This document shows positions 1 to 46,921 of a stretch of DNA of 46,921 nucleotides, piece after piece. The notes under the pieces are model-generated. The model was not told where the DNA came from. It searched no databases and worked only from the letters and a program-made list of their open reading frames with translations. Every line of letters begins with the position of its first letter. Position 1 is the stretch's first letter. Both the position numbers and the translations under genes were made by a program. This DNA is from a virus: positions 1 to 46,921 of the IMG/VR virus record IMGVR_UViG_3300038701_001111; one strand, written 5' to 3'.

Positions 1-58
1 TCGGCACCTTGTCGAAGACTTCGCTGAACTTCTGGAAAAAGACACGCAATACTTTTCT

Positions 59-265
59 ATGAGTGAGGCATTTGAGCATACCGACAGCGTAAATGCAGCA
101 GCCCGCGCCGCCCTCGACGCCATGCTTGCCAAAGCACGAGAAGACGCGCTGCGAGAGGCGGCGGAACGGCTCCTCGGAAGCATAAAGCGCGAGTATGGAG
201 ATCACCGCGATTACCGCAAAGCCATCCTCCGAATGATCGACCGGACGGCAGAGGGGGAGGCGTGA
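59..265 (+). CDS. Small hypothetical phage protein (5' end uncertain)
   Basis: A 68-residue, helix-rich, charged protein that I do not recognise. The same frame is open back to base 2, so the true start may lie outside the window. On the other hand, a second frame ends in a TGA at 60-62 that overlaps this ATG, the ATGA junction used throughout this genome, which supports the start at 59. It ends in TAEGEA, and its last 21 bases are identical to the end of the gene at 43199. The stop overlaps the start of the next gene. Confidence 0.6.
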   Translation: MSEAFEHTDSVNAAARAALDAMLAKAREDALREAAERLLGSIKREYGDHRDYRKAILRMIDRTAEGEA

Positions 266-486
266 TGGAATTTGACCCAAAGGAAATTCACCTGCGCGTG
301 ATTGACCAGCGGATCGGCATGGGAATTGGAGGCTTGGATACCGTTATCAGGCTGTACCATGTGCCGACAGGGATTTTGATTGAAGTGCCGCGCGTTTCTA
401 GCAGTCAATACTATGACAGGCAGATTGCGTTCGAGATGCTTGAAGCTGCCCTGACGCATCCGAAATCCCGTGCCGAAGGAGAATGA
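265..486 (+). CDS. RF-1 domain (release-factor-like) phage protein lacking GGQ
   Basis: A 73-residue protein resembling the peptidyl-tRNA hydrolase domain of class I release factors and ArfB. It has a glycine-rich entry (GMGIGGLDT), then VIRLYHVPTGILIEVP, a SSSQYYDRQ segment and a helix ending MLEAAL, matching the family pattern HxPTGI...RSQxxN...AL..L. The catalytic GGQ is replaced by GGL, so peptide release by the usual chemistry is doubtful. Many phages carry such stand-alone domains, of unknown role. GTG at 262 is an alternative start; GGGGGAGG lies 5 bases before the ATG at 265. Confidence 0.7.
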   Translation: MEFDPKEIHLRVIDQRIGMGIGGLDTVIRLYHVPTGILIEVPRVSSSQYYDRQIAFEMLEAALTHPKSRAEGE

Positions 487-489
487 TTG

Positions 490-606
490 ATGCGCGACTT
501 GAGAGAATACACGACGAAGCGCGACATGGTGTGTTGGGTGAACGGTCTTTCTGTCGGCCTATCGGCAGGTGCTTTGATCGGCATCATCCTGTCGCATGTT
601 TTGTAA
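490..606 (+). CDS. Single-TM micro-protein (38 aa)
   Basis: Starts three bases after the previous stop and encodes a charged N-terminus (MRDLREYTTKRD) followed by one hydrophobic segment with small residues (about residues 15-37). The polarity predicts a cytoplasmic N-terminus. No family is recognised. The overlap-like spacing and in-line position in the plus-strand cluster support expression; the GGAG of the previous gene's end is its likely ribosome-binding site. Confidence 0.5.
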   Translation: MRDLREYTTKRDMVCWVNGLSVGLSAGALIGIILSHVL

Positions 607-623
607 CCAAAGGAGGCTGACTG

Positions 624-815
624 ATGGATAAACGAGAACTAGTAGCGCGAGCTATTGCTCAGACTGACCCTGTATATGCAGAAGTCGGCTTGCTAGAGTT
701 ACATTGGAAAATGGCAGACGCTGCCATTGCAGCCCTTGAGCCTGTACGGATATGCGCAAAGTGCGGCCATCCTGAGAACAACCATCCTTATCGTCATCCG
801 TTTGTAGGCATATAA
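624..815 (+). CDS. Small zinc-ribbon-like protein
   Basis: A 63-residue protein with an N-terminal helix and a C-terminal CAKCGHPENNHPYRH cluster whose Cys and His residues could bind zinc. The ribosome-binding site GGAGGCTGACTG directly precedes the ATG; the same 15-base GGAGGCTGACTGATG occurs at the start of the gene at 45485. It is the last gene before the terminator at 821. Confidence 0.6.
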   Translation: MDKRELVARAIAQTDPVYAEVGLLELHWKMADAAIAALEPVRICAKCGHPENNHPYRHPFVGI

Positions 816-820
816 TAAAA

Positions 821-846
821 CCCCGGCAGTTGAGGCGCTGCCGGGG
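821..846 (-). terminator. Intrinsic terminator between converging transcripts
   Basis: A perfect 9-bp stem (CCCCGGCAG / CTGCCGGGG) with an 8-base loop. On the minus strand it is followed by TTTTATTATA, so it should end the long late transcript that finishes with the lysis genes. It may also stop the plus-strand cluster, although no T tract follows on that side. Confidence 0.8.
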
Positions 847-904
847 TCAATCGCGTAGGGTACACGATACCTGCATCCGGCAGGCGCGGTTTCCCCAACG
901 GGGA

Positions 905-1111
905 TCAGCTATCCCGCCCCGGTTCGCACCGCGCGGACAGGAAAATGAGCTTAGAGCCAGTGTCGGCGGCTACCGTTGCCAGATAGTCCGTCAGCGGCTT
1001 AATTAAGGCTAGGCACTCGACGCGATCCGGCACCGCTGGCCTGACGTGCTTTTCGCACCGCGCGTCTGGTCCGTCTGACATGCACATGACGGTTACGAGC
1101 ATCCACATCAT
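905..1111 (-). CDS. Small protein with hydrophobic N-terminus, lysis cassette
   Basis: A 68-residue protein starting in an ATGA overlap with the Rz1-like gene. It begins with a short Met-rich hydrophobic stretch (MMWMLVTVMCM) that may be a weak signal or anchor, and has Cys residues further on. It is the last late gene before the terminator. The function is not recognised; its position after the spanins is the only clue. Confidence 0.55.
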   Translation of the reverse strand: MMWMLVTVMCMSDGPDARCEKHVRPAVPDRVECLALIKPLTDYLATVAADTGSKLIFLSARCEPGRDS

Positions 1112-1308
1112 GAGCGGCACCCCGCCTCGAAGCCTAGCACAACGTCAGTACCGGCCTCACCAACCGGCTCAGGTGTTGCGGGATGTGCAACAAGTGCGCG
1201 GCGCAGATCAGCCACCGGGCGGTCAAGACCCGCGCACACGGCGCTGTCAGGGGCAGGACGCACGCAGCCTGTCAAGCCAAGGGCAATCACGATCAGCAGA
1301 TAGCGCAT
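1108..1308 (-). CDS. Rz1-like outer-membrane spanin lipoprotein
   Basis: A 66-residue lipoprotein: a short hydrophobic signal MRYLLIVIALGLTGC with lipobox LTGC and a Pro-containing mature start (VRPAP). Outer-membrane spanin subunits of Gram-negative phages have this form and overlap the inner spanin gene, as here: its first 62 bases lie inside the Rz-like gene in another frame. AAGGATTGACG before the ATG at 1308 sets the start. Together with Rz it would fuse inner and outer membranes at the end of lysis. Confidence 0.8.
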   Translation of the reverse strand: MRYLLIVIALGLTGCVRPAPDSAVCAGLDRPVADLRRALVAHPATPEPVGEAGTDVVLGFEAGCRS

Positions 1309-1459
1309 CGTCAATCCTTTCGCGGTTTTCAATGTGTGTTTTGGCGTCGTCCAGTTCGCGCTTGGCCCATTCTGCGCTGGTGATGTAGAAAAACACGGCC
1401 CCGGCCATCACCGCGAGAATTGTCATCGGCAGCACGAAGCGCAGAACGAGCGCGGTCAC
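1247..1459 (-). CDS. Rz-like inner-membrane spanin
   Basis: A 70-residue protein with an N-terminal membrane segment (LVLRFVLPMTILAVMAGAVF) followed by a charged helical periplasmic tail. This is the topology of an i-spanin, though the tail is short. The start is GTG at 1459, in a GTGA overlap with the lysozyme stop; a 6-codon upstream ATG at 1477 is less likely. The identification rests on topology and on the overlapping Rz1-like lipoprotein gene. Confidence 0.7.
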   Translation of the reverse strand: MTALVLRFVLPMTILAVMAGAVFFYITSAEWAKRELDDAKTHIENRERIDDALSADRDCPWLDRLRASCP

Positions 1460-2232
1460 GTCAGCCCCCGAAGGCACAACGCCACCTCATCCGCGCGGCG
1501 GTTGACCAACCCGCGCACGATCCTGTCGCCCGCGCGGTTCCACCAGCCGATAGCCTCACACCCGCCCGCAATGTCACCGGCATTCAGTCGCCGGGTTGCT
1601 GTGGACTTGCCCGCGCCCGCGATGCCCACGTTATAGGCCAAGCTGGTATAGGCCGCGTCACGGTGCGCTGTAAGCCGCTCTGTGCGTGTCTCAGGCGTGA
1701 AGTACCTGTGCAGCCCGTCACGATAGGAGCGCACCTCACGGGCCAGCATGTCGCGGCACTGCGCCTCGGAATAGCTGTCGCCCTGCCGGACGCCCTTTGT
1801 CTCGCCATAGCAGACGGTCCAGACTGGCGGGCTGGCGATGGTATCCAGATAGGCCGTGGTTCGCAGCCCTTCCCACTTGGCAATGAGCGGCACCGCTACA
1901 GCGTCGAAGTCTTGGATCGTGTAGGATTTACCAGTCGGTTCAGGGTCCGCAGTCTCGCGCGGGAACAGCGCAGCCATTGCAATCAGCATCGCAGCGCCGG
2001 ACGAAAAGAACCGGGCGTCTTTCGGGTTGTCGATGCCTTGATCCGTGATCCGGCCAACGATGCCCGCGACGATCAGGCCAAGCCCCAGCCAAAACCAGAT
2101 GCGCGGGTTGGTGTCGATCCCGGCGACGGCATAGATGACTTCGGGCGCGATCAGGGCGGCGATGCCTGCGTAGTTGCACCACATGGAAAAAGCACGGCGG
2201 GCAACGGCCCCCGCGTTGGGTATCATGCGCAT
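1456..2232 (-). CDS. Membrane-anchored endolysin, three TM segments plus GH24 lysozyme
   Basis: A 258-residue muralytic enzyme. Residues 17-40, 44-62 and 76-90 are hydrophobic and look like three membrane helices. A GH24 lysozyme domain follows from about 108, with the E-D-T triad readable as E121 (KWEGL), D130 (AYLDT) and T139 (WTVCYG). Arg residues before the first helix favour a cytoplasmic N-terminus, which puts the lysozyme in the periplasm. Most phage lysozymes are soluble or carry one SAR helix, so a three-helix holin-like anchor is unusual. GGAGG lies 8 bases before the ATG. Confidence 0.85.
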   Translation of the reverse strand: MRMIPNAGAVARRAFSMWCNYAGIAALIAPEVIYAVAGIDTNPRIWFWLGLGLIVAGIVGRITDQGIDNPKDARFFSSGAAMLIAMAALFPRETADPEPTGKSYTIQDFDAVAVPLIAKWEGLRTTAYLDTIASPPVWTVCYGETKGVRQGDSYSEAQCRDMLAREVRSYRDGLHRYFTPETRTERLTAHRDAAYTSLAYNVGIAGAGKSTATRRLNAGDIAGGCEAIGWWNRAGDRIVRGLVNRRADEVALCLRGLT

Positions 2233-2258
2233 AGGTCGCGCCTCCTTGAATGTGTGGG

Positions 2259-2546
2259 CTACCCGCCCCGCTTCATCAGCTCTTCGATATTCCGGTCAAT
2301 CCGGTCGATGGTTTTGCTCTGGTTGGCTATCTGCTGCGCCATCACCGCAACCGTTGTTTTCTGCTCGGCCTGCTCGATTTTCACGGCTTCTGTTTCCTGA
2401 TCGGCATGGGTGTTGCGTGCTTCCATTTTCGTGAACTTTTCTTCAAGTGTCGCAATCCCGCCAGAGAGCCGGTAATAGCCGCCGATGATTGCCGCGAACA
2501 TTGTCAGAAAGGCGATGATTTCTGCCAGACTTGCATTCAATTCCAT
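2259..2546 (-). CDS. TM plus coiled-coil protein of the lysis cassette (holin candidate)
   Basis: A 95-residue protein with one N-terminal membrane helix (residues about 6-27, EIIAFLTMFAAIIGGYY) followed by a heptad-like coiled coil (LEEKFTKMEARN... to the end). Its place just before the lysozyme gene suggests a holin or lysis regulator, but one TM and a cytoplasmic or periplasmic coil also fit a membrane anchor for virion assembly. No family is named with confidence. Confidence 0.6.
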   Translation of the reverse strand: MELNASLAEIIAFLTMFAAIIGGYYRLSGGIATLEEKFTKMEARNTHADQETEAVKIEQAEQKTTVAVMAQQIANQSKTIDRIDRNIEELMKRGG

Positions 2547-2558
2547 GACTGCACCTAT

Positions 2559-2831
2559 TTACCGCGTGACGATTGAAACGCCGTAATTGCCAATCGCCGT
2601 AGACGATATGACATTACCGGCCACGCGGTTTGATGTGCCGAAACTGTAAATCCCCACGTTGCGCGTCACAGACCGCACCGGCGCATTGTTCACCTGCGAA
2701 TTGAGAACCGACATTGACGGCACCTCGGCCACAATCGGCTCGCCCGGCTTGCAGCTATTGCCGGGACAATTCAGCGGCTGCGCCATCGCGGCACTACCGG
2801 ACAAAGTCAGAGGAATTGCGTATTTCAGCAT
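2559..2831 (-). CDS. Small exported protein
   Basis: A 90-residue precursor with a signal peptide (MLKYAIPLTLSGSAAMA, cleavage likely before QPLN). The mature part has two closely spaced Cys (NCPGNSC) and a Gly/Ser/Asn-rich C-terminal half. AAGGAACACCCCG precedes the ATG. Function unknown; export to the periplasm late in infection, next to lysis genes, is the inference. Confidence 0.65.
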   Translation of the reverse strand: MLKYAIPLTLSGSAAMAQPLNCPGNSCKPGEPIVAEVPSMSVLNSQVNNAPVRSVTRNVGIYSFGTSNRVAGNVISSTAIGNYGVSIVTR

Positions 2832-2866
2832 CGGGGTGTTCCTTTTGATGTTGGATTGGTTTTTGC

Positions 2867-3217
2867 TCAGTCGAAACGAAAGAGCGACACGGCCAGCCAC
2901 ATTGTCAGCCGCCGCCAGCGCGACACGCCGTCCGCGTGCAGGGCTTCGTGAAACTCTGCACCGGCGGTTGTTCTCGCCCAGCCCCGGCGCAGGAGTTCAT
3001 CGTGCAGGGCCGCTGCCTTGAGGTATGCCGGGTTGTGCGGGTCAAACAGCCACCGGAGGCCGCGCGGGATCGACACGTCGAACACCGTGCCTTTCGGGAC
3101 CGTGACGATCATGCCGCTGCCCTTGGTGCCGACCTCCCACATGAGCGGGCGTTCGGCGCGGTAGAGTATGCCCCCAACCCGAATGCACCAATCGCCGGGG
3201 TTGGTGTACGCGCTCAC
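2867..3217 (-). CDS. DUF1353 phage protein
   Basis: A 116-residue protein matching the DUF1353 family by pattern: an N-terminal strand-rich part with VPKGTVFDVSIPRGLRWLF, then HDELLRRGW and an EFHEAL motif, and a C-terminal hydrophobic end. Such proteins are usually encoded near tail or lysis genes and their role is unknown. It starts at GTG in a GTGA overlap with the preceding DUF4376 gene. Confidence 0.75.
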   Translation of the reverse strand: MSAYTNPGDWCIRVGGILYRAERPLMWEVGTKGSGMIVTVPKGTVFDVSIPRGLRWLFDPHNPAYLKAAALHDELLRRGWARTTAGAEFHEALHADGVSRWRRLTMWLAVSLFRFD

Positions 3218-3636
3218 GGCCAGCCTGTCTCGATATCCACCGCGTCCAACTCCGCCTCAGTCGTCGCGGCTGTGATCTGCCCCGATAGCGTTGCCTCACG
3301 CGCGAAACACGCCTGAATGTGCGCCTCGATAGCGTCTGCGATGGCGATGATGGTTGCAGCGTCCAGCGGTGAGAACGTACCGTCCGTACCTTTCCATGCC
3401 GCGATTGTGTAATTGCTGTCTGCGGATGCCTTGACGTATGCCGCCGTCACTTTGCCCTGCGTGGTCCGGTCGGTTGCAATCGGTGTATTGCCCAGCGTCG
3501 TCCCGCCTTCCTCAGCAATGAAACGCCGCGCGGCCAAGTCCTGAACCTTTTGGGCCTTACGCTCCGCAAGCGTTAGTTGTGGGAATTGGTCAGCAGATAC
3601 TTCGATGATCTGCCCTTTTTTCTGTACCAGAGGCAT
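3214..3636 (-). CDS. DUF4376 tail-associated protein
   Basis: A 140-residue protein with the DUF4376 pattern: RRFIAEEGGTT, IATDRTTQGKVTAAY, a YTIAAWKGTDGTFSPLDA core, HIQACFAREATLSGQI and a final TGWP. These proteins accompany tail fibre genes in siphoviruses and are thought to be tail-associated or fibre-assembly factors. Its stop overlaps the DUF1353 start and its start overlaps the fibre gene upstream. Confidence 0.75.
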   Translation of the reverse strand: MPLVQKKGQIIEVSADQFPQLTLAERKAQKVQDLAARRFIAEEGGTTLGNTPIATDRTTQGKVTAAYVKASADSNYTIAAWKGTDGTFSPLDAATIIAIADAIEAHIQACFAREATLSGQITAATTEAELDAVDIETGWP

Positions 3637-4241
3637 CAGACAGCCTCCTTATATGCGTAGAGCGAGAAGGTGCCTGCGGTGATGTTGTTGGAAAAGTCCT
3701 TGAGCCGCAGAACGTCTGCTTTTGAAGCGTTCTGTCGCCACCCCATGCTCTTATGACGATGTGCGTAAGCTGTTGCAGACGTCTTAATCGCCATTGTATT
3801 TGCATTGAGAGCAAACTGTTCACCTGTGTTGACAATATCAATGATTGAATGTGTAGGGTTATCGTCAAGGTCGTTACCAACAATTAGGATTCCGTTGGAA
3901 GGGTAACCCTGTACGGCGGAAACTCCTGTCGTAGAAAACCATTTGTCAGCTCTGTATGCGTAATTTGTGCTTTGGAAAGTCGACCCCCCGTCCAGCGAAA
4001 TTGTGCCGAAAAGGTATGAGCCAGACGATGAGTATGTGAGGTCTTGGATAATAAGACGAAACCGCGAGTATTCCGCAGGCAGGTCAAAATCTACCGCCGA
4101 AACCGCTGTTGAGATGACTTCTTGTTGAATGAGCGTGATACCCGCCGTTCCACCCCCGCCGCTCGGCAGATCAGAGACCGGCGTTTTATAGAGCGTGCCG
4201 CTGCGCTCGATCATCAGCAGGTCAGTGCTAAGAACAGCCAT
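3636..4241 (-). CDS. Tail fibre-like structural protein (N-terminal adaptor paralogue B)
   Basis: A 201-residue, strand-rich protein. The N-terminus (TDLLMIERSGTLYKTPVSDL) resembles that of the upstream gene product (SDYFIIERGSTVYNVLGSDI), suggesting a shared attachment module. A Gly hinge (SGGGGTAG) follows, then a distinct distal domain ending TAGTFSLYAYKEAV. This two-part form is typical of small tail-tip or receptor-binding proteins. The distal domain is not recognised. Confidence 0.65.
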   Translation of the reverse strand: MAVLSTDLLMIERSGTLYKTPVSDLPSGGGGTAGITLIQQEVISTAVSAVDFDLPAEYSRFRLIIQDLTYSSSGSYLFGTISLDGGSTFQSTNYAYRADKWFSTTGVSAVQGYPSNGILIVGNDLDDNPTHSIIDIVNTGEQFALNANTMAIKTSATAYAHRHKSMGWRQNASKADVLRLKDFSNNITAGTFSLYAYKEAV

Positions 4242-4242
4242 C

Positions 4243-4821
4243 TTAAGGTGCCGCCGTCAGTTGCGAGATTGAGAAGCCCAATGCCTGCCCGGTCAGGGTC
4301 AATGGGTTGGTGTTCGTCGTGCCGACCAGCGTGACAGCCGCGTGCGACGCAGTGCGCATGGCGTCCAGATCGGTTGCCGCCGTGACCATCAGGTGCCCGA
4401 CCTTTATGACCTGCGCCGGAACCATCAGCCCCGCGTTCGTGCCGTTCGCAGCCGGGATTGTCGCGTCGGTTCCTGTCGATGAAGCCACGACGCCTTGCGT
4501 TGCCGATGCGGTATAGGACAGGTCAGCGCCGCCCACGGACACGTCGAGACCTTCCTCTTCGGCCACTTTCGTGAAGCCCGACCCGCGCCACACATAGATC
4601 GCCCAGCCGCTTGTCACGGTCGCGTCCGCCGAAGCATCAACGACGAACACGCGGTCGCCAGTTGTCAGCCCGGTCAGAGCGTTCCGCGCCGCAATGTCCG
4701 CAACGTCGTATTCGGTCGATCCTATATTGGCTTGGACATACGCCAGAATGTCGGACCCCAGCACGTTGTAGACTGTGCTGCCGCGTTCGATGATGAAATA
4801 GTCAGAACCTTGAAGTGCCAT
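4243..4821 (-). CDS. Tail fibre-like structural protein (N-terminal adaptor paralogue A)
   Basis: A 192-residue protein with the same IERG-T-Y type N-terminal motif as the next gene. It contains a DVADIAARNALTGLTTGDRVFVVD segment common in phage fibre and baseplate proteins, with WAIYVWRG afterwards, then an Ala/Thr-rich C-terminal half. The start at 4821 lies just past the upstream stop; the longer reading to 4869 lacks a better site. Confidence 0.65.
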   Translation of the reverse strand: MALQGSDYFIIERGSTVYNVLGSDILAYVQANIGSTEYDVADIAARNALTGLTTGDRVFVVDASADATVTSGWAIYVWRGSGFTKVAEEEGLDVSVGGADLSYTASATQGVVASSTGTDATIPAANGTNAGLMVPAQVIKVGHLMVTAATDLDAMRTASHAAVTLVGTTNTNPLTLTGQALGFSISQLTAAP

Positions 4822-4822
4822 G

Positions 4823-5041
4823 TTAGCCTCGCGTGAGTGAAGAAATGTCGTAGCGGATTTCGGAGCCAACCAGCTTGAACCCAGGTCCGACTTCTGACCC
4901 GGCCCCGGCAGGTCCAGTCGCGACGGTAAAGATCGGCGTGACCGTCACGGGCTGGCGAGACGGCGATACCGTGACAACCGTGTTCGGAAAGCCGGACACG
5001 GCGACAGAAACGGTGCTTTGCTTTGGGGCGACGGTAATCAT
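4823..5041 (-). CDS. Short Val/Thr/Pro-rich tail-region protein
   Basis: A 72-residue protein with strand-forming repeats of Thr, Val and Pro and a short GPAGAG collagen-like stretch near residue 45. It is coupled by ATGA overlap to the gene before it and lies within the tail-fibre group. It could be a linker or a small tail component. Not recognised. Confidence 0.55.
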   Translation of the reverse strand: MITVAPKQSTVSVAVSGFPNTVVTVSPSRQPVTVTPIFTVATGPAGAGSEVGPGFKLVGSEIRYDISSLTRG

Positions 5042-5340
5042 TTGTAGACCACCCTCATGAGATTGGTGGACTGGTCATCGCCGTCCTTGCTGATCTTCAC
5101 CCGGAAATTGTAGGGCGTGTTCTTCAGCAAATCCGCCGACCACTCGACACGGACAGTGATCTTGCCATCTGTCGGTGTGGCCGATTTCACCGCCGTGGTC
5201 AGGGCGCTAATTTCCGATGTCACATCCAGCAAGCTCACGGTCCAGTCGGTCAGGTCCACAACGCCGCCCGCGCCATCCGGCCACGGGATGTCAAACTCCA
5301 AATCCGAGCCGTAGTTGATTTCAAAGACCCCGACCGTCAT
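5038..5340 (-). CDS. Small strand-rich tail-region protein
   Basis: A 100-residue protein starting MTVGVFEINYGSDLEFDIPW. It has alternating hydrophobic strands (LTDWTVSLLDV, KITVRVEWS, YNFRVKISKD) typical of an immunoglobulin-like or baseplate upper-protein fold (BppU-like). ATGA overlaps at both ends place it in a translationally coupled tail-tip group. Confidence 0.6.
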   Translation of the reverse strand: MTVGVFEINYGSDLEFDIPWPDGAGGVVDLTDWTVSLLDVTSEISALTTAVKSATPTDGKITVRVEWSADLLKNTPYNFRVKISKDGDDQSTNLMRVVYK

Positions 5341-5744
5341 GGCCAGCCATCCCACGACGACACGTCGCTCGGAATCGGGTCCAGTGCTTCCAGCGTGTCG
5401 GATGCTGCGCGGATCGCCGCGATCTGGGTCCAAAGCGCCTCACCTGCGGCCCATGCGTCCGCCTCGGCCTGCGTCCAGTTGGCCTCGCCCTTCTTGGCAA
5501 GTTGTGCTGCCTGCGCTGTCAAGTTGCGTTGCTTCCACTCAGGGCAAAGCGTGAGAATGCGGCGGTGCGCTTCGGCCTTGACCTGATCCGGCGTTCCCGG
5601 CGGCTTTGGCGCGGGTGTGAAGGACTGACCGTCCCAGAGGTCGCCAATCTTCGCGGCCCCCGCCTCGATCCAGTTATCCGCCAAGGGTGTGTCAGCCTTA
5701 GCGATGTTGACGACCTTGCCGTCTTCGATGATTGCGTATTTCAT
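5337..5744 (-). CDS. Tail fibre assembly-like protein
   Basis: A 135-residue protein beginning MKYAIIEDGKVVNIAKADTP with a LWDGQSF motif, followed by a helical Lys/Ala/Glu-rich C-terminal half. This layout is common among tail fibre assembly chaperones encoded right after adhesin genes. The start at 5744 is preferred over the upstream ATG because of the conserved MKYAI beginning and an AAGGAAATCCCC ribosome-binding site. Confidence 0.65.
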   Translation of the reverse strand: MKYAIIEDGKVVNIAKADTPLADNWIEAGAAKIGDLWDGQSFTPAPKPPGTPDQVKAEAHRRILTLCPEWKQRNLTAQAAQLAKKGEANWTQAEADAWAAGEALWTQIAAIRAASDTLEALDPIPSDVSSWDGWP

Positions 5745-5754
5745 GGGGATTTCC

Positions 5755-6723
5755 TTACCAAGACCAGACAATCACGCGGCCATCTCCACCGCTGCCGCCG
5801 CCGCCGTCGTTGTTTGAAGCGCCGCCACCGCCGCCGGGGACCGCGCCGTCACTCGCAGCAGTGTCCGCAGCGTTGTTCGCCGCCCCGCCATCGCCGCCGA
5901 ATACCGATGTTCCTGCTGCGGTGACGGGTGACTCACCGTTACATCCACCGCCACCAGCCCCGCCGATAACGGAATTTCCACCGGGATATGTTTCATCGCC
6001 TTTGAGGCCCGCGTCATACGCGCCCACGCTGGTGTCAACTCTGGCGCCAAGACTGCCCCCGCCGCCGGTAGCGACGACGGCCGATCCGAAAGACGAGTTT
6101 CCGCCAGCGCCGCCGTTATTAATCCCGCCGCTTGCGCCACCAGCGCCACCAGCGCCAACCGTCACGGTTTCCGTCGCAGACAGGTCGGACGCGCTTAGTA
6201 ACTTATGAACACCCTGACCGCCCGAGCCACCCCGCGATATAGCAAATGAGACAGTAGAGTTCCCGCCGCCGCCGCCCCCAGCAACTGCTTCGACATACAC
6301 CAGAGTTACGCCGCTCGGTTTTGTCCAAGTGCCGGACGAGGTGAAGGTCTCAACATACATTTTGCCGACATTGAGTTCCGTCCAGTCCGTGCCTTCTGTC
6401 GGCGTTGTTCCCGCCGCTGCTGTGGTTTTTTTGAGCCAAATCCCGTCAAGATAGCTGACACTTTCGCCAATAGCGTAAAGCGTGGCGGCGTCATAGTTGC
6501 CCTGAAAATTGACAGCACCGGCTGCGACTGTTTTTGCGGTCTCGGCAGCAGCGGCGTCGGTCGCCACATCGGACGCGGTACTGGCAAACCACGGCGCTGC
6601 GGTCGAAAGTTCATCCCTGAACGTGACTTGATACGCGACAAACGCATCGGCTCGGTCCGAAAAGGTCGTCGGATCATCCCGTGCTGGCGCAGCGGGCGGG
6701 GTAGAAAAAGTGGGCGTTGTCAT
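5755..6723 (-). CDS. Glycine-rich tail adhesin
   Basis: A 322-residue protein. The N-terminal 90 residues look like a tail-attachment helix region; about residues 75-115 resemble a carbohydrate-module stretch (YDAATLYAIGESVSYLDGIW). From about 125 onward come repeated glycine blocks (AGGGGGGNS, AGGAGGASGG, GGAGGGGC, GGGGGASNN), ending GGDGRVIVWSW. Glycine-rich domains of this kind form polyglycine-II sheets in adhesins such as gp38 of phage S16, with the loops between Gly runs contacting the receptor. The variable loops here are the likely host-range determinants. Confidence 0.75.
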   Translation of the reverse strand: MTTPTFSTPPAAPARDDPTTFSDRADAFVAYQVTFRDELSTAAPWFASTASDVATDAAAAETAKTVAAGAVNFQGNYDAATLYAIGESVSYLDGIWLKKTTAAAGTTPTEGTDWTELNVGKMYVETFTSSGTWTKPSGVTLVYVEAVAGGGGGGNSTVSFAISRGGSGGQGVHKLLSASDLSATETVTVGAGGAGGASGGINNGGAGGNSSFGSAVVATGGGGSLGARVDTSVGAYDAGLKGDETYPGGNSVIGGAGGGGCNGESPVTAAGTSVFGGDGGAANNAADTAASDGAVPGGGGGASNNDGGGGSGGDGRVIVWSW

Positions 6724-7628
6724 GTGAGCGACTCCAGTTCAATTACGGCCTCAGAGATTTCTGCATATCGGGCGATTGGTTGGAAATTTGAAAAGAAACC
6801 ATATGCCGCGTAATCGTTGTCCTCGTAACGACTGTCCACGGCGTAAACTGTGGCCGATGCGCGCCGCGCTGCAAGTTGCGACAGCAGCCAATTCGAGCGC
6901 CCGGTCGGGTACACAAATGTCACCGTGACGAGGTTGGTAAAGTCCCGTTCGATGACCTGAAACCGCCCAAAAATGTCCTGCTCTTTACGGCTAAAGTCTT
7001 CTATGCCAAGCGGCACATTATTGATTGCCTTGCCGAGCGCCACTTTGCGGCCAATAACCAACTGGCCAACTTTGACATTTGACGAAGGATTTTGAACCGT
7101 AATTGTCAAACTCATGTTGGTGTAAGGCGGAATGTCTGTGACAATCAAACTCGCTTTGGTAGACAACGGAACAAAATAATAGTCATACCAATCTCCGACA
7201 ACGAATTTGTCATTCATATCGAAAGTTTTGCTATAGACCTCGGACCCGCTTACATTCCCGACAATCGTAATCGACGTGGCCACAAGTCCAAACAGCGCAA
7301 CGCTGTCAACCGTGGTGGCGGATTGCAAAACCCATTGCACCGATGCGGCTTGTATTGTCGGGTCGCCGATGTATTGGTCAAAAGCCTTCCATCGGTTGGT
7401 GCTGCCGATATTGACCCACCATGTTCCATCATCGGTCACAGGGTCATTGCCCGTATTAGACGCTTGCACGCTTTCGAATATCGCGTGCGTTGTCCCAATC
7501 ACGATAACCTTGTCGCCGTCGGCGTATGTTGTGCCAGATGCCCACTCGCCGAAATCGTCTTCGGAGACGGTGGATGACACCAACTCGGTGTTTGATATGG
7601 CAACCGGCACAATCATTTTGAAAGTCAT
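6720..7628 (-). CDS. Distal tail / baseplate protein with chitin-binding-like module
   Basis: A 302-residue protein immediately downstream of the tape measure, where siphoviruses encode distal-tail proteins. Residues about 28-75 (WASGTTYADGDKVIVIG...TGNDPVTDDGTWWVNIG) match the carbohydrate-binding module 5/12-like pattern. The rest is strand-rich. It is coupled by ATGA overlaps on both sides. A role in tail-tip assembly with sugar contact is inferred. Confidence 0.65.
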   Translation of the reverse strand: MTFKMIVPVAISNTELVSSTVSEDDFGEWASGTTYADGDKVIVIGTTHAIFESVQASNTGNDPVTDDGTWWVNIGSTNRWKAFDQYIGDPTIQAASVQWVLQSATTVDSVALFGLVATSITIVGNVSGSEVYSKTFDMNDKFVVGDWYDYYFVPLSTKASLIVTDIPPYTNMSLTITVQNPSSNVKVGQLVIGRKVALGKAINNVPLGIEDFSRKEQDIFGRFQVIERDFTNLVTVTFVYPTGRSNWLLSQLAARRASATVYAVDSRYEDNDYAAYGFFSNFQPIARYAEISEAVIELESLT

Positions 7629-10600
7629 GCTGTGCGCTCCTTGGGCAGTCCGTTGCGGTCAAAATCCTTGATCCTGCGCGCGGTGTCGCCGGTGTTGATT
7701 GTGGTCTGGCGGTTATACGCAGCCAGTCGTGACACCTCGGACCGCAGCGCCTTGATTTCCTCGACCAGTTCCCGGTTGGACAGCATGTCGCGGGTCTGGC
7801 TGGCGGTGTAGACGCGCGATGGCCCCATGTTGACCAATTCCGGCCCTTCCTCGCCAACAATCGCCAGACCGCCCGAGTGCATCCCGCCCCGCGCGTAGGC
7901 CGGAACCTCGCCGTTTGCGATTGCGCCTGACCGTATGGCATCCACCAGCGCCCCGCCTGTAAGGCCGCTGTTTTCCCAGAAATCGCCAGACGGCATCCGC
8001 CCGAGCATCGACATGAAGACCGCTTCAACCTCAGACAAAGGCGTTCTGCTGTCTTTTTGCGGAATGTTGTTGGCGGTAAATCCCGTTCCCGTTCCGCTAA
8101 ATCCTGGCACAACGCCGGTTTGCGCTTCCTCTGACATGAACAGTTCTTTGAGGATTTGCGGGATTGTACGGCCTGCATCCATCTGTGCGCTGTAATAAGC
8201 TAGCCCTGCCGCTCCCACGTTCCTGCCGAGCGCCGCATCAAAGGCTTGGTTTATGGCTTTTGCCGATCCGGTCAAAAGATCTGCTGCGGCATCGCTCAGG
8301 ATCGCGTTTGTCCGGTCGTCTGAAAAAACAGAGAACGCATCCGCGCCCATGCCCTGCAATAGCGCCGTGCCTTCGACCTTCATCAGCGCGCCGACCATTG
8401 CAGTTGCAAGCCGGTCAATGGCGTCAACGACTTCGCTTTGAGCGTCGTCAGCATCTTGGCTTGCGTCAATTACGTCTTTAAGAGCTTCTTCTAGCTGGTC
8501 TACCGGGTCCATTTGCAGATCGTACTTATCAACAAGCGCCTTGAGATACGTCATCCGCTCGGCGTGCCATGCTCGCTCGTCTTCGTAGGTTGCCGACGCT
8601 TCGGCCAGTGCGGCAACGGCCTGCTCAACCGACATGACCTCTTCGCCTGCCACATTCAGACCGTCCCTGATCTCCTCTAGTCGCGCGACTTCTGTGGCGT
8701 GGAATGCCGCGAAGTCGCTGTAGCTTGCCGATGCGGTTTCAAACTGGGTGACCGCCTGCGCCACGGAAATTGTGCTGCTGTCTATGCCGAGCAGCGCGTC
8801 GTACTGCTGTTGAATTGCCTTTTTCTGGTCCTGCAAGAGCGTGACTTGCATTTCTGCCGCCGCAAGGCCCGTGTCGGCGGCGCTCAACTGGCTTTCGGCA
8901 ACTTCCTTTTGCTCTCGGATCGCAGCAGTCGTGCGGGCGTAGTCGAGCGCGTAGTCGGTCGCCGAACCAAACAGATTTTTTGACGGCGCGTTCAACGTGG
9001 CGAGAATCTTGGATAGCCTGTCCTCGTCCCGCGTACCTGTGCGCAATTCAGCCAACGCGCGCTCGCGCAACATCCGTTCTTCTTCGATTGTTCCCAGTCG
9101 GCGCGCGTCAAGCGCATCACGCAGCTTTTCGAAAATACCGCGCGCGCTGTCTGCCGCCTCTGCTGCCGCGTCAATTCCCTCCGACAGCCCCTCTATTTCT
9201 CGGTCTATCGCGCCAAATACCAAGCCAAGGGCGTCCGACAATTCCGATTCCGCTTCTGCAAGCCGATCACTCAAGTCGCTGATCTGGTCTGTGATGCTGC
9301 TGGCCTGCCGCTGGATTGCCTGATTAAGATTTCGGTGCGCAGTCTGCATTTGCCGCTCTGCCGATGCGAGGCGTTGGTCTGCTTCGCGCATGGCGGTTGA
9401 TACCGCATTTGCGAGGCGTGCTTTGGCTTGCTGCAATGCAACCTGTGACGCATCAACCGCAGATTCGGCGGCAAAAGTAGCATCCGCGAACCCGCCGACT
9501 TGGGCTGTAAGGTAGCTTATCCCGCTGCTTAATGTGGCTGACAAAGACGCCATGCCACTCGCGGCATTTGACGCCGCCGAATAAACCGTATCCATCGCCA
9601 CGGCGACTTGCATCATCATGGCAAAGGTCTGAGCGCCGCTGGCGGTCGTTACGTCAAGGCTCTCGACCATCGCGCGGAACCCGTCGCGCGTTTCCGGCAC
9701 TTTCAGACCCAGCGCGGCAAACTCTTTCTGCACCCCGGCCAGCAGATTCCGCATCTGCTCACCTTCCGAGTAGAACGCTTGGTAGTAACTGCCGAGGGAG
9801 TTGGAAAACGCCTCCATGCCGCCAGACATTTCGATGAGCGTGGAGGCCATGTCTGCGTTTTCAAGCGTCTGGTTGACCATGCCCATGTTGAGCAATTCCA
9901 TCGCCTGATTGACGGTGCCGATGGATAGCGTGAGGCGGTCCAGCGTGTCGGACATTTCCTCGCCCGAACGCTGGAAGGCTTCGAGCGCGCCTTCTGTGGC
10001 AAACTTGATAGCCTCAGAAAGCGCCGCTCGGATCACCTCTTCGCTTTCGCCCTCGAACGTCTCGCCGTCCTTGACTTCCGTGCGGTGCCGATAGCTGAAC
10101 CCAGTCAAGTCGGTGCCAAGGCCGAACGCGTCCAAAGCGTCGATTGTGGCGTCAAGGCGAGTTTGCACAGCCGACTGCACCGAGTCGTCAAGGCGGGTGA
10201 AGTCACGACTGAAACCCGACGACATGCCAAAAGCGTTGTCTTGCTTCGTCTTCTCGTAGCTGTCCAATTCCAGTGAAGCGCCCTCAATCCGCGCACGCAC
10301 GCCTTCTGCGACCAGCACTTCCGTTTTCTTGAACAGGCCCACAAGCGCCAGGCCAATTCCGATCACGGGAAGGGCGACCGATGCCGCCGCGCCGAACGCA
10401 CCACCGCCCAAAGCGCCCGCAAGGCCGGAACCCGCGCCGAGCCCGAGGAAGCCCGTACCACCGCCCATGCCCAGCAACCCAGCGCCGCCGAACAGGCTAC
10501 CCGTACCGCCACCAAGGCCAAGGAAACCAGACCCACCCATAAGGCTTCCAGCCTGGCTCAGAATGCCGCCACCCTGCCCCGCCATTGCCGCACCGCCTGC

Positions 10601-13093
10601 GCCCGTTGCCGCCGCACCAATGCCAATGGTGATTCTGTTCTTGAGCGCCGCCGCCGCCATGCTCTTGAGGCTGTTCACAAAGATATTCAGGATGCCTTTC
10701 ATCCCGTCTTTGAAGCCATCGAACATATAGTCAACCATCTGCCCGAAAGCGTCGTTGACCTCGGACAGGATCGGGCTGGTCTCAAGGAATTGCGCGTTGA
10801 GGTCTTCGACCGCCGCCGCATACGCGCCATCGGATAGGCCGTTTTCCAGAAGCATGTCCAAGTTGGCGAGTTCGGCGTTGTACTTCTTGAGCGGGTCGGC
10901 CTCAAACTCGAGCGATTGAATTTCCGAGTTCAGCTTGTCGAAGTCCTTAGCCGCTGCACTTGCTGCCCCACCGCTTGCTGTTGTGGCTGATGTCGTTTCT
11001 GCCAGCGCGTCTGTCAGCCCCTCGTTTGTTTCGGTCAGAGTTTCGAGCGTGGCGATCTTGTCATCAAACCGCTTGATGGCCTCGGACTGCGCGACCATAT
11101 CCGCGCCCTCCAATTCCATCCGGTTCAGAAGCGCCGCGCGCTCCGCCTTGATGGCTGCGATGCTTGCGTTTGTGCCGTTGTCGATCTGGTCCCGCAAAGA
11201 TGCGTTGGCAATCGTCATGCTTTCGACTTGGCTGGCGACTGTTTCAGCCAAGCTGCCAAGCGCGGTCGGGACAAAGCCGAGGTTTGCGACCAAGACGCGG
11301 GCTTGCGCTGCTGCGCTTGACAACTGGACTGCAAGTCCCCGCGCCGCGCCCGCGCCTGCATTCGCGTTTGCCGCCCCGCGAGCGGACAAATCAACAATAT
11401 CAACCCACTGCCCATTAACGAGAACAAGGCCGTCTTTCATATTGGCGATTTGTTCACGCAAAGTAGCTGCTGCGGATTCGGCGTCCGCAAATGCCTGCTC
11501 TTGTTCTTCGGAAAGCGTCACCGTTTCGCGCGCGCTTGCCAGCATCTGCTGTTGTTCATCCAACAGCGCAATCATCGTCTGCTCAAGTTGGCGGTAGCTT
11601 TCGACTTGCATCGCTGCCGCGCCGTCACCCTCTGACAGTGCTGCATTTACGCCGCGCATGGCCGCGCGAGTTGATTCAAGCCTGCCAAGGAGTTCGCCGT
11701 ATCCGGCCTCCAACAATGTCTTTTGGACAAGTTGCTCTTTTTCTGCCGCAATAACATCGCGGATTGCCTCAGCTTCCATCAACCTCGATTCGGCAACTAC
11801 AAGGCTAATCGCCCCGCTATTTTGCATTGCCTGCTGAAGCTGCCCAAGCTGGCGAATTTGATCGCCAAGAGCGATTGTCACGTTGTCGGTAGCAGTCTCA
11901 AACGCCGCTTGAATTTGGTCTTTGCCTTGGAATTTTGCAAAGAAATCGCCAACCGCCACGGCAACATCTGTTAACCGTCGCGCAAATTCAGTCGCGGCGT
12001 TCAGCGCCCCGATGAGAACAGCAGTAAGCCCCGCCTCACCCAAGGCAATCGCAAGCCCCTGCACCGTTGACATGAGCGTGTTTGCCGCACCGCCAAGGTT
12101 GTCGCGCATGATGCCAGCCATATCAGCCGCCGCACCTTCGACGTTTCCTAGTTCTTCGCCAAATTCGCCAACTCGGTCTGATGCTTCGGTCAGCACCAGC
12201 GCACCGCTTGCCGCCTCACGGCCAAAGATGGTCATTGCGTCGGCAGTCGATAGGCCGCGATCCTGCAACTGCCCGAAAATCTCTGTCAGTGACCGCGTGG
12301 CCGGGTCCACATCCGCAACGCTCAGGCCGTACCGTGACAGCGCATCCGCCGCCGCGTCGGTAGGTCCAGCCAAAGATGCCAGAACGCCTCTCAGCGCCGT
12401 CCCTGCGCGCTCCCCTTGGATACCAGCGTCAGACATGACGCCAATCGCCGCCGCTGTGTCCTGCAAGCTGATGTCCAGTGCCGCCGCGATAGGCGCAACG
12501 GTGGACATGGCCCCGCCAAGCTGTGACACGCTGGTATTTGACCGCGACGAAGCCGCCGCCAGAACGTCCGCAACCTGCGCCGCATCGCCAGCCGCCAAGC
12601 CAAAACCGGACAACACGTTGGACGAAATGTCCGCCGCCTCTGCCAGCCCCATTGCCGATGCCGTGGCAAGGTCCAGAACGGCGGGGATTGCCTTCATGCT
12701 TTCGGCTGCGTTGAAACCCGCCATCCCGAGGAACCGCAGGCCGTCCGCCGCTTGAGCCGCGCTAAATTCCGTTGTCGATCCGAGATCCTTGGCAACGTCG
12801 CGCAAGGCTTCCAGTTCGGTTGCCGTCGCTCCGGTGATAGCCGCGACTTGGCTCATGCTTGTTTCAAACTGGCGGATTACGGAAACAGCAGCACCAATGC
12901 TTGCGATTGCAGAAACAGCGCCCGCTGCTGCGACCGCGACCGCCCCGAAAGCCGCCTTGCCGGTCTTGCCGAACTTGCCAGCAATGCCCTCGGCCCGTTG
13001 ACCTTCCTTGCCGAATTTGCCCAAATGGTCAGTGGCACGGACAACGCCCGTGGAATCCACGAAAAGACCTAATCTGGCGAGGTCGTCAGCCAT
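7625..13093 (-). CDS. Tail tape measure protein
   Basis: The largest gene: 1822 residues. The N-terminal 250 residues contain the TP901-type tape-measure core (FETSMSQVAAITGA, GLRFLGMAGFNA, TSVSQLGGAMSTVAP, FGREAASGALVL). Long helical stretches and a Gly-rich hydrophobic segment follow (about 860-960). The C-terminus carries YARGGMHSGGLAIVGEEGPELV, usual for this family. Near 1640-1690 a DUF4214-like repeat (AALGRNVGAAGLAYYSAQMDAG) is inserted. At about 1.5 angstrom per residue the tail would be near 270 nm. ATG at 13093 is chosen over 13102 because of the GGAG 8 bases upstream. Confidence 0.95.
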   Translation of the reverse strand: MADDLARLGLFVDSTGVVRATDHLGKFGKEGQRAEGIAGKFGKTGKAAFGAVAVAAAGAVSAIASIGAAVSVIRQFETSMSQVAAITGATATELEALRDVAKDLGSTTEFSAAQAADGLRFLGMAGFNAAESMKAIPAVLDLATASAMGLAEAADISSNVLSGFGLAAGDAAQVADVLAAASSRSNTSVSQLGGAMSTVAPIAAALDISLQDTAAAIGVMSDAGIQGERAGTALRGVLASLAGPTDAAADALSRYGLSVADVDPATRSLTEIFGQLQDRGLSTADAMTIFGREAASGALVLTEASDRVGEFGEELGNVEGAAADMAGIMRDNLGGAANTLMSTVQGLAIALGEAGLTAVLIGALNAATEFARRLTDVAVAVGDFFAKFQGKDQIQAAFETATDNVTIALGDQIRQLGQLQQAMQNSGAISLVVAESRLMEAEAIRDVIAAEKEQLVQKTLLEAGYGELLGRLESTRAAMRGVNAALSEGDGAAAMQVESYRQLEQTMIALLDEQQQMLASARETVTLSEEQEQAFADAESAAATLREQIANMKDGLVLVNGQWVDIVDLSARGAANANAGAGAARGLAVQLSSAAAQARVLVANLGFVPTALGSLAETVASQVESMTIANASLRDQIDNGTNASIAAIKAERAALLNRMELEGADMVAQSEAIKRFDDKIATLETLTETNEGLTDALAETTSATTASGGAASAAAKDFDKLNSEIQSLEFEADPLKKYNAELANLDMLLENGLSDGAYAAAVEDLNAQFLETSPILSEVNDAFGQMVDYMFDGFKDGMKGILNIFVNSLKSMAAAALKNRITIGIGAAATGAGGAAMAGQGGGILSQAGSLMGGSGFLGLGGGTGSLFGGAGLLGMGGGTGFLGLGAGSGLAGALGGGAFGAAASVALPVIGIGLALVGLFKKTEVLVAEGVRARIEGASLELDSYEKTKQDNAFGMSSGFSRDFTRLDDSVQSAVQTRLDATIDALDAFGLGTDLTGFSYRHRTEVKDGETFEGESEEVIRAALSEAIKFATEGALEAFQRSGEEMSDTLDRLTLSIGTVNQAMELLNMGMVNQTLENADMASTLIEMSGGMEAFSNSLGSYYQAFYSEGEQMRNLLAGVQKEFAALGLKVPETRDGFRAMVESLDVTTASGAQTFAMMMQVAVAMDTVYSAASNAASGMASLSATLSSGISYLTAQVGGFADATFAAESAVDASQVALQQAKARLANAVSTAMREADQRLASAERQMQTAHRNLNQAIQRQASSITDQISDLSDRLAEAESELSDALGLVFGAIDREIEGLSEGIDAAAEAADSARGIFEKLRDALDARRLGTIEEERMLRERALAELRTGTRDEDRLSKILATLNAPSKNLFGSATDYALDYARTTAAIREQKEVAESQLSAADTGLAAAEMQVTLLQDQKKAIQQQYDALLGIDSSTISVAQAVTQFETASASYSDFAAFHATEVARLEEIRDGLNVAGEEVMSVEQAVAALAEASATYEDERAWHAERMTYLKALVDKYDLQMDPVDQLEEALKDVIDASQDADDAQSEVVDAIDRLATAMVGALMKVEGTALLQGMGADAFSVFSDDRTNAILSDAAADLLTGSAKAINQAFDAALGRNVGAAGLAYYSAQMDAGRTIPQILKELFMSEEAQTGVVPGFSGTGTGFTANNIPQKDSRTPLSEVEAVFMSMLGRMPSGDFWENSGLTGGALVDAIRSGAIANGEVPAYARGGMHSGGLAIVGEEGPELVNMGPSRVYTASQTRDMLSNRELVEEIKALRSEVSRLAAYNRQTTINTGDTARRIKDFDRNGLPKERTA

Positions 13094-13118
13094 AAAGCGC
13101 ACTCCGAAGGAGAATTAC

Positions 13119-13412
13119 ATGAAGAAGATTTTGGGAACCATCGCCGCCGCATTGCTGGCAACTCAGGCTCACGCTGCCACATTCAAAAGCGGATATGCCG
13201 GGTGCGACACGAAGGCCGCACTCGACGAGTTTATCACCGCAGCGACAAAGGACGATCACCGGCACATGAATTCATTGCTTGGCAATGTCTGCGCTGCTGT
13301 TGGCGGGTTTGAGTATTCAGTCGTCAGTCGCGGCCTGACCAAAAGCCAAGTGCGCGTCTATGTTGGAAGCCGTAGCGTCCTGCTTTGGGTTCCAACTGCG
13401 GCAACTCGTTAA
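13119..13412 (+). CDS. Secreted moron-like protein on the opposite strand
   Basis: A 97-residue precursor with a clear signal peptide (MKKILGTIAAALLATQAHA, cleavage before ATFKSG) and two Cys in the mature part that could form a disulfide. It lies between the tape measure and the tail chaperones but on the plus strand, so it must have its own promoter. GAAGGAG lies 6 bases before the ATG. Such autonomous exported genes in late operons are typical morons; a periplasmic role such as superinfection exclusion is possible but not shown. Confidence 0.75.
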   Translation: MKKILGTIAAALLATQAHAATFKSGYAGCDTKAALDEFITAATKDDHRHMNSLLGNVCAAVGGFEYSVVSRGLTKSQVRVYVGSRSVLLWVPTAATR

Positions 13413-13831
13413 ACCACACCCATCGCCCGGTCCATTGCCGCCCGCTGCCGTGCAATCACCTCGGCCTCTTGCTCCGGCGTAAGGCCGGGTTCCCAAGGCG
13501 CAAAGCAAGCCTTGCCGTCATACTCGTGATACGCGCTGACGTAGACCCGGCTTCCGTCCAAGATGTCTTGGAAGTCAATCGGGCCAAGGTCCGTGCAAGT
13601 CCCTTGCGCCCATGCTGTGAGCGTTTGCGGCGATAGCGGAACCATGCCCGCCGCGCCGATATCCCGCAGCCCCGCGCCGTGCAGGTAATGCACAAGTAAT
13701 GCGGCCTTTGGCACGGGCGGGAGTGCGATATTGCCACCCTCCGCCCGCGCTGTTTGTGCCTTTTCGCTTCCCTTGCCGTGCCACCATGCCAGTGTGCGGC
13801 AATACAGGATCAGTTGTTCTCTGCGAGTGCC
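13409..13831 (-). CDS. Tail assembly chaperone extension (gpT-like), made by -1 frameshift
   Basis: This frame is open from the slippery site at 13831-13837 to a stop at 13409 (140 codons) and has no good start of its own; the only in-frame candidate is a GTG at 13714. The segment before that GTG reads REQLILYCRTLAWWHGKGSE, a convincing protein sequence. Fused to the upstream gene by a -1 shift it gives a 287-residue G-T-like chaperone, as in lambda and most siphoviruses. The part after GTG ends with helices rich in Glu and Arg. Confidence 0.8.
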   Translation of the reverse strand, partial: GTRREQLILYCRTLAWWHGKGSEKAQTARAEGGNIALPPVPKAALLVHYLHGAGLRDIGAAGMVPLSPQTLTAWAQGTCTDLGPIDFQDILDGSRVYVSAYHEYDGKACFAPWEPGLTPEQEAEVIARQRAAMDRAMGVV

Positions 13832-14271
13832 AAAAAATCATCAATCCCGCCCGCTTCGTCCTTCAACTGGCGGGTGATTGCGGGATATGTGGCAAACAAC
13901 TCTTCGGCGCGACCCGGCGAAAAGTCCATGATGCCGCCGTTGCCGTCAGGGATGTTTTCCCAAGTCAACGTGGCGTCTGCCCAGTTCTCAGCCTCGGCCC
14001 CGCTGTTTTCCTCAAGAAACGCCTCAATCTCGATCTGGCTCATCTTGCCCATATCGACCGAGCCGCCGCTTTTCTTGATGCGCGCCGCAACGCGCTTGCG
14101 GGCTTTGGCTTGCAGTGTCGGGCTATCCGGCCCCAGCACTTTGATGCGCACGGGCTTGGTCTTGTCGGGGTTGCCGTCCTTGCCTGTGAGGTATGCCAGA
14201 CGCGGCCCGTCCTTGAGGTGTACCCAAGCGCCGTCGTCGCAAATCTTCTTTGTGTCTTTGAATGCAAACAT
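13810..14271 (-). CDS. Tail assembly chaperone (gpG-like)
   Basis: A 153-residue protein encoded between the tail-tube genes and the tape measure, the invariant position of tail chaperones. The C-terminal half is acidic and helical, ending GGIDDFLALAENN. It contains a TTTTTTG heptamer 7 codons before the stop. Ribosomes that do not slip make this short form; those that do make the extended form. AAAGGACAGATCACC precedes the ATG. Confidence 0.85.
   Translation of the reverse strand: MFAFKDTKKICDDGAWVHLKDGPRLAYLTGKDGNPDKTKPVRIKVLGPDSPTLQAKARKRVAARIKKSGGSVDMGKMSQIEIEAFLEENSGAEAENWADATLTWENIPDGNGGIMDFSPGRAEELFATYPAITRQLKDEAGGIDDFLALAENN
13831..13837 (-). promoter_or_regulatory. Slippery heptamer TTTTTTG for -1 ribosomal frameshift
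   Basis: In the zero frame the codons are GAT TTT TTG GCA. The heptamer T TTT TTG fits the X-XXY-YYZ rule, and a -1 shift continues as GGC ACT CGC AGA GAA into a frame open for 140 codons. Its place at the end of the gpG-like gene is the standard one for tail-chaperone frameshifts. Confidence 0.8.
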
Positions 14272-14362
14272 GGTGATCTGTCCTTTGTGATGGTGACTGG
14301 TGACAGTTGGGGCGACACGGCGTCACCGATCCGCGCCGCCCCGGTATCCCGCGCGGGATGCG

Positions 14363-14701
14363 TTATGGCGCGAGATAAGTCGCAACCAACCCCGTGCCGG
14401 TGACGGCAATCGTGCCTTTGAGGTATTGCGCAATGGTATCCAGAGGGATTGCGACGGACGCGCCAGCGGCAATCGAACCAGTCGAATAACCGCCGCTCAC
14501 GTCCACGGAACCGACGCCAGCAACAGGAACAGTCGTCCCGCCGTCGCCGTCAATGTTTGCTGTAACGCCTGCGCCCGTGTCATTCCGCAAAATGAGAATG
14601 CTGCCGGGGACGTAGGCAATCGAGTTGGTCTCGGTCAGCGTCGTTTCAGTCGCCGCCCGTGACCCTGAACCCGCAATGCTGGTCTGTGCGATTACGGCCA
14701 T
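14363..14701 (-). CDS. Small strand-rich virion protein after the tail tube gene
   Basis: A 112-residue Thr/Gly/Val-rich protein with alternating strands (SILILRNDTGAGVTANIDGD, GTIAVTGTGLVATYL). It lies between the tail tube and chaperone genes and overlaps the former by one base. The composition suggests an exposed beta-sandwich such as a decoration or tail-tube accessory protein. Not recognised by family. Confidence 0.6.
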   Translation of the reverse strand: MAVIAQTSIAGSGSRAATETTLTETNSIAYVPGSILILRNDTGAGVTANIDGDGGTTVPVAGVGSVDVSGGYSTGSIAAGASVAIPLDTIAQYLKGTIAVTGTGLVATYLAP

Positions 14702-15138
14702 TATGCAGCGACCTTAACCGTGGTTTTCTCGAACGCGATATTCACGTCCGCCATGACAACGGAGCCGGTTGTGAAGCCGGTCGGGCGATAGCTGCGAACG
14801 ATGCCGATGCGGTAATAAACCGTGCCGTCCTTGAGCGTGAACTTCCACGCCACCTTGTCGCCAACCGCGCCTTCGATTGCGGCCTGGCCGGTGTCGCCAT
14901 CATCGAAACCAACCGACAACGTGCCTTCGCCAGCGCGAAGAACGTCAGCGAACTTTTCTTCTTCGCCGGTTTGCAGGTTGTCAAATGTGGCAATGTCGTG
15001 TTCGCCGTCCATGTCGGGAACAGCGCCCAGCTTGCCGACAACCGAATACGTCAGGGCCGCAAAGCCCGTGCTGTCATGGGTTGCGGGGAGTGTGGTGGAA
15101 ATGCCAGCGGCAATGCCGACTGCTTGTTGAAGGGCCAT
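14701..15138 (-). CDS. Major tail tube protein
   Basis: A 145-residue protein in the tail-tube position, upstream of the chaperones and tape measure. It has a beta-rich pattern with FDNLQTGEEEKFADVLRAGEGTLSVGF in the middle and MADVNIAFEKTTVKVAA at the end, similar to phage tail-tube proteins of the lambda gpV / TTP type. CAGGAGACACACA precedes the ATG. A strong GC hairpin lies in its leader. Confidence 0.75.
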   Translation of the reverse strand: MALQQAVGIAAGISTTLPATHDSTGFAALTYSVVGKLGAVPDMDGEHDIATFDNLQTGEEEKFADVLRAGEGTLSVGFDDGDTGQAAIEGAVGDKVAWKFTLKDGTVYYRIGIVRSYRPTGFTTGSVVMADVNIAFEKTTVKVAA

Positions 15139-15159
15139 TGTGTGTCTCCTGTAATGGCT

Positions 15160-15185
15160 GCTGAAATGGCCCAGCGGGCCGGGTT
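15160..15185 (-). promoter_or_regulatory. GC hairpin in the leader of the tail tube gene
   Basis: On the minus strand the leader reads ACCCGGCCCGCTGGGCCAT, where GGCCC and GGGCC pair around a 3-base loop. It lies about 35 bases upstream of the tail-tube start and resembles the hairpins preceding the scaffold and coat genes. It may set mRNA stability or translation, or weakly terminate upstream transcripts. Confidence 0.5.
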
Positions 15186-15199
15186 ATAGACCTGCTGGC

Positions 15200-15466
15200 C
15201 TATTTCGGGGCGACGGGTGTCAGCCCACCGCTAAACTCGACAAGGGCTTCACCTTCCGCCGCCGTGGCGTCCTGCACGATGCCGGAATAGAGCGCGCCAT
15301 TGTCCATCTTGAGCGTGATTTTGCTGCCCTTCGCGGGAGCATCACCTTTGAAGCGTGCAGCCGGATATTCCACGTCGCCGCGCGTGATGTGCGTAAGGCG
15401 CGCGCCCGTGATCGGGCCTTTGGCAATCGGCGATTGTTCCGCCGTGGCGGTTTTCTTATCAGTCAT
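15200..15466 (-). CDS. Small neck/tail-region protein
   Basis: An 88-residue protein with a charged N-terminal tail (MTDKKTATAEQSPIAKG) followed by a small beta domain (ARLTHITRGDVEYPAARFKGD, KITLKMDNGALYSGIV). The start at 15466 has AAGGAACCCCGAC before it; the longer reading to 15568 invades the upstream gene. Position suggests a tail-tube or neck accessory role. Not recognised. Confidence 0.6.
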   Translation of the reverse strand: MTDKKTATAEQSPIAKGPITGARLTHITRGDVEYPAARFKGDAPAKGSKITLKMDNGALYSGIVQDATAAEGEALVEFSGGLTPVAPK

Positions 15467-15482
15467 GTCGGGGTTCCTTTGG

Positions 15483-15908
15483 TTAACGGATCGCTTGCCA
15501 GCGAACATGCACTTTGGTGCGCCAGTATGTGCCATCCCGGTAGCCTTCATCGGCATATGTCGGGTCAACGACAGTCACTTCGCCAACCCCGGCAGGCAGG
15601 CAAAGGTCAACGGGGAAATGCGCCTTGATAACTTCGGCGTGTTCGCGGCTCGTGCGCGTGCCAGTGTTCTTTGTCGCCATGATGTCCACAATCATCCGGC
15701 TGGATTGGAGCGAATGAGTGGAAAACCCGATACGCGCGGGTGGCGTCATGAGCAAGGTTGCAACCCAATAAGGCGCGACCGGAGCGACCGGCCTTTCCGA
15801 CGTTGCAGGGTCTCGGTTCTCCCAAATAATCTTTGGGATTGTGGCTAAAGTATTCGCGGCGAGTTGCAGGCGATAGGTCAGCGCATCTTCGATGTCCTTA
15901 TCCGTCAT
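15483..15908 (-). CDS. DUF4128-like tail terminator protein
   Basis: A 141-residue protein that begins MTDKDIEDALTYRLQ in an ATGA overlap with the gp10-like gene. The pattern, a helix then IIWENRD and later SRMIVDIMATKNTGTRTSREHAEVI, matches DUF4128-type tail terminator (gpU-like) proteins. These cap the tail tube and join it to the neck. Gene order (gp10-like, terminator, tube) supports this. Confidence 0.7.
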   Translation of the reverse strand: MTDKDIEDALTYRLQLAANTLATIPKIIWENRDPATSERPVAPVAPYWVATLLMTPPARIGFSTHSLQSSRMIVDIMATKNTGTRTSREHAEVIKAHFPVDLCLPAGVGEVTVVDPTYADEGYRDGTYWRTKVHVRWQAIR

Positions 15909-16306
15909 GGATACCTCGCAATCGCCGCTGCTACGCCCGCATTGACAAACTGTTGCCACTGGTCAGCCGCCCACTCGACAAAGTGAGCGCCCGGTCTGCC
16001 CCGGTTTCCGTTGTTCACCGCAGCCGCATATTCCATCGTCCAACGGAAGGTTGCGAAGTCGCCGCCCTTCATTGCGCCCGCGACGAACACATAGCTATCA
16101 GGCCCGATTACGCCATTGGCCCCGTTCAGCTCGGCCAAGAGGCTGTTTCGCAGCGCCCCGGTATCGACCGGCATTCGCCCGCCCTTGGAATTGGTTAGCT
16201 GTGCCGCCTCAAGAAGCCGCTCAACCGCGAACCGCAGAGCATAGTCGATCCGTTGTTCGTATTTGTAGACCGCCTGATTCATGTTGGCGAAGGTGTAGCG
16301 GGTCAC
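15905..16306 (-). CDS. HK97 gp10-like tail completion protein
   Basis: A 133-residue protein with the gp10 pattern: an N-terminal helix (ALRFAVERLLEAAQL), MPVDTGALRNSLLAE, then a WTMEYAAAVNNGNRGRPGAHFVE segment. PVDTGxLRxS is the hallmark of this family, which completes the head-tail joint. The start is GTG at 16306 in a GTGA overlap with the upstream stop. Confidence 0.8.
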   Translation of the reverse strand: MTRYTFANMNQAVYKYEQRIDYALRFAVERLLEAAQLTNSKGGRMPVDTGALRNSLLAELNGANGVIGPDSYVFVAGAMKGGDFATFRWTMEYAAAVNNGNRGRPGAHFVEWAADQWQQFVNAGVAAAIARYP

Positions 16307-17232
16307 GTGGTCCTGACCTGCATATAACATCGGCAATTTATGGTTTCGCCGCCCGGAGCGCCAAGGCTGGTGTCGCCGGGATATCGGAGTTGATACCCGC
16401 CGACCGTGAACGCCTCATCCTTGCCGACCTTCTGGCCGTCCGCCGCGCCGTGGCTTGCCCGCGTTCTGCTATCGCCAGTGTCCTGCCATGTCTTCGTCAC
16501 GTCCGCCGCCGCGATGTTGTTGTTCGGGCTTTCGACAAGCTGGTCGATTGCCTCTTGCCGTCCCGCGTTCAACGCCTTGATGGTTTCGGTGCGTGCGATA
16601 CGTTCGCCACGCTGCCGGAGTAACTTGTCCGCATACCGCCGCGCCATACTTTCGACCTGATCCGCCGCCCTGCCTTCCGCAGTGAGCCGGTCCCGGTAGT
16701 TCTGGACCCACCGCGCCTCGCGTGAGTGCAGCCCGACCAGACCGCCGCGCCGCTTGCCCCTGACGATCCGGCCCGAAATATCCAGCGCCGTCTTGCGCGG
16801 GTTTGCCCCGGCCTCCAAACCGCTGCGGATTGTCTCGGCCAACATCACCTTGGTATCTTCGACCACCTCAGTGACCAGCTTTGCGCCGATCTCGCGGATG
16901 ATGCGTTCCGCGCGCTCATTTCGCCCTCCGAAGGACTGGATGACCCGCCGTCCCTGTGGAAGCCGCCGCGTTGCCCACTTGATGCTGTCCATCTGGTAGC
17001 GCCCACCCGCGACAACCGTAGCCGCCAGCGCCTCATCAAGCGCGTAGAGCGCCGCCTCATCCATCCGCAGGGCGTCGAACGCCGCCTGCACGTCCCCGCG
17101 ATCTATGGCCTGCTCCAGCGCCCGCAAGGCTATGTTGCTGCGTACCTGTGACATGGATTGAACGAATGCGGCGCGTAAGCCGGGCCACGTTTCGTCTAGC
17201 AGCCGCAGGAAGTTGCGTCGGTTATCTTTCAC
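16303..17232 (-). CDS. Head morphogenesis protein (Mu gpF / SPP1 gp7-like)
   Basis: A 309-residue protein with the C-terminal signature of phage head morphogenesis proteins: ARTETIKALNAGRQEAID, TKTWQDTGDSRTRASHGAADGQ and a final INCRCYMQV. It acts as a minor capsid component in head assembly. It usually lies next to the portal gene; here it is downstream of the neck genes, about 5 kb from the portal. Start chosen at GTG 17232, which has GGGAAGGA 5 bases upstream; GTG at 17247 is the alternative. Confidence 0.85.
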   Translation of the reverse strand: MKDNRRNFLRLLDETWPGLRAAFVQSMSQVRSNIALRALEQAIDRGDVQAAFDALRMDEAALYALDEALAATVVAGGRYQMDSIKWATRRLPQGRRVIQSFGGRNERAERIIREIGAKLVTEVVEDTKVMLAETIRSGLEAGANPRKTALDISGRIVRGKRRGGLVGLHSREARWVQNYRDRLTAEGRAADQVESMARRYADKLLRQRGERIARTETIKALNAGRQEAIDQLVESPNNNIAAADVTKTWQDTGDSRTRASHGAADGQKVGKDEAFTVGGYQLRYPGDTSLGAPGGETINCRCYMQVRTT

Positions 17233-17249
17233 GACTATCCTTCCCACTC

Positions 17250-17432
17250 ATGTCCCAGCGCCGCATCCCTGTCGTGGTCAATCTGACCCCCGCCGAACAC
17301 GCCGCGCTGTTGGATTTTGTCTCGAAGATCACAAACGAAACGAACCCGCCTGCGGTGGCGCGGTATCTGGTGATTGATTATCTGGTTTCAGAGTTGGGCT
17401 ATGATCTGCCCGTGCCGGATGTTGAGGGATAG
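17250..17432 (+). CDS. Ribbon-helix-helix-like small protein on the opposite strand
   Basis: A 60-residue protein with an N-terminal strand (RIPVVVNLTPAEHAALLDFV), two helices and a C-terminal helix (ARYLVIDYLVSELG), resembling Arc/MetJ-type DNA-binding proteins. It sits on the plus strand in a gap between two leftward late genes, and no leftward frame of note covers this gap. The ribosome-binding site is weak. It could be a regulator expressed apart from the late operon. Confidence 0.5.
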   Translation: MSQRRIPVVVNLTPAEHAALLDFVSKITNETNPPAVARYLVIDYLVSELGYDLPVPDVEG

Positions 17433-17468
17433 CCGCTGTTGGCGTGTCAGGCGGTCTTGGGCCATTGG

Positions 17469-17657
17469 TTACCGCCTGGACTTCGGCGGCGGCGGTGTGG
17501 TGGGTGCGGATGCGACGATGGGGTCAGAAAACCCAAGATCGTCCAATCGCTTCATCCGGCCTTCGATCTCATCCAGCATCGCCAGAATTTTCGCGGCCTT
17601 TTCCTTGGCTGCGTTCAGTTCGGTCATGTCTACGGTGATGCGACCGATCTCTGCCAT
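17469..17657 (-). CDS. Small helical protein in the head-tail region
   Basis: A 62-residue protein with a predicted amphipathic helix (LNAAKEKAAKILAMLDEIEG) and a Pro-rich tail ending PPPPKSRR. AAGGAACCGCC precedes the ATG at 17657. Not recognised; it could be a small assembly factor. Confidence 0.55.
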   Translation of the reverse strand: MAEIGRITVDMTELNAAKEKAAKILAMLDEIEGRMKRLDDLGFSDPIVASAPTTPPPPKSRR

Positions 17658-17709
17658 GGCGGTTCCTTCCATGCGCTGAAACCCCGCAGGATGCAGGGCC
17701 GGTTTGACT

Positions 17710-17724
17710 ATCGGTATTACCGAT
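17710..17724. promoter_or_regulatory. Perfect 15-base palindrome in the late operon
   Basis: ATCGGTATTACCGAT, with 7-base arms around a central T, lies in the untranslated gap between the genes ending at 17746 and starting at 17657. It could be an operator for a dimeric repressor, for example the nearby RHH-like protein, or an RNA hairpin. No other copy was noticed in the window. Confidence 0.4.
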
Positions 17725-17745
17725 GGTCATTCGGGTTGTGGGTGG

Positions 17746-17901
17746 TTAGTCTTGCGGGGTTGCCGCCGATTTCCGGTTTTGCTTTAGCGCCTCTTGCACC
17801 TCTGCGACAGTTGGCCGGTTGGGGTTCAACGCCATCAAGATCGGGTCATTCTCAAGCTGACGCACAAAAGCGTCCAGTTCGTCTGCAAAGTTTTGCTTCA
17901 T
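17746..17901 (-). CDS. Small protein (51 aa), neck region
   Basis: Begins MKQNFADELDAFVRQLENDP and continues as one helical domain with Asn/Pro turns. Its ATG overlaps the preceding TGA as TGATG. Two short coupled genes between head completion and head morphogenesis genes are reminiscent of split tail-chaperone or portal-neck accessory pairs. No family is recognised. Confidence 0.55.
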   Translation of the reverse strand: MKQNFADELDAFVRQLENDPILMALNPNRPTVAEVQEALKQNRKSAATPQD

Positions 17902-18053
17902 CACTCTCTCCCCTTCCCCGCCGCGCCTTCGTCAAACGCCGCCTGTGTCAGTGCCGCAAATATCACCGGGTCCACCTGCGCCAGCACCCACGCGCTGAAC
18001 GTCTCGCCTCGGTCCAAGTGCCAGAGAATGCGAGCTAGGTGGTAGGTGGTCAA
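17901..18053 (-). CDS. Small protein (50 aa) with TTG start
   Basis: Reads TTYHLARILWHLDRGETFSA and onward to KGRE. The start appears to be TTG at 18053 inside the stop of the preceding gene, and its own stop overlaps the next ATG. This tight coupling and a good protein-like sequence support it in spite of the rare start codon. Function unknown. Confidence 0.5.
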   Translation of the reverse strand: MTTYHLARILWHLDRGETFSAWVLAQVDPVIFAALTQAAFDEGAAGKGRE

Positions 18054-18448
18054 ACAGACAATTCCAATTCGTAAAGCAGCGCCACGCCAGAAGGCGCAAG
18101 CGGTTTGACTGCGATGATTTCTTCAAACACAGTATCCGCCGCAACATCCGCCTTGGCAACACCAACCGCAATCACGTCAGACTTGAGCGGCTGCACCCCC
18201 GTCGCGTCAATGGTCAGTGTGCGTTTTTGCGTCCCGATCAGCGTGCCGTTCATGTCGCGGATGTCCCGCACGTCTTCAATCGCCACCACCTGATAATCAA
18301 CCGGGTCGTTTGCCGGGTCCGCTGGTTCTTCCCAAGGGTTCTGTGGCTCGTCAGGCTCCGACGATGCGCGGCGGATGGTGCAGGGCTGGCCGAACTTGGC
18401 AACCAAGCGCGCGGCTGTGGCCTTTGGTCGGGCGTAGTTGAACGTCAC
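18050..18448 (-). CDS. Head closure / head-tail adaptor protein
   Basis: A 132-residue beta-rich protein (ARLVAKFGQPCTIRRASSEPD, VIAVGVAKADVAADTVF, GVALLYELELSV) directly after the DnaT-like connector gene. Length and position match phage head-closure or stopper proteins. ATGA overlap with the previous gene. Confidence 0.65.
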   Translation of the reverse strand: MTFNYARPKATAARLVAKFGQPCTIRRASSEPDEPQNPWEEPADPANDPVDYQVVAIEDVRDIRDMNGTLIGTQKRTLTIDATGVQPLKSDVIAVGVAKADVAADTVFEEIIAVKPLAPSGVALLYELELSV

Positions 18449-18987
18449 ACCCGCACCGCCGATCCTTGCACCAGCGACCCCCCACCCGTCGCAAGTAGCG
18501 GCCCGATCAGGTCGCGCACGACCAGCAGGACAGGGCGAACGCTGTCAGCGTCGGTGCGGCTCAGATCGTACTCCACGGCGATGCTGCCAACCTTCTCCAC
18601 CTTCACCCGCTCAGACGGTGTGTAATCCGGCGTCATTGCGCCCGGTGTTGCTAGTTCGCGGCGCGTCACCTCGGCAGTTGCCCGCTCGATTTCATCCGGC
18701 ACTTCGTCAGACGGGACTGAATAGCCGTCATCGTCCACAACGTCCCAACGGGGCCAAGCCAAAGCCTGACCGCCACCGATGGCGCTTCGGCCCTTGATCC
18801 GCTCACCCGCCCACTTGTAGCTGTCGGACATAAACGCAGTCGCCCGCACAATGCCTTGCTCAATCAGCGTGTCGGAATAGTCGCTGTAATCGTGGCCGCG
18901 TGCATCACAGTATGCCTTGAAATAGGCGACACTGATAAACCCGTTGGCGTCCGTCTTGCCGGTGCCATCCTCGACCACAAGCGTCAT
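18445..18987 (-). CDS. DnaT-like head-tail connector protein
   Basis: A 180-residue protein with the phage DnaT-like pattern: TDANGFISVAYFKAYCDARG, YKWAGERIKGRSA, QALAWPRWDVVDDDGYSVP and a C-terminal helix. Despite the family name these proteins act as head-tail connectors when encoded after the coat gene. Its start is 2 bases after the preceding stop region. Confidence 0.75.
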   Translation of the reverse strand: MTLVVEDGTGKTDANGFISVAYFKAYCDARGHDYSDYSDTLIEQGIVRATAFMSDSYKWAGERIKGRSAIGGGQALAWPRWDVVDDDGYSVPSDEVPDEIERATAEVTRRELATPGAMTPDYTPSERVKVEKVGSIAVEYDLSRTDADSVRPVLLVVRDLIGPLLATGGGSLVQGSAVRV

Positions 18988-18989
18988 TT

Positions 18990-19232
18990 TCAGTCACCCA
19001 CGAACATGATGGCGGAAAGCTGTTCCCGCAATTCATCGACCTTTGCCGTCTTGTCGAACACGGCGTCATGCGCTTCCAAAAGCATCACGACTTCCGGCTT
19101 TTTCAGCTTGGCGATATCCTCGGGGCTTTCGGGGATCTCCGATGCCTCGGCCACTTGGGCGCGCGGGTCGTCTGCATTGACGATCTTGCGGCGTCCGTCA
19201 ATTTCAATCTCGACTGTCGGAATGCGGGGCAT
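18990..19232 (-). CDS. HeH/SAP-like small protein after the coat gene
   Basis: An 80-residue protein whose C-terminal half (KLKKPEVVMLLEAHDAVFDK then VDELREQL) fits the HeH/LEM fold, a small nucleic-acid or protein-binding module often found downstream of phage coat genes. AAAGGAACCTGAA precedes the ATG at 19232; the longer frame to 19349 covers a hairpin and is unlikely. Confidence 0.65.
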   Translation of the reverse strand: MPRIPTVEIEIDGRRKIVNADDPRAQVAEASEIPESPEDIAKLKKPEVVMLLEAHDAVFDKTAKVDELREQLSAIMFVGD

Positions 19233-19267
19233 TTCAGGTTCCTTTCGGTTCGGGTTGATCTTGAGAA

Positions 19268-19289
19268 AGGGGCCACCGCAGCAGCCCCT
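19268..19289 (-). terminator. GC hairpin after the coat gene (attenuator-like)
   Basis: On the minus strand GGGGC and GCCCC pair around a 10-base loop, flanked by an A-T pair and followed by TTCTC. It lies 9 bases after the coat stop. It could reduce transcription into the downstream head genes so that coat protein is made in excess. Confidence 0.5.
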
Positions 19290-19297
19290 CAGAAAGA

Positions 19298-20452
19298 TCA
19301 GCCCAGCAGAATTGCAGCATGTTCCGGCTTGACCATCTTGACGCCCCAAGCCAGACCGACCTCGTACTTGACGCGGCGGTATTGCTTATACATCGCGATC
19401 TGAAACACCAGACCGGACACAGGGTCTTGCACGGTTGTCACGTCCGTCGCCTCGTCGCCGCCTTCCGGCATCGCAGGGACACGCGCCGCCAACAGCATCG
19501 CGTTTTGGCTGAATGCCATGTTTGCGGTGAAGTCATTGCCGATGGTCATTTCGACGGTATCAGCAAGAGCCTCACGCAAGCCAGGAGCGCCCAGAACGAT
19601 ATTGCCGGAAGCGCCCGCAAGGCCAGTCGTCACAACGTATTTGTTGGTGTCGCCTGCGAAGGTCACAACGTCACCGGCAAGGATACCAGAAGCGCCCGCC
19701 GTGCCGCCGTCCAGCGCGATTGTGGTTTCGCCAACAGGCTCACCGCCCGCCGCGTCGTAAAGCGTGCCGCTGCCCTTGGTGTGTGTTGCCACGCCTGCCG
19801 AAGTACCCATGACAAAGCCATGAAGTTCGCGCATCTGGCGCTGGCGGAGCATCGCCCCGGCATCGCCCGCTTCGTTGACCTTGAACAACTGCGACTGCTT
19901 GCCTTCCAGCTTGGCCCGTGCCGCGCTGCCCACAATCATAACGCGGCCCGACTGAGGCGCGCCGTTTTCGTCAAGAATGCGGTTGATCTCGGCAAGGTCG
20001 GTCATGTCGTCTGCGGTTCCAAACGGCGTGGTGCCTGCCGTGCCGTGCGCACGGGATGCCCCGGCATAGAGCGCGCCAAGGTCGGCCTCGACCGCATTCG
20101 CCAGCGTGCGGAACGCTTGGGAAAACTGGTCACGCAGGATGGTGTTGACGACGCCATCCTTGGTCACGGAAAGCTGCTCCTCGCCGGTCCAGCGGATCGG
20201 GTAGGCTTTGCTTTTCGAGATGGACAGGTCGGTGTAACCGATGGTCTGGTCGCCGCTGTCTGCCGGGTCATTGCCCGGTGTGATGTCTTCAAGCGCAGCC
20301 GCAGGAACGACAGGCGAACGGACAGTCTGACCGACTGCGCCGCTTTGGGCCGTCGCATCGCGCTGCACGTTCGGAATGAAGCCGATCAACTCGCGGGACA
20401 CAACGTCCAACGAATTGTAAATGGTCGGGATAAGACCCGTTAAGGTGTTCAT
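19298..20452 (-). CDS. Major capsid protein, P22 coat-like
   Basis: A 384-residue coat protein of the P22 gp5-like group (HK97 fold). Readable features: a NTLTGLIPTIYNSLDVVSRE start, GQTVRSPVVP, ITPGNDPADSGDQTIGYTDL, SKAYPIRWTGEEQLSV, an RQMRELHGFVMG segment, a GILAGDVVTFAGDTNKYVVT beta domain corresponding to the inserted domain region, and a conserved end with YKQYRRVKYEVGLAWG. AAAGGATCACTGAA precedes the ATG at 20452; 21 extra upstream codons cover the leader hairpin and are not used. Confidence 0.85.
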   Translation of the reverse strand: MNTLTGLIPTIYNSLDVVSRELIGFIPNVQRDATAQSGAVGQTVRSPVVPAAALEDITPGNDPADSGDQTIGYTDLSISKSKAYPIRWTGEEQLSVTKDGVVNTILRDQFSQAFRTLANAVEADLGALYAGASRAHGTAGTTPFGTADDMTDLAEINRILDENGAPQSGRVMIVGSAARAKLEGKQSQLFKVNEAGDAGAMLRQRQMRELHGFVMGTSAGVATHTKGSGTLYDAAGGEPVGETTIALDGGTAGASGILAGDVVTFAGDTNKYVVTTGLAGASGNIVLGAPGLREALADTVEMTIGNDFTANMAFSQNAMLLAARVPAMPEGGDEATDVTTVQDPVSGLVFQIAMYKQYRRVKYEVGLAWGVKMVKPEHAAILLG

Positions 20453-20490
20453 TTCAGTGATCCTTTGTGGTAAGATGGTGTTAAGGTTGG

Positions 20491-20513
20491 TGGGCCGTCC
20501 AGCCCGGTACGCC
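20491..20513 (-). promoter_or_regulatory. Leader hairpin element, copy 1 (before coat gene)
   Basis: On the minus strand the element reads ACCGGGCTGGACGGCCCA, with GGGC and GCCC pairing. A second copy, 21 of 23 bases identical, precedes the scaffold gene at 22096. The two lie in matching positions upstream of highly expressed head genes. Confidence 0.5.
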
Positions 20514-20555
20514 AATCACCATCCGGATCATGGCAATCAGACAAAGGAAGAACCA

Positions 20556-21299
20556 ATGACTGAGAGAGTTTGCAGCGTTGATGGCTGCACCAAGAGCGCC
20601 GAAGCGAAGGACCACGGGCACCTTGGTATGTGTTGCGCCCACTATCAGCGCGTCCGCATCCACGGCGATCCGATAGTGAACAAAAGGGCGCAGCCAAAAG
20701 CGCCCCGGTTTAAGGAGTGCTCAATTGATGGCTGCGAAAGGAATGCGGCCCACGTCGCCAGCGGCAAAAAGGGCATGTGCTCGATGCACTACGCAAGAAT
20801 GCGGAAACATGGCGACCCAAGCCGCGTTGACCGGGTAGCAAGTCCGGCAATGGATTGGCTGACCGCTCATGCTTCACATGAGTGCGACGACTGTCTGATT
20901 TGGCCGTTCGCTATCGGCGCAGATGGTTATGGGCGAGTTCACCGCCCGAAAGGCTCACTAACAACCGCTTCAAACCTCATGTGCGAGATGGTTCACGGGC
21001 CAAAGCCGTCACAAAAGCACGAAGCCGCCCATTCATGTGGCATGGGTAATACAGGTTGCGTGAACCCCCGTCACGTTTACTGGGCGACACCGAAGGAAAA
21101 CCATGCTGACAAAATCAAACACGGCACGACAAACAGAGGCGAACAGCAAGGAGCATCTAGGCTCACCGAAGATGATATCCGGCAAATCCGCAGTCGGTCT
21201 GGGACCGAAAGCCAGTTGTCCCTTGCCCGTGAGTTTCAGGTTGACCCAAGCCATATATCCAAGATCGTGAATAGGCAGGCCTGGGGTTGGCTCGACTGA
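20556..21299 (+). CDS. HNH homing endonuclease
   Basis: A 247-residue endonuclease on the plus strand between scaffold and coat genes. Two tandem zinc-binding modules open it (CSVDGC...CCAHY...HGDP and CSIDGC...CSMHY...HGDP). An HNH domain follows with HECDDCLIWP, AAHSCGMGNTGCVNPRHVYW and NHADKIKHG. The C-terminus has an HTH (SLAREFQVDPSHISKIVNR). AAAGGAAGAACCA precedes the ATG. It is probably a free-standing selfish element, read against the late operon. Confidence 0.9.
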   Translation: MTERVCSVDGCTKSAEAKDHGHLGMCCAHYQRVRIHGDPIVNKRAQPKAPRFKECSIDGCERNAAHVASGKKGMCSMHYARMRKHGDPSRVDRVASPAMDWLTAHASHECDDCLIWPFAIGADGYGRVHRPKGSLTTASNLMCEMVHGPKPSQKHEAAHSCGMGNTGCVNPRHVYWATPKENHADKIKHGTTNRGEQQGASRLTEDDIRQIRSRSGTESQLSLAREFQVDPSHISKIVNRQAWGWLD

Positions 21300-21302
21300 C
21301 CG

Positions 21303-22061
21303 TTATTCTGCGAGGGTGTAGCCTTCGCCCAGTTTGGCTTGGCGGTCTGCATGGGGCATTGCGTCGAATTCAGCACGGCTCATCGTCTTGGACGACTGAC
21401 CGCCCGAGCCTTGCTTTGCGCCGCCACCGGAATGCCCGGTTCCCTTCATGATGCTGTCGCGGTACGGAAACGCCTCGACCAGCGTTTCAAGCGCCTCATC
21501 AAAGTCGGCCAGTTCGCCGGGCTTCGACTTGGAGTAAATCGCGTTGCCGTTGGCGTCCTTGGCAATCATCTTGCCGTCTTCGAGGCTGAAATGCTCGCCA
21601 AACGTCTTTTCGACCATCGGGACCGGCACGGCCAGCTTGTCGGCAATGAATTTGGACCGGGCAAAGCTGCCGCCGATCTTTTCCTGCCGGAGTGCGTTTT
21701 CCAGTGCCGTCGCCTTCTCGACATACGGCTTGTATTCTTCGTCCTTGGCCTTGATCGCGGCCTGTTTGACCTTCTCGACCTCGCCCGCGTCAATCAGCTT
21801 CTTGTCGTCAAGGTTCTGGATTGTTTCGAGCGCCTTGATTGCCGCCGCTGGGTCTGTGATGCCTTCGAAGCCTTTAAGGCTCTTTTCTGCGGCTTCGGCG
21901 CGTTCCCGGTGGGATTTGGCCTCCCCGTTCAAGCGCGTGATTGTGGCAACGGTGCCGGGTGCGTCAAACGCCACTTGTTTTTCGCCGTCCATATAGACGG
22001 GTTTTCCGTCCTGCACTTCGGCGTAGGTCTTGCCTTCAATCTCAACAGTTTGGAGTTTCAT
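21303..22061 (-). CDS. Scaffold-like protein (DUF6651 type)
   Basis: A 252-residue protein beginning with a strand-rich segment (VEIEGKTYAEVQDGKPVYMD), then a long coiled-coil-like region rich in Lys, Glu and Ala (residues about 45-140), and a GSGGQSSKTMSRAEFDAMPHAD tail. Helical content and the position between portal and coat fit a capsid scaffold. It ends 4 bases from the HNH stop, a convergent junction. Confidence 0.75.
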   Translation of the reverse strand: MKLQTVEIEGKTYAEVQDGKPVYMDGEKQVAFDAPGTVATITRLNGEAKSHRERAEAAEKSLKGFEGITDPAAAIKALETIQNLDDKKLIDAGEVEKVKQAAIKAKDEEYKPYVEKATALENALRQEKIGGSFARSKFIADKLAVPVPMVEKTFGEHFSLEDGKMIAKDANGNAIYSKSKPGELADFDEALETLVEAFPYRDSIMKGTGHSGGGAKQGSGGQSSKTMSRAEFDAMPHADRQAKLGEGYTLAE

Positions 22062-22095
22062 TGCTCAGTCCTTTCGGGCATCCGCCCGGTTGCTA

Positions 22096-22118
22096 TGGGC
22101 CATCCAGCCCGGTTCGCC
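22096..22118 (-). promoter_or_regulatory. Leader hairpin element, copy 2 (before scaffold gene)
   Basis: On the minus strand it reads ACCGGGCTGGATGGCCCA, followed by a second small hairpin (GGGCGGATGCCC) and the AAGGACTGAGCA ribosome-binding region of the scaffold gene. See copy 1 at 20491. Confidence 0.5.
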
Positions 22119-22134
22119 CTTGTGCATCCGCACG

Positions 22135-23613
22135 TTAGGCCGTGAGTGGTGGTTCCTCGTCGTCGCCATCTTGTTCGCGGTTGATGACGGCGAAATCTTC
22201 CTTGCCATCGTATTCCGGTGACAGGATGTTGCGGCGCTTGGCCTCCGAAATCGTCGCCTCGCGGCTGATAATCGGAAAATCGCCTTCGCTCATTTTCAGC
22301 ACATGCTCAAACGTGTCGTCGTCGCCCATGCCAAGGTCAAAGTCGGTGTCAATCAAGACTTCGGCCTCAAACGATTCCTTGAGCCAAAGTCCGGTAATCC
22401 GTAGCGCGTTTTCCAGCGCGTCTTTCAGGTTCAACGCCCACGCTTGGATGGCTGCGTTGCCCTTCTGAGCGGCAAAGGCTGTCGTTACCACTGTCAGGTT
22501 GCCGGATTGCGCGGTTAGCGGCTGTCGGCCCAATTCTCGCAGCGCCTGCCCCGTTTCCTTGATGTCGTCGGCCAGGAACCGCAGCGATGTTGCAGACGGC
22601 TCGACAAATGACCAAGAACCCGCCGCGCCTCCGTTTGTGTTGGGTGGCGCAAACAAGACCGAACCCGGCCCAACTGCGACCGCAAGCGGCTTGCCGTTGT
22701 CGCCCATTGGAGCGGATACCCCGTTGCCCGCAAGCATCGGAAACGCCGTCAACGCCTTGGCGTGCTTCAGCCCGCTTTCCTGTTGGAAATGCTCGACCTG
22801 TAGAAACGCGGCGTCCTGCATCGGTGGGTGGAAGCGCCAGGATTGCCCCATGCGACGGCCTGCGATGAAAGGCACCAGCGGAATGATCCCGATGCTGATA
22901 GGGTTCGGCCCTTCAATGCTGACCCATTCCTTTTGGCCCTTGTCGTCGCTGTCCTGTTCCTCGAAAACTTCGTATGTCGCGGGGCCGTAGCCGCCGCCGT
23001 CCAGCGGTTCGCGGTTGAGAACACGCACGCGGTTGTAGGTCTTTTCACCGTAGCCGCTGCGTTCGCTTGTCGGCTCGTGGATGCGCGCGTGGACAAACTC
23101 CTCGCGCCCGTCAATCATGTCGCTGTAGACCGCCAGCATGGATGTGGCCGGAACGCGCACCCAATAGGGCCGAACGCCTAGCCGCTGCTCATCTGCCCGC
23201 GTGGCGTTGGTCGGGACGCCCTTGGTGTAATCGACCAAGATCCAGTCAATCGCGTTGTTGATACCCGCAAAGAAGGTTTCGCCCGCGAACACATGCAGGT
23301 GATTGCCCTGCCCATCCACGTCTTCGATAAAGCGGGTGAATGTCTCCGGCGCGCCGTCTGCAATCGTTACCTCGGTTGAGAAAGGCCGCTGCGCAAGGTT
23401 CTCCACAATGTCGCGGTAAATATTTGTGAACTTGGCGTTGCTGCGCCGGTATTCGTAATCTTTCTCACGCTCTTGCGGAAACTTCGGAAGGTAGGTCTTC
23501 GCCGCTTGCCGCATTGCCTTTGCGCCGCCGAGGATGGTTTCAACCATGTCCCAATACGGTTTCATGGCGTTGTGGTCTGCCGATGTGTCGATGGGCTTCT
23601 TTTCAGTCATCAT
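22135..23613 (-). CDS. Portal protein (DUF4055 type)
   Basis: A 492-residue portal forming the DNA gate at the capsid vertex. It contains the family's NLAQRPFSTEV, IDWILVDYTKGVPTNATRADEQ, VRPYWVRVPATSML and SATSLRFLADDIKETGQALRELGRQP segments, and an acidic C-terminus. The start MMTEKKP at 23613 lies in the terminase stop; the 15 upstream codons are overlap only. Confidence 0.85.
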   Translation of the reverse strand: MMTEKKPIDTSADHNAMKPYWDMVETILGGAKAMRQAAKTYLPKFPQEREKDYEYRRSNAKFTNIYRDIVENLAQRPFSTEVTIADGAPETFTRFIEDVDGQGNHLHVFAGETFFAGINNAIDWILVDYTKGVPTNATRADEQRLGVRPYWVRVPATSMLAVYSDMIDGREEFVHARIHEPTSERSGYGEKTYNRVRVLNREPLDGGGYGPATYEVFEEQDSDDKGQKEWVSIEGPNPISIGIIPLVPFIAGRRMGQSWRFHPPMQDAAFLQVEHFQQESGLKHAKALTAFPMLAGNGVSAPMGDNGKPLAVAVGPGSVLFAPPNTNGGAAGSWSFVEPSATSLRFLADDIKETGQALRELGRQPLTAQSGNLTVVTTAFAAQKGNAAIQAWALNLKDALENALRITGLWLKESFEAEVLIDTDFDLGMGDDDTFEHVLKMSEGDFPIISREATISEAKRRNILSPEYDGKEDFAVINREQDGDDEEPPLTA

Positions 23614-25288
23614 GCGCCCCGTATGTTCCGAATATGGCGGTTGGTACTTCCGGCGCAATCACCGGCCAGAACGCCATCACAATCGCGTCCGCAAGGTTCG
23701 GGGAGCGTGTCCCCGGCGGTGACTTATCGACCACCAATTTCATCGCGCCGGTTGAGCGGCTTGCGGTTGCCTGTCCGAGTTCTTTTTCGATCTGCCGCAA
23801 CTTTGGCAGCGATGACGGCAGGCTAATCAGGTCATCCGGCGAATAGGTGACGCCCTCGGTGACTGCCCGATAGGTGCGCTCGAACCGCAAACGCAGCTCC
23901 CACCAGCCTTGCGCTTTCAAGTTGCTGTAGAAGTCCTTGTTCGTCGGTGACGCTTTGTCGGGATGCCCGTTTTCGTCCCGCAGAATGTGCTTGTCAGGGA
24001 ATTGTACCCCGGCACCGGCTGACCACGGCGTTAGCTTGATGCCCTTTGGTAAGTGGCCCTCTGCGGCAAGCCGGTTTGCCTCAGACTTGACCCCGGCCCC
24101 GATGCCAACACTGTCATATTGCAACTCGACCGCACCGCGCCCCTGTAGCGCGCCTATAGCCTTGCGTGTGGTCTGGCCTGTGTCGCCTTCGCCCCAATCT
24201 TCTGCGGCGTCCAGCACCGCGCCCTTGCGGATCGCCAGCGCGTTCTTGTCCCCGCCCTCGTCTGCTACGTCCAAGCCCGCAATGGTTGCCCCTGTTGGCT
24301 CAAACCCAAGCGTGACGTGGGCATCTATCGCCGCTTTGATCCAAGCGTTCGGGATAATGACGCCATCGACCGAAGCCGAATAGTTCCTGTCCACCTCTTG
24401 CGCGAACACATGCAAAAGGCCGTCCGCCTCCGCCTTTTTCCGCCGCGCCTGATACCATTCCTCGGTTTTCGCGGGGTGATCCCGCCAATCCATGACAAAG
24501 ACGTTTGTGACGCCGCTGTGCGCCTCTCCGCCGGTCCATTCGACACCGGCCTCGCGCCTGCGATGAAACACGTTGCCAAGGCCGTTGACTGACGAAATGT
24601 CGATCTGCACGCGGGTGTTGTCTGCAAGCGCCGCCTCTATTTTTTCCGGGCGCTCATAATGGGCGCTTTCGTCCTTGAAGTAGATCAGCTTTCGACCGCC
24701 GCGCCCGATGTTGTCACCAGCCTCGCCGGTGATTGTTGCGCCTGTTTTTGGATTGACGATCCGCATATAGGTCATGTGGTCGGTTTCGCTGAACCCCTCG
24801 GGCCAGAACTCGCGCGGCATACCGCGAATGAGCATCCGCATTTTTTCAAAGATGCTGTCAGGGTCGCCAATCTTATCGACTAGCTGCTCTTTGCGTGACC
24901 CCCAACCAACCGCCGCCCCATCCCAGAACCGCCAGAGCCAGACCGAAACAGCGCAACAAACCCAAGTCGCTCCCATATCACGAGCTTTTTCCATCAGCCC
25001 ATTTTCTTCGCCGTGAAGCATCGCCATGATGAACTCGACCATTTCGGCTTGGCGCTCGAACATGATGAACGGCATTTTCGCCGGTGTCGTCTTGCCTGCG
25101 TTGCGCGGATCGTAAGTATCCAGCCAATGGTTGATGAACTCGACCGGATGCGTCCGGTAAAACTCCAGCGCCCCAGCCATTATTACCGGATCGGCGCGCA
25201 TCCTAAGAAGCTGCTGCTGTCGCCATGCCCAAACCGGAACGTAGGCTGGTGGCCAGTTAGCCTTTGTCGCTGTGCAGGGTGGCAGCAT
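23603..25288 (-). CDS. Terminase large subunit
   Basis: A 561-residue packaging motor. N-terminal ATPase: adenine-binding region MPFIMFERQAEMVEF, a variant Walker A in EKARDMGATW, Walker B and catalytic Glu in LIYFKDESAHYE. C-terminal nuclease: GLDVADEGGDKNAL as the first acidic motif and LADAIVMAFWP near the end. It overlaps the small subunit by 32 bases and the portal by 11. GGAGG precedes the start at 25288 by 13 bases. Confidence 0.9.
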   Translation of the reverse strand: MLPPCTATKANWPPAYVPVWAWRQQQLLRMRADPVIMAGALEFYRTHPVEFINHWLDTYDPRNAGKTTPAKMPFIMFERQAEMVEFIMAMLHGEENGLMEKARDMGATWVCCAVSVWLWRFWDGAAVGWGSRKEQLVDKIGDPDSIFEKMRMLIRGMPREFWPEGFSETDHMTYMRIVNPKTGATITGEAGDNIGRGGRKLIYFKDESAHYERPEKIEAALADNTRVQIDISSVNGLGNVFHRRREAGVEWTGGEAHSGVTNVFVMDWRDHPAKTEEWYQARRKKAEADGLLHVFAQEVDRNYSASVDGVIIPNAWIKAAIDAHVTLGFEPTGATIAGLDVADEGGDKNALAIRKGAVLDAAEDWGEGDTGQTTRKAIGALQGRGAVELQYDSVGIGAGVKSEANRLAAEGHLPKGIKLTPWSAGAGVQFPDKHILRDENGHPDKASPTNKDFYSNLKAQGWWELRLRFERTYRAVTEGVTYSPDDLISLPSSLPKLRQIEKELGQATASRSTGAMKLVVDKSPPGTRSPNLADAIVMAFWPVIAPEVPTAIFGTYGAHDD

Positions 25289-25781
25289 AGGCTTCAGCGG
25301 CCTCCTGCGGCGTCATGGCTGTCGTCACGGTCTGTATCGGCCCGCCGCCTGCGCCGGTGTGTTCCCGCTTGTCGGCAAGGCCAAGATCGCGGGCGATGAT
25401 GTTCGTATCGAGAAGGCCGGCAGCCGCACCGGTGAACTTTTGCTCCCAGATAACCGCCTCCACTCGCGTAATGACGTCCGATAAATCCGGGCGCGATTTT
25501 CGCCACTCATCCCATGTGGAACGGGAAATATCGAGGAAGACGCATAACCCCGTGATTGTCATGGCGCGGATGCGGGAGAATGTTTCCCGCGTCACTGCGC
25601 CTTGGAATGCAAAGCCTTTTTCCTCCGCAAGTGAGTTTTCTTCGACCCACTCGAAATATTCCACGCAAGACATCCAGAGATGTTCGCCATCTGCAAACTT
25701 TGGCTTGGGCCCTGCGCTCGATCGCGCCTCCCAAAGCCGGTTGCCCGACAGGAAGCGCCCGCTCTCGTCACGGTCGCTCAT
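25257..25781 (-). CDS. Terminase small subunit
   Basis: A 174-residue DNA-recognition subunit. It opens with ESGRFLSGNRLWEARSSAG, common in P22 gp3-type small terminases, then has an HTH-like segment (TGLCVFLDISRSTWDEWRKS) and a helical oligomerisation part (AVIWEQKFTGAAAGLLDTNI with LGLADKREH). First gene of the late block, just past the terminator at 25810. Confidence 0.85.
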   Translation of the reverse strand: MSDRDESGRFLSGNRLWEARSSAGPKPKFADGEHLWMSCVEYFEWVEENSLAEEKGFAFQGAVTRETFSRIRAMTITGLCVFLDISRSTWDEWRKSRPDLSDVITRVEAVIWEQKFTGAAAGLLDTNIIARDLGLADKREHTGAGGGPIQTVTTAMTPQEAAEAYAATLHSDKG

Positions 25782-25809
25782 GTCGACCTCCGATGCTTAA
25801 AACACAAAA

Positions 25810-25835
25810 CGCCCGAGAGGGGGTTCCTCCGGGCG
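25810..25835 (-). terminator. Intrinsic terminator before the packaging genes
   Basis: CGCCCG and CGGGCG pair with partial inner pairing (GG/CC), followed on the minus strand by TTTTGTGTTTT. It separates the replication/regulatory operon from the late operon. Late expression then needs antitermination or a new promoter, so the gene just upstream deserves attention as a late regulator. Confidence 0.8.
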
Positions 25836-25890
25836 TGGATCATAGTATCGCTGGCGATTATGTATGAGTTTGCATGGAATTTGCGCACAG

Positions 25891-26532
25891 TCAACCCTCC
25901 ACCACCAGATGTAGCTTTCGCAACGCCTCAAGCGCCACCAGTCCGCGCCTCGTTGGCTTCCGGTCCCGCCATAGGTCAACACGCTCCAATCGAGCGTCAA
26001 CCATGGCCCGGTGATGTTCCCTCGACAGGTGCCCGAGATGGCCTTGCCACTTCATCCAACCGTTAATCGCGTCCCGGTCCCGTGTCTCGCTGTCGCGCAG
26101 ATCGACCGTGTGTCCGCTGTCGGTCTCCATGCGATCCGGCACCATTGCGATTGCCGCGCCCTTGGGGTGCTCTGACTGCCCGATGTAGCGGCGGCGATAC
26201 TGATCCTCAGCAGCGCACCACGCCTTAAACGTCCGCCAAAGCCGCGTGCATTCCGCATCTGAGCACTTGGACTTCATCACCAGACCTATCTGAGAGCCAG
26301 CGTAGTCGTCGCTGAGTGCGGTCCTGCCCTTTTGGGTATCTTCGCCCCCGAAATGACGCACTCGCGCCTGCAGGGCGGTTCTCTGCGGGTCGTCGGCCTG
26401 TTGCCGTGTCCGTTCGACAAAGCACTTGTCCTTGCCGCGCTTCGGAACCTCCGCCAAGCCCAGCCCGTCCGGTGCATCGCGCTTTGCCCGCTTCGCCCTT
26501 CGTTTCGCGCCCTTGCTGTAGCTCGTCATCAT
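25891..26532 (-). CDS. Basic hypothetical protein at the end of the early leftward operon
   Basis: A 213-residue protein with a very basic N-terminus (KGAKRRAKRAKR) and two Cys (KCSDAECTRLW). The C-terminal half has REHHRAMVDARLERVDLWRD. It is the last gene before the terminator ahead of the terminase genes, the place where lambdoid phages encode the late antiterminator Q. I see no Q signature, so that role is only positional inference. Confidence 0.65.
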   Translation of the reverse strand: MMTSYSKGAKRRAKRAKRDAPDGLGLAEVPKRGKDKCFVERTRQQADDPQRTALQARVRHFGGEDTQKGRTALSDDYAGSQIGLVMKSKCSDAECTRLWRTFKAWCAAEDQYRRRYIGQSEHPKGAAIAMVPDRMETDSGHTVDLRDSETRDRDAINGWMKWQGHLGHLSREHHRAMVDARLERVDLWRDRKPTRRGLVALEALRKLHLVVEG

Positions 26533-26762
26533 TTACCTGCCTTGTGCCCGCTTACTTTCTCGACGACCTGAACCAAGAATGTTTCCAGGTCGGGGCGCTC
26601 CTCCGCCATAAAGTTTGCCACTGAGTTCGCATCAATTCGATCCGAGTAAAATCCATCCATGTTTACAGGATTGATGACACCCAAGCGCCCATCGGTGAGA
26701 AACCAATCGCGGTCAACATCCGCCGAATCGACCTGCACGATTGCAAAAACACAGCCCGTCAC
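26529..26762 (-). CDS. Small hypothetical protein
   Basis: A 77-residue protein (MTGCVFAIVQVDSADVDRDW...) with strands then a C-terminal helix (FMAEERPDLETFLVQVVEKV). ATGA overlaps both neighbours, so it is translated within the replication operon. Function unknown. Confidence 0.6.
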   Translation of the reverse strand: MTGCVFAIVQVDSADVDRDWFLTDGRLGVINPVNMDGFYSDRIDANSVANFMAEERPDLETFLVQVVEKVSGHKAGK

Positions 26763-27409
26763 TTGACCCCCGCCAACTTCGCCACGCGCGGACTGAGTGA
26801 TTTCTTGATTGACCCAAGTTGCGCCGTCGCGCTGTCCAGTCGATCCTTCTGCGCTTTCATTTCCGTCTTGATTCGGGCCACCTCGGTTTCTGCGGCATCA
26901 AGCTGATCGCGCAGACCGCTGAAGGCTGCGCGCGACTGCTCAAACGCTTCACTGAGTTTCGCCATGTCGTCGTTTGATCCGTCAGGCCCAAACTCGGCTT
27001 CCCGAATTTCTGCGACCCATCCAGGCATGACACCAAGAACATCAGCCACAGTGTCGTCAGTGTCGCCTCGCTGATACCGGCCCGCGTCTATGTCGTAGCA
27101 CTCGGCCAGCATGGTTATGATCTCGATCCTCTGGCGTTTTGTCGGCTCACGGGGTGCGTCAGCCTTGGGCTCTTGCTTCATCGGTACGACCTTTCGTTTT
27201 GCCTCACACGTCGGACAACGGAGCTTGTTTTTGACGTAGGACCAGCCATGCGTCGTTAGCTTGCTCCTGACCTGCCCCTCGTCCGGGACCCAGACGTTGC
27301 CCGGATTGCGGCGGTAATCACACGTCACGCATTCTCGCCGCCCACAATCGTCGCATACCCCGTTCGCCTTCTAGACAGCGCCATTTGATTTCTTGATCGG
27401 CTCAATCAT
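26759..27409 (-). pseudogene. Zinc-binding coiled-coil protein interrupted by an in-frame amber codon
   Basis: From an ATG at 27409 with a strong site (AAAGGAGCTTCTCG) the frame reads MIEPIKKSNGAV, then UAG at 27371-27373, then resumes as KANGVCDDCGRRECVTCDYR and runs open to 26759 (217 codons with both stops). Two CxxC pairs straddle the first downstream codons and a third (CPTC) follows near residue 50, so the zinc site needs sequence before the GTG at 27328, the only start for the shorter 189-residue form. The C-terminal half is a coiled coil. Mutation or amber readthrough are both possible. Confidence 0.65.
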
Positions 27410-27479
27410 CGAGAAGCTCCTTTCGCGGTCATCATCGCGCTCCGTGTGCGTAGGTTTTGGGATTTGCGGGGGTGGTCAT
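27406..27479 (-). other. Chain of two micro-ORFs between helicase and zinc gene
   Basis: MTTPANPKTYAHGAR (27432-27479) begins in the helicase stop as ATGA. MMTAKGASR (27406-27435) begins in its stop and ends in the next ATG. All junctions overlap, so they could simply pass ribosomes along to the zinc gene's start. They may also be relics of deleted genes. Confidence 0.35.
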
Positions 27480-28903
27480 GCGTTGTCCTTGCGGTATCTC
27501 GCTGGGTCATCGAAGCGATGATAGGCCATCGTATGCGGCGCGAAACTCAGCCTCATGCTGCCCCGCTCAAAGCCGTAAAGCTGCACGTCCCGCACCTTCC
27601 AGCACTCGACGCGAACGAACTTCTCGCCCTCGTCAGTCTCGTCGTGATGGACGCTGAACCCGAGGCTTGGCTTGTTGAAGAACGCCGCGCTGTCGGCAAT
27701 GTCGTATCCTGTCGGGCTGCGAGGCTTGCCTTCGGTCTGCATCTTGCGGGGGTGCGCGATCACGCAGATGTGGGTGTCGAATTGCTCTGCCCACTTGCGG
27801 ATTTGCTGGAGTGCGAAGTTGATGTAGGACGTCATGTTTTCGCCCGGCTCTGGCAAGTGCTCCAGTTCGTTCCACGGGTCCACCAAGATCAGCTTGCAGT
27901 TATCGCGGACAGCCAGCGTGTAGATCATGTTCTTGAGCCAGCCGATATTGTGGATCGAGTCCTCAAAGGTCCGATGCACAATGCGGAAATGACGGTCGAG
28001 GAATGCTGCGCAAGCCTCCCGGTCAATCTTGGTCATTTCGCCCCAAGGCTTGCCGCTCTTGAGCCTCGCGAGGTGATCCCTGATCCGGTATGGGTGCGTT
28101 TCGAACGCCAGCATCCCGACGCGGATGTTTTCGCTCATGGCGACGTGATAGGCTGCGAAGGTCGAGAACGTGGACTTGCCCGCCCCTGGCGTTCCGGTGC
28201 CGACGGACATCGCGCCAACCTCAAAAGCCAAGACGTGATCGAACGGTGATGACCCCATGCGCAGGACGCGCCGATCCGGAAGCGGAGGCAGATCAGAGAT
28301 CCCGGTGATGAACCCGCCCTCCGGGTCGATGCGCTTGGCTTCCAGCAGGCACTTGCCGAGTATGCCCTCGCCGTGCCGCACAAGCACGTCGTTCGCGTCC
28401 TTGCAGTCATCGGGCCACGTCACGAACCGCACGTCATGCCCGAGCAGGATGTTCGCCACGGCCTTGGGTAAGCTCCGGCCTGTCTCGTCGCTGTCGCCCG
28501 CCACGATCACGTAGGGCGCCTTGCGCAACAGCGGTTCAGCCTCGATCAGACATTCCCGCTTCGTGCCATCTGTGTTCCAGCCATCGGGCAGACTGACCGC
28601 GCGGGTGTACCCGGCCTGCATCACGGACAGACAGTCGATCTCGCCTTCGGTGATGACGATCGGGGCCTCGCCAGATCGCAGGCAATCCTCGTTGTATAGC
28701 CCGCGGCTGACGTTCGGAGTGCTGCGCCAGTCCTTGCGGTCAATCGCCCTGAATTTACCGGCGTAGGGCTTGCCGTCCCTGCGGTACGCGAACGCTGCCG
28801 CTTCGCCCAACCCCTGAATCGAGCGCGCGCCGACCCCCATGTGATCCAGCAAAGCGCTGTCCAGTTTGCGAACCTGTTCCAGCCATGTCCGAACGTCTGT
28901 CAT
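27476..28903 (-). CDS. Primase-helicase: TOPRIM plus DnaB/T7 gp4-type helicase
   Basis: A 475-residue replication protein. TOPRIM domain: VITEGEIDCLSVMQAG and VIVAGDSDETGRSLP with the acidic metal-binding residues. RecA-type helicase: Walker A GTPGAGKST, Walker B KLILVDPWNE, then HICVIAHPRKMQ and FFNKPSLGFSVHHDE. The zinc-ribbon domain that normally opens such proteins is in another frame just upstream (28755-29099). ATG at 28903 has AAGGTGGGG 9 bases before it, so it can be translated alone, like T7 gp4B. Confidence 0.85.
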   Translation of the reverse strand: MTDVRTWLEQVRKLDSALLDHMGVGARSIQGLGEAAAFAYRRDGKPYAGKFRAIDRKDWRSTPNVSRGLYNEDCLRSGEAPIVITEGEIDCLSVMQAGYTRAVSLPDGWNTDGTKRECLIEAEPLLRKAPYVIVAGDSDETGRSLPKAVANILLGHDVRFVTWPDDCKDANDVLVRHGEGILGKCLLEAKRIDPEGGFITGISDLPPLPDRRVLRMGSSPFDHVLAFEVGAMSVGTGTPGAGKSTFSTFAAYHVAMSENIRVGMLAFETHPYRIRDHLARLKSGKPWGEMTKIDREACAAFLDRHFRIVHRTFEDSIHNIGWLKNMIYTLAVRDNCKLILVDPWNELEHLPEPGENMTSYINFALQQIRKWAEQFDTHICVIAHPRKMQTEGKPRSPTGYDIADSAAFFNKPSLGFSVHHDETDEGEKFVRVECWKVRDVQLYGFERGSMRLSFAPHTMAYHRFDDPARYRKDNA

Positions 28904-29099
28904 CGAAGAATTCCCCACCTTGCCATCCGCAGTGCCAGCAGTGCCATTGAACGCCATCAGACTTGAACCCGACGCTCAGACACGGGTCGCGTTTGTTCTT
29001 CCGGCCCGCGCTGCACTCCGGGCAGGTCGTTCGCTGGTTGCCCTGCTGGTGCCGGACGGTGATCCCGTTCCGGTGCAGGATTTCGCTTGCTGTCTGCAT
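28755..29099 (-). CDS. Primase zinc-ribbon domain in a separate frame
   Basis: Starts MQTASEILHRNGITVRHQQG and contains two metal-binding pairs, TTCPECSAGRKNKRDPCLSV and WHCWHCGWQGGEFFDD, the primase zinc ribbon of T7 gp4-like enzymes (template recognition). After about residue 70 (near 28890) the frame only reads helicase-coding DNA out of phase, so the last 45 residues look non-native. A shift of +1 (or -2) near 28900 would join it to the TOPRIM-helicase frame. GGGAGG lies 9 bases before the ATG. Confidence 0.75.
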   Translation of the reverse strand: MQTASEILHRNGITVRHQQGNQRTTCPECSAGRKNKRDPCLSVGFKSDGVQWHCWHCGWQGGEFFDDRRSDMAGTGSQTGQRFAGSHGGRRALDSGVGRSGSVRVPQGRQALRR

Positions 29100-29226
29100 G
29101 GCGTAGCGCCTCCCATCGTTGCAGTCCCTGAGCCTTGGCCGCGACGGTCTCAGCCTCGAAGCGTGTCATGCCGCCGTCGAACTCCATGATCGCGCTGCGT
29201 TCTTCGAATTGGTCAAAATCAAACAT
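28957..29226 (-). CDS. Small protein overlapping the primase zinc-ribbon gene
   Basis: An 89-residue frame starting MFDFDQFEERSAIMEFDGGM with GGAAGAACACGT before the ATG. The first 45 residues (MTRFEAETVAAKAQGLQRWE) are typical of small proteins between DUF1376 and primase genes in alphaproteobacterial phages. The remainder overlaps the zinc-ribbon gene for 143 bases, so the C-terminal part is of doubtful value. Confidence 0.6.
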   Translation of the reverse strand: MFDFDQFEERSAIMEFDGGMTRFEAETVAAKAQGLQRWEALRHADSKRNPAPERDHRPAPAGQPANDLPGVQRGPEEQTRPVSERRVQV

Positions 29227-29983
29227 ACGTGTTCTTCCACCCATCCCATGCGCTGTAGGTTTGAAGCTGCCCGTCATCGAGATACCGGGTGTCGCCGTCC
29301 TCCGGCTTTTTCCGCTTGGCCTTGACCGCCCGCTCCTCGATCGACTTCCTGATCCAGTTTCGCCAAGTCGCCTGCCAGTCGAGCTTGACGCCCTTCTGGC
29401 CGGGAACGCCCCGCCAGTAATCGCCAAACCGATCCGCCTCTCGCCGGACGCTCAACTCGTCCATGCCATGATCGACAGCCCACTGCCCCCAAGCCTTCGG
29501 AAGCGACCAGTCTTCTCGCAGTCGAGAACCCTTCTTTTTGGAAGAACCTTTAGGTTCTTCTTTTTCTACTGGTTCTGGTTCTGGTTCTGGTATGCTTTCG
29601 TTTGGGTTAACCGAATTTGAACCGTCCGCTTTTGTTAAGCTGTTGTTTTTGCTGTCTTTGGGCCTTCCACCTTTGGCACCATTTTGACGGTTCTTTGCGA
29701 TTTTTTCTTGCGTATTTTTCCAAATTTTCAGCAAGTTTTTCTGCGAAATGTGGCCGTCTTCGAACGTCAGGAAGGGTGAAAGACGGTCCTTGATGCGCTT
29801 CCATTTGGCGACCGTGAGGCCCAAAATTCGGGCGTTGTCGCGGTCGTCATCAGGCACCCATCCGTTGCGCCGCCACATCGCCGCTAGCAGCAAAAGGTAG
29901 GCCCCGTGCTCCTCTGTGCTGAGGTGCGTCGTATCCGCCAGATAGGCGTCCCAAAACATGGGCATGGATGGTGCCTGACTCAT
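29219..29983 (-). CDS. DUF1376 replication initiator-like protein
   Basis: A 254-residue protein with an N-terminal DUF1376 winged-helix domain (PMFWDAYLADTTHLSTEEHG, YLLLLAAMWRRNGWVPDDD). A low-complexity linker follows (AKGGRPKDSKNN, EPEPEPV, PKGSSKKKG), then a C-terminal domain with RLREDWSLPKAWGQWAV and a WQATWRNWIRKS end. Such genes stand where lambda O stands and are taken as replication initiators. The linker is encoded by AT-rich repetitive DNA. Confidence 0.8.
   Translation of the reverse strand: MSQAPSMPMFWDAYLADTTHLSTEEHGAYLLLLAAMWRRNGWVPDDDRDNARILGLTVAKWKRIKDRLSPFLTFEDGHISQKNLLKIWKNTQEKIAKNRQNGAKGGRPKDSKNNSLTKADGSNSVNPNESIPEPEPEPVEKEEPKGSSKKKGSRLREDWSLPKAWGQWAVDHGMDELSVRREADRFGDYWRGVPGQKGVKLDWQATWRNWIRKSIEERAVKAKRKKPEDGDTRYLDDGQLQTYSAWDGWKNTYV
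29530..29750. other. Candidate replication origin inside the DUF1376 gene
   Basis: The stretch coding for the linker is strikingly AT-rich for this genome. It holds a hairpin of 8-bp arms (GAAGAACC TTTA GGTTCTTC, 29541-29560) followed by TTTTT, three tandem GGTTCT units (29571-29588), and GGTTAACC nearby. In lambda the origin lies within the O gene between the two protein domains, with iterons and an AT-rich side; this arrangement is parallel. No experimental link. Confidence 0.4.
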
Positions 29984-30156
29984 ACCTTGAACTCCGGGTT
30001 CCAGCTCGCCGTTTCAGCCTCCACAAGCCTCGCGTGGAGCGATTCCGCACCAGCTTCGTCGCCATCATTCAGGGCCTCGACAATGCGCCGGGACAGGATC
30101 TGTGCTTGCGTTTCGAGAGGCTCGATCACGTCGAATTCTGTGGTCTGTTCTGTCAT
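29980..30156 (-). CDS. Small acidic helical protein
   Basis: A 58-residue protein (MTEQTTEFDVIEPLETQAQI...) predicted mostly helical and acidic. ATGA overlaps link it to both the VRR-NUC nuclease gene and the DUF1376 gene. Not recognised. Confidence 0.6.
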   Translation of the reverse strand: MTEQTTEFDVIEPLETQAQILSRRIVEALNDGDEAGAESLHARLVEAETASWNPEFKV

Positions 30157-30527
30157 GCCGCCCGCTCCGAAAACCCGACACCCCAAGCCCGCAGGCACTC
30201 GCGCACGTCGTCAATCGACCGCACGACGGCGACCCGATACCCGAGGCGCTCCAGGTGCGCGTGGACAGCCTTCTGCGATGGCGTGGCATAGTTGCCCTCG
30301 GCCTTGACCTCGAAGAAAATCGCGCCGACGGTTGCGTATGGCAGGACAATTAGATCGGGCCAGCCCGTGACCATGCCATTGGCCTTTTTCCGCACCGTCG
30401 CCATCATGGCCTTCTTGCCGGACAGGTGACTTTCCCCCGGCGCATGGTGTACCAGCGCATCCGGCATGACCGCGCGCAGGTACGCCACGATAGCGCGCTG
30501 AATGGGCGTCTCGCGATCAACTGCCAC
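30153..30527 (-). CDS. VRR-NUC domain nuclease
   Basis: A 124-residue PD-(D/E)XK nuclease of the VRR-NUC family. The catalytic pattern is visible as GWPDLIVLP (Asp), IFFEVKAEGN (Glu-x-Lys) and PSQKAVHAHLERLGYRVAVV (Gln helix). Stand-alone phage VRR-NUC proteins can cut branched DNA such as Holliday junctions. The start is put at GTG 30527, 6 bases after GGAGG, within the upstream gene's end; a TTG at 30545 is less likely. Confidence 0.85.
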   Translation of the reverse strand: MAVDRETPIQRAIVAYLRAVMPDALVHHAPGESHLSGKKAMMATVRKKANGMVTGWPDLIVLPYATVGAIFFEVKAEGNYATPSQKAVHAHLERLGYRVAVVRSIDDVRECLRAWGVGFSERAA

Positions 30528-30684
30528 GTCTTGCCTCCAACTCAACCTGCCGCCGCAGCATATCCCCCCGACACTCCGCCGGGAAAACCTCGCCCCGCTC
30601 CCGGAACGCGGCCACGAGCGCGTCGAGTTCTTCGACGGTCGTGCAGGTTGCGATCTTGCGAGGGAGGTGCGGGTCGGGTTTCAT
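30517..30684 (-). CDS. Small hypothetical protein
   Basis: A 55-residue protein (MKPDPHLPRKIATCTTVEEL...) with one helical domain ending VELEARRGS. It starts in an ATGA overlap with the HTH protein upstream and ends inside the VRR-NUC start. Function unknown. Confidence 0.6.
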   Translation of the reverse strand: MKPDPHLPRKIATCTTVEELDALVAAFRERGEVFPAECRGDMLRRQVELEARRGS

Positions 30685-31286
30685 GTGCCGCACTCCATCC
30701 ACGCCCGTGCAAAGGCCCGGTCTGTGTGCAGGCGCGACATCGCCACCGCGACCGCTGCTTGAACGTCAGCCGACGGTTCGCGCTCGAACACACCGCCAAT
30801 CGCCGCGCGGATCGGGCGGATTTGGTCGTGCAGGGCGGGTTTCGGCGCACCCGCGACAGGCTTTGGCGCTGGATTTACCGGCTTTGGCTTGGGCTTTGGT
30901 CGCGGCGTCTTACCTTGAGCGGCCAGCTTTTTGGCTTGATACCGGCGTGCGGATTCAGCCTTGCGCTCTGCCTGAATGCGTGGTGGCAATCCGCGCGGGA
31001 CCAGCGGCTTGTTTGCCTCTAGCCCCATCTTGCGCCGGATATAGCGCACGCTTTGCCACGCCATGCCGCTTGTGAGTGCAATTTCTTCGTCTGTCAGGCC
31101 GCATTCGTGCAGGTGCGCAATAGATCGCCGCTTGCGTTCCGACTCCAGCGTCACCGGTGACGTGATGTTGTTATACCGCCTGATCTCGAAAATTTGACGG
31201 ACGCACATGCCCATCTTTGCCGCGATTTCTTTGTCATTCATCCCGGCGGCTGCATAGGTGGCGACGGTCTTGGCGGTGGCGTTCAT
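30681..31286 (-). CDS. Tandem helix-turn-helix regulator
   Basis: A 201-residue protein with two HTH-like units: AAGMNDKEIAAKMGMCVRQI at 14-33 and CGLTDEEIALTSGMAWQSVR at 60-79. A Lys/Pro linker (PRPKPKPKPVNPAPKPVAG) leads to a helical C-terminal domain. The two HTHs suggest recognition of a direct repeat. In position it is an early leftward gene after cro, so regulation of replication or late genes is plausible. Confidence 0.7.
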   Translation of the reverse strand: MNATAKTVATYAAAGMNDKEIAAKMGMCVRQIFEIRRYNNITSPVTLESERKRRSIAHLHECGLTDEEIALTSGMAWQSVRYIRRKMGLEANKPLVPRGLPPRIQAERKAESARRYQAKKLAAQGKTPRPKPKPKPVNPAPKPVAGAPKPALHDQIRPIRAAIGGVFEREPSADVQAAVAVAMSRLHTDRAFARAWMECGT

Positions 31287-31299
31287 GTCGTTACCCCCT

Positions 31300-31521
31300 T
31301 TAAAAGCCCCGATGCGCGAGCAGGCGCACCGGGGGAGTTTCCAACAGGAAGATTGCCGGGTTCGGAGCCGCAGCCCCCGGCGTAGCTGTCTGAGCGGACG
31401 GAACGCCGCCGACCCCGAATTCTCGCGCGAGGCTTTGACCCTGGGAGGAGTTGAGCAGCCTCGCGCTGGCCCGACGCGGAGGTCTCGCGCTGGGTGTGGG
31501 GATGTGGGTTTGTGGGGTCAT
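31300..31521 (-). CDS. Doubtful small protein
   Basis: A 73-residue Pro/Ala/Arg-rich frame starting in an ATGA overlap with the previous gene. The sequence has low complexity and no clear fold, and the gap before the HTH gene could instead be a leader. Kept because of the coupling and the lack of a better reading. Confidence 0.35.
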   Translation of the reverse strand: MTPQTHIPTPSARPPRRASARLLNSSQGQSLAREFGVGGVPSAQTATPGAAAPNPAIFLLETPPVRLLAHRGF

Positions 31522-31949
31522 TGTGCCTCCAGTGACGCCCGAGCGCGCCGCAGCGCCTCTATGGCTTCATCAATCTCGGTGATCGCCTGCGCCCGGTCCT
31601 TTTCAGCATCCGACTGCTGGGCCGCGAGGATCGCGCACACGGCCTCCCCGCTTTCCTTGCTGATCGACCCGGCGTGCATCAGCGCAGACCCGCGTGCCGT
31701 TCTGGCATCGGGGTTCATGCGCCGCGCCATGAGCCGTGTAATCGGATAGCGCCCGCAGGCATCTTCCAGCGCGATCACATCATCGACCGGCCAGCCGTGC
31801 AGGCCTGACATGCGCTTCGACAAAGTTCCCTTGCCAACATGCTGACCCGTGCGGGCGTTGATCGTTTCCGCGGCGGCATCGAGGCAGCCGAATTGGCCAT
31901 CAATCATGGCCGACATTTGAGCGTTGATCAGGCGACGAAGGTCAGTCAC
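31518..31949 (-). CDS. Helical regulator-like protein
   Basis: A 143-residue protein: VTDLRRLINAQMSAMIDGQF, an HTH-like middle (TGQHVGKGTLSKRMSGLHGW) and YPITRLMARRMNP, ending in a coiled coil (EIDEAIEALRRARASLEAQ). In position it is the first leftward gene after cro apart from opposite-strand genes, similar to a CII or other early regulator. Start taken at GTG 31949 because GAGG lies just upstream; ATG 31991 is the alternative. Confidence 0.65.
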   Translation of the reverse strand: MTDLRRLINAQMSAMIDGQFGCLDAAAETINARTGQHVGKGTLSKRMSGLHGWPVDDVIALEDACGRYPITRLMARRMNPDARTARGSALMHAGSISKESGEAVCAILAAQQSDAEKDRAQAITEIDEAIEALRRARASLEAQ

Positions 31950-32000
31950 GCGCAACCTCGTTTCCTTGCGCGCGGGTAACTGGGTGCGCATGTGTTAGGT

Positions 32001-32303
32001 ATGGAAAGGAGAACAGCATCATTCAGGCCCCGCTTCACGAAGGCGCAGTGTCCGCTTGATGGTCAGATCATTGACCCGGTGTTCAATCTCGATGGACTCG
32101 ACACGCGGCGCGAAGTGCTCAAGGATTTCCGAGAATTCCTGCGGGCGATTCTCATCGGAGGCCGATATGACTTTTGGGCCTGTTTCAGTTTCGGACATCT
32201 TGAAGATCCTCGATCAGGTTCCGGGGTGGAAAACGATCCGGGCGCTTCCCGGTCGCGTGGAGGCGCTGGAAGCGCGAATTGCGGCACTGGAGGCTGCGCT
32301 TGA
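32001..32303 (+). CDS. Possible small protein opposite the cro operon
   Basis: Reads MERRTASFRPRFTKAQCPLD and then LDTRREVLKDFREFLRAILI, with codon use like real genes up to about 32170. It then overlaps the zinc-ribbon gene in another frame and loses protein character. Only the first 55 residues look credible. Confidence 0.4.
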   Translation: MERRTASFRPRFTKAQCPLDGQIIDPVFNLDGLDTRREVLKDFREFLRAILIGGRYDFWACFSFGHLEDPRSGSGVENDPGASRSRGGAGSANCGTGGCA

Positions 32304-32478
32304 GAAGCCCGCCAAAGCCCCGGGCGAGTCATGCCCCACATGCGGAGAACGCGCCCTGCGCAGAGCGTCGTCGCGGCCAATGGGTGGCGAACTGGGCCAG
32401 CTTGGCGGTCGCATCGAGACATGGGCCTGCGCTGAGTGCGGCGCTACAGACGAGCGGACCAAGCTGCCGGGAGGTTGA
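32167..32478 (+). CDS. Coiled-coil zinc-ribbon protein
   Basis: A 103-residue protein with a helix (TFGPVSVSDILKILDQVPGW), a short coiled coil (RVEALEARIAALEAALEK) and a four-Cys zinc ribbon (CPTCGERALRR ... WACAECGAT). CGGAGGCCGAT precedes the ATG. It is read rightward between leftward cro and the CII-position gene, so it would oppose the rightward-facing cro transcript downstream part. Function unknown. Confidence 0.65.
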   Translation: MTFGPVSVSDILKILDQVPGWKTIRALPGRVEALEARIAALEAALEKPAKAPGESCPTCGERALRRASSRPMGGELGQLGGRIETWACAECGATDERTKLPGG

Positions 32479-32491
32479 TGAGACAGCGTGT

Positions 32492-32713
32492 TCATGCCGC
32501 GTCCTCGGAGGTTTGGGGTTGAGATGCGCGCTCCAGCGCCAGCGTCTCAAACGAAACATTTTGCCCGCGCTTTTTAGCCGCGCGAACGATCTCAGCATCA
32601 TACTTGGCCGGAATCGACCGTCTCTGATGCCATGCCGCAACCGTCGGATATGGCTTGCCAAGCTCGGCTGCCATTTCTTTGAGGGTCGGCCATATGCGGA
32701 AAATACGCTCCAT
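32492..32713 (-). CDS. Cro-like repressor
   Basis: A 73-residue DNA-binding protein, with an HTH in LKEMAAELGKPYPTVAAWHQ near its N-terminus. It diverges from the CI repressor across 72 bases of operator DNA, the defining position of Cro. No ribosome-binding site precedes the ATG, and the -10 box ends only about 8-13 bases upstream, so the mRNA is likely leaderless. Confidence 0.8.
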   Translation of the reverse strand: MERIFRIWPTLKEMAAELGKPYPTVAAWHQRRSIPAKYDAEIVRAAKKRGQNVSFETLALERASQPQTSEDAA

Positions 32714-32782
32714 GCGTAATTATATGCGGTATGCGTTTCGCATTGTCAACGCCAAGCGCATAGAGATGCGTGGTAAACGCAT
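32712..32782. promoter_or_regulatory. Divergent cI/cro control region with ATGCGT operators
   Basis: Half-sites ATGCGT/ACGCAT: direct copies at 32712, 32724 and 32731; a palindrome ATGCG-TTT-CGCAT at 32731-32743; facing copies at 32757-32770; and ATGCGTGGTAAACGCAT at 32766-32782. The leftward promoter is TTGACA (32744-32749 complement) with a 17-base spacer to CATATA, or 19 to TATAAT. CI and Cro compete here to set lysis or lysogeny. Confidence 0.75.
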
Positions 32783-32785
32783 AGA

Positions 32786-33442
32786 ATGAATGATGCGAAT
32801 GAAAGACTTCGAGCGGCCCGAGAGAAGGCAGGCTTCAAGAATGCCTCGGACGCCGCCAGCGCCAAGGGTTGGACGTACAGCACATATGCTGGCCACGAGA
32901 ATGGCTCGCGGCAAATATTGCCGGACGCAGCGAATAAATACGCTAGAGCCTTTGGCGTGTCTGCAAACTACATTCTGTTTGGGACCGGCTCAGAAATAAC
33001 TAGCGTCGAAAGCGACGACACGATCCACACGAACGGAACGTTCATCCCGGTCTATGACGTCCAAGCCAGCGCAGGCTTCGGCGCGCTGGTCGATTACGAG
33101 GAGCAGACGCACAGCCTCGCCTTCCCGCCGGACTACCTTCGCAAATTGACAGGCGCGTCACCGAAGCACTTGGTGATCATCAGCACCAAGGGCGACAGCA
33201 TGGAGCCGACACTGCTGGATGATGACATCGTGTTGGTCGATACGTCAAAGACGCACATGGGATACGAGGGCATGTTCGTTCTTCGCCACAACGACACGCT
33301 GCTGGTAAAGCGCGCGGGTATGGCGCCAAAGCCCGGTCACGTCACTCTGATTTCTGACAACAAAGCCTATCCGCCGGTCGAGGCGCGTCTTGAGGATCTG
33401 CACGTTGTCGGCAAGGTTCTGTGGTACGGGAGGAAGGTTTGA
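32786..33442 (+). CDS. CI-type lysogeny repressor (XRE-HTH plus S24 peptidase)
   Basis: A 218-residue repressor. Residues 5-65 form an XRE HTH (SAKGWTYSTYAGHENGSRQI). The C-terminal LexA/CI domain carries the catalytic Ser138 in GDSMEP and Lys175 in LLVKRAG. The likely self-cleavage bond is Ala96-Gly97 (QASAGFG). RecA-stimulated cleavage after DNA damage would induce the phage. No ribosome-binding site is evident and the start is close to the operators, as in leaderless lambda cI. Confidence 0.9.
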   Translation: MNDANERLRAAREKAGFKNASDAASAKGWTYSTYAGHENGSRQILPDAANKYARAFGVSANYILFGTGSEITSVESDDTIHTNGTFIPVYDVQASAGFGALVDYEEQTHSLAFPPDYLRKLTGASPKHLVIISTKGDSMEPTLLDDDIVLVDTSKTHMGYEGMFVLRHNDTLLVKRAGMAPKPGHVTLISDNKAYPPVEARLEDLHVVGKVLWYGRKV

Positions 33443-33495
33443 TGTCATCCCCCATCCGCCTGCACTGGCCCCAGGAGCTGGTGAGGAAGGTTTGA
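33442..33495 (+). CDS. 17-codon linking ORF after cI
   Basis: Reads MSSPIRLHWPQELVRKV, begins in the cI stop (TGATG) and ends in the next gene's start region. Its last bases repeat the end of cI (GAGGAAGGTTTGATG occurs at both ends), so it looks like a small duplication that carried the stop and ribosome-binding site. Probably acts only in translational coupling. Confidence 0.35.
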   Translation: MSSPIRLHWPQELVRKV

Positions 33496-34124
33496 TGGAA
33501 TGGCTGGAGGCCTTTTCAGCTTGGATTGAGGCTCCTGCGTCCTATAATTGGGTTGCCCTTATTGGAGTGGCCGCAGCCGTGATAACCGCCTTCGCAACAG
33601 GATATTCCGCTAACCTTGATCGGCTAAGTAGGCGAGAGAGGATTACTGCCGAATGGTCCTTTGAGAATGAAGCGGATCGACTGAGGGTAACGCTGCAAGT
33701 CAAGAACCAGACCCAGACGACACTGGATGGCGACAGAATTCGAGTTCGCGGTCCGGTCCGAGATGTTACTCCGGCTACTAGAGAGGCCAAGCATGAAAGC
33801 TGGTCAAACTTTGAGTGCCCGTTTCGATTTGCAGTAAAGCCCGGCGGCAGCGAGACTTTCTCGTTCATAATCGTGCCGGACCCTCAGCTACTCCGCCACT
33901 CAGCGACATCGTGGCTCGGCGGCCCAAGATCTTGGGTGGGCAGATCACTCTGGCGACTGTTTGGCTGGAGATTGGAATTCGGCCCCAGGTTTTCGATCAC
34001 TTCGAGGCTGCGAAGAAGATCGTCTCCGATGCGACCGATCCGCTTGACTGCCGTTAAGAGAATATATGACCCAATGGCAATAAAGATGGCTGAAGCCATC
34101 GAGGCCAAAGCCGACACCAAGTAA
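33495..34124 (+). CDS. Membrane protein co-transcribed with cI (exclusion/defence candidate)
   Basis: A 209-residue protein with an N-terminal membrane helix (WVALIGVAAAVITAFATGY, about residues 19-37) and a following soluble beta-rich domain (RLRVTLQVKNQTQTTLDGDR, PGGSETFSFIIVPDP). The last 70 residues are Arg-rich. GAGGAAGGTTTG precedes the ATG. It lies between cI and a strong terminator with no promoter seen in between, so it should be made in lysogens. This is the usual place of superinfection-exclusion or anti-phage genes. No known family is recognised. Confidence 0.7.
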   Translation: MEWLEAFSAWIEAPASYNWVALIGVAAAVITAFATGYSANLDRLSRRERITAEWSFENEADRLRVTLQVKNQTQTTLDGDRIRVRGPVRDVTPATREAKHESWSNFECPFRFAVKPGGSETFSFIIVPDPQLLRHSATSWLGGPRSWVGRSLWRLFGWRLEFGPRFSITSRLRRRSSPMRPIRLTAVKRIYDPMAIKMAEAIEAKADTK

Positions 34125-34141
34125 GGTTCGATCCCAAGCAT
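33884..34141 (-). CDS. Possible membrane micro-protein antisense to the cI-operon gene
   Basis: Reads MLGIEPYLVSALASMASAIF with a good membrane helix and a Shine-Dalgarno-like GGAGGGTAGCA before the ATG. It overlaps 241 bases of the opposite gene's 3' end, and the strong terminator hairpin would lie in its leader, which counts against it. One of the two overlapping readings is probably chance. Confidence 0.3.
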   Translation of the reverse strand: MLGIEPYLVSALASMASAIFIAIGSYILLTAVKRIGRIGDDLLRSLEVIENLGPNSNLQPNSRQSDLPTQDLGPPSHDVAEWRSS

Positions 34142-34156
34142 TGCTACCCTCCATGA

Positions 34157-34179
34157 ACCCCGCTCCGGCGGGGTTTTTT
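34157..34179 (+). terminator. Strong terminator of the cI operon
   Basis: ACCCCGC and GCGGGGT pair around a TCCG loop and are followed by six T. It lies 33 bases after the membrane protein stop and just before the second operator region, ending the lysogenic transcript. Confidence 0.9.
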
Positions 34180-34231
34180 GTTGCCGCCAGCGGAGTGCTG
34201 GCAGGGGTAGTGTAGCAGGTTGATTCGGGCA

Positions 34232-34295
34232 GCGCATTATCTGCGCATATTTTTACGCGCTACGCATTGACAACGCATAACGCATAACGCATATT
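34232..34295 (+). promoter_or_regulatory. Early rightward promoter with tandem ACGCAT operators
   Basis: TTGACA (34267-34272), 17-base spacer, CATATT (34290-34295). ACGCAT half-sites occur at 34262, 34273, 34280 and 34287, the last three in 7-base tandem, with GCGCAT at 34232 and 34243. The same half-sites occur at the cI/cro region, so CI or Cro should repress this promoter, which drives the early genes from 34331. Confidence 0.8.
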
Positions 34296-34330
34296 CTCCC
34301 CAACGGCACACCGCCAGACGGGAGAACCAC

Positions 34331-34690
34331 ATGCTCTACACCAACGCCCAACTCGACGCTGAGATCAGCCGCCTTCGTGCTGCCCGGTACGTCGCGCCGC
34401 CCGCCGATGCACCGATGGCGCACCACTTCATCACATGGAACGGCTGGGACGTGTTCTCGACCAAGGACGACTGCGACAGTCGCGGCGGCAAGGCCAAGGT
34501 CAGCTATTTCGCGGTGCATCAGGACACCGGAGAACAGCGCGAGATCGACATCAGCCCGTATGGGTATGGCGACATGCGCCTGATCCGCCGCATCGTTGAT
34601 CTTGGCTTTCCCAAGCGCCTGACCTGCGCGCCGCTCACGCACGAAGACTGCGACCAGATCGCGGCGCTGAGTGTGAGGGCTGCGGAATGA
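34331..34690 (+). CDS. First gene of the early rightward operon, unknown
   Basis: A 119-residue protein (MLYTNAQLDAEISRLRAARY...), mixed helix/strand, with HFITWNGWDVFSTKDDCDSRG in the middle and a helical end. GGAGAACCAC precedes the ATG. As the first gene from the CI-regulated promoter it should appear early in infection; host takeover is a fair guess only. Confidence 0.65.
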   Translation: MLYTNAQLDAEISRLRAARYVAPPADAPMAHHFITWNGWDVFSTKDDCDSRGGKAKVSYFAVHQDTGEQREIDISPYGYGDMRLIRRIVDLGFPKRLTCAPLTHEDCDQIAALSVRAAE

Positions 34691-34884
34691 CCCACGCAAA
34701 GAACATGAAGGTGCTCAACGCGGCGATTTACGACGCGATCCGCTCCGGCAACCGCGAAGGCCAGCCCGTGACCGCGCTGCGTGAAATGGCGGCGGATATT
34801 GACCACCTGATCGACCACGGCTGCACCCGCGCGGAAATGCGCGAGCGCATCAAGGCAAAGCGCCAGATCGAGGCAGCGGAATGA
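34687..34884 (+). CDS. Small helical protein
   Basis: A 65-residue, almost wholly helical protein (NMKVLNAAIYDAIRSGNREG, AADIDHLIDHGCTRAEMRER). ATGA overlaps both neighbours. Unknown function. Confidence 0.6.
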   Translation: MTHAKNMKVLNAAIYDAIRSGNREGQPVTALREMAADIDHLIDHGCTRAEMRERIKAKRQIEAAE

Positions 34885-35417
34885 CCAGCATCTACACCCA
34901 GCAATTCACGGTGGGACCGCTCACGCTTGCAGCGCAAGGCGAGTCCCTGATTATTGACGCTTGCGGAAAACGTATGGCGCATATCTGCGGCCTGCCGCCC
35001 CACGTCGCAGCCCACACCGCCGCCGCGTTCAACCGCGCCATGCAGGCTGTGCCGGATAAGTCTGGCGGCTGGACCTACACCACCAAGTCTGGGGTCTGGC
35101 ACATTGTCAACGAAGGCAAGCCGTTCGGCTTCCGCGCCCAGCACGACGACATCACCGGCGACAATGACCCGGCATGGATGTTTACCGAGGCATCGACGCT
35201 GATCGACTGCATGGACGCAATCGACGTTATTGAGTCCGAAAACACCTGCACCGAATGCCACGCGCTTGTTGGTGACGACGCGACCGACATGCAGGACGGC
35301 AGGCGGTGGCTCTGCCCTGACTGCCTTACTGCGGAACAAGAACACGAACGCGGGCTTGCGGAGATGGCCGACGACGACCGGGCACATGCGGCCATGGAGC
35401 GGGTGGCGGGCCTATGA
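34881..35417 (+). CDS. Zinc-ribbon early protein, paralogue 1
   Basis: A 178-residue protein with an N-terminal strand-rich part, the block AGGWTYTTKSGVWHIVNEGK-like region (here SGGWTYTTKSGVWHIVNEG), and a C-terminal zinc ribbon (CTECHALVGDDA ... WLCPDCLT). A paralogue is encoded at 39820-40359; the central block is nearly identical at DNA level (89 bases without mismatch). Function unknown. Confidence 0.7.
   Translation: MTSIYTQQFTVGPLTLAAQGESLIIDACGKRMAHICGLPPHVAAHTAAAFNRAMQAVPDKSGGWTYTTKSGVWHIVNEGKPFGFRAQHDDITGDNDPAWMFTEASTLIDCMDAIDVIESENTCTECHALVGDDATDMQDGRRWLCPDCLTAEQEHERGLAEMADDDRAHAAMERVAGL
35067..35183 (+). repeat. Long direct repeat, copy 1
   Basis: The first 89 bases are identical to 40009-40097, and the match extends to 117 bases with three mismatches. 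It covers the central domain of the two paralogous zinc-ribbon genes. Copies 4942 bases apart could recombine and delete the recombination genes between them. Confidence 0.95.
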
Positions 35418-35512
35418 TCCGCGAATTTCTCACCGACCTTATTGGCGCGCTGTGTGTGTTTCCCGGCCTGCCGATGCTCTTTCTCTTCATCGCTCACGGC
35501 ATGGGGTACTGA
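35414..35512 (+). CDS. Single-TM micro-protein (32 aa)
   Basis: Begins in an ATGA overlap. Reads MIREFLTDLIGALCVFPGLP and then a hydrophobic run LFLFIAHGMGY; almost the whole protein could span the membrane. Coupled to genes on both sides. Unknown. Confidence 0.5.
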   Translation: MIREFLTDLIGALCVFPGLPMLFLFIAHGMGY

Positions 35513-35513
35513 C

Positions 35514-35669
35514 ATGAAAAACCAAAACGACCGCAAGACGCCCGTCTATGACGCTGAGTTCTTCGAGCCAAAGCGCCGCGAGCGCGGGCTTGGTGTCGCT
35601 CCGGTGCTGTGGATGTTGTTCGTCTGTCTGACGTGCCTGGCGATTGTGCTGTGGGGGGTGGTGTTGTGA
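35514..35669 (+). CDS. Single-TM protein, paralogue of 41231 gene
   Basis: A 51-residue protein with a polar N-terminus (MKNQNDRKTPVYDAEFFEPK) and a C-terminal membrane helix (VLWMLFVCLTCLAIVLWGVV). The gene at 41231 has the same layout, and 21 consecutive bases coding for KTPVYDA are identical. Unknown function; C-terminal anchor. Confidence 0.6.
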   Translation: MKNQNDRKTPVYDAEFFEPKRRERGLGVAPVLWMLFVCLTCLAIVLWGVVL

Positions 35670-36883
35670 CCTCTCATGCACTTGATCGCCTCGCCGAACG
35701 GTTCCCCGACATCGCGCCTGCGGACGCAATGTCACAGATCATCGCAGCCATGCGGAACGGCAAGGCGCGGCACGTCGCGGACAGCATCACCGCGGGGAAA
35801 GCGGCCTATGCCGTGATCCTCGAGGGTGGCGCGGTGTGCTTTCCGGTCATGTCAGGTGACGGCGCGGTGATCACTGTTCTGATCGAAGGCATGGACTTCG
35901 ACACCCCGACCGGGCGCATTGCTCTTGAGCGCCCCGGCCTGCCCTACGGCGTCCACCAGCTTGACGAAGCGGCGTATCATTCTGACCCAGCCAAGATGCC
36001 TAGCCTGTCGTCTACACTGGCGCGCAAGCTGCTGTCGCAATCCCCGCTGCACGCCTGGACGGCGCACCCGCGGCTGAACCCGGACTGGCAACCGACCATC
36101 AAGGCCACGTTCGACATCGGGAAGGCCGCGCACGCTGCCATTCTCGGGCGCGGCGCCGGGTGGAAGGTGTACCCGCCCGAGGTTCTGGGCGCAAACGGTG
36201 CAGCCAACACGAAGGCTGCCAAGGAGTTCGCCGAGGAAACCCGAGCGCAGGGCATGGTGCCGCTGAAGCAGGATCAGGAAGACCAGATCCTCGCCATGAA
36301 GGCCAAGATGGCCGAGGCGCTGCTCGAGTACCGGATCGACCTTGACCCGGCGTGCTCCGAGATCGTGGCGCTGGCCGAAGTGGAAGGCGTGCCGTGCCGC
36401 ACGATGATCGACAACGTGCCGCTCGACCCACGCCAGCCGCTCTATGACCTCAAGACGTGCGAGAGCGCCGCGCCTGATACTTGCATGAAGGCCGTTATGA
36501 ATTACGACTATGATGTGCAGGCGCGGCACTACCTGGACACATGGAAAGAGGCGACCGGCGAAGATCGCGCCTTCCGGTTCATCTTTCAGGAGAAGTCCGC
36601 ACCCTTCGAGGTCTGCGTTGTGGAGTTGTCCCAAGACAGTCTCGAGATGGCTGGGCGCAAAGTGACCCGCGCCCGCGAGATTTGGCGCAACTGCGTCCAG
36701 TCCGACTATTGGCCGGGATACCCTCGAGGCGTCCACCAGATCGCCCTGCCTGAATTCTTCCACGGAAAATGGCTCGAGCAGGAGAGCGTGATCAAGGATT
36801 TCCGCCAGCAGACCGGGCGCGACATTCTTGACTTCGCACACCGGTGGCAGGCCCCCGAAAATCACAAGCTCGCAGGAGAGTAA
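35666..36883 (+). CDS. RecE-like PD-(D/E)XK exonuclease fused to an extra N-terminal domain
   Basis: A 405-residue protein starting at GTG in a GTGA overlap. From about residue 110 it reads as a RecE / DUF3799-type nuclease: MPSLSSTLARKLLSQSPLHAW, HPRLNP, FDIGKAAHAAILG, EGVPCRTMIDNVPL and YDLKTCESA (catalytic Asp-x-Lys), then YDYDVQARHYLD. Residues 1-95 form a separate small domain (SHALDRLAERFPDIAPADAM, KAAYAVILEGGAVCFPVM). It would resect DNA ends for the annealing ATPase encoded next. Confidence 0.8.
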   Translation: MTSHALDRLAERFPDIAPADAMSQIIAAMRNGKARHVADSITAGKAAYAVILEGGAVCFPVMSGDGAVITVLIEGMDFDTPTGRIALERPGLPYGVHQLDEAAYHSDPAKMPSLSSTLARKLLSQSPLHAWTAHPRLNPDWQPTIKATFDIGKAAHAAILGRGAGWKVYPPEVLGANGAANTKAAKEFAEETRAQGMVPLKQDQEDQILAMKAKMAEALLEYRIDLDPACSEIVALAEVEGVPCRTMIDNVPLDPRQPLYDLKTCESAAPDTCMKAVMNYDYDVQARHYLDTWKEATGEDRAFRFIFQEKSAPFEVCVVELSQDSLEMAGRKVTRAREIWRNCVQSDYWPGYPRGVHQIALPEFFHGKWLEQESVIKDFRQQTGRDILDFAHRWQAPENHKLAGE

Positions 36884-36885
36884 TC

Positions 36886-38001
36886 ATGATGCACGTTCGC
36901 TTTATCCCGGTCGCCGAATTGAACGATCCGCTGACACTGGCCATCGGCCTGTCCGGTGGATCGGGCACCGGCAAGACCTACACCGCCCTGCTGATGGCGC
37001 GCGGAATCGCCGAAACTGTCACCGGCAAGCCCGGTGCGCCTATCGGTTATGTGGACACCGAGAACCGCCGCGCCCTGCACTACAAGCAGGCGTTCCCGGA
37101 AATGGTGCACTACGACATGAAGGCCGTTGACGACAGCGGCAATATGATCGGCTTCGGGCCGGAACGCTGGATCGAAGTCATCGACGCCGCAGAGGCCGCA
37201 GGCCTGCCCGTTGTGATCCTCGACAGCTTTTCCCACGCATGGGAAGGCGTTGGCGGCGTTCTGGACCTGCACGCGCAGACACTGGACCGGCTGACCGGTG
37301 GCGACGACAGCAAAAAGAACCAGCGCAGCCAACTTGCATGGGCCGACGTGAAGCCCCGGTATCGCCGCCTGATCGACCGGATCGTCCGGGCCAAGTGCAA
37401 CATCATCATCTGCACCCGCGCCAAGCCCGTCATGCAGGAGAAGTCCTCGAAGACCGGGTGGAAGGAAGTCAACGCCCGCGCCACCAAGACCCGCCGCGCT
37501 GATGTGCCTTGGGACCCGGCCAGCGATGGCGATCTTATGTTCGAGATGACGACGATGGTTATCCTCGACCCCGCCGCACCTGGTTGTCCTGTCCACCAGA
37601 TCAAGGTCGCGGACCAGTTCAAGGGCTTGCTCGACCCGAGCCGCCCCATGAATGAGACAACGGGCCGCGCGATGGCGGAATGGGCCAAGGGCCAAGGCGA
37701 TGCGCAGGCGCAGAAGGCTGTGCTGGACCGGGCTCGTGCTGCCGCCCGAGAAGGCCGGGATTCATTCATTGCCTTCTACCAGAGCACCGAAGGCAAGGCG
37801 CAGCGCCCGTTGATCAAGACCATCCTCGAGGAGTGCCAAGGCCTCGCGGACAAGGCCGACGCCGCAAAGGTGGCCGACGACAGCGACAACCCGTTTGGAT
37901 TGCCGCCCGAGGACGACCACCGCCTCACCCCCGAGGATGAAGAGCGCATCCGCCGGGAAATCGAGGAAGAGAACCGCAAGGCCATGGAGGCAGAACAGTG
38001 A
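36886..38001 (+). CDS. Sak4-like RecA-type ATPase
   Basis: A 371-residue AAA/RecA-fold protein with Walker A GLSGGSGTGKTYTAL and Walker B PVVILDSFSHAWEG. It continues with NIIICTRAKPVMQEK and WDPASDGDLMFEMTTM, the pattern of Sak4-type phage ATPases that work with single-strand annealing or recombination nucleases. The C-terminus is acidic. Pairing with the RecE-like gene suggests a phage recombination module. GCAGGAGAG precedes the ATG. Confidence 0.8.
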   Translation: MMHVRFIPVAELNDPLTLAIGLSGGSGTGKTYTALLMARGIAETVTGKPGAPIGYVDTENRRALHYKQAFPEMVHYDMKAVDDSGNMIGFGPERWIEVIDAAEAAGLPVVILDSFSHAWEGVGGVLDLHAQTLDRLTGGDDSKKNQRSQLAWADVKPRYRRLIDRIVRAKCNIIICTRAKPVMQEKSSKTGWKEVNARATKTRRADVPWDPASDGDLMFEMTTMVILDPAAPGCPVHQIKVADQFKGLLDPSRPMNETTGRAMAEWAKGQGDAQAQKAVLDRARAAAREGRDSFIAFYQSTEGKAQRPLIKTILEECQGLADKADAAKVADDSDNPFGLPPEDDHRLTPEDEERIRREIEEENRKAMEAEQ

Positions 38002-38252
38002 ACGATCAAGCACCAATCCCGACATCCGAAGCACTCGTGATCCCGCAAGGCACCGACCTTGTGAGCCTGTTCAGCGCGCCCGACCTACCCGACCAATTCC
38101 GCTGCGCATCCTTCGCCGCCGAATACCTCCGCCGGTTCTGCGACATCCAGAGCCGCCGCGACCTTGCCACCAACATCGACGCCCGCGCCCGGTTCCGGAT
38201 CCTCCGCACCGAATTCGACGCATGGACCGGGCGGATAGCCAGCCAGAGGTGA
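37998..38252 (+). CDS. Small hypothetical protein
   Basis: An 84-residue protein (MNDQAPIPTSEALVIPQGTD...) with a helical C-terminal half (FAAEYLRRFCDIQSRRDLAT). ATGA overlap with the ATPase gene; it may be a partner of the recombination module. Unknown. Confidence 0.6.
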   Translation: MNDQAPIPTSEALVIPQGTDLVSLFSAPDLPDQFRCASFAAEYLRRFCDIQSRRDLATNIDARARFRILRTEFDAWTGRIASQR

Positions 38253-38256
38253 CAGC

Positions 38257-38655
38257 ATGACCGAAGCCATCCGCATGACCCTGAGCACGACCGACGCGCA
38301 GGGCAACATGATCACAACGCCGGAATTCACTAGCGACGATCTGAAACGCGCCGCAGACCAGATTAGGAAAGGCCCCCCCATGAAACACGATGCCGACTTC
38401 GCCAAACAGGCCGAACAAGCCTACCGCGTCACCGCAGACGAGCTGCGCAGCTTCATCGAACGGTTCGAACGCCTCGACGCCGAAAAGAAGGACATCGCCG
38501 ACCAGCAGAAAGAGGTCATGGCCGAAAGTAAGGCGCGCGGATACGACACCAAGATTATCCGTAAGGTGATCGCCCTGCGCAAGCGCGAACCCGACGACAT
38601 AGCCGAGGAAGAGGCGGTTCTTGCGATGTACAAAGAAGCGTTGGGGATGGCGTGA
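38257..38655 (+). CDS. gapR: GapR/DUF2312 nucleoid-associated protein
   Basis: The C-terminal 91 residues match GapR, an alphaproteobacterial protein that binds overtwisted AT-rich DNA ahead of replication and transcription: ELRSFIERFERLDAEKKDIA, EVMAESKARGYDTKIIRKVI, LRKREPDD and LAMYKEALGM. The ATG at 38380 (MKHDADF) has its own AGGAAAGG site, and gives the normal GapR length. The ATG at 38257 adds a 41-residue N-terminal extension. Both forms may be made. As a phage copy it may affect phage DNA or displace host GapR. Confidence 0.85.
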   Translation: MTEAIRMTLSTTDAQGNMITTPEFTSDDLKRAADQIRKGPPMKHDADFAKQAEQAYRVTADELRSFIERFERLDAEKKDIADQQKEVMAESKARGYDTKIIRKVIALRKREPDDIAEEEAVLAMYKEALGMA

Positions 38656-39089
38656 TGGCTGATCTACTCACCAAAAAGCCCGCGCATTCCGAAGGCTGGT
38701 ACTGGTCACGATCCGATACCGATTCCTGCTATGGCCCCTTTGAAACCCGCGAGATTGCTGCCGATCAATTCTGGCATGATGGCGATGGACAGGATGCGTT
38801 CAACGACCTTGAGGGAGACAACCCCGGCCTGACCAAAGAGGCATTCTTGGCGCAGTGGGAATACATCAGCTATCTGCACAAGCGCGCCATTTCAACGGAC
38901 GTGTTTGATGCCGACATTGCCCTCGAAAACTTCGCGGAGAAAAACGAAGACGCGATCTGGCAGGAAGGCGATTGGCCGGAATGGTCGAACGCCGAAGCCA
39001 AGCGCGAGTTGGAATTGATGCTGGCGGATGCGCTGTACCGTTGGGCTGAAAAGCACGACGCGTGGCAGCAATTTCGGGCGCTGGCGTGA
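38655..39089 (+). CDS. Hypothetical acidic protein
   Basis: A 144-residue acidic, Trp-rich protein (GWYWSRSDTDSCYGPFETRE, WYDGDWPEW-like stretches) that starts in the TGATG overlap with gapR. The beginning resembles small DUF domains read through YGPFETREIAADQF. Not recognised; acidic early proteins are often inhibitors or DNA mimics, but no evidence beyond composition is available. Confidence 0.6.
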   Translation: MADLLTKKPAHSEGWYWSRSDTDSCYGPFETREIAADQFWHDGDGQDAFNDLEGDNPGLTKEAFLAQWEYISYLHKRAISTDVFDADIALENFAEKNEDAIWQEGDWPEWSNAEAKRELELMLADALYRWAEKHDAWQQFRALA

Positions 39090-39148
39090 CCAGATGCCCG
39101 ACCCATACCTTCAACAGCAACGGCAAACGCCAGCACCGGAGATAGACA

Positions 39149-39346
39149 ATGACCGCCGACCGCATCCACGTTTTTTACACCGACGCCGCAAACGGCTGGG
39201 CCGTGACTGTTCTTGACGAAAACGAATTTCAGGTTGGTGAAGCCGAGTATTCTTACCGCAAGTCGGACGCCATCGAATGCGCAAAGCGCCACGGCTTGCC
39301 TGTTCACATCTTTGGGCGCAACGGCCTGTTTCAGCGCATCGCCTAA
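39149..39346 (+). CDS. DUF2188-like small protein
   Basis: A 65-residue protein (TDAANGWAVTVLDENEFQVG ... KSDAIECAKRHG ... VHIFGRNGLFQ) resembling the DUF2188 alpha/beta unit. Preceded by GGAG at 9 bases. Unknown role. Confidence 0.6.
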   Translation: MTADRIHVFYTDAANGWAVTVLDENEFQVGEAEYSYRKSDAIECAKRHGLPVHIFGRNGLFQRIA

Positions 39347-39392
39347 GCCCCCACGCGGGGCCACGCGCCCCGCTCCACACAGGAGCAACGAC

Positions 39393-39743
39393 ATGACGGC
39401 CCTCTTTCGCAACACCGCCACCCTCACCGCCGCCCGCTTGGGCCTTGCCACCGCACCGACATGGGCGCGCTTGTCCGACACGCAAGCCGACGCCAGCGAA
39501 GCATGGGGCATGGCAACCGACCCGCAAAACGAACTCGGCGAACTCTGCACCGCCCACCACGATTATGCGGATGTGTGGGATTACATGGCCGAAGAATGGG
39601 TCCGCACCTGCGTCCTGCAAGGCGTCGAAGTCAAAGGCGGAACCGCTGGCGACTGGACAACGACATACCACACACGCGCCGACCTCGTTGCTCGCCTTGG
39701 TGAAGCATGGGTTGAGCAAGTGGAAACAGAACACCCGCGATGA
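39393..39743 (+). CDS. Hypothetical early protein
   Basis: A 116-residue protein (MTALFRNTATLTAARLGLAT...) with AEEWVRTCVLQGVEVKGG and a C-terminal helix. CAGGAGCAACGAC precedes the ATG. The upstream part of the same frame is a shadow of the DUF2188-like gene. Not recognised. Confidence 0.6.
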   Translation: MTALFRNTATLTAARLGLATAPTWARLSDTQADASEAWGMATDPQNELGELCTAHHDYADVWDYMAEEWVRTCVLQGVEVKGGTAGDWTTTYHTRADLVARLGEAWVEQVETEHPR

Positions 39744-39823
39744 CCGCGCGTGTCGTGGTGGCATTGCCGGACGACTGGCCCCGGCAAGTAAGACCACCGC
39801 GCATTAAATGGAGAGACACATGA
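39740..39823 (+). CDS. 27-residue coupled micro-ORF
   Basis: Reads MTARVVVALPDDWPRQVRPP and ends RIKWRDT. Both ends overlap neighbours (GATGA and ACATGA). It fills the gap between two genes with no untranslated base. May be real or a linking frame. Confidence 0.4.
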   Translation: MTARVVVALPDDWPRQVRPPRIKWRDT

Positions 39824-40359
39824 CCGTATCAATCAACATTCACGACGCCAAAAAGGCGGAACACATCACGCTGGATGCGCGCGGCAATGACGTGCTGCGC
39901 TTTGCAGAGGGCGATAATTGGGCGACATTGTTTGTCCCGCCCCACGTTGCCGAACACACCGCAGCCGCGTTTAACCGCGCAATGCAGGCGGTGCCGGATC
40001 GCGCCGGAGGCTGGACCTACACCACCAAGTCTGGGGTCTGGCACATTGTCAACGAAGGCAAGCCGTTCGGCTTCCGCGCCCAGCACGACGACATCACAGG
40101 CGACAATGACCCCGCTTGGATGTTTGCGAATGCCCCCAGCCTGATCGGCGTTATGGATGAAATCGACGAGATTGAAGCGGAGCACGAATGCGCCGAATGC
40201 AACCGCCTAGTTGGTGACGATGCCCTGACAGAATTGCAAGGCGACCGCTACCTTTGCCACGATTGCCTTTGGTCGGCAGGCGAGCGCGCTCAGGCAATGC
40301 GCGAGATGGCCGAAGACGACAAAGCCCACGCGGCGCGGGAAAAGGCGATGGGGCTATGA
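39820..40359 (+). CDS. Zinc-ribbon early protein, paralogue 2
   Basis: A 179-residue paralogue of the 34881 gene product. The N-terminal 50 residues differ (MTVSINIHDAKKAEHITLDA), the middle is almost identical, and the C-terminal zinc ribbon is diverged (CAECNRLVGDDALTE ... YLCHDCLW). ATG at 39820 with GGAGAGACAC is preferred to 39808. Confidence 0.7.
   Translation: MTVSINIHDAKKAEHITLDARGNDVLRFAEGDNWATLFVPPHVAEHTAAAFNRAMQAVPDRAGGWTYTTKSGVWHIVNEGKPFGFRAQHDDITGDNDPAWMFANAPSLIGVMDEIDEIEAEHECAECNRLVGDDALTELQGDRYLCHDCLWSAGERAQAMREMAEDDKAHAAREKAMGL
40009..40125 (+). repeat. Long direct repeat, copy 2
   Basis: Partner of 35067-35183; 89 bases perfect, then three mismatches in the following 28. 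The flanks on both sides diverge sharply, which suggests recent gene conversion or a recombination-built mosaic rather than whole-gene duplication alone. Confidence 0.95.
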
Positions 40360-40622
40360 CCGAATATCAACACCCCATGCGCAAGGCGCGACTGTGCGTC
40401 TATCAGCAAGTGTCAGGCGATGGCCCTGCGTTCGTTGCGCACTTTGAACCGCACAAAACTTACCCGATGCAGTTTCGCGGTGACACACAAGAGCAAGTCA
40501 CAGAACGCGCTGAGGCGTTTCGCTGGGAAGCCATCGAAAAGAACGAAGCCGCGTCTGTGGCACGTCAAAAGGCGCTCGAAAAGGCACGCGCAGCACGCAA
40601 GGCAAAGGAAGCCGCAGCATGA
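40356..40622 (+). CDS. Small basic protein with helical tail
   Basis: An 88-residue protein (MTEYQHPMRKARLCVYQQVS...) ending in a long Lys/Ala/Glu helix (RQKALEKARAARKAKEAAA). ATGA overlaps at both ends. Unknown. Confidence 0.6.
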   Translation: MTEYQHPMRKARLCVYQQVSGDGPAFVAHFEPHKTYPMQFRGDTQEQVTERAEAFRWEAIEKNEAASVARQKALEKARAARKAKEAAA

Positions 40623-40783
40623 CCACGCAAAGCGCCCGCCAGACCACGCTTGCGGAATACCTCAGCGCCGCAATCAGTGCGTTTTTGGACAGCCATCCAG
40701 ACACCGAATTGGAGACGGTGCGCCGCGCAATACACGACACCGCGACAGATGCGGATGTGATTTACGAAAGGGCTTTGAAATGA
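40619..40783 (+). CDS. Small helical protein (54 aa)
   Basis: Reads MTTQSARQTTLAEYLSAAIS and on through FLDSHPDTELETVRRAIHDT to ERALK. Mostly helical, ATGA-coupled on both sides. Unknown. Confidence 0.55.
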   Translation: MTTQSARQTTLAEYLSAAISAFLDSHPDTELETVRRAIHDTATDADVIYERALK

Positions 40784-41229
40784 AGCACGAAACAAACGTC
40801 AAACCGTCTTTTAATTGGGTTAAACCATCGCGCGGCGGTGGTGGATATGGAGGCAATGCAGAAGGTGCGCGCATTGCTATCTATGCGGCGGGAAAGCACA
40901 GGCCGCAGCTTTCAATTGCTCTTTACGGTGACACGATGAAGTCAATGCGATGGGTGATCGGTGATCGTGTTGAAGTTGGGTTTGGCGTTGCTAGCAAGTG
41001 CATTGCTATTCGTCGCGTTCCCTCTGGCGGCTTTGCTTTGACCGCGCTTTTTACGCCCAAAGATCGCCGTGAGAATGCGATGGGGAAGTCGTTGTCGGCA
41101 GTTGTCAAATTGACAGCACCGAATGAATTGCTGCGAGCGTTCCACGGAAAAACAAATGTACCCCCAGAAGGCTTGGCTGAGGTCGATGGCATTCTTGTTT
41201 TGCCATTTCATTACGACGATGGGGAATGA
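40780..41229 (+). CDS. Hypothetical strand-rich protein
   Basis: A 149-residue protein with KPSRGGGGYGGNAEGARIAI near the start, WVIGDRVEVGFGVASKCIAI and an acidic C-terminal end. The DNA here is less GC-rich and uses more A/T-ending codons than neighbours, which suggests separate acquisition. Not recognised. Confidence 0.6.
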   Translation: MKHETNVKPSFNWVKPSRGGGGYGGNAEGARIAIYAAGKHRPQLSIALYGDTMKSMRWVIGDRVEVGFGVASKCIAIRRVPSGGFALTALFTPKDRRENAMGKSLSAVVKLTAPNELLRAFHGKTNVPPEGLAEVDGILVLPFHYDDGE

Positions 41230-41230
41230 A

Positions 41231-41413
41231 ATGAAACGTCAGAACACCAAGACGCCCGTCTATGACGCCGAATACATCGAAAGCAGTAGCGGCCCTTGGC
41301 GGCACAAGCCCCGCCCGCGCTATGTGGACGCCCGCCCGCTTGGCTGGTTGGGTATCGTTGCCATCGCGGCGCTGTTTGTCGCGGCGCTGGTGATTGTCGG
41401 AGGTGTGTGGTGA
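41231..41413 (+). CDS. Single-TM protein, paralogue of 35514 gene
   Basis: A 60-residue protein: polar head MKRQNTKTPVYDAEYIESSS, basic middle (HKPRPRYVDAR), C-terminal membrane helix (WLGIVAIAALFVAALVIVGG). Same layout as the 35514 product. Each follows a zinc-ribbon paralogue, so the two gene sets probably arose by segment duplication. Confidence 0.6.
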   Translation: MKRQNTKTPVYDAEYIESSSGPWRHKPRPRYVDARPLGWLGIVAIAALFVAALVIVGGVW

Positions 41414-41625
41414 TGGATGATCTGATCGAACGCCTGCGCGCCAACGCTTTGGACGAATGCGACGAAGCCATCGACCGCATCGAAGCCCTAGAAGCCCGTG
41501 TAGCTGCGGCGGACGCGCTGGCGGAGGCGGCTGGCGAATTGAGCTTGTCTAAGTATGGGTTGAAGGCCTGCCGCGTCAGAACCGCCCTCGCAACATACCA
41601 AGCCACAAAGGATAGAAACCTATGA
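41413..41625 (+). CDS. Small helical protein sharing EARVAAAD module
   Basis: A 70-residue protein (MDDLIERLRANALDECDEAI ...) with EALEARVAAADALAEAAGEL and ending ATYQATKDRNL. The EARVAAAD...YQATK pattern recurs in the 42180 gene product. TGATG overlap with the previous gene. Confidence 0.55.
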   Translation: MDDLIERLRANALDECDEAIDRIEALEARVAAADALAEAAGELSLSKYGLKACRVRTALATYQATKDRNL

Positions 41626-41966
41626 GTGATATGCCCACCAAAATCGCGGCTTGGCGTTTTATCCCAGAAAAAGCGGATGAATGGCTGCACGGCGGATGGT
41701 CAGAAGATCACGACCACAAAACGACAAGCTACATTTCCGAAGACTACTTCAACGCACATGTTGCGGTTCTGACTGCCCAAATCTACCGACTGACTGCGGC
41801 TGGCGATAACCTGACTGCATGGGTGGATGAACGTGGGACACCGGATGTTCGCAAGTGGGACAAGGCGCGCGACGAAGCGTTTAAAGCATCCACCCTCGCC
41901 AAGTCTGCGCCCATGATGCGTGCGCTGGCGTCTAATCCTGTGCCGAGGGAGCAGAGCGATGGGTGA
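41622..41966 (+). CDS. Hypothetical early protein
   Basis: A 114-residue protein (MPTKIAAWRFIPEKADEWLH..., SEDHDHKTTSYISEDYFNAH) with a helical middle part. It ends REQSDG at a GAGCAGAGCGATGGGT junction that recurs in the right-hand cluster. Unknown. Confidence 0.6.
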   Translation: MSDMPTKIAAWRFIPEKADEWLHGGWSEDHDHKTTSYISEDYFNAHVAVLTAQIYRLTAAGDNLTAWVDERGTPDVRKWDKARDEAFKASTLAKSAPMMRALASNPVPREQSDG

Positions 41967-42183
41967 CGCGCTACTTTCCGGCCCGAAGCCCGAATTGCTG
42001 CCGTGTCCGTTCTGCGGCGCATCGCCCCACTGGATGCTGTCCAAGATCAAGCACTGTCAGTTGCATGGCGACCCGTATCAATACCGCATCATAGCCTGCC
42101 CGAAAGGTCACGCTCAAGTCAGGATGCTGAGTAACGACGCGGCATCGGAGACATGGAACACACGAAAGGGAACGATTAAATGA
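41959..42183 (+). CDS. Lar-type restriction alleviation protein
   Basis: A 74-residue protein with the Lar pattern: ELLPCPFCGASPHWMLSK, then a YRIIACPKGHAQVRM second zinc half and ASETWNTRKG at the end (the family's final W-N-x-R). Lar proteins of phages such as Rac protect incoming DNA against type I restriction, either by stimulating host modification or by blocking the enzyme. ATG at 41959 overlaps the preceding stop. Confidence 0.75.
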   Translation: MGDALLSGPKPELLPCPFCGASPHWMLSKIKHCQLHGDPYQYRIIACPKGHAQVRMLSNDAASETWNTRKGTIK

Positions 42184-42539
42184 GCTTACCTTACCGATTT
42201 GACAGATACAGAAACGGCAGACTGATGGCTGAGGGTATAAAGGTCAACAAAGAAAACTGCCTTGAAGATGCGATCAGGGTCGCAGCCCGATTGGCGGATC
42301 ACGGTGATGTTCTTGTGTATGATGTAGCCCTAGAGGCCCGTGTCGCGGCTGCGGATAAGCTGGCGGAGTTGTTAAAAGAAGCGCGTGTTGATCTTGCGGG
42401 CTATGTTGCTGCCGACTGGCCCGAAGACTTGCGCGCAAAATACCCAACCTACGAAAACAAACACAGGCGCGACATGGCCCTTTGCTGGCAGATAGATGCC
42501 GCCCTCGCCGCCTACCAAGCCACAAAGGAGGGGGAGTGA
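42180..42539 (+). CDS. Hypothetical protein with EARVAAAD module
   Basis: A 119-residue protein. The first 50 residues (MSLPYRFDRYRNGRLMAEGI) are unique; the second half (ALEARVAAADKLAELLKEAR ... AAYQATKEGE) parallels the 41413 product. The two share 17 identical bases at their 3' ends, pointing to a common ancestor for the tail module. Confidence 0.6.
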   Translation: MSLPYRFDRYRNGRLMAEGIKVNKENCLEDAIRVAARLADHGDVLVYDVALEARVAAADKLAELLKEARVDLAGYVAADWPEDLRAKYPTYENKHRRDMALCWQIDAALAAYQATKEGE

Positions 42540-42661
42540 TGCGACAGTTTTTCAAACGGTTATTTTGTAGCCACGAATGGGTCTTGTGCAAATATCAGGC
42601 TTTAGTGCCGGGAACAGATTGGTGCTGTCGAAAATGCGGAAAGCATCAGAGAGACCAATGA
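42539..42661 (+). CDS. Zinc-finger micro-protein (40 aa)
   Basis: Reads MRQFFKRLFCSHEWVLCKYQ then WCCRKCGKHQRDQ. The Cys/His set (C10, H12 and CCRKC) could bind zinc. TGATG start overlap and ATGA end overlap. Small proteins of this type often bind host polymerase or nucleases, but no family is assigned. Confidence 0.55.
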   Translation: MRQFFKRLFCSHEWVLCKYQALVPGTDWCCRKCGKHQRDQ

Positions 42662-42738
42662 CAGCCCCCGCCCGCGCCACCCTGCACGCCATAATCGCCG
42701 CCGCTTTGGCCGCGCAAGTTGAAAGGAAACGGAAGTGA
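42658..42738 (+). CDS. 26-residue Ala-rich micro-ORF
   Basis: MTAPARATLHAIIAAALAAQ VERKRK: an Ala-rich helix with a basic tail. It overlaps both neighbours (ATGA, GTGA). Could be a leader for coupling or a tiny amphipathic peptide. Confidence 0.4.
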   Translation: MTAPARATLHAIIAAALAAQVERKRK

Positions 42739-42920
42739 CTAAAGTAATACTCATGACATTTAGAAAGGCTGAAAACGGCTTTGTAATGGAATTGGCCTCA
42801 GAAACCCAAGGCGTCAGAGGAATAGAATATGTCGCGCGTGCTCCAAGCGATTTACGCGAAACAGCAAACGGCGTTCTTGAACAGAGGTTGAGCGCAGTGA
42901 TTGAGGAGTTGATAAAATGA
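42735..42920 (+). CDS. Small hypothetical protein with GTG start
   Basis: A 61-residue protein (TKVILMTFRKAENGFVMELA ...) with strand-helix pattern; starts at GTG in a GTGA overlap and ends in an ATGA overlap. AAAGGAAACGGAA precedes it. Unknown. Confidence 0.55.
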   Translation: MTKVILMTFRKAENGFVMELASETQGVRGIEYVARAPSDLRETANGVLEQRLSAVIEELIK

Positions 42921-43000
42921 CCCCCATCATCGTCACCAGCGCAGGCACGGCCTGCCCCGTCGCCCCCGCGCCTGAGAAAATATGGGGAACAATGAAATGA
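42917..43000 (+). CDS. 27-residue micro-ORF sharing PEKIWG end
   Basis: Reads MTPIIVTSAGTACPVAPAPE then KIWGTMK. GCGCCTGAGAAAATATGGGG recurs at 43205 where it codes the start of the 43199 gene, so one sequence block occurs twice in the same frame meaning (APEKIWG). Confidence 0.4.
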   Translation: MTPIIVTSAGTACPVAPAPEKIWGTMK

Positions 43001-43212
43001 GCGGACTTTGCGAATTTGAAGACGACGTTATCCGCCTGTGTGCTGGCCTGCCCCAAGACAGCATCACAGGTTGGGGCGCTGGTCTGGGCGCTGCTTTAGG
43101 CCCGCTGCATCGGGGCGGATACCTGAAGCGTGAAATCATCGCTGACAAGATAACATACAGCGCCACCGAAAAAGGATTGGCGGCGATTGGAGGCAAAAAT
43201 GAAAGCGCCTGA
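42997..43212 (+). CDS. Winged-helix-like small protein
   Basis: A 71-residue protein: CEFEDDVIRLCAGLP, a glycine-rich turn (GWGAGLGAALG) and GYLKREIIADKITYSATEKG, which resembles the wing and last helix of a winged-helix domain. ATGA overlap with the micro-ORF. Regulatory role possible. Confidence 0.55.
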   Translation: MSGLCEFEDDVIRLCAGLPQDSITGWGAGLGAALGPLHRGGYLKREIIADKITYSATEKGLAAIGGKNESA

Positions 43213-43309
43213 GAAAATATGGGGAAGCCGTTACGACAAGCAATGGTCATTTGCCGATTGCGGCAACGCCATCCTCGCCCTGATCCCCACGGCAGAGGGG
43301 GAGGCGTGA
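43199..43309 (+). CDS. 36-residue protein, ends in the TAEGEA cassette
   Basis: Reads MKAPEKIWGSRYDKQWSFAD and ends ALIPTAEGEA. The last 21 bases are the same as those ending the gene at 59-265. It overlaps the previous gene by 14 bases and abuts excisionase. Unknown. Confidence 0.5.
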   Translation: MKAPEKIWGSRYDKQWSFADCGNAILALIPTAEGEA

Positions 43310-43603
43310 ATGCCCGCCGCCCGTCCGTCACTCACACCTCTGTTACGCCCGTCCGAGGCAGCGCAAGTTCTGGGCGTGTGTGAAAAAACCTTGCAGAAGT
43401 GCAGGGCGCGCGGGCTAAGGTATGTCACCGTCACAAACGGCGCGATCCGATATCGGGCCGATGATCTGCAAGCCTTCATAGATGCCAACACATGCCTTTC
43501 AGAACCGCCAAGAGCAAAGTCTACCAATACGACATTCAAATCGGCGGTTGTCGATTTCGAGGCAGCACTGGCACAGACGACTACGAGGAAGCCAAGGCGG
43601 TAG
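43310..43603 (+). CDS. xis: Excisionase-like MerR/HTH_17 protein
   Basis: A 97-residue protein with the HTH_17 pattern: LLRPSEAAQVLGVCEKTLQK, CRARGLRYVTVTNGAIRYRA and DDLQAFIDANT. Its overlap of 112 bases with the integrase gene and the position directly upstream support an excisionase or directionality factor. The C-terminal 40 residues are tail-like and overlap int. Confidence 0.75.
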   Translation: MPAARPSLTPLLRPSEAAQVLGVCEKTLQKCRARGLRYVTVTNGAIRYRADDLQAFIDANTCLSEPPRAKSTNTTFKSAVVDFEAALAQTTTRKPRR

Positions 43604-44547
43604 AGGCCGAGGTCAGGCGCAACGCCAAGACCAAGCGAACAACGGATTACACGATTTCAGAAGCATTTGGCACATACCACATGGAAGTGTGCCAGTATCA
43701 AACCAGCGCCGGAACAAGCGCCAGCCAAGCCAAGGCGATCCTTGCGCACATCCCCGGCAAGACGCGCATGGCTGACCTAGAACAAGCCGATCTGATGCGC
43801 ATGACCCAGAAGATGCGCGCCCGATGCGCCAACGGCACTGTAAACCGCCGCCTGCAATACATGGGACGGGCCTTGCGCCACATGGCGAAAATGCACCGCG
43901 CCACATTGCCCGATCTGGATTTCCGGTCCGTCGAGGCCAAGGAAGCGCAAGAGCGTGTCAGGGAGTTGTCACCGGATGAGCAAGCGCGTCTATTCAAGCA
44001 TCTGCCGTTCGACCTGCAAGAGCCGGTGCGGTTTTGCCTAATGACCGGCGCGCGGATCAGCACAATGGTCCGCCTGCAATGGCGTGAGGTTGGCGAAACG
44101 GATATGCTGTTTCACCTGAAAGGCGGCGCGACAATGCGCTTTCCGATCACCCGCGAAATGCGCGCGCTGTTGTCGGCCTTGCCCAAATCGAACGTCATTG
44201 ATGAGCGCCGCTTTGTCTTCACCCGCTTGCACAAGCCGACCGGGCAGCGCGTCCGTATCGTGCCGAAGGGCGGCGTGTTCAATCAGGAATTCAGAGAGGC
44301 CATAGCGGCGGCCGGGATTGTCGATTTCAGATTCCATGATCTGCGCCACACGTTCGCAACGCGCATGCTAAGACAGACCGGAAATATCAAGCTCGTGTCC
44401 CGACTTCTGGGTCACAGCAGCATCGAAACAACGGCGCGATATGCTCACGTTTTGGTCGATGATATGCGCGCCGCGTTGGAAGGGTTCAGCCCCGTTTCCG
44501 GCACCGACCCCCAGAATAACCCCCAGAGAGTGCAGTCAAGTGATTGA
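43492..44547 (+). CDS. int: Tyrosine recombinase integrase
   Basis: A 351-residue integrase. N-terminal arm-binding part to about 50 (YQYDIQIGGCRFRGSTGTDD), SAM-like core-binding domain about 55-155, catalytic domain 160-335. Catalytic residues: R188 (MTGARIS), H282 and R285 (FHDLRHTFAT), H308 (LLGHSS) and Tyr317 (TARYAHV). The 3' end of the gene carries a pair of CCCCCAGA sites, and the tRNA-like core follows 23 bases after the stop, the usual arrangement for tRNA-targeting phages. Confidence 0.95.
   Translation: MPFRTAKSKVYQYDIQIGGCRFRGSTGTDDYEEAKAVEAEVRRNAKTKRTTDYTISEAFGTYHMEVCQYQTSAGTSASQAKAILAHIPGKTRMADLEQADLMRMTQKMRARCANGTVNRRLQYMGRALRHMAKMHRATLPDLDFRSVEAKEAQERVRELSPDEQARLFKHLPFDLQEPVRFCLMTGARISTMVRLQWREVGETDMLFHLKGGATMRFPITREMRALLSALPKSNVIDERRFVFTRLHKPTGQRVRIVPKGGVFNQEFREAIAAAGIVDFRFHDLRHTFATRMLRQTGNIKLVSRLLGHSSIETTARYAHVLVDDMRAALEGFSPVSGTDPQNNPQRVQSSD
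44508..44527 (+). repeat. Left arm-type repeats, CCCCCAGA x2
   Basis: CCCCCAGA at 44508 and 44520, 12 bases apart, inside the last codons of int. The same pair with the same spacing occurs at 44739/44751 on the other side of the core. Probable integrase arm sites of the P side. Confidence 0.75.
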
Positions 44548-44569
44548 TTTCATTAAGGCGTAAGACGGC

Positions 44570-44613
44570 TTCCCAAGCTTACGTTGCGGGTTCGATTCCC
44601 GCTACCCGCTCCA
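44570..44613 (+). other. attP: attP core: 3' half of tRNA-Gly(CCC)
   Basis: From the anticodon loop TTCCCAA (anticodon CCC) through GCTTA, the T arm GCGGG TTCGATT CCCGC, acceptor strand TACCCGC, discriminator T and CCA. The upstream strand does not complete a tRNA: the preceding bases do not pair with GCTTA beyond about 3 bp, and the 5' half is missing. Insertion here would restore a whole tRNA-Gly gene in the host. Confidence 0.85.
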
Positions 44614-44715
44614 AGTAATCAAGAAAAATAAACATTAAATACCAATGGCTTGGCGTGGATTTTCGCGCCAAAATCAAGACCCGATCAAGAATCGTGATGG
44701 GAAAAATCGGGAACG

Positions 44716-44758
44716 TCTGGGGCTGTTTTGGAGCATGACCCCCAGAGAAACCCCCAGA
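44716..44758 (+). repeat. Right arm-type repeats, CCCCCAGA x2 plus inverted copy
   Basis: TCTGGGG at 44716-44722 (inverse of CCCCAGA), then CCCCCAGA at 44739 and 44751, again 12 bases apart. Together with the left pair they flank the core, as P and P' arms of an intact attP. Confidence 0.75.
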
Positions 44759-44761
44759 GCG

Positions 44762-44965
44762 TTAATCTGACTGCTGCTTAGATTCACCTGTTGGCGGTCT
44801 CGCAAACTCGCCGCGCGGGTCCCAGAAATCATTTGGAACCGTTGTGGTCTCGAATGGCAGGCTCTTGCCCAGTGTCTTTTCAAGCTGCTTGTGCGCTCCA
44901 CGCTCGATCAAGAACCGCGAGAACAAGCGAAGTTGCCGGGTGTCATTTTCGCTGCGTGTGATCAC
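44762..44965 (-). CDS. Small protein, end of right-hand cluster
   Basis: A 67-residue protein starting at GTG (GTGA overlap with the preceding gene): VITRSENDTRQLRLFSRFLI, then FWDPRGEFARPP, ending ESKQQSD. The ATG at 44989 lies within the upstream gene. Its stop carries a fourth, slightly altered copy of the GCAGTCAGA cassette. Unknown. Confidence 0.6.
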   Translation of the reverse strand: MITRSENDTRQLRLFSRFLIERGAHKQLEKTLGKSLPFETTTVPNDFWDPRGEFARPPTGESKQQSD

Positions 44966-45297
44966 TCTGACTGCTCCTTCTGTAACCATGCCGGGCTTTC
45001 TACACCTAGCGTCGTCCAGTCGAATGTGTCTTGGAAAAGCTCACAAACAAATTTCGCTTCTGTTCGCTGATATGTCTTGAACCTTGTAACGGAACCCGGC
45101 CCATCAATATCAAACGCGGTCACCGTATCATTCGGTTTCTTTTGGCAATGACCTAGGGGGCGGGTATATGTCGGCTCGTACCTCCAAAAGTCGCAGCCTG
45201 CGCAGCACTTTCCAAATGCAAGATAAAGCTGATCAATCATATCAAGTGGCCTTGGTGGGCATTCGTGCCTTGCTTGACCGCATGTCTCGCAGATCAT
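44962..45297 (-). CDS. Cys-rich protein (111 aa)
   Basis: A protein with MICETCGQARHECPPRP at the start and FGKCCAGCDFWRYEP, GHCQKKPND and CELFQD further on, about nine Cys in all, suggesting metal binding. ATGA start overlap. Unknown. Confidence 0.6.
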   Translation of the reverse strand: MICETCGQARHECPPRPLDMIDQLYLAFGKCCAGCDFWRYEPTYTRPLGHCQKKPNDTVTAFDIDGPGSVTRFKTYQRTEAKFVCELFQDTFDWTTLGVESPAWLQKEQSE

Positions 45298-45485
45298 TCT
45301 GACTGCTCCCCGGATTCAATGGAAACGTTTGGCGAGTTGCACTGACAAGAGCGCACATGCGGCGACCATATCACCTTGCAAGACGGACACTGCCAGCCCT
45401 GCATGTGTTGCGGCAGTGTGTGCCTGTTGAAGCTGTCAATCGCCTTCCTGATCGACGTGTCGTCCATTCCTGCGGCTAGTGGCAT
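45294..45485 (-). CDS. Zinc-ribbon small protein
   Basis: A 63-residue protein (MPLAAGMDDTSIRKAIDSFN) with WQCPSCKVIWSPHVRSCQC as a four-Cys ribbon. GGAGGCTGACTG directly precedes the ATG, the same site used at 624. Ends GEQSE in the GGAGCAGTCAGA cassette. Confidence 0.6.
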   Translation of the reverse strand: MPLAAGMDDTSIRKAIDSFNRHTLPQHMQGWQCPSCKVIWSPHVRSCQCNSPNVSIESGEQSE

Positions 45486-45503
45486 CAGTCAGCCTCCATA
45501 AAT

Positions 45504-45662
45504 TCACTCATAGTTACTGCCTTTCTGACCCGGCTCATTTGAGTCAGTGCAGGTGTTTTCGTGGTGCTTTGCCTTGGGGCAACGCTTGTTGCCGCATTTT
45601 TCGCACACTCGAAAATACGGGTAGTCAGGCCAACATGCTGAACAAGTGCATCTGTTACCCAT
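45504..45662 (-). CDS. Cys-rich small protein (52 aa)
   Basis: Starts MGNRCTCSACWPDYPYFRVC and continues EKCGNKRCPKAKHHENTC, a dense zinc-binding pattern. The ATG at 45662 lies in the GAGCGATGGGTAA junction. A tiny ORF (MSEFMEAD) bridges it to the next gene. Confidence 0.55.
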   Translation of the reverse strand: MGNRCTCSACWPDYPYFRVCEKCGNKRCPKAKHHENTCTDSNEPGQKGSNYE

Positions 45663-45939
45663 CGCTCTGGCCCTCCTTGGGCTCAATCATTTCGACCATG
45701 TGCATGGCCCATTGCGCATCCAGTATCTCGTGCCAGATCAGCCAGCGGATAGTGTCAGCGGCTCGCGGACATGACTTGTCGGCTTCTTCTAGGACCGCGC
45801 GCAAGTGGGCGTAGTTTCGCGCCTCGTGTTTTCCGACTGTCGATGTCTTCTTAGCTGCGTCACGTATGACGGCATTGCCGCGATTGCGGGCGTTCTGCTC
45901 GTGAGCCTTGAAGGACTTAATCGCTGCTTGCAGGTCCAC
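45655..45939 (-). CDS. Helical hypothetical protein
   Basis: A 94-residue protein starting at GTG 45939, 6 bases after GGAGG: VDLQAAIKSFKAHEQNARNR ... LRAVLEEADKSCPRAADTIR, then WLIWHEILDAQWAMHMVEMI. Mostly helical. It ends EGQSDG. Unknown. Confidence 0.6.
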   Translation of the reverse strand: MDLQAAIKSFKAHEQNARNRGNAVIRDAAKKTSTVGKHEARNYAHLRAVLEEADKSCPRAADTIRWLIWHEILDAQWAMHMVEMIEPKEGQSDG

Positions 45940-46126
45940 CGGACGCCTCCTTGGGTTTGCTGCGGTCCGCGTATGCCAAGCGCCGCGTCCGATCTCTTTC
46001 GGCAGCCTCGACCAACGCATTAAAAGTTTCTGTCGCGCGCTGAATGTCGCTCTGATAAAGCGCCTCAATAGCCCCCGGCGTGAACCCTCGCTCAGCCTTG
46101 CTTGCCTCGCCTGCGTTCTTACCCAT
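45917..46126 (-). CDS. Small helical protein
   Basis: A 69-residue protein (MGKNAGEASKAERGFTPGAI, ALYQSDIQRATETFNALVEA) ending GGPASSD, overlapping the GTG of the next gene. Its ATG directly follows GGAGCAGTCAG, one of four copies of that junction. Unknown. Confidence 0.6.
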   Translation of the reverse strand: MGKNAGEASKAERGFTPGAIEALYQSDIQRATETFNALVEAAERDRTRRLAYADRSKPKEASGGPASSD

Positions 46127-46139
46127 CTGACTGCTCCAT

Positions 46140-46586
46140 CTATTTCTTCCAACGATTGCCGTACCGGCGCTTCAAGTGATGCGCCTCGAACCGCTGGCCC
46201 ATGATCTGTTCCGTCCGGTCCAGAACGTAACGCATCGCGTTCATGCTGCGGTAAAGCGTCTTGATCTTCTTGTCCTGATCCGCGTCCGGCGTGAACATCG
46301 CCGGACGGCCCCGGTTATCTTCTTTCGGCTCGGACGGCAGGACGTGAACCCGGTTGCCTTGGGCCTCTAGCGCGGCTTTGATGTGCTGCGCCTCTGCACC
46401 GCGCCCGAGGTCACTCATGGTGATGATGTGGATGTCGTCACCATCCTGCACATCCACGTCACGCTTGGTCATAATCGACATGGCCTCGCGCTCCTGGCGG
46501 CTGGTTGTTTCGTCGTCAATGAACGCCTGATCCATGCCGTCTGGCACGTCTGACGACTTGCGCCGGTATCCGTAGAAAATGTTCAT
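46140..46586 (-). CDS. Resolvase-like serine recombinase family protein, degenerate
   Basis: A 148-residue protein that reads like a small serine recombinase N-domain: FYGYRRKSSDVPD (R9, S11 at the places of the catalytic Arg and Ser), TSRQEREAMSIM, then IHIITMSDLGRGAEAQHIKA, where the usual D-R-L-G-R is shortened to D-L-G-R, and GNRVHVLPSE. A GRP linker and a basic C-terminal HTH-like end (HHLKRRYGNRWKK) follow. Loss of an Arg suggests no normal strand exchange. First gene of the leftward cluster. Confidence 0.6.
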   Translation of the reverse strand: MNIFYGYRRKSSDVPDGMDQAFIDDETTSRQEREAMSIMTKRDVDVQDGDDIHIITMSDLGRGAEAQHIKAALEAQGNRVHVLPSEPKEDNRGRPAMFTPDADQDKKIKTLYRSMNAMRYVLDRTEQIMGQRFEAHHLKRRYGNRWKK

Positions 46587-46594
46587 GCCTGCCC

Positions 46595-46726
46595 TTTTAC
46601 GCTGCTTCTGAGTCTCGCGCAACTATACAGGCATAAATAAATCTAGCAATGTGATTATTTGCTCTTTCATAGGCGCAAATTCTGTGTATATTGGACTCAA
46701 CGCAAGACAAATTCGAGGACTGCCAG
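46595..46726. promoter_or_regulatory. AT-rich divergent promoter region
   Basis: Leftward: TTGCTA, 16-base spacer, TATAGT (about 46627-46655), leading into the resolvase-like gene. Rightward: TTTCAT, 16-base spacer, TATATT (about 46670-46697), leading to the ATG at 46727. The region is far more AT-rich than its surroundings. Confidence 0.5.
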
Positions 46727-46896
46727 ATGCAGGAAAAAGCAGAACAGATAGCCGCGCTACTGGCTGAGATCGACAGGCTGGAGGGAGAAGATAGATCGTC
46801 GTTTCGTGAGCAATCACGCCGACCTGCCGCTTGGGCTTGGGTTGCGCGGCGCGTTTGGCCTTCTGTATTTCCTTGCGACGGTTCTTCTTACGAGGC
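46623..46896 (-). CDS. Basic small protein, C-terminal part uncertain
   Basis: A 91-codon frame starting MPRKKNRRKEIQKAKRAAQP with GGGGGAG 9 bases before the ATG. The first 35 residues look like a basic nucleic-acid-binding protein. The rest crosses the divergent promoter region and loses protein character, so the true extent is unclear. Confidence 0.4.
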
Positions 46897-46921
46897 ATCG
46901 CTCTGGCTCCCCCTCTCACTT
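46727..46921 (+). CDS. Possible small protein running off the window end
   Basis: Starts MQEKAEQIAALLAEIDRLEG with GAGG 8 bases before the ATG and a plausible promoter. After about 32 residues the sequence becomes Trp-rich and is antisense to the basic MPRKK frame, so only one of the two overlapping readings is likely to be right. No stop before the window edge. Confidence 0.35.
   Translation, partial: MQEKAEQIAALLAEIDRLEGEDRSSFREQSRRPAAWAWVARRVWPSVFPCDGSSYEASLWLPLSL

What the first reader, a model, noticed from the sequence alone, without database searches (positions are those of the whole stretch)
33495..34124. Unrecognised membrane protein expressed from the lysogeny operon
It sits between cI and a very strong terminator, so it should be one of the few products made in a lysogen. 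It has an N-terminal TM, a beta-rich soluble domain and an Arg-rich tail, and fits no family I know. Genes in this place often block other phages. This is my best candidate for an undescribed defence or exclusion system in the window.
Basis: inference. Interest (0 to 1): 0.75.

Follow-up and report, generated by a model that had tools for sequence, protein, structure and literature searches.

The report
Orphan membrane gene beside phage repressor
A temperate phage of marine Rhodobacterales-type bacteria carries, directly behind its repressor gene, one more gene for a small membrane protein unlike any in the collections searched; the place is a known site for extra genes made by dormant phages, so shutting out rival phages is a sensible but unproven guess.

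Summary
The observation largely holds. A 209-codon ORF (33495-34124 +) lies behind an S24-type cI repressor and ends 30 bp before a rho-independent terminator. New here: it lies between two inverted operator/promoter blocks (OR/pR 32722-32767, OL/pL 34249-34294). That is the slot of rexAB in lambda and bstA in BTP1, a published hotspot for lysogeny-expressed accessory genes. Its start overlaps the stop of a 17-codon ORF whose start overlaps the cI stop (TGATG twice), so translational coupling to cI is likely. In relatives the next gene after cI is highly variable (41 families among 63 loci) and enriched for hydrophobic segments (17 of 41 families against 16% background). The protein has one TM helix, predicted N-out/C-in, and a beta-sandwich core (aa 50-128). 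No homologue was found by sequence in phages, plasmids, IMG/VR, GTDB contigs or 780 alphaproteobacterial genomes. Two cautions. The 'Arg-rich tail' (aa 131-188) has the composition of non-coding frames and is antisense to an 85-codon ORF with its own SD and TM, so the C-terminal third may be an artefact. And nothing beyond position supports defence. Verdict: a plausible orphan moron in a known slot; exclusion is the best single guess (about 0.35).

The parts
32492..32713 (-). cro-like small HTH gene, divergent from cI
   Evidence: 73-aa ORF; only weak matches to YdaS / Phage_CI_repr in Pfam and to PHROG repressor families; position opposite cI
32722..32767 (-). OR block with pR reading leftward to the cro-like gene (TTGACA..TATAAT, spacer 19; or CATATA at 17)
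   Evidence: 46-nt inverted repeat, 78% complementary, with 34249-34294; hexamers; ACGCATA boxes
32786..33442 (+). cI repressor, HTH plus S24 peptidase
   Evidence: Pfam PF00717 E 6.3e-20, HTH_3 E 7.6e-6; PHROG 4 E 1.2e-49
33442..33495 (+). 17-codon mini-ORF MSSPIRLHWPQELVRKV*, start overlapping the cI stop (TGATG), stop overlapping the ORF start (TGATG)
   Evidence: sequence read directly
33430..33444 (+). 15-nt exact direct repeat GAGGAAGGTTTGATG, copy 1 (end of cI); includes SD-like AGGAAGG
   Evidence: second copy at 33483-33497
33483..33497 (+). copy 2 of the 15-nt repeat; supplies the SD and ATG of the ORF
33495..34124 (+). the finding: 209-aa single-pass membrane protein (TM aa 20-38, beta core aa 50-128, basic C-terminal third of uncertain reality)
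33884..34141 (-). rival antisense ORF, 85 aa, SD GGAGGG, one TM (KD 2.05)
   Evidence: no homologue
33815..34057 (+). alternative + reading frame over the C-terminal third, more coding-like from 33884 on
   Evidence: codon score +0.157 against -0.368 for the annotated frame; no homologue
34155..34176 (+). rho-independent terminator closing the cI transcript
34249..34294 (+). OL block with pL (TTGACA-N17-CATATT) reading into the early operon (34331 onward)

Best explanation
The ORF is an accessory (moron) gene in the lambda-type immunity region, between cI and OL/pL, made in the lysogen from the cI transcript and probably by translational coupling to cI. Its product is a single-pass inner-membrane protein with the N-terminus in the periplasm and a membrane-tethered beta-sandwich in the cytoplasm. 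Most likely it protects the lysogen from other phages at the cytoplasmic face of the inner membrane, by obstructing entry of injected DNA or by binding an incoming phage component. Shown: ORF, operon layout, operators, terminator, variability of the slot. Predicted: TM, topology, fold. Inferred only: expression, and the exclusion function.
For: Inverted OR/OL blocks enclosing cI plus ORF. Terminator 30 bp past the stop. Double TGATG overlap and SD at the ORF start. The next gene after cI in 63 relatives falls into 41 families, 17 with a hydrophobic segment against 15.9% of background ORFs, binomial p 8e-5. Start/stop overlap with cI also in L003, L006, L012, L017, L018, L019, L025 and L091. 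TM and charge asymmetry. Beta-sandwich core predicted twice. Literature: the cI-to-n region of lambdoid phages is a common site of accessory genes such as rexAB and bstA, both anti-phage (PMC7067206, PMC8585504); RexAB-type defence lies downstream of a repressor in P. putida prophage P1 (PMC12894663).
Against: No homologue and no hit to any defence family. Slot genes of relatives include families not known for defence, such as VasI-like and TerB-like. No partner gene of RexA/RexB type. Codon usage of the ORF is weak throughout (GC1/2/3 0.53/0.53/0.56 against about 0.6/0.45/0.75 in neighbours) and non-coding-like at aa 131-188.
Confidence: 0.35

Rival explanations
1. A lysogenic-conversion gene with a non-defence role, such as envelope or stress physiology, or tuning of the lysis-lysogeny decision. 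Same expression logic, different target.
For: Relatives carry VasI-like and TerB-like genes near cI and many signal-peptide or lipoprotein-like genes, which need not be defence. Position gives expression, not function.
Against: The best-studied genes at this exact position (rexAB, bstA) are anti-phage (PMC8585504).
Confidence: 0.35
2. The C-terminal third as annotated is not the native protein: an indel (sequence error or decay) near 33884 shifts the frame, so the native product would end at 34057, or the gene is decaying. (Compatible with either function above.)
For: Annotated frame aa 131-188 scores -0.368 bits per codon (coding 5th percentile -0.16); the + frame ending at 34057 scores +0.157. 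GC by codon position flips at the same point. Chance hits of aa 120-190 in genomes come mostly from stop-containing non-coding frames.
Against: The annotated frame stays open for 79 codons there, seen in only 3.6% of comparable shifted frames. It ends 30 bp before the terminator, its last 21 codons look coding, and in AF2 models the tail contributes strands to the sandwich, at low confidence.
Confidence: 0.3
3. The antisense ORF 34141-33884 (85 aa, one TM) is a real gene, alone or overlapping the + ORF.
For: GGAGGG shortly before ATG, TM KD 2.05, coding score +0.09. Antisense overlapping exclusion genes beside a repressor are known in Pseudomonas phage Fc02 (PMC9936078).
Against: No homologue, no - strand promoter found, and its leader would cross the terminator hairpin. 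A short hydrophobic antisense ORF opposite a charged helix is a common artefact.
Confidence: 0.2
4. Chance or junk ORF, not translated.
For: Weak codon signal and no homologue.
Against: 210 open codons at 54% GC, SD plus double start/stop overlap, a clean TM followed by a beta domain, terminator placement.
Confidence: 0.1

Closest known systems
lambda rexAB and RexAB-type systems (P. putida prophage P1, CarolAnn gp44/43, Sbash gp30/31)
   Same: position behind the repressor in its operon, before OL; a membrane protein is involved
   Different: one gene, not a sensor/effector pair; one TM rather than a multi-pass channel (recalled for RexB); no sequence match
BstA of prophage BTP1
   Same: single gene downstream of cI, sharing its transcript, closed by its own terminator
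   Different: BstA localises to sites of phage DNA replication; here a TM protein with no family match
P22 SieA / T4 Imm (membrane superinfection-exclusion proteins)
   Same: proposed to act at the inner membrane on DNA entry
   Different: no sequence relation found; different genome position
Pseudomonas phage Fc02 olg1 / gene 10
   Same: small exclusion genes beside the repressor, with antisense overlap
   Different: no detected homology; different gene order

Membership tests
cI-operon accessory (moron) gene of lambdoid immunity regions | same strand as cI, between cI and OL, before the terminator | tested here: met
cI-operon accessory (moron) gene of lambdoid immunity regions | gene content varies between related phages | tested here: met
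   41 families in 63 loci
cI-operon accessory (moron) gene of lambdoid immunity regions | expressed in the lysogen | not testable with these tools
   needs RNA-seq of a lysogen
RexAB | two adjacent genes, DNA-binding RexA and membrane RexB | tested here: not met
   only one sizeable gene between cI and the terminator on the + strand; no Pfam or PHROG match
RexAB | multi-pass membrane effector | tested here: not met
   one hydrophobic segment only
BstA | sequence similarity to the BstA family | tested here: inconclusive
   no Pfam, PADLOC or NCBIfam hit; whether a BstA model is in PADLOC was not checked
Membrane superinfection-exclusion proteins | blocks superinfection when expressed alone | not testable with these tools
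   needs a plating assay
Membrane superinfection-exclusion proteins | inner-membrane location | tested here: inconclusive
   TM predicted by hydropathy only
Ig-like / CBM-like beta-sandwich fold | significant structural match | tested here: inconclusive
   best Z 7.2 and 7.1, within the usual background; model mean pLDDT 45 and 59

The most novel reading that the evidence does not exclude
An undescribed family of single-gene exclusion proteins: a membrane-tethered cytoplasmic beta-sandwich translated as a reinitiation-coupled partner of cI, possibly overlapping an antisense small membrane protein gene.
Probability: 0.25. Interest if true: 0.55.

Novelty: new member of a known kind. Interest (0 to 1): 0.3.

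Why it matters
Genes in the cI-OL slot are among the few a dormant prophage makes, and several are anti-phage. In relatives of this phage the slot holds many different genes, often membrane or exported and mostly without a Pfam or PADLOC match in the ten checked. It is therefore a defined place to sample for new exclusion or host-conversion functions; this ORF is one candidate among many.

Tried and rejected
Homologue hunts with the ORF: tblastn in phages and plasmids, pattern scans of viral contigs and genome contigs, 395 genomes of one family and 385 of the class. Hits at E<=0.1 numbered as expected by chance (38 of 395, 37 of 385), and the fetched ones were short, often from stop-containing frames. 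The same for the antisense ORF and the alternative frame. Own-pattern search for TM plus beta-sandwich proteins among 228 loci: only the ORF itself looked right. Operator-repeat search in viral contigs gave 7 loci without a cI or ORF relative. Fold searches gave generic beta-sandwiches only (Foldseek, VIA-align); no family was excluded by these. A memory of a similar-looking family of N-TM beta-sandwich proteins in Rhizobiales could not be tested and is not used as evidence.

Full report
Observation. The window is one whole IMG/VR virus record of 46,921 bases with terminase, portal, major head protein, primase/helicase and integrase genes. Its cI relatives in genomes lie in Sulfitobacter, Pontibaca and a Maritimibacter MAG, so a Rhodobacterales-type host is likely. 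The ORF 33495-34124 is open, starts with ATG, and follows cI (32786-33442), which matches S24 peptidase and HTH models. A terminator with a 9-bp stem and T-run follows at 34155-34176.

Setting. A 46-nt inverted repeat, 78% complementary, pairs 32722-32767 with 34249-34294. Each arm holds a TTGACA promoter: leftward to a cro-like gene, with TATAAT, and rightward, with CATATT at spacing 17, into the early operon. ACGCATA boxes recur in both. The order cro-OR-cI-ORF-terminator-OL/pL is that of the lambda immunity region, with the ORF where rexAB lies. Owen et al. call the interval between the repressor and n of lambdoid prophages a common site of accessory loci (PMC7067206) and showed that bstA there is anti-phage (PMC8585504).

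Translation. The cI stop overlaps the ATG of a 17-codon ORF (TGATG, 33440-33444) whose own stop overlaps the ATG of the finding (TGATG, 33493-33497). A 15-nt exact repeat supplies the same SD-like sequence at both junctions; by my own estimate such a repeat is expected about 0.001 times in a stretch of this size. Reinitiation coupled to cI is an inference from this. In relatives the next gene also overlaps the cI stop, for example in L003, L006, L012, L017, L018, L019, L025 and L091.

Slot survey. Among 63 next genes after related S24 repressors there are 41 families; 17 contain a hydrophobic 19-residue segment of KD 1.6 or more, against 118 of 743 background ORFs (p 8e-5). Next-gene choice was automatic, so some entries may be spurious, and hydropathy does not separate TM helices from signal peptides. 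Pfam named two of ten slot genes confidently (VasI-like in L011, TerB-like in L019); PADLOC gave one negligible match.

The protein. TM at aa 20-38, no positive charge before it and four after it, hence N-out/C-in by the positive-inside rule (general knowledge). AF2 without an alignment gives beta strands over aa 50-128 (block pLDDT mostly 60-74 in the soluble-part model) and little confidence beyond. Fold matches are generic beta-sandwiches with Z at most 7.2, which the tool says is common without kinship. No sequence homologue was found. Absence from these collections is not absence in nature, because the two contig scans need near-exact peptides.

Doubt about the tail. Codons 131-188 score -0.368 bits per codon, below 95% of coding 57-codon segments. 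The frame ending at 34057 scores +0.157 and the antisense ORF about +0.09 over its length. Codon-position GC agrees. Against an artefact, the annotated frame is open for 79 codons, which 3.6% or fewer of shifted frames at similar GC achieve if another frame is coding, and it ends just before the terminator. Unless the record has an indel, ribosomes will read the annotated frame. So aa 1-130 are reasonably secure and aa 131-209 are not.

Function. Exclusion is the best single guess because of position and membrane location, but a non-defence conversion role is about as likely. The finding is an orphan gene in a known kind of place, worth an assay, not evidence of a new system.

Noticed in passing
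window 33884-34141 (-): 85-codon antisense ORF with GGAGGG SD and one TM, overlapping the C-terminal third of the finding.
   Followed up: partly
window 33430-33497: 15-nt exact repeat creating a 17-codon ORF between cI and the next gene, with TGATG at both ends.
   Followed up: partly
L006 4583-5595: cI-coupled gene with CPIC..CQHC cysteine pairs (zinc-ribbon-like) followed by two small multi-TM ORFs in the same slot of a related phage; no Pfam or PADLOC match for the two tested.
   Followed up: no
L011 4671-5264: VasI-like (T6SS-associated, Pfam PF11319 E 8e-19) exported protein directly behind cI.
   Followed up: no
L033, L039, L045, L050, L054, L058, L062, L064, L079: A recurring family of about 280 aa with hydrophobic N-terminal segments 9 nt behind an S24 repressor; function not looked up.
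   Followed up: no
window 35609-38001: Exonuclease VIII-like gene (PHROG 412) followed by a gene of unknown function (PHROG 1366), downstream of pL: an early recombination-type operon.
   Followed up: no
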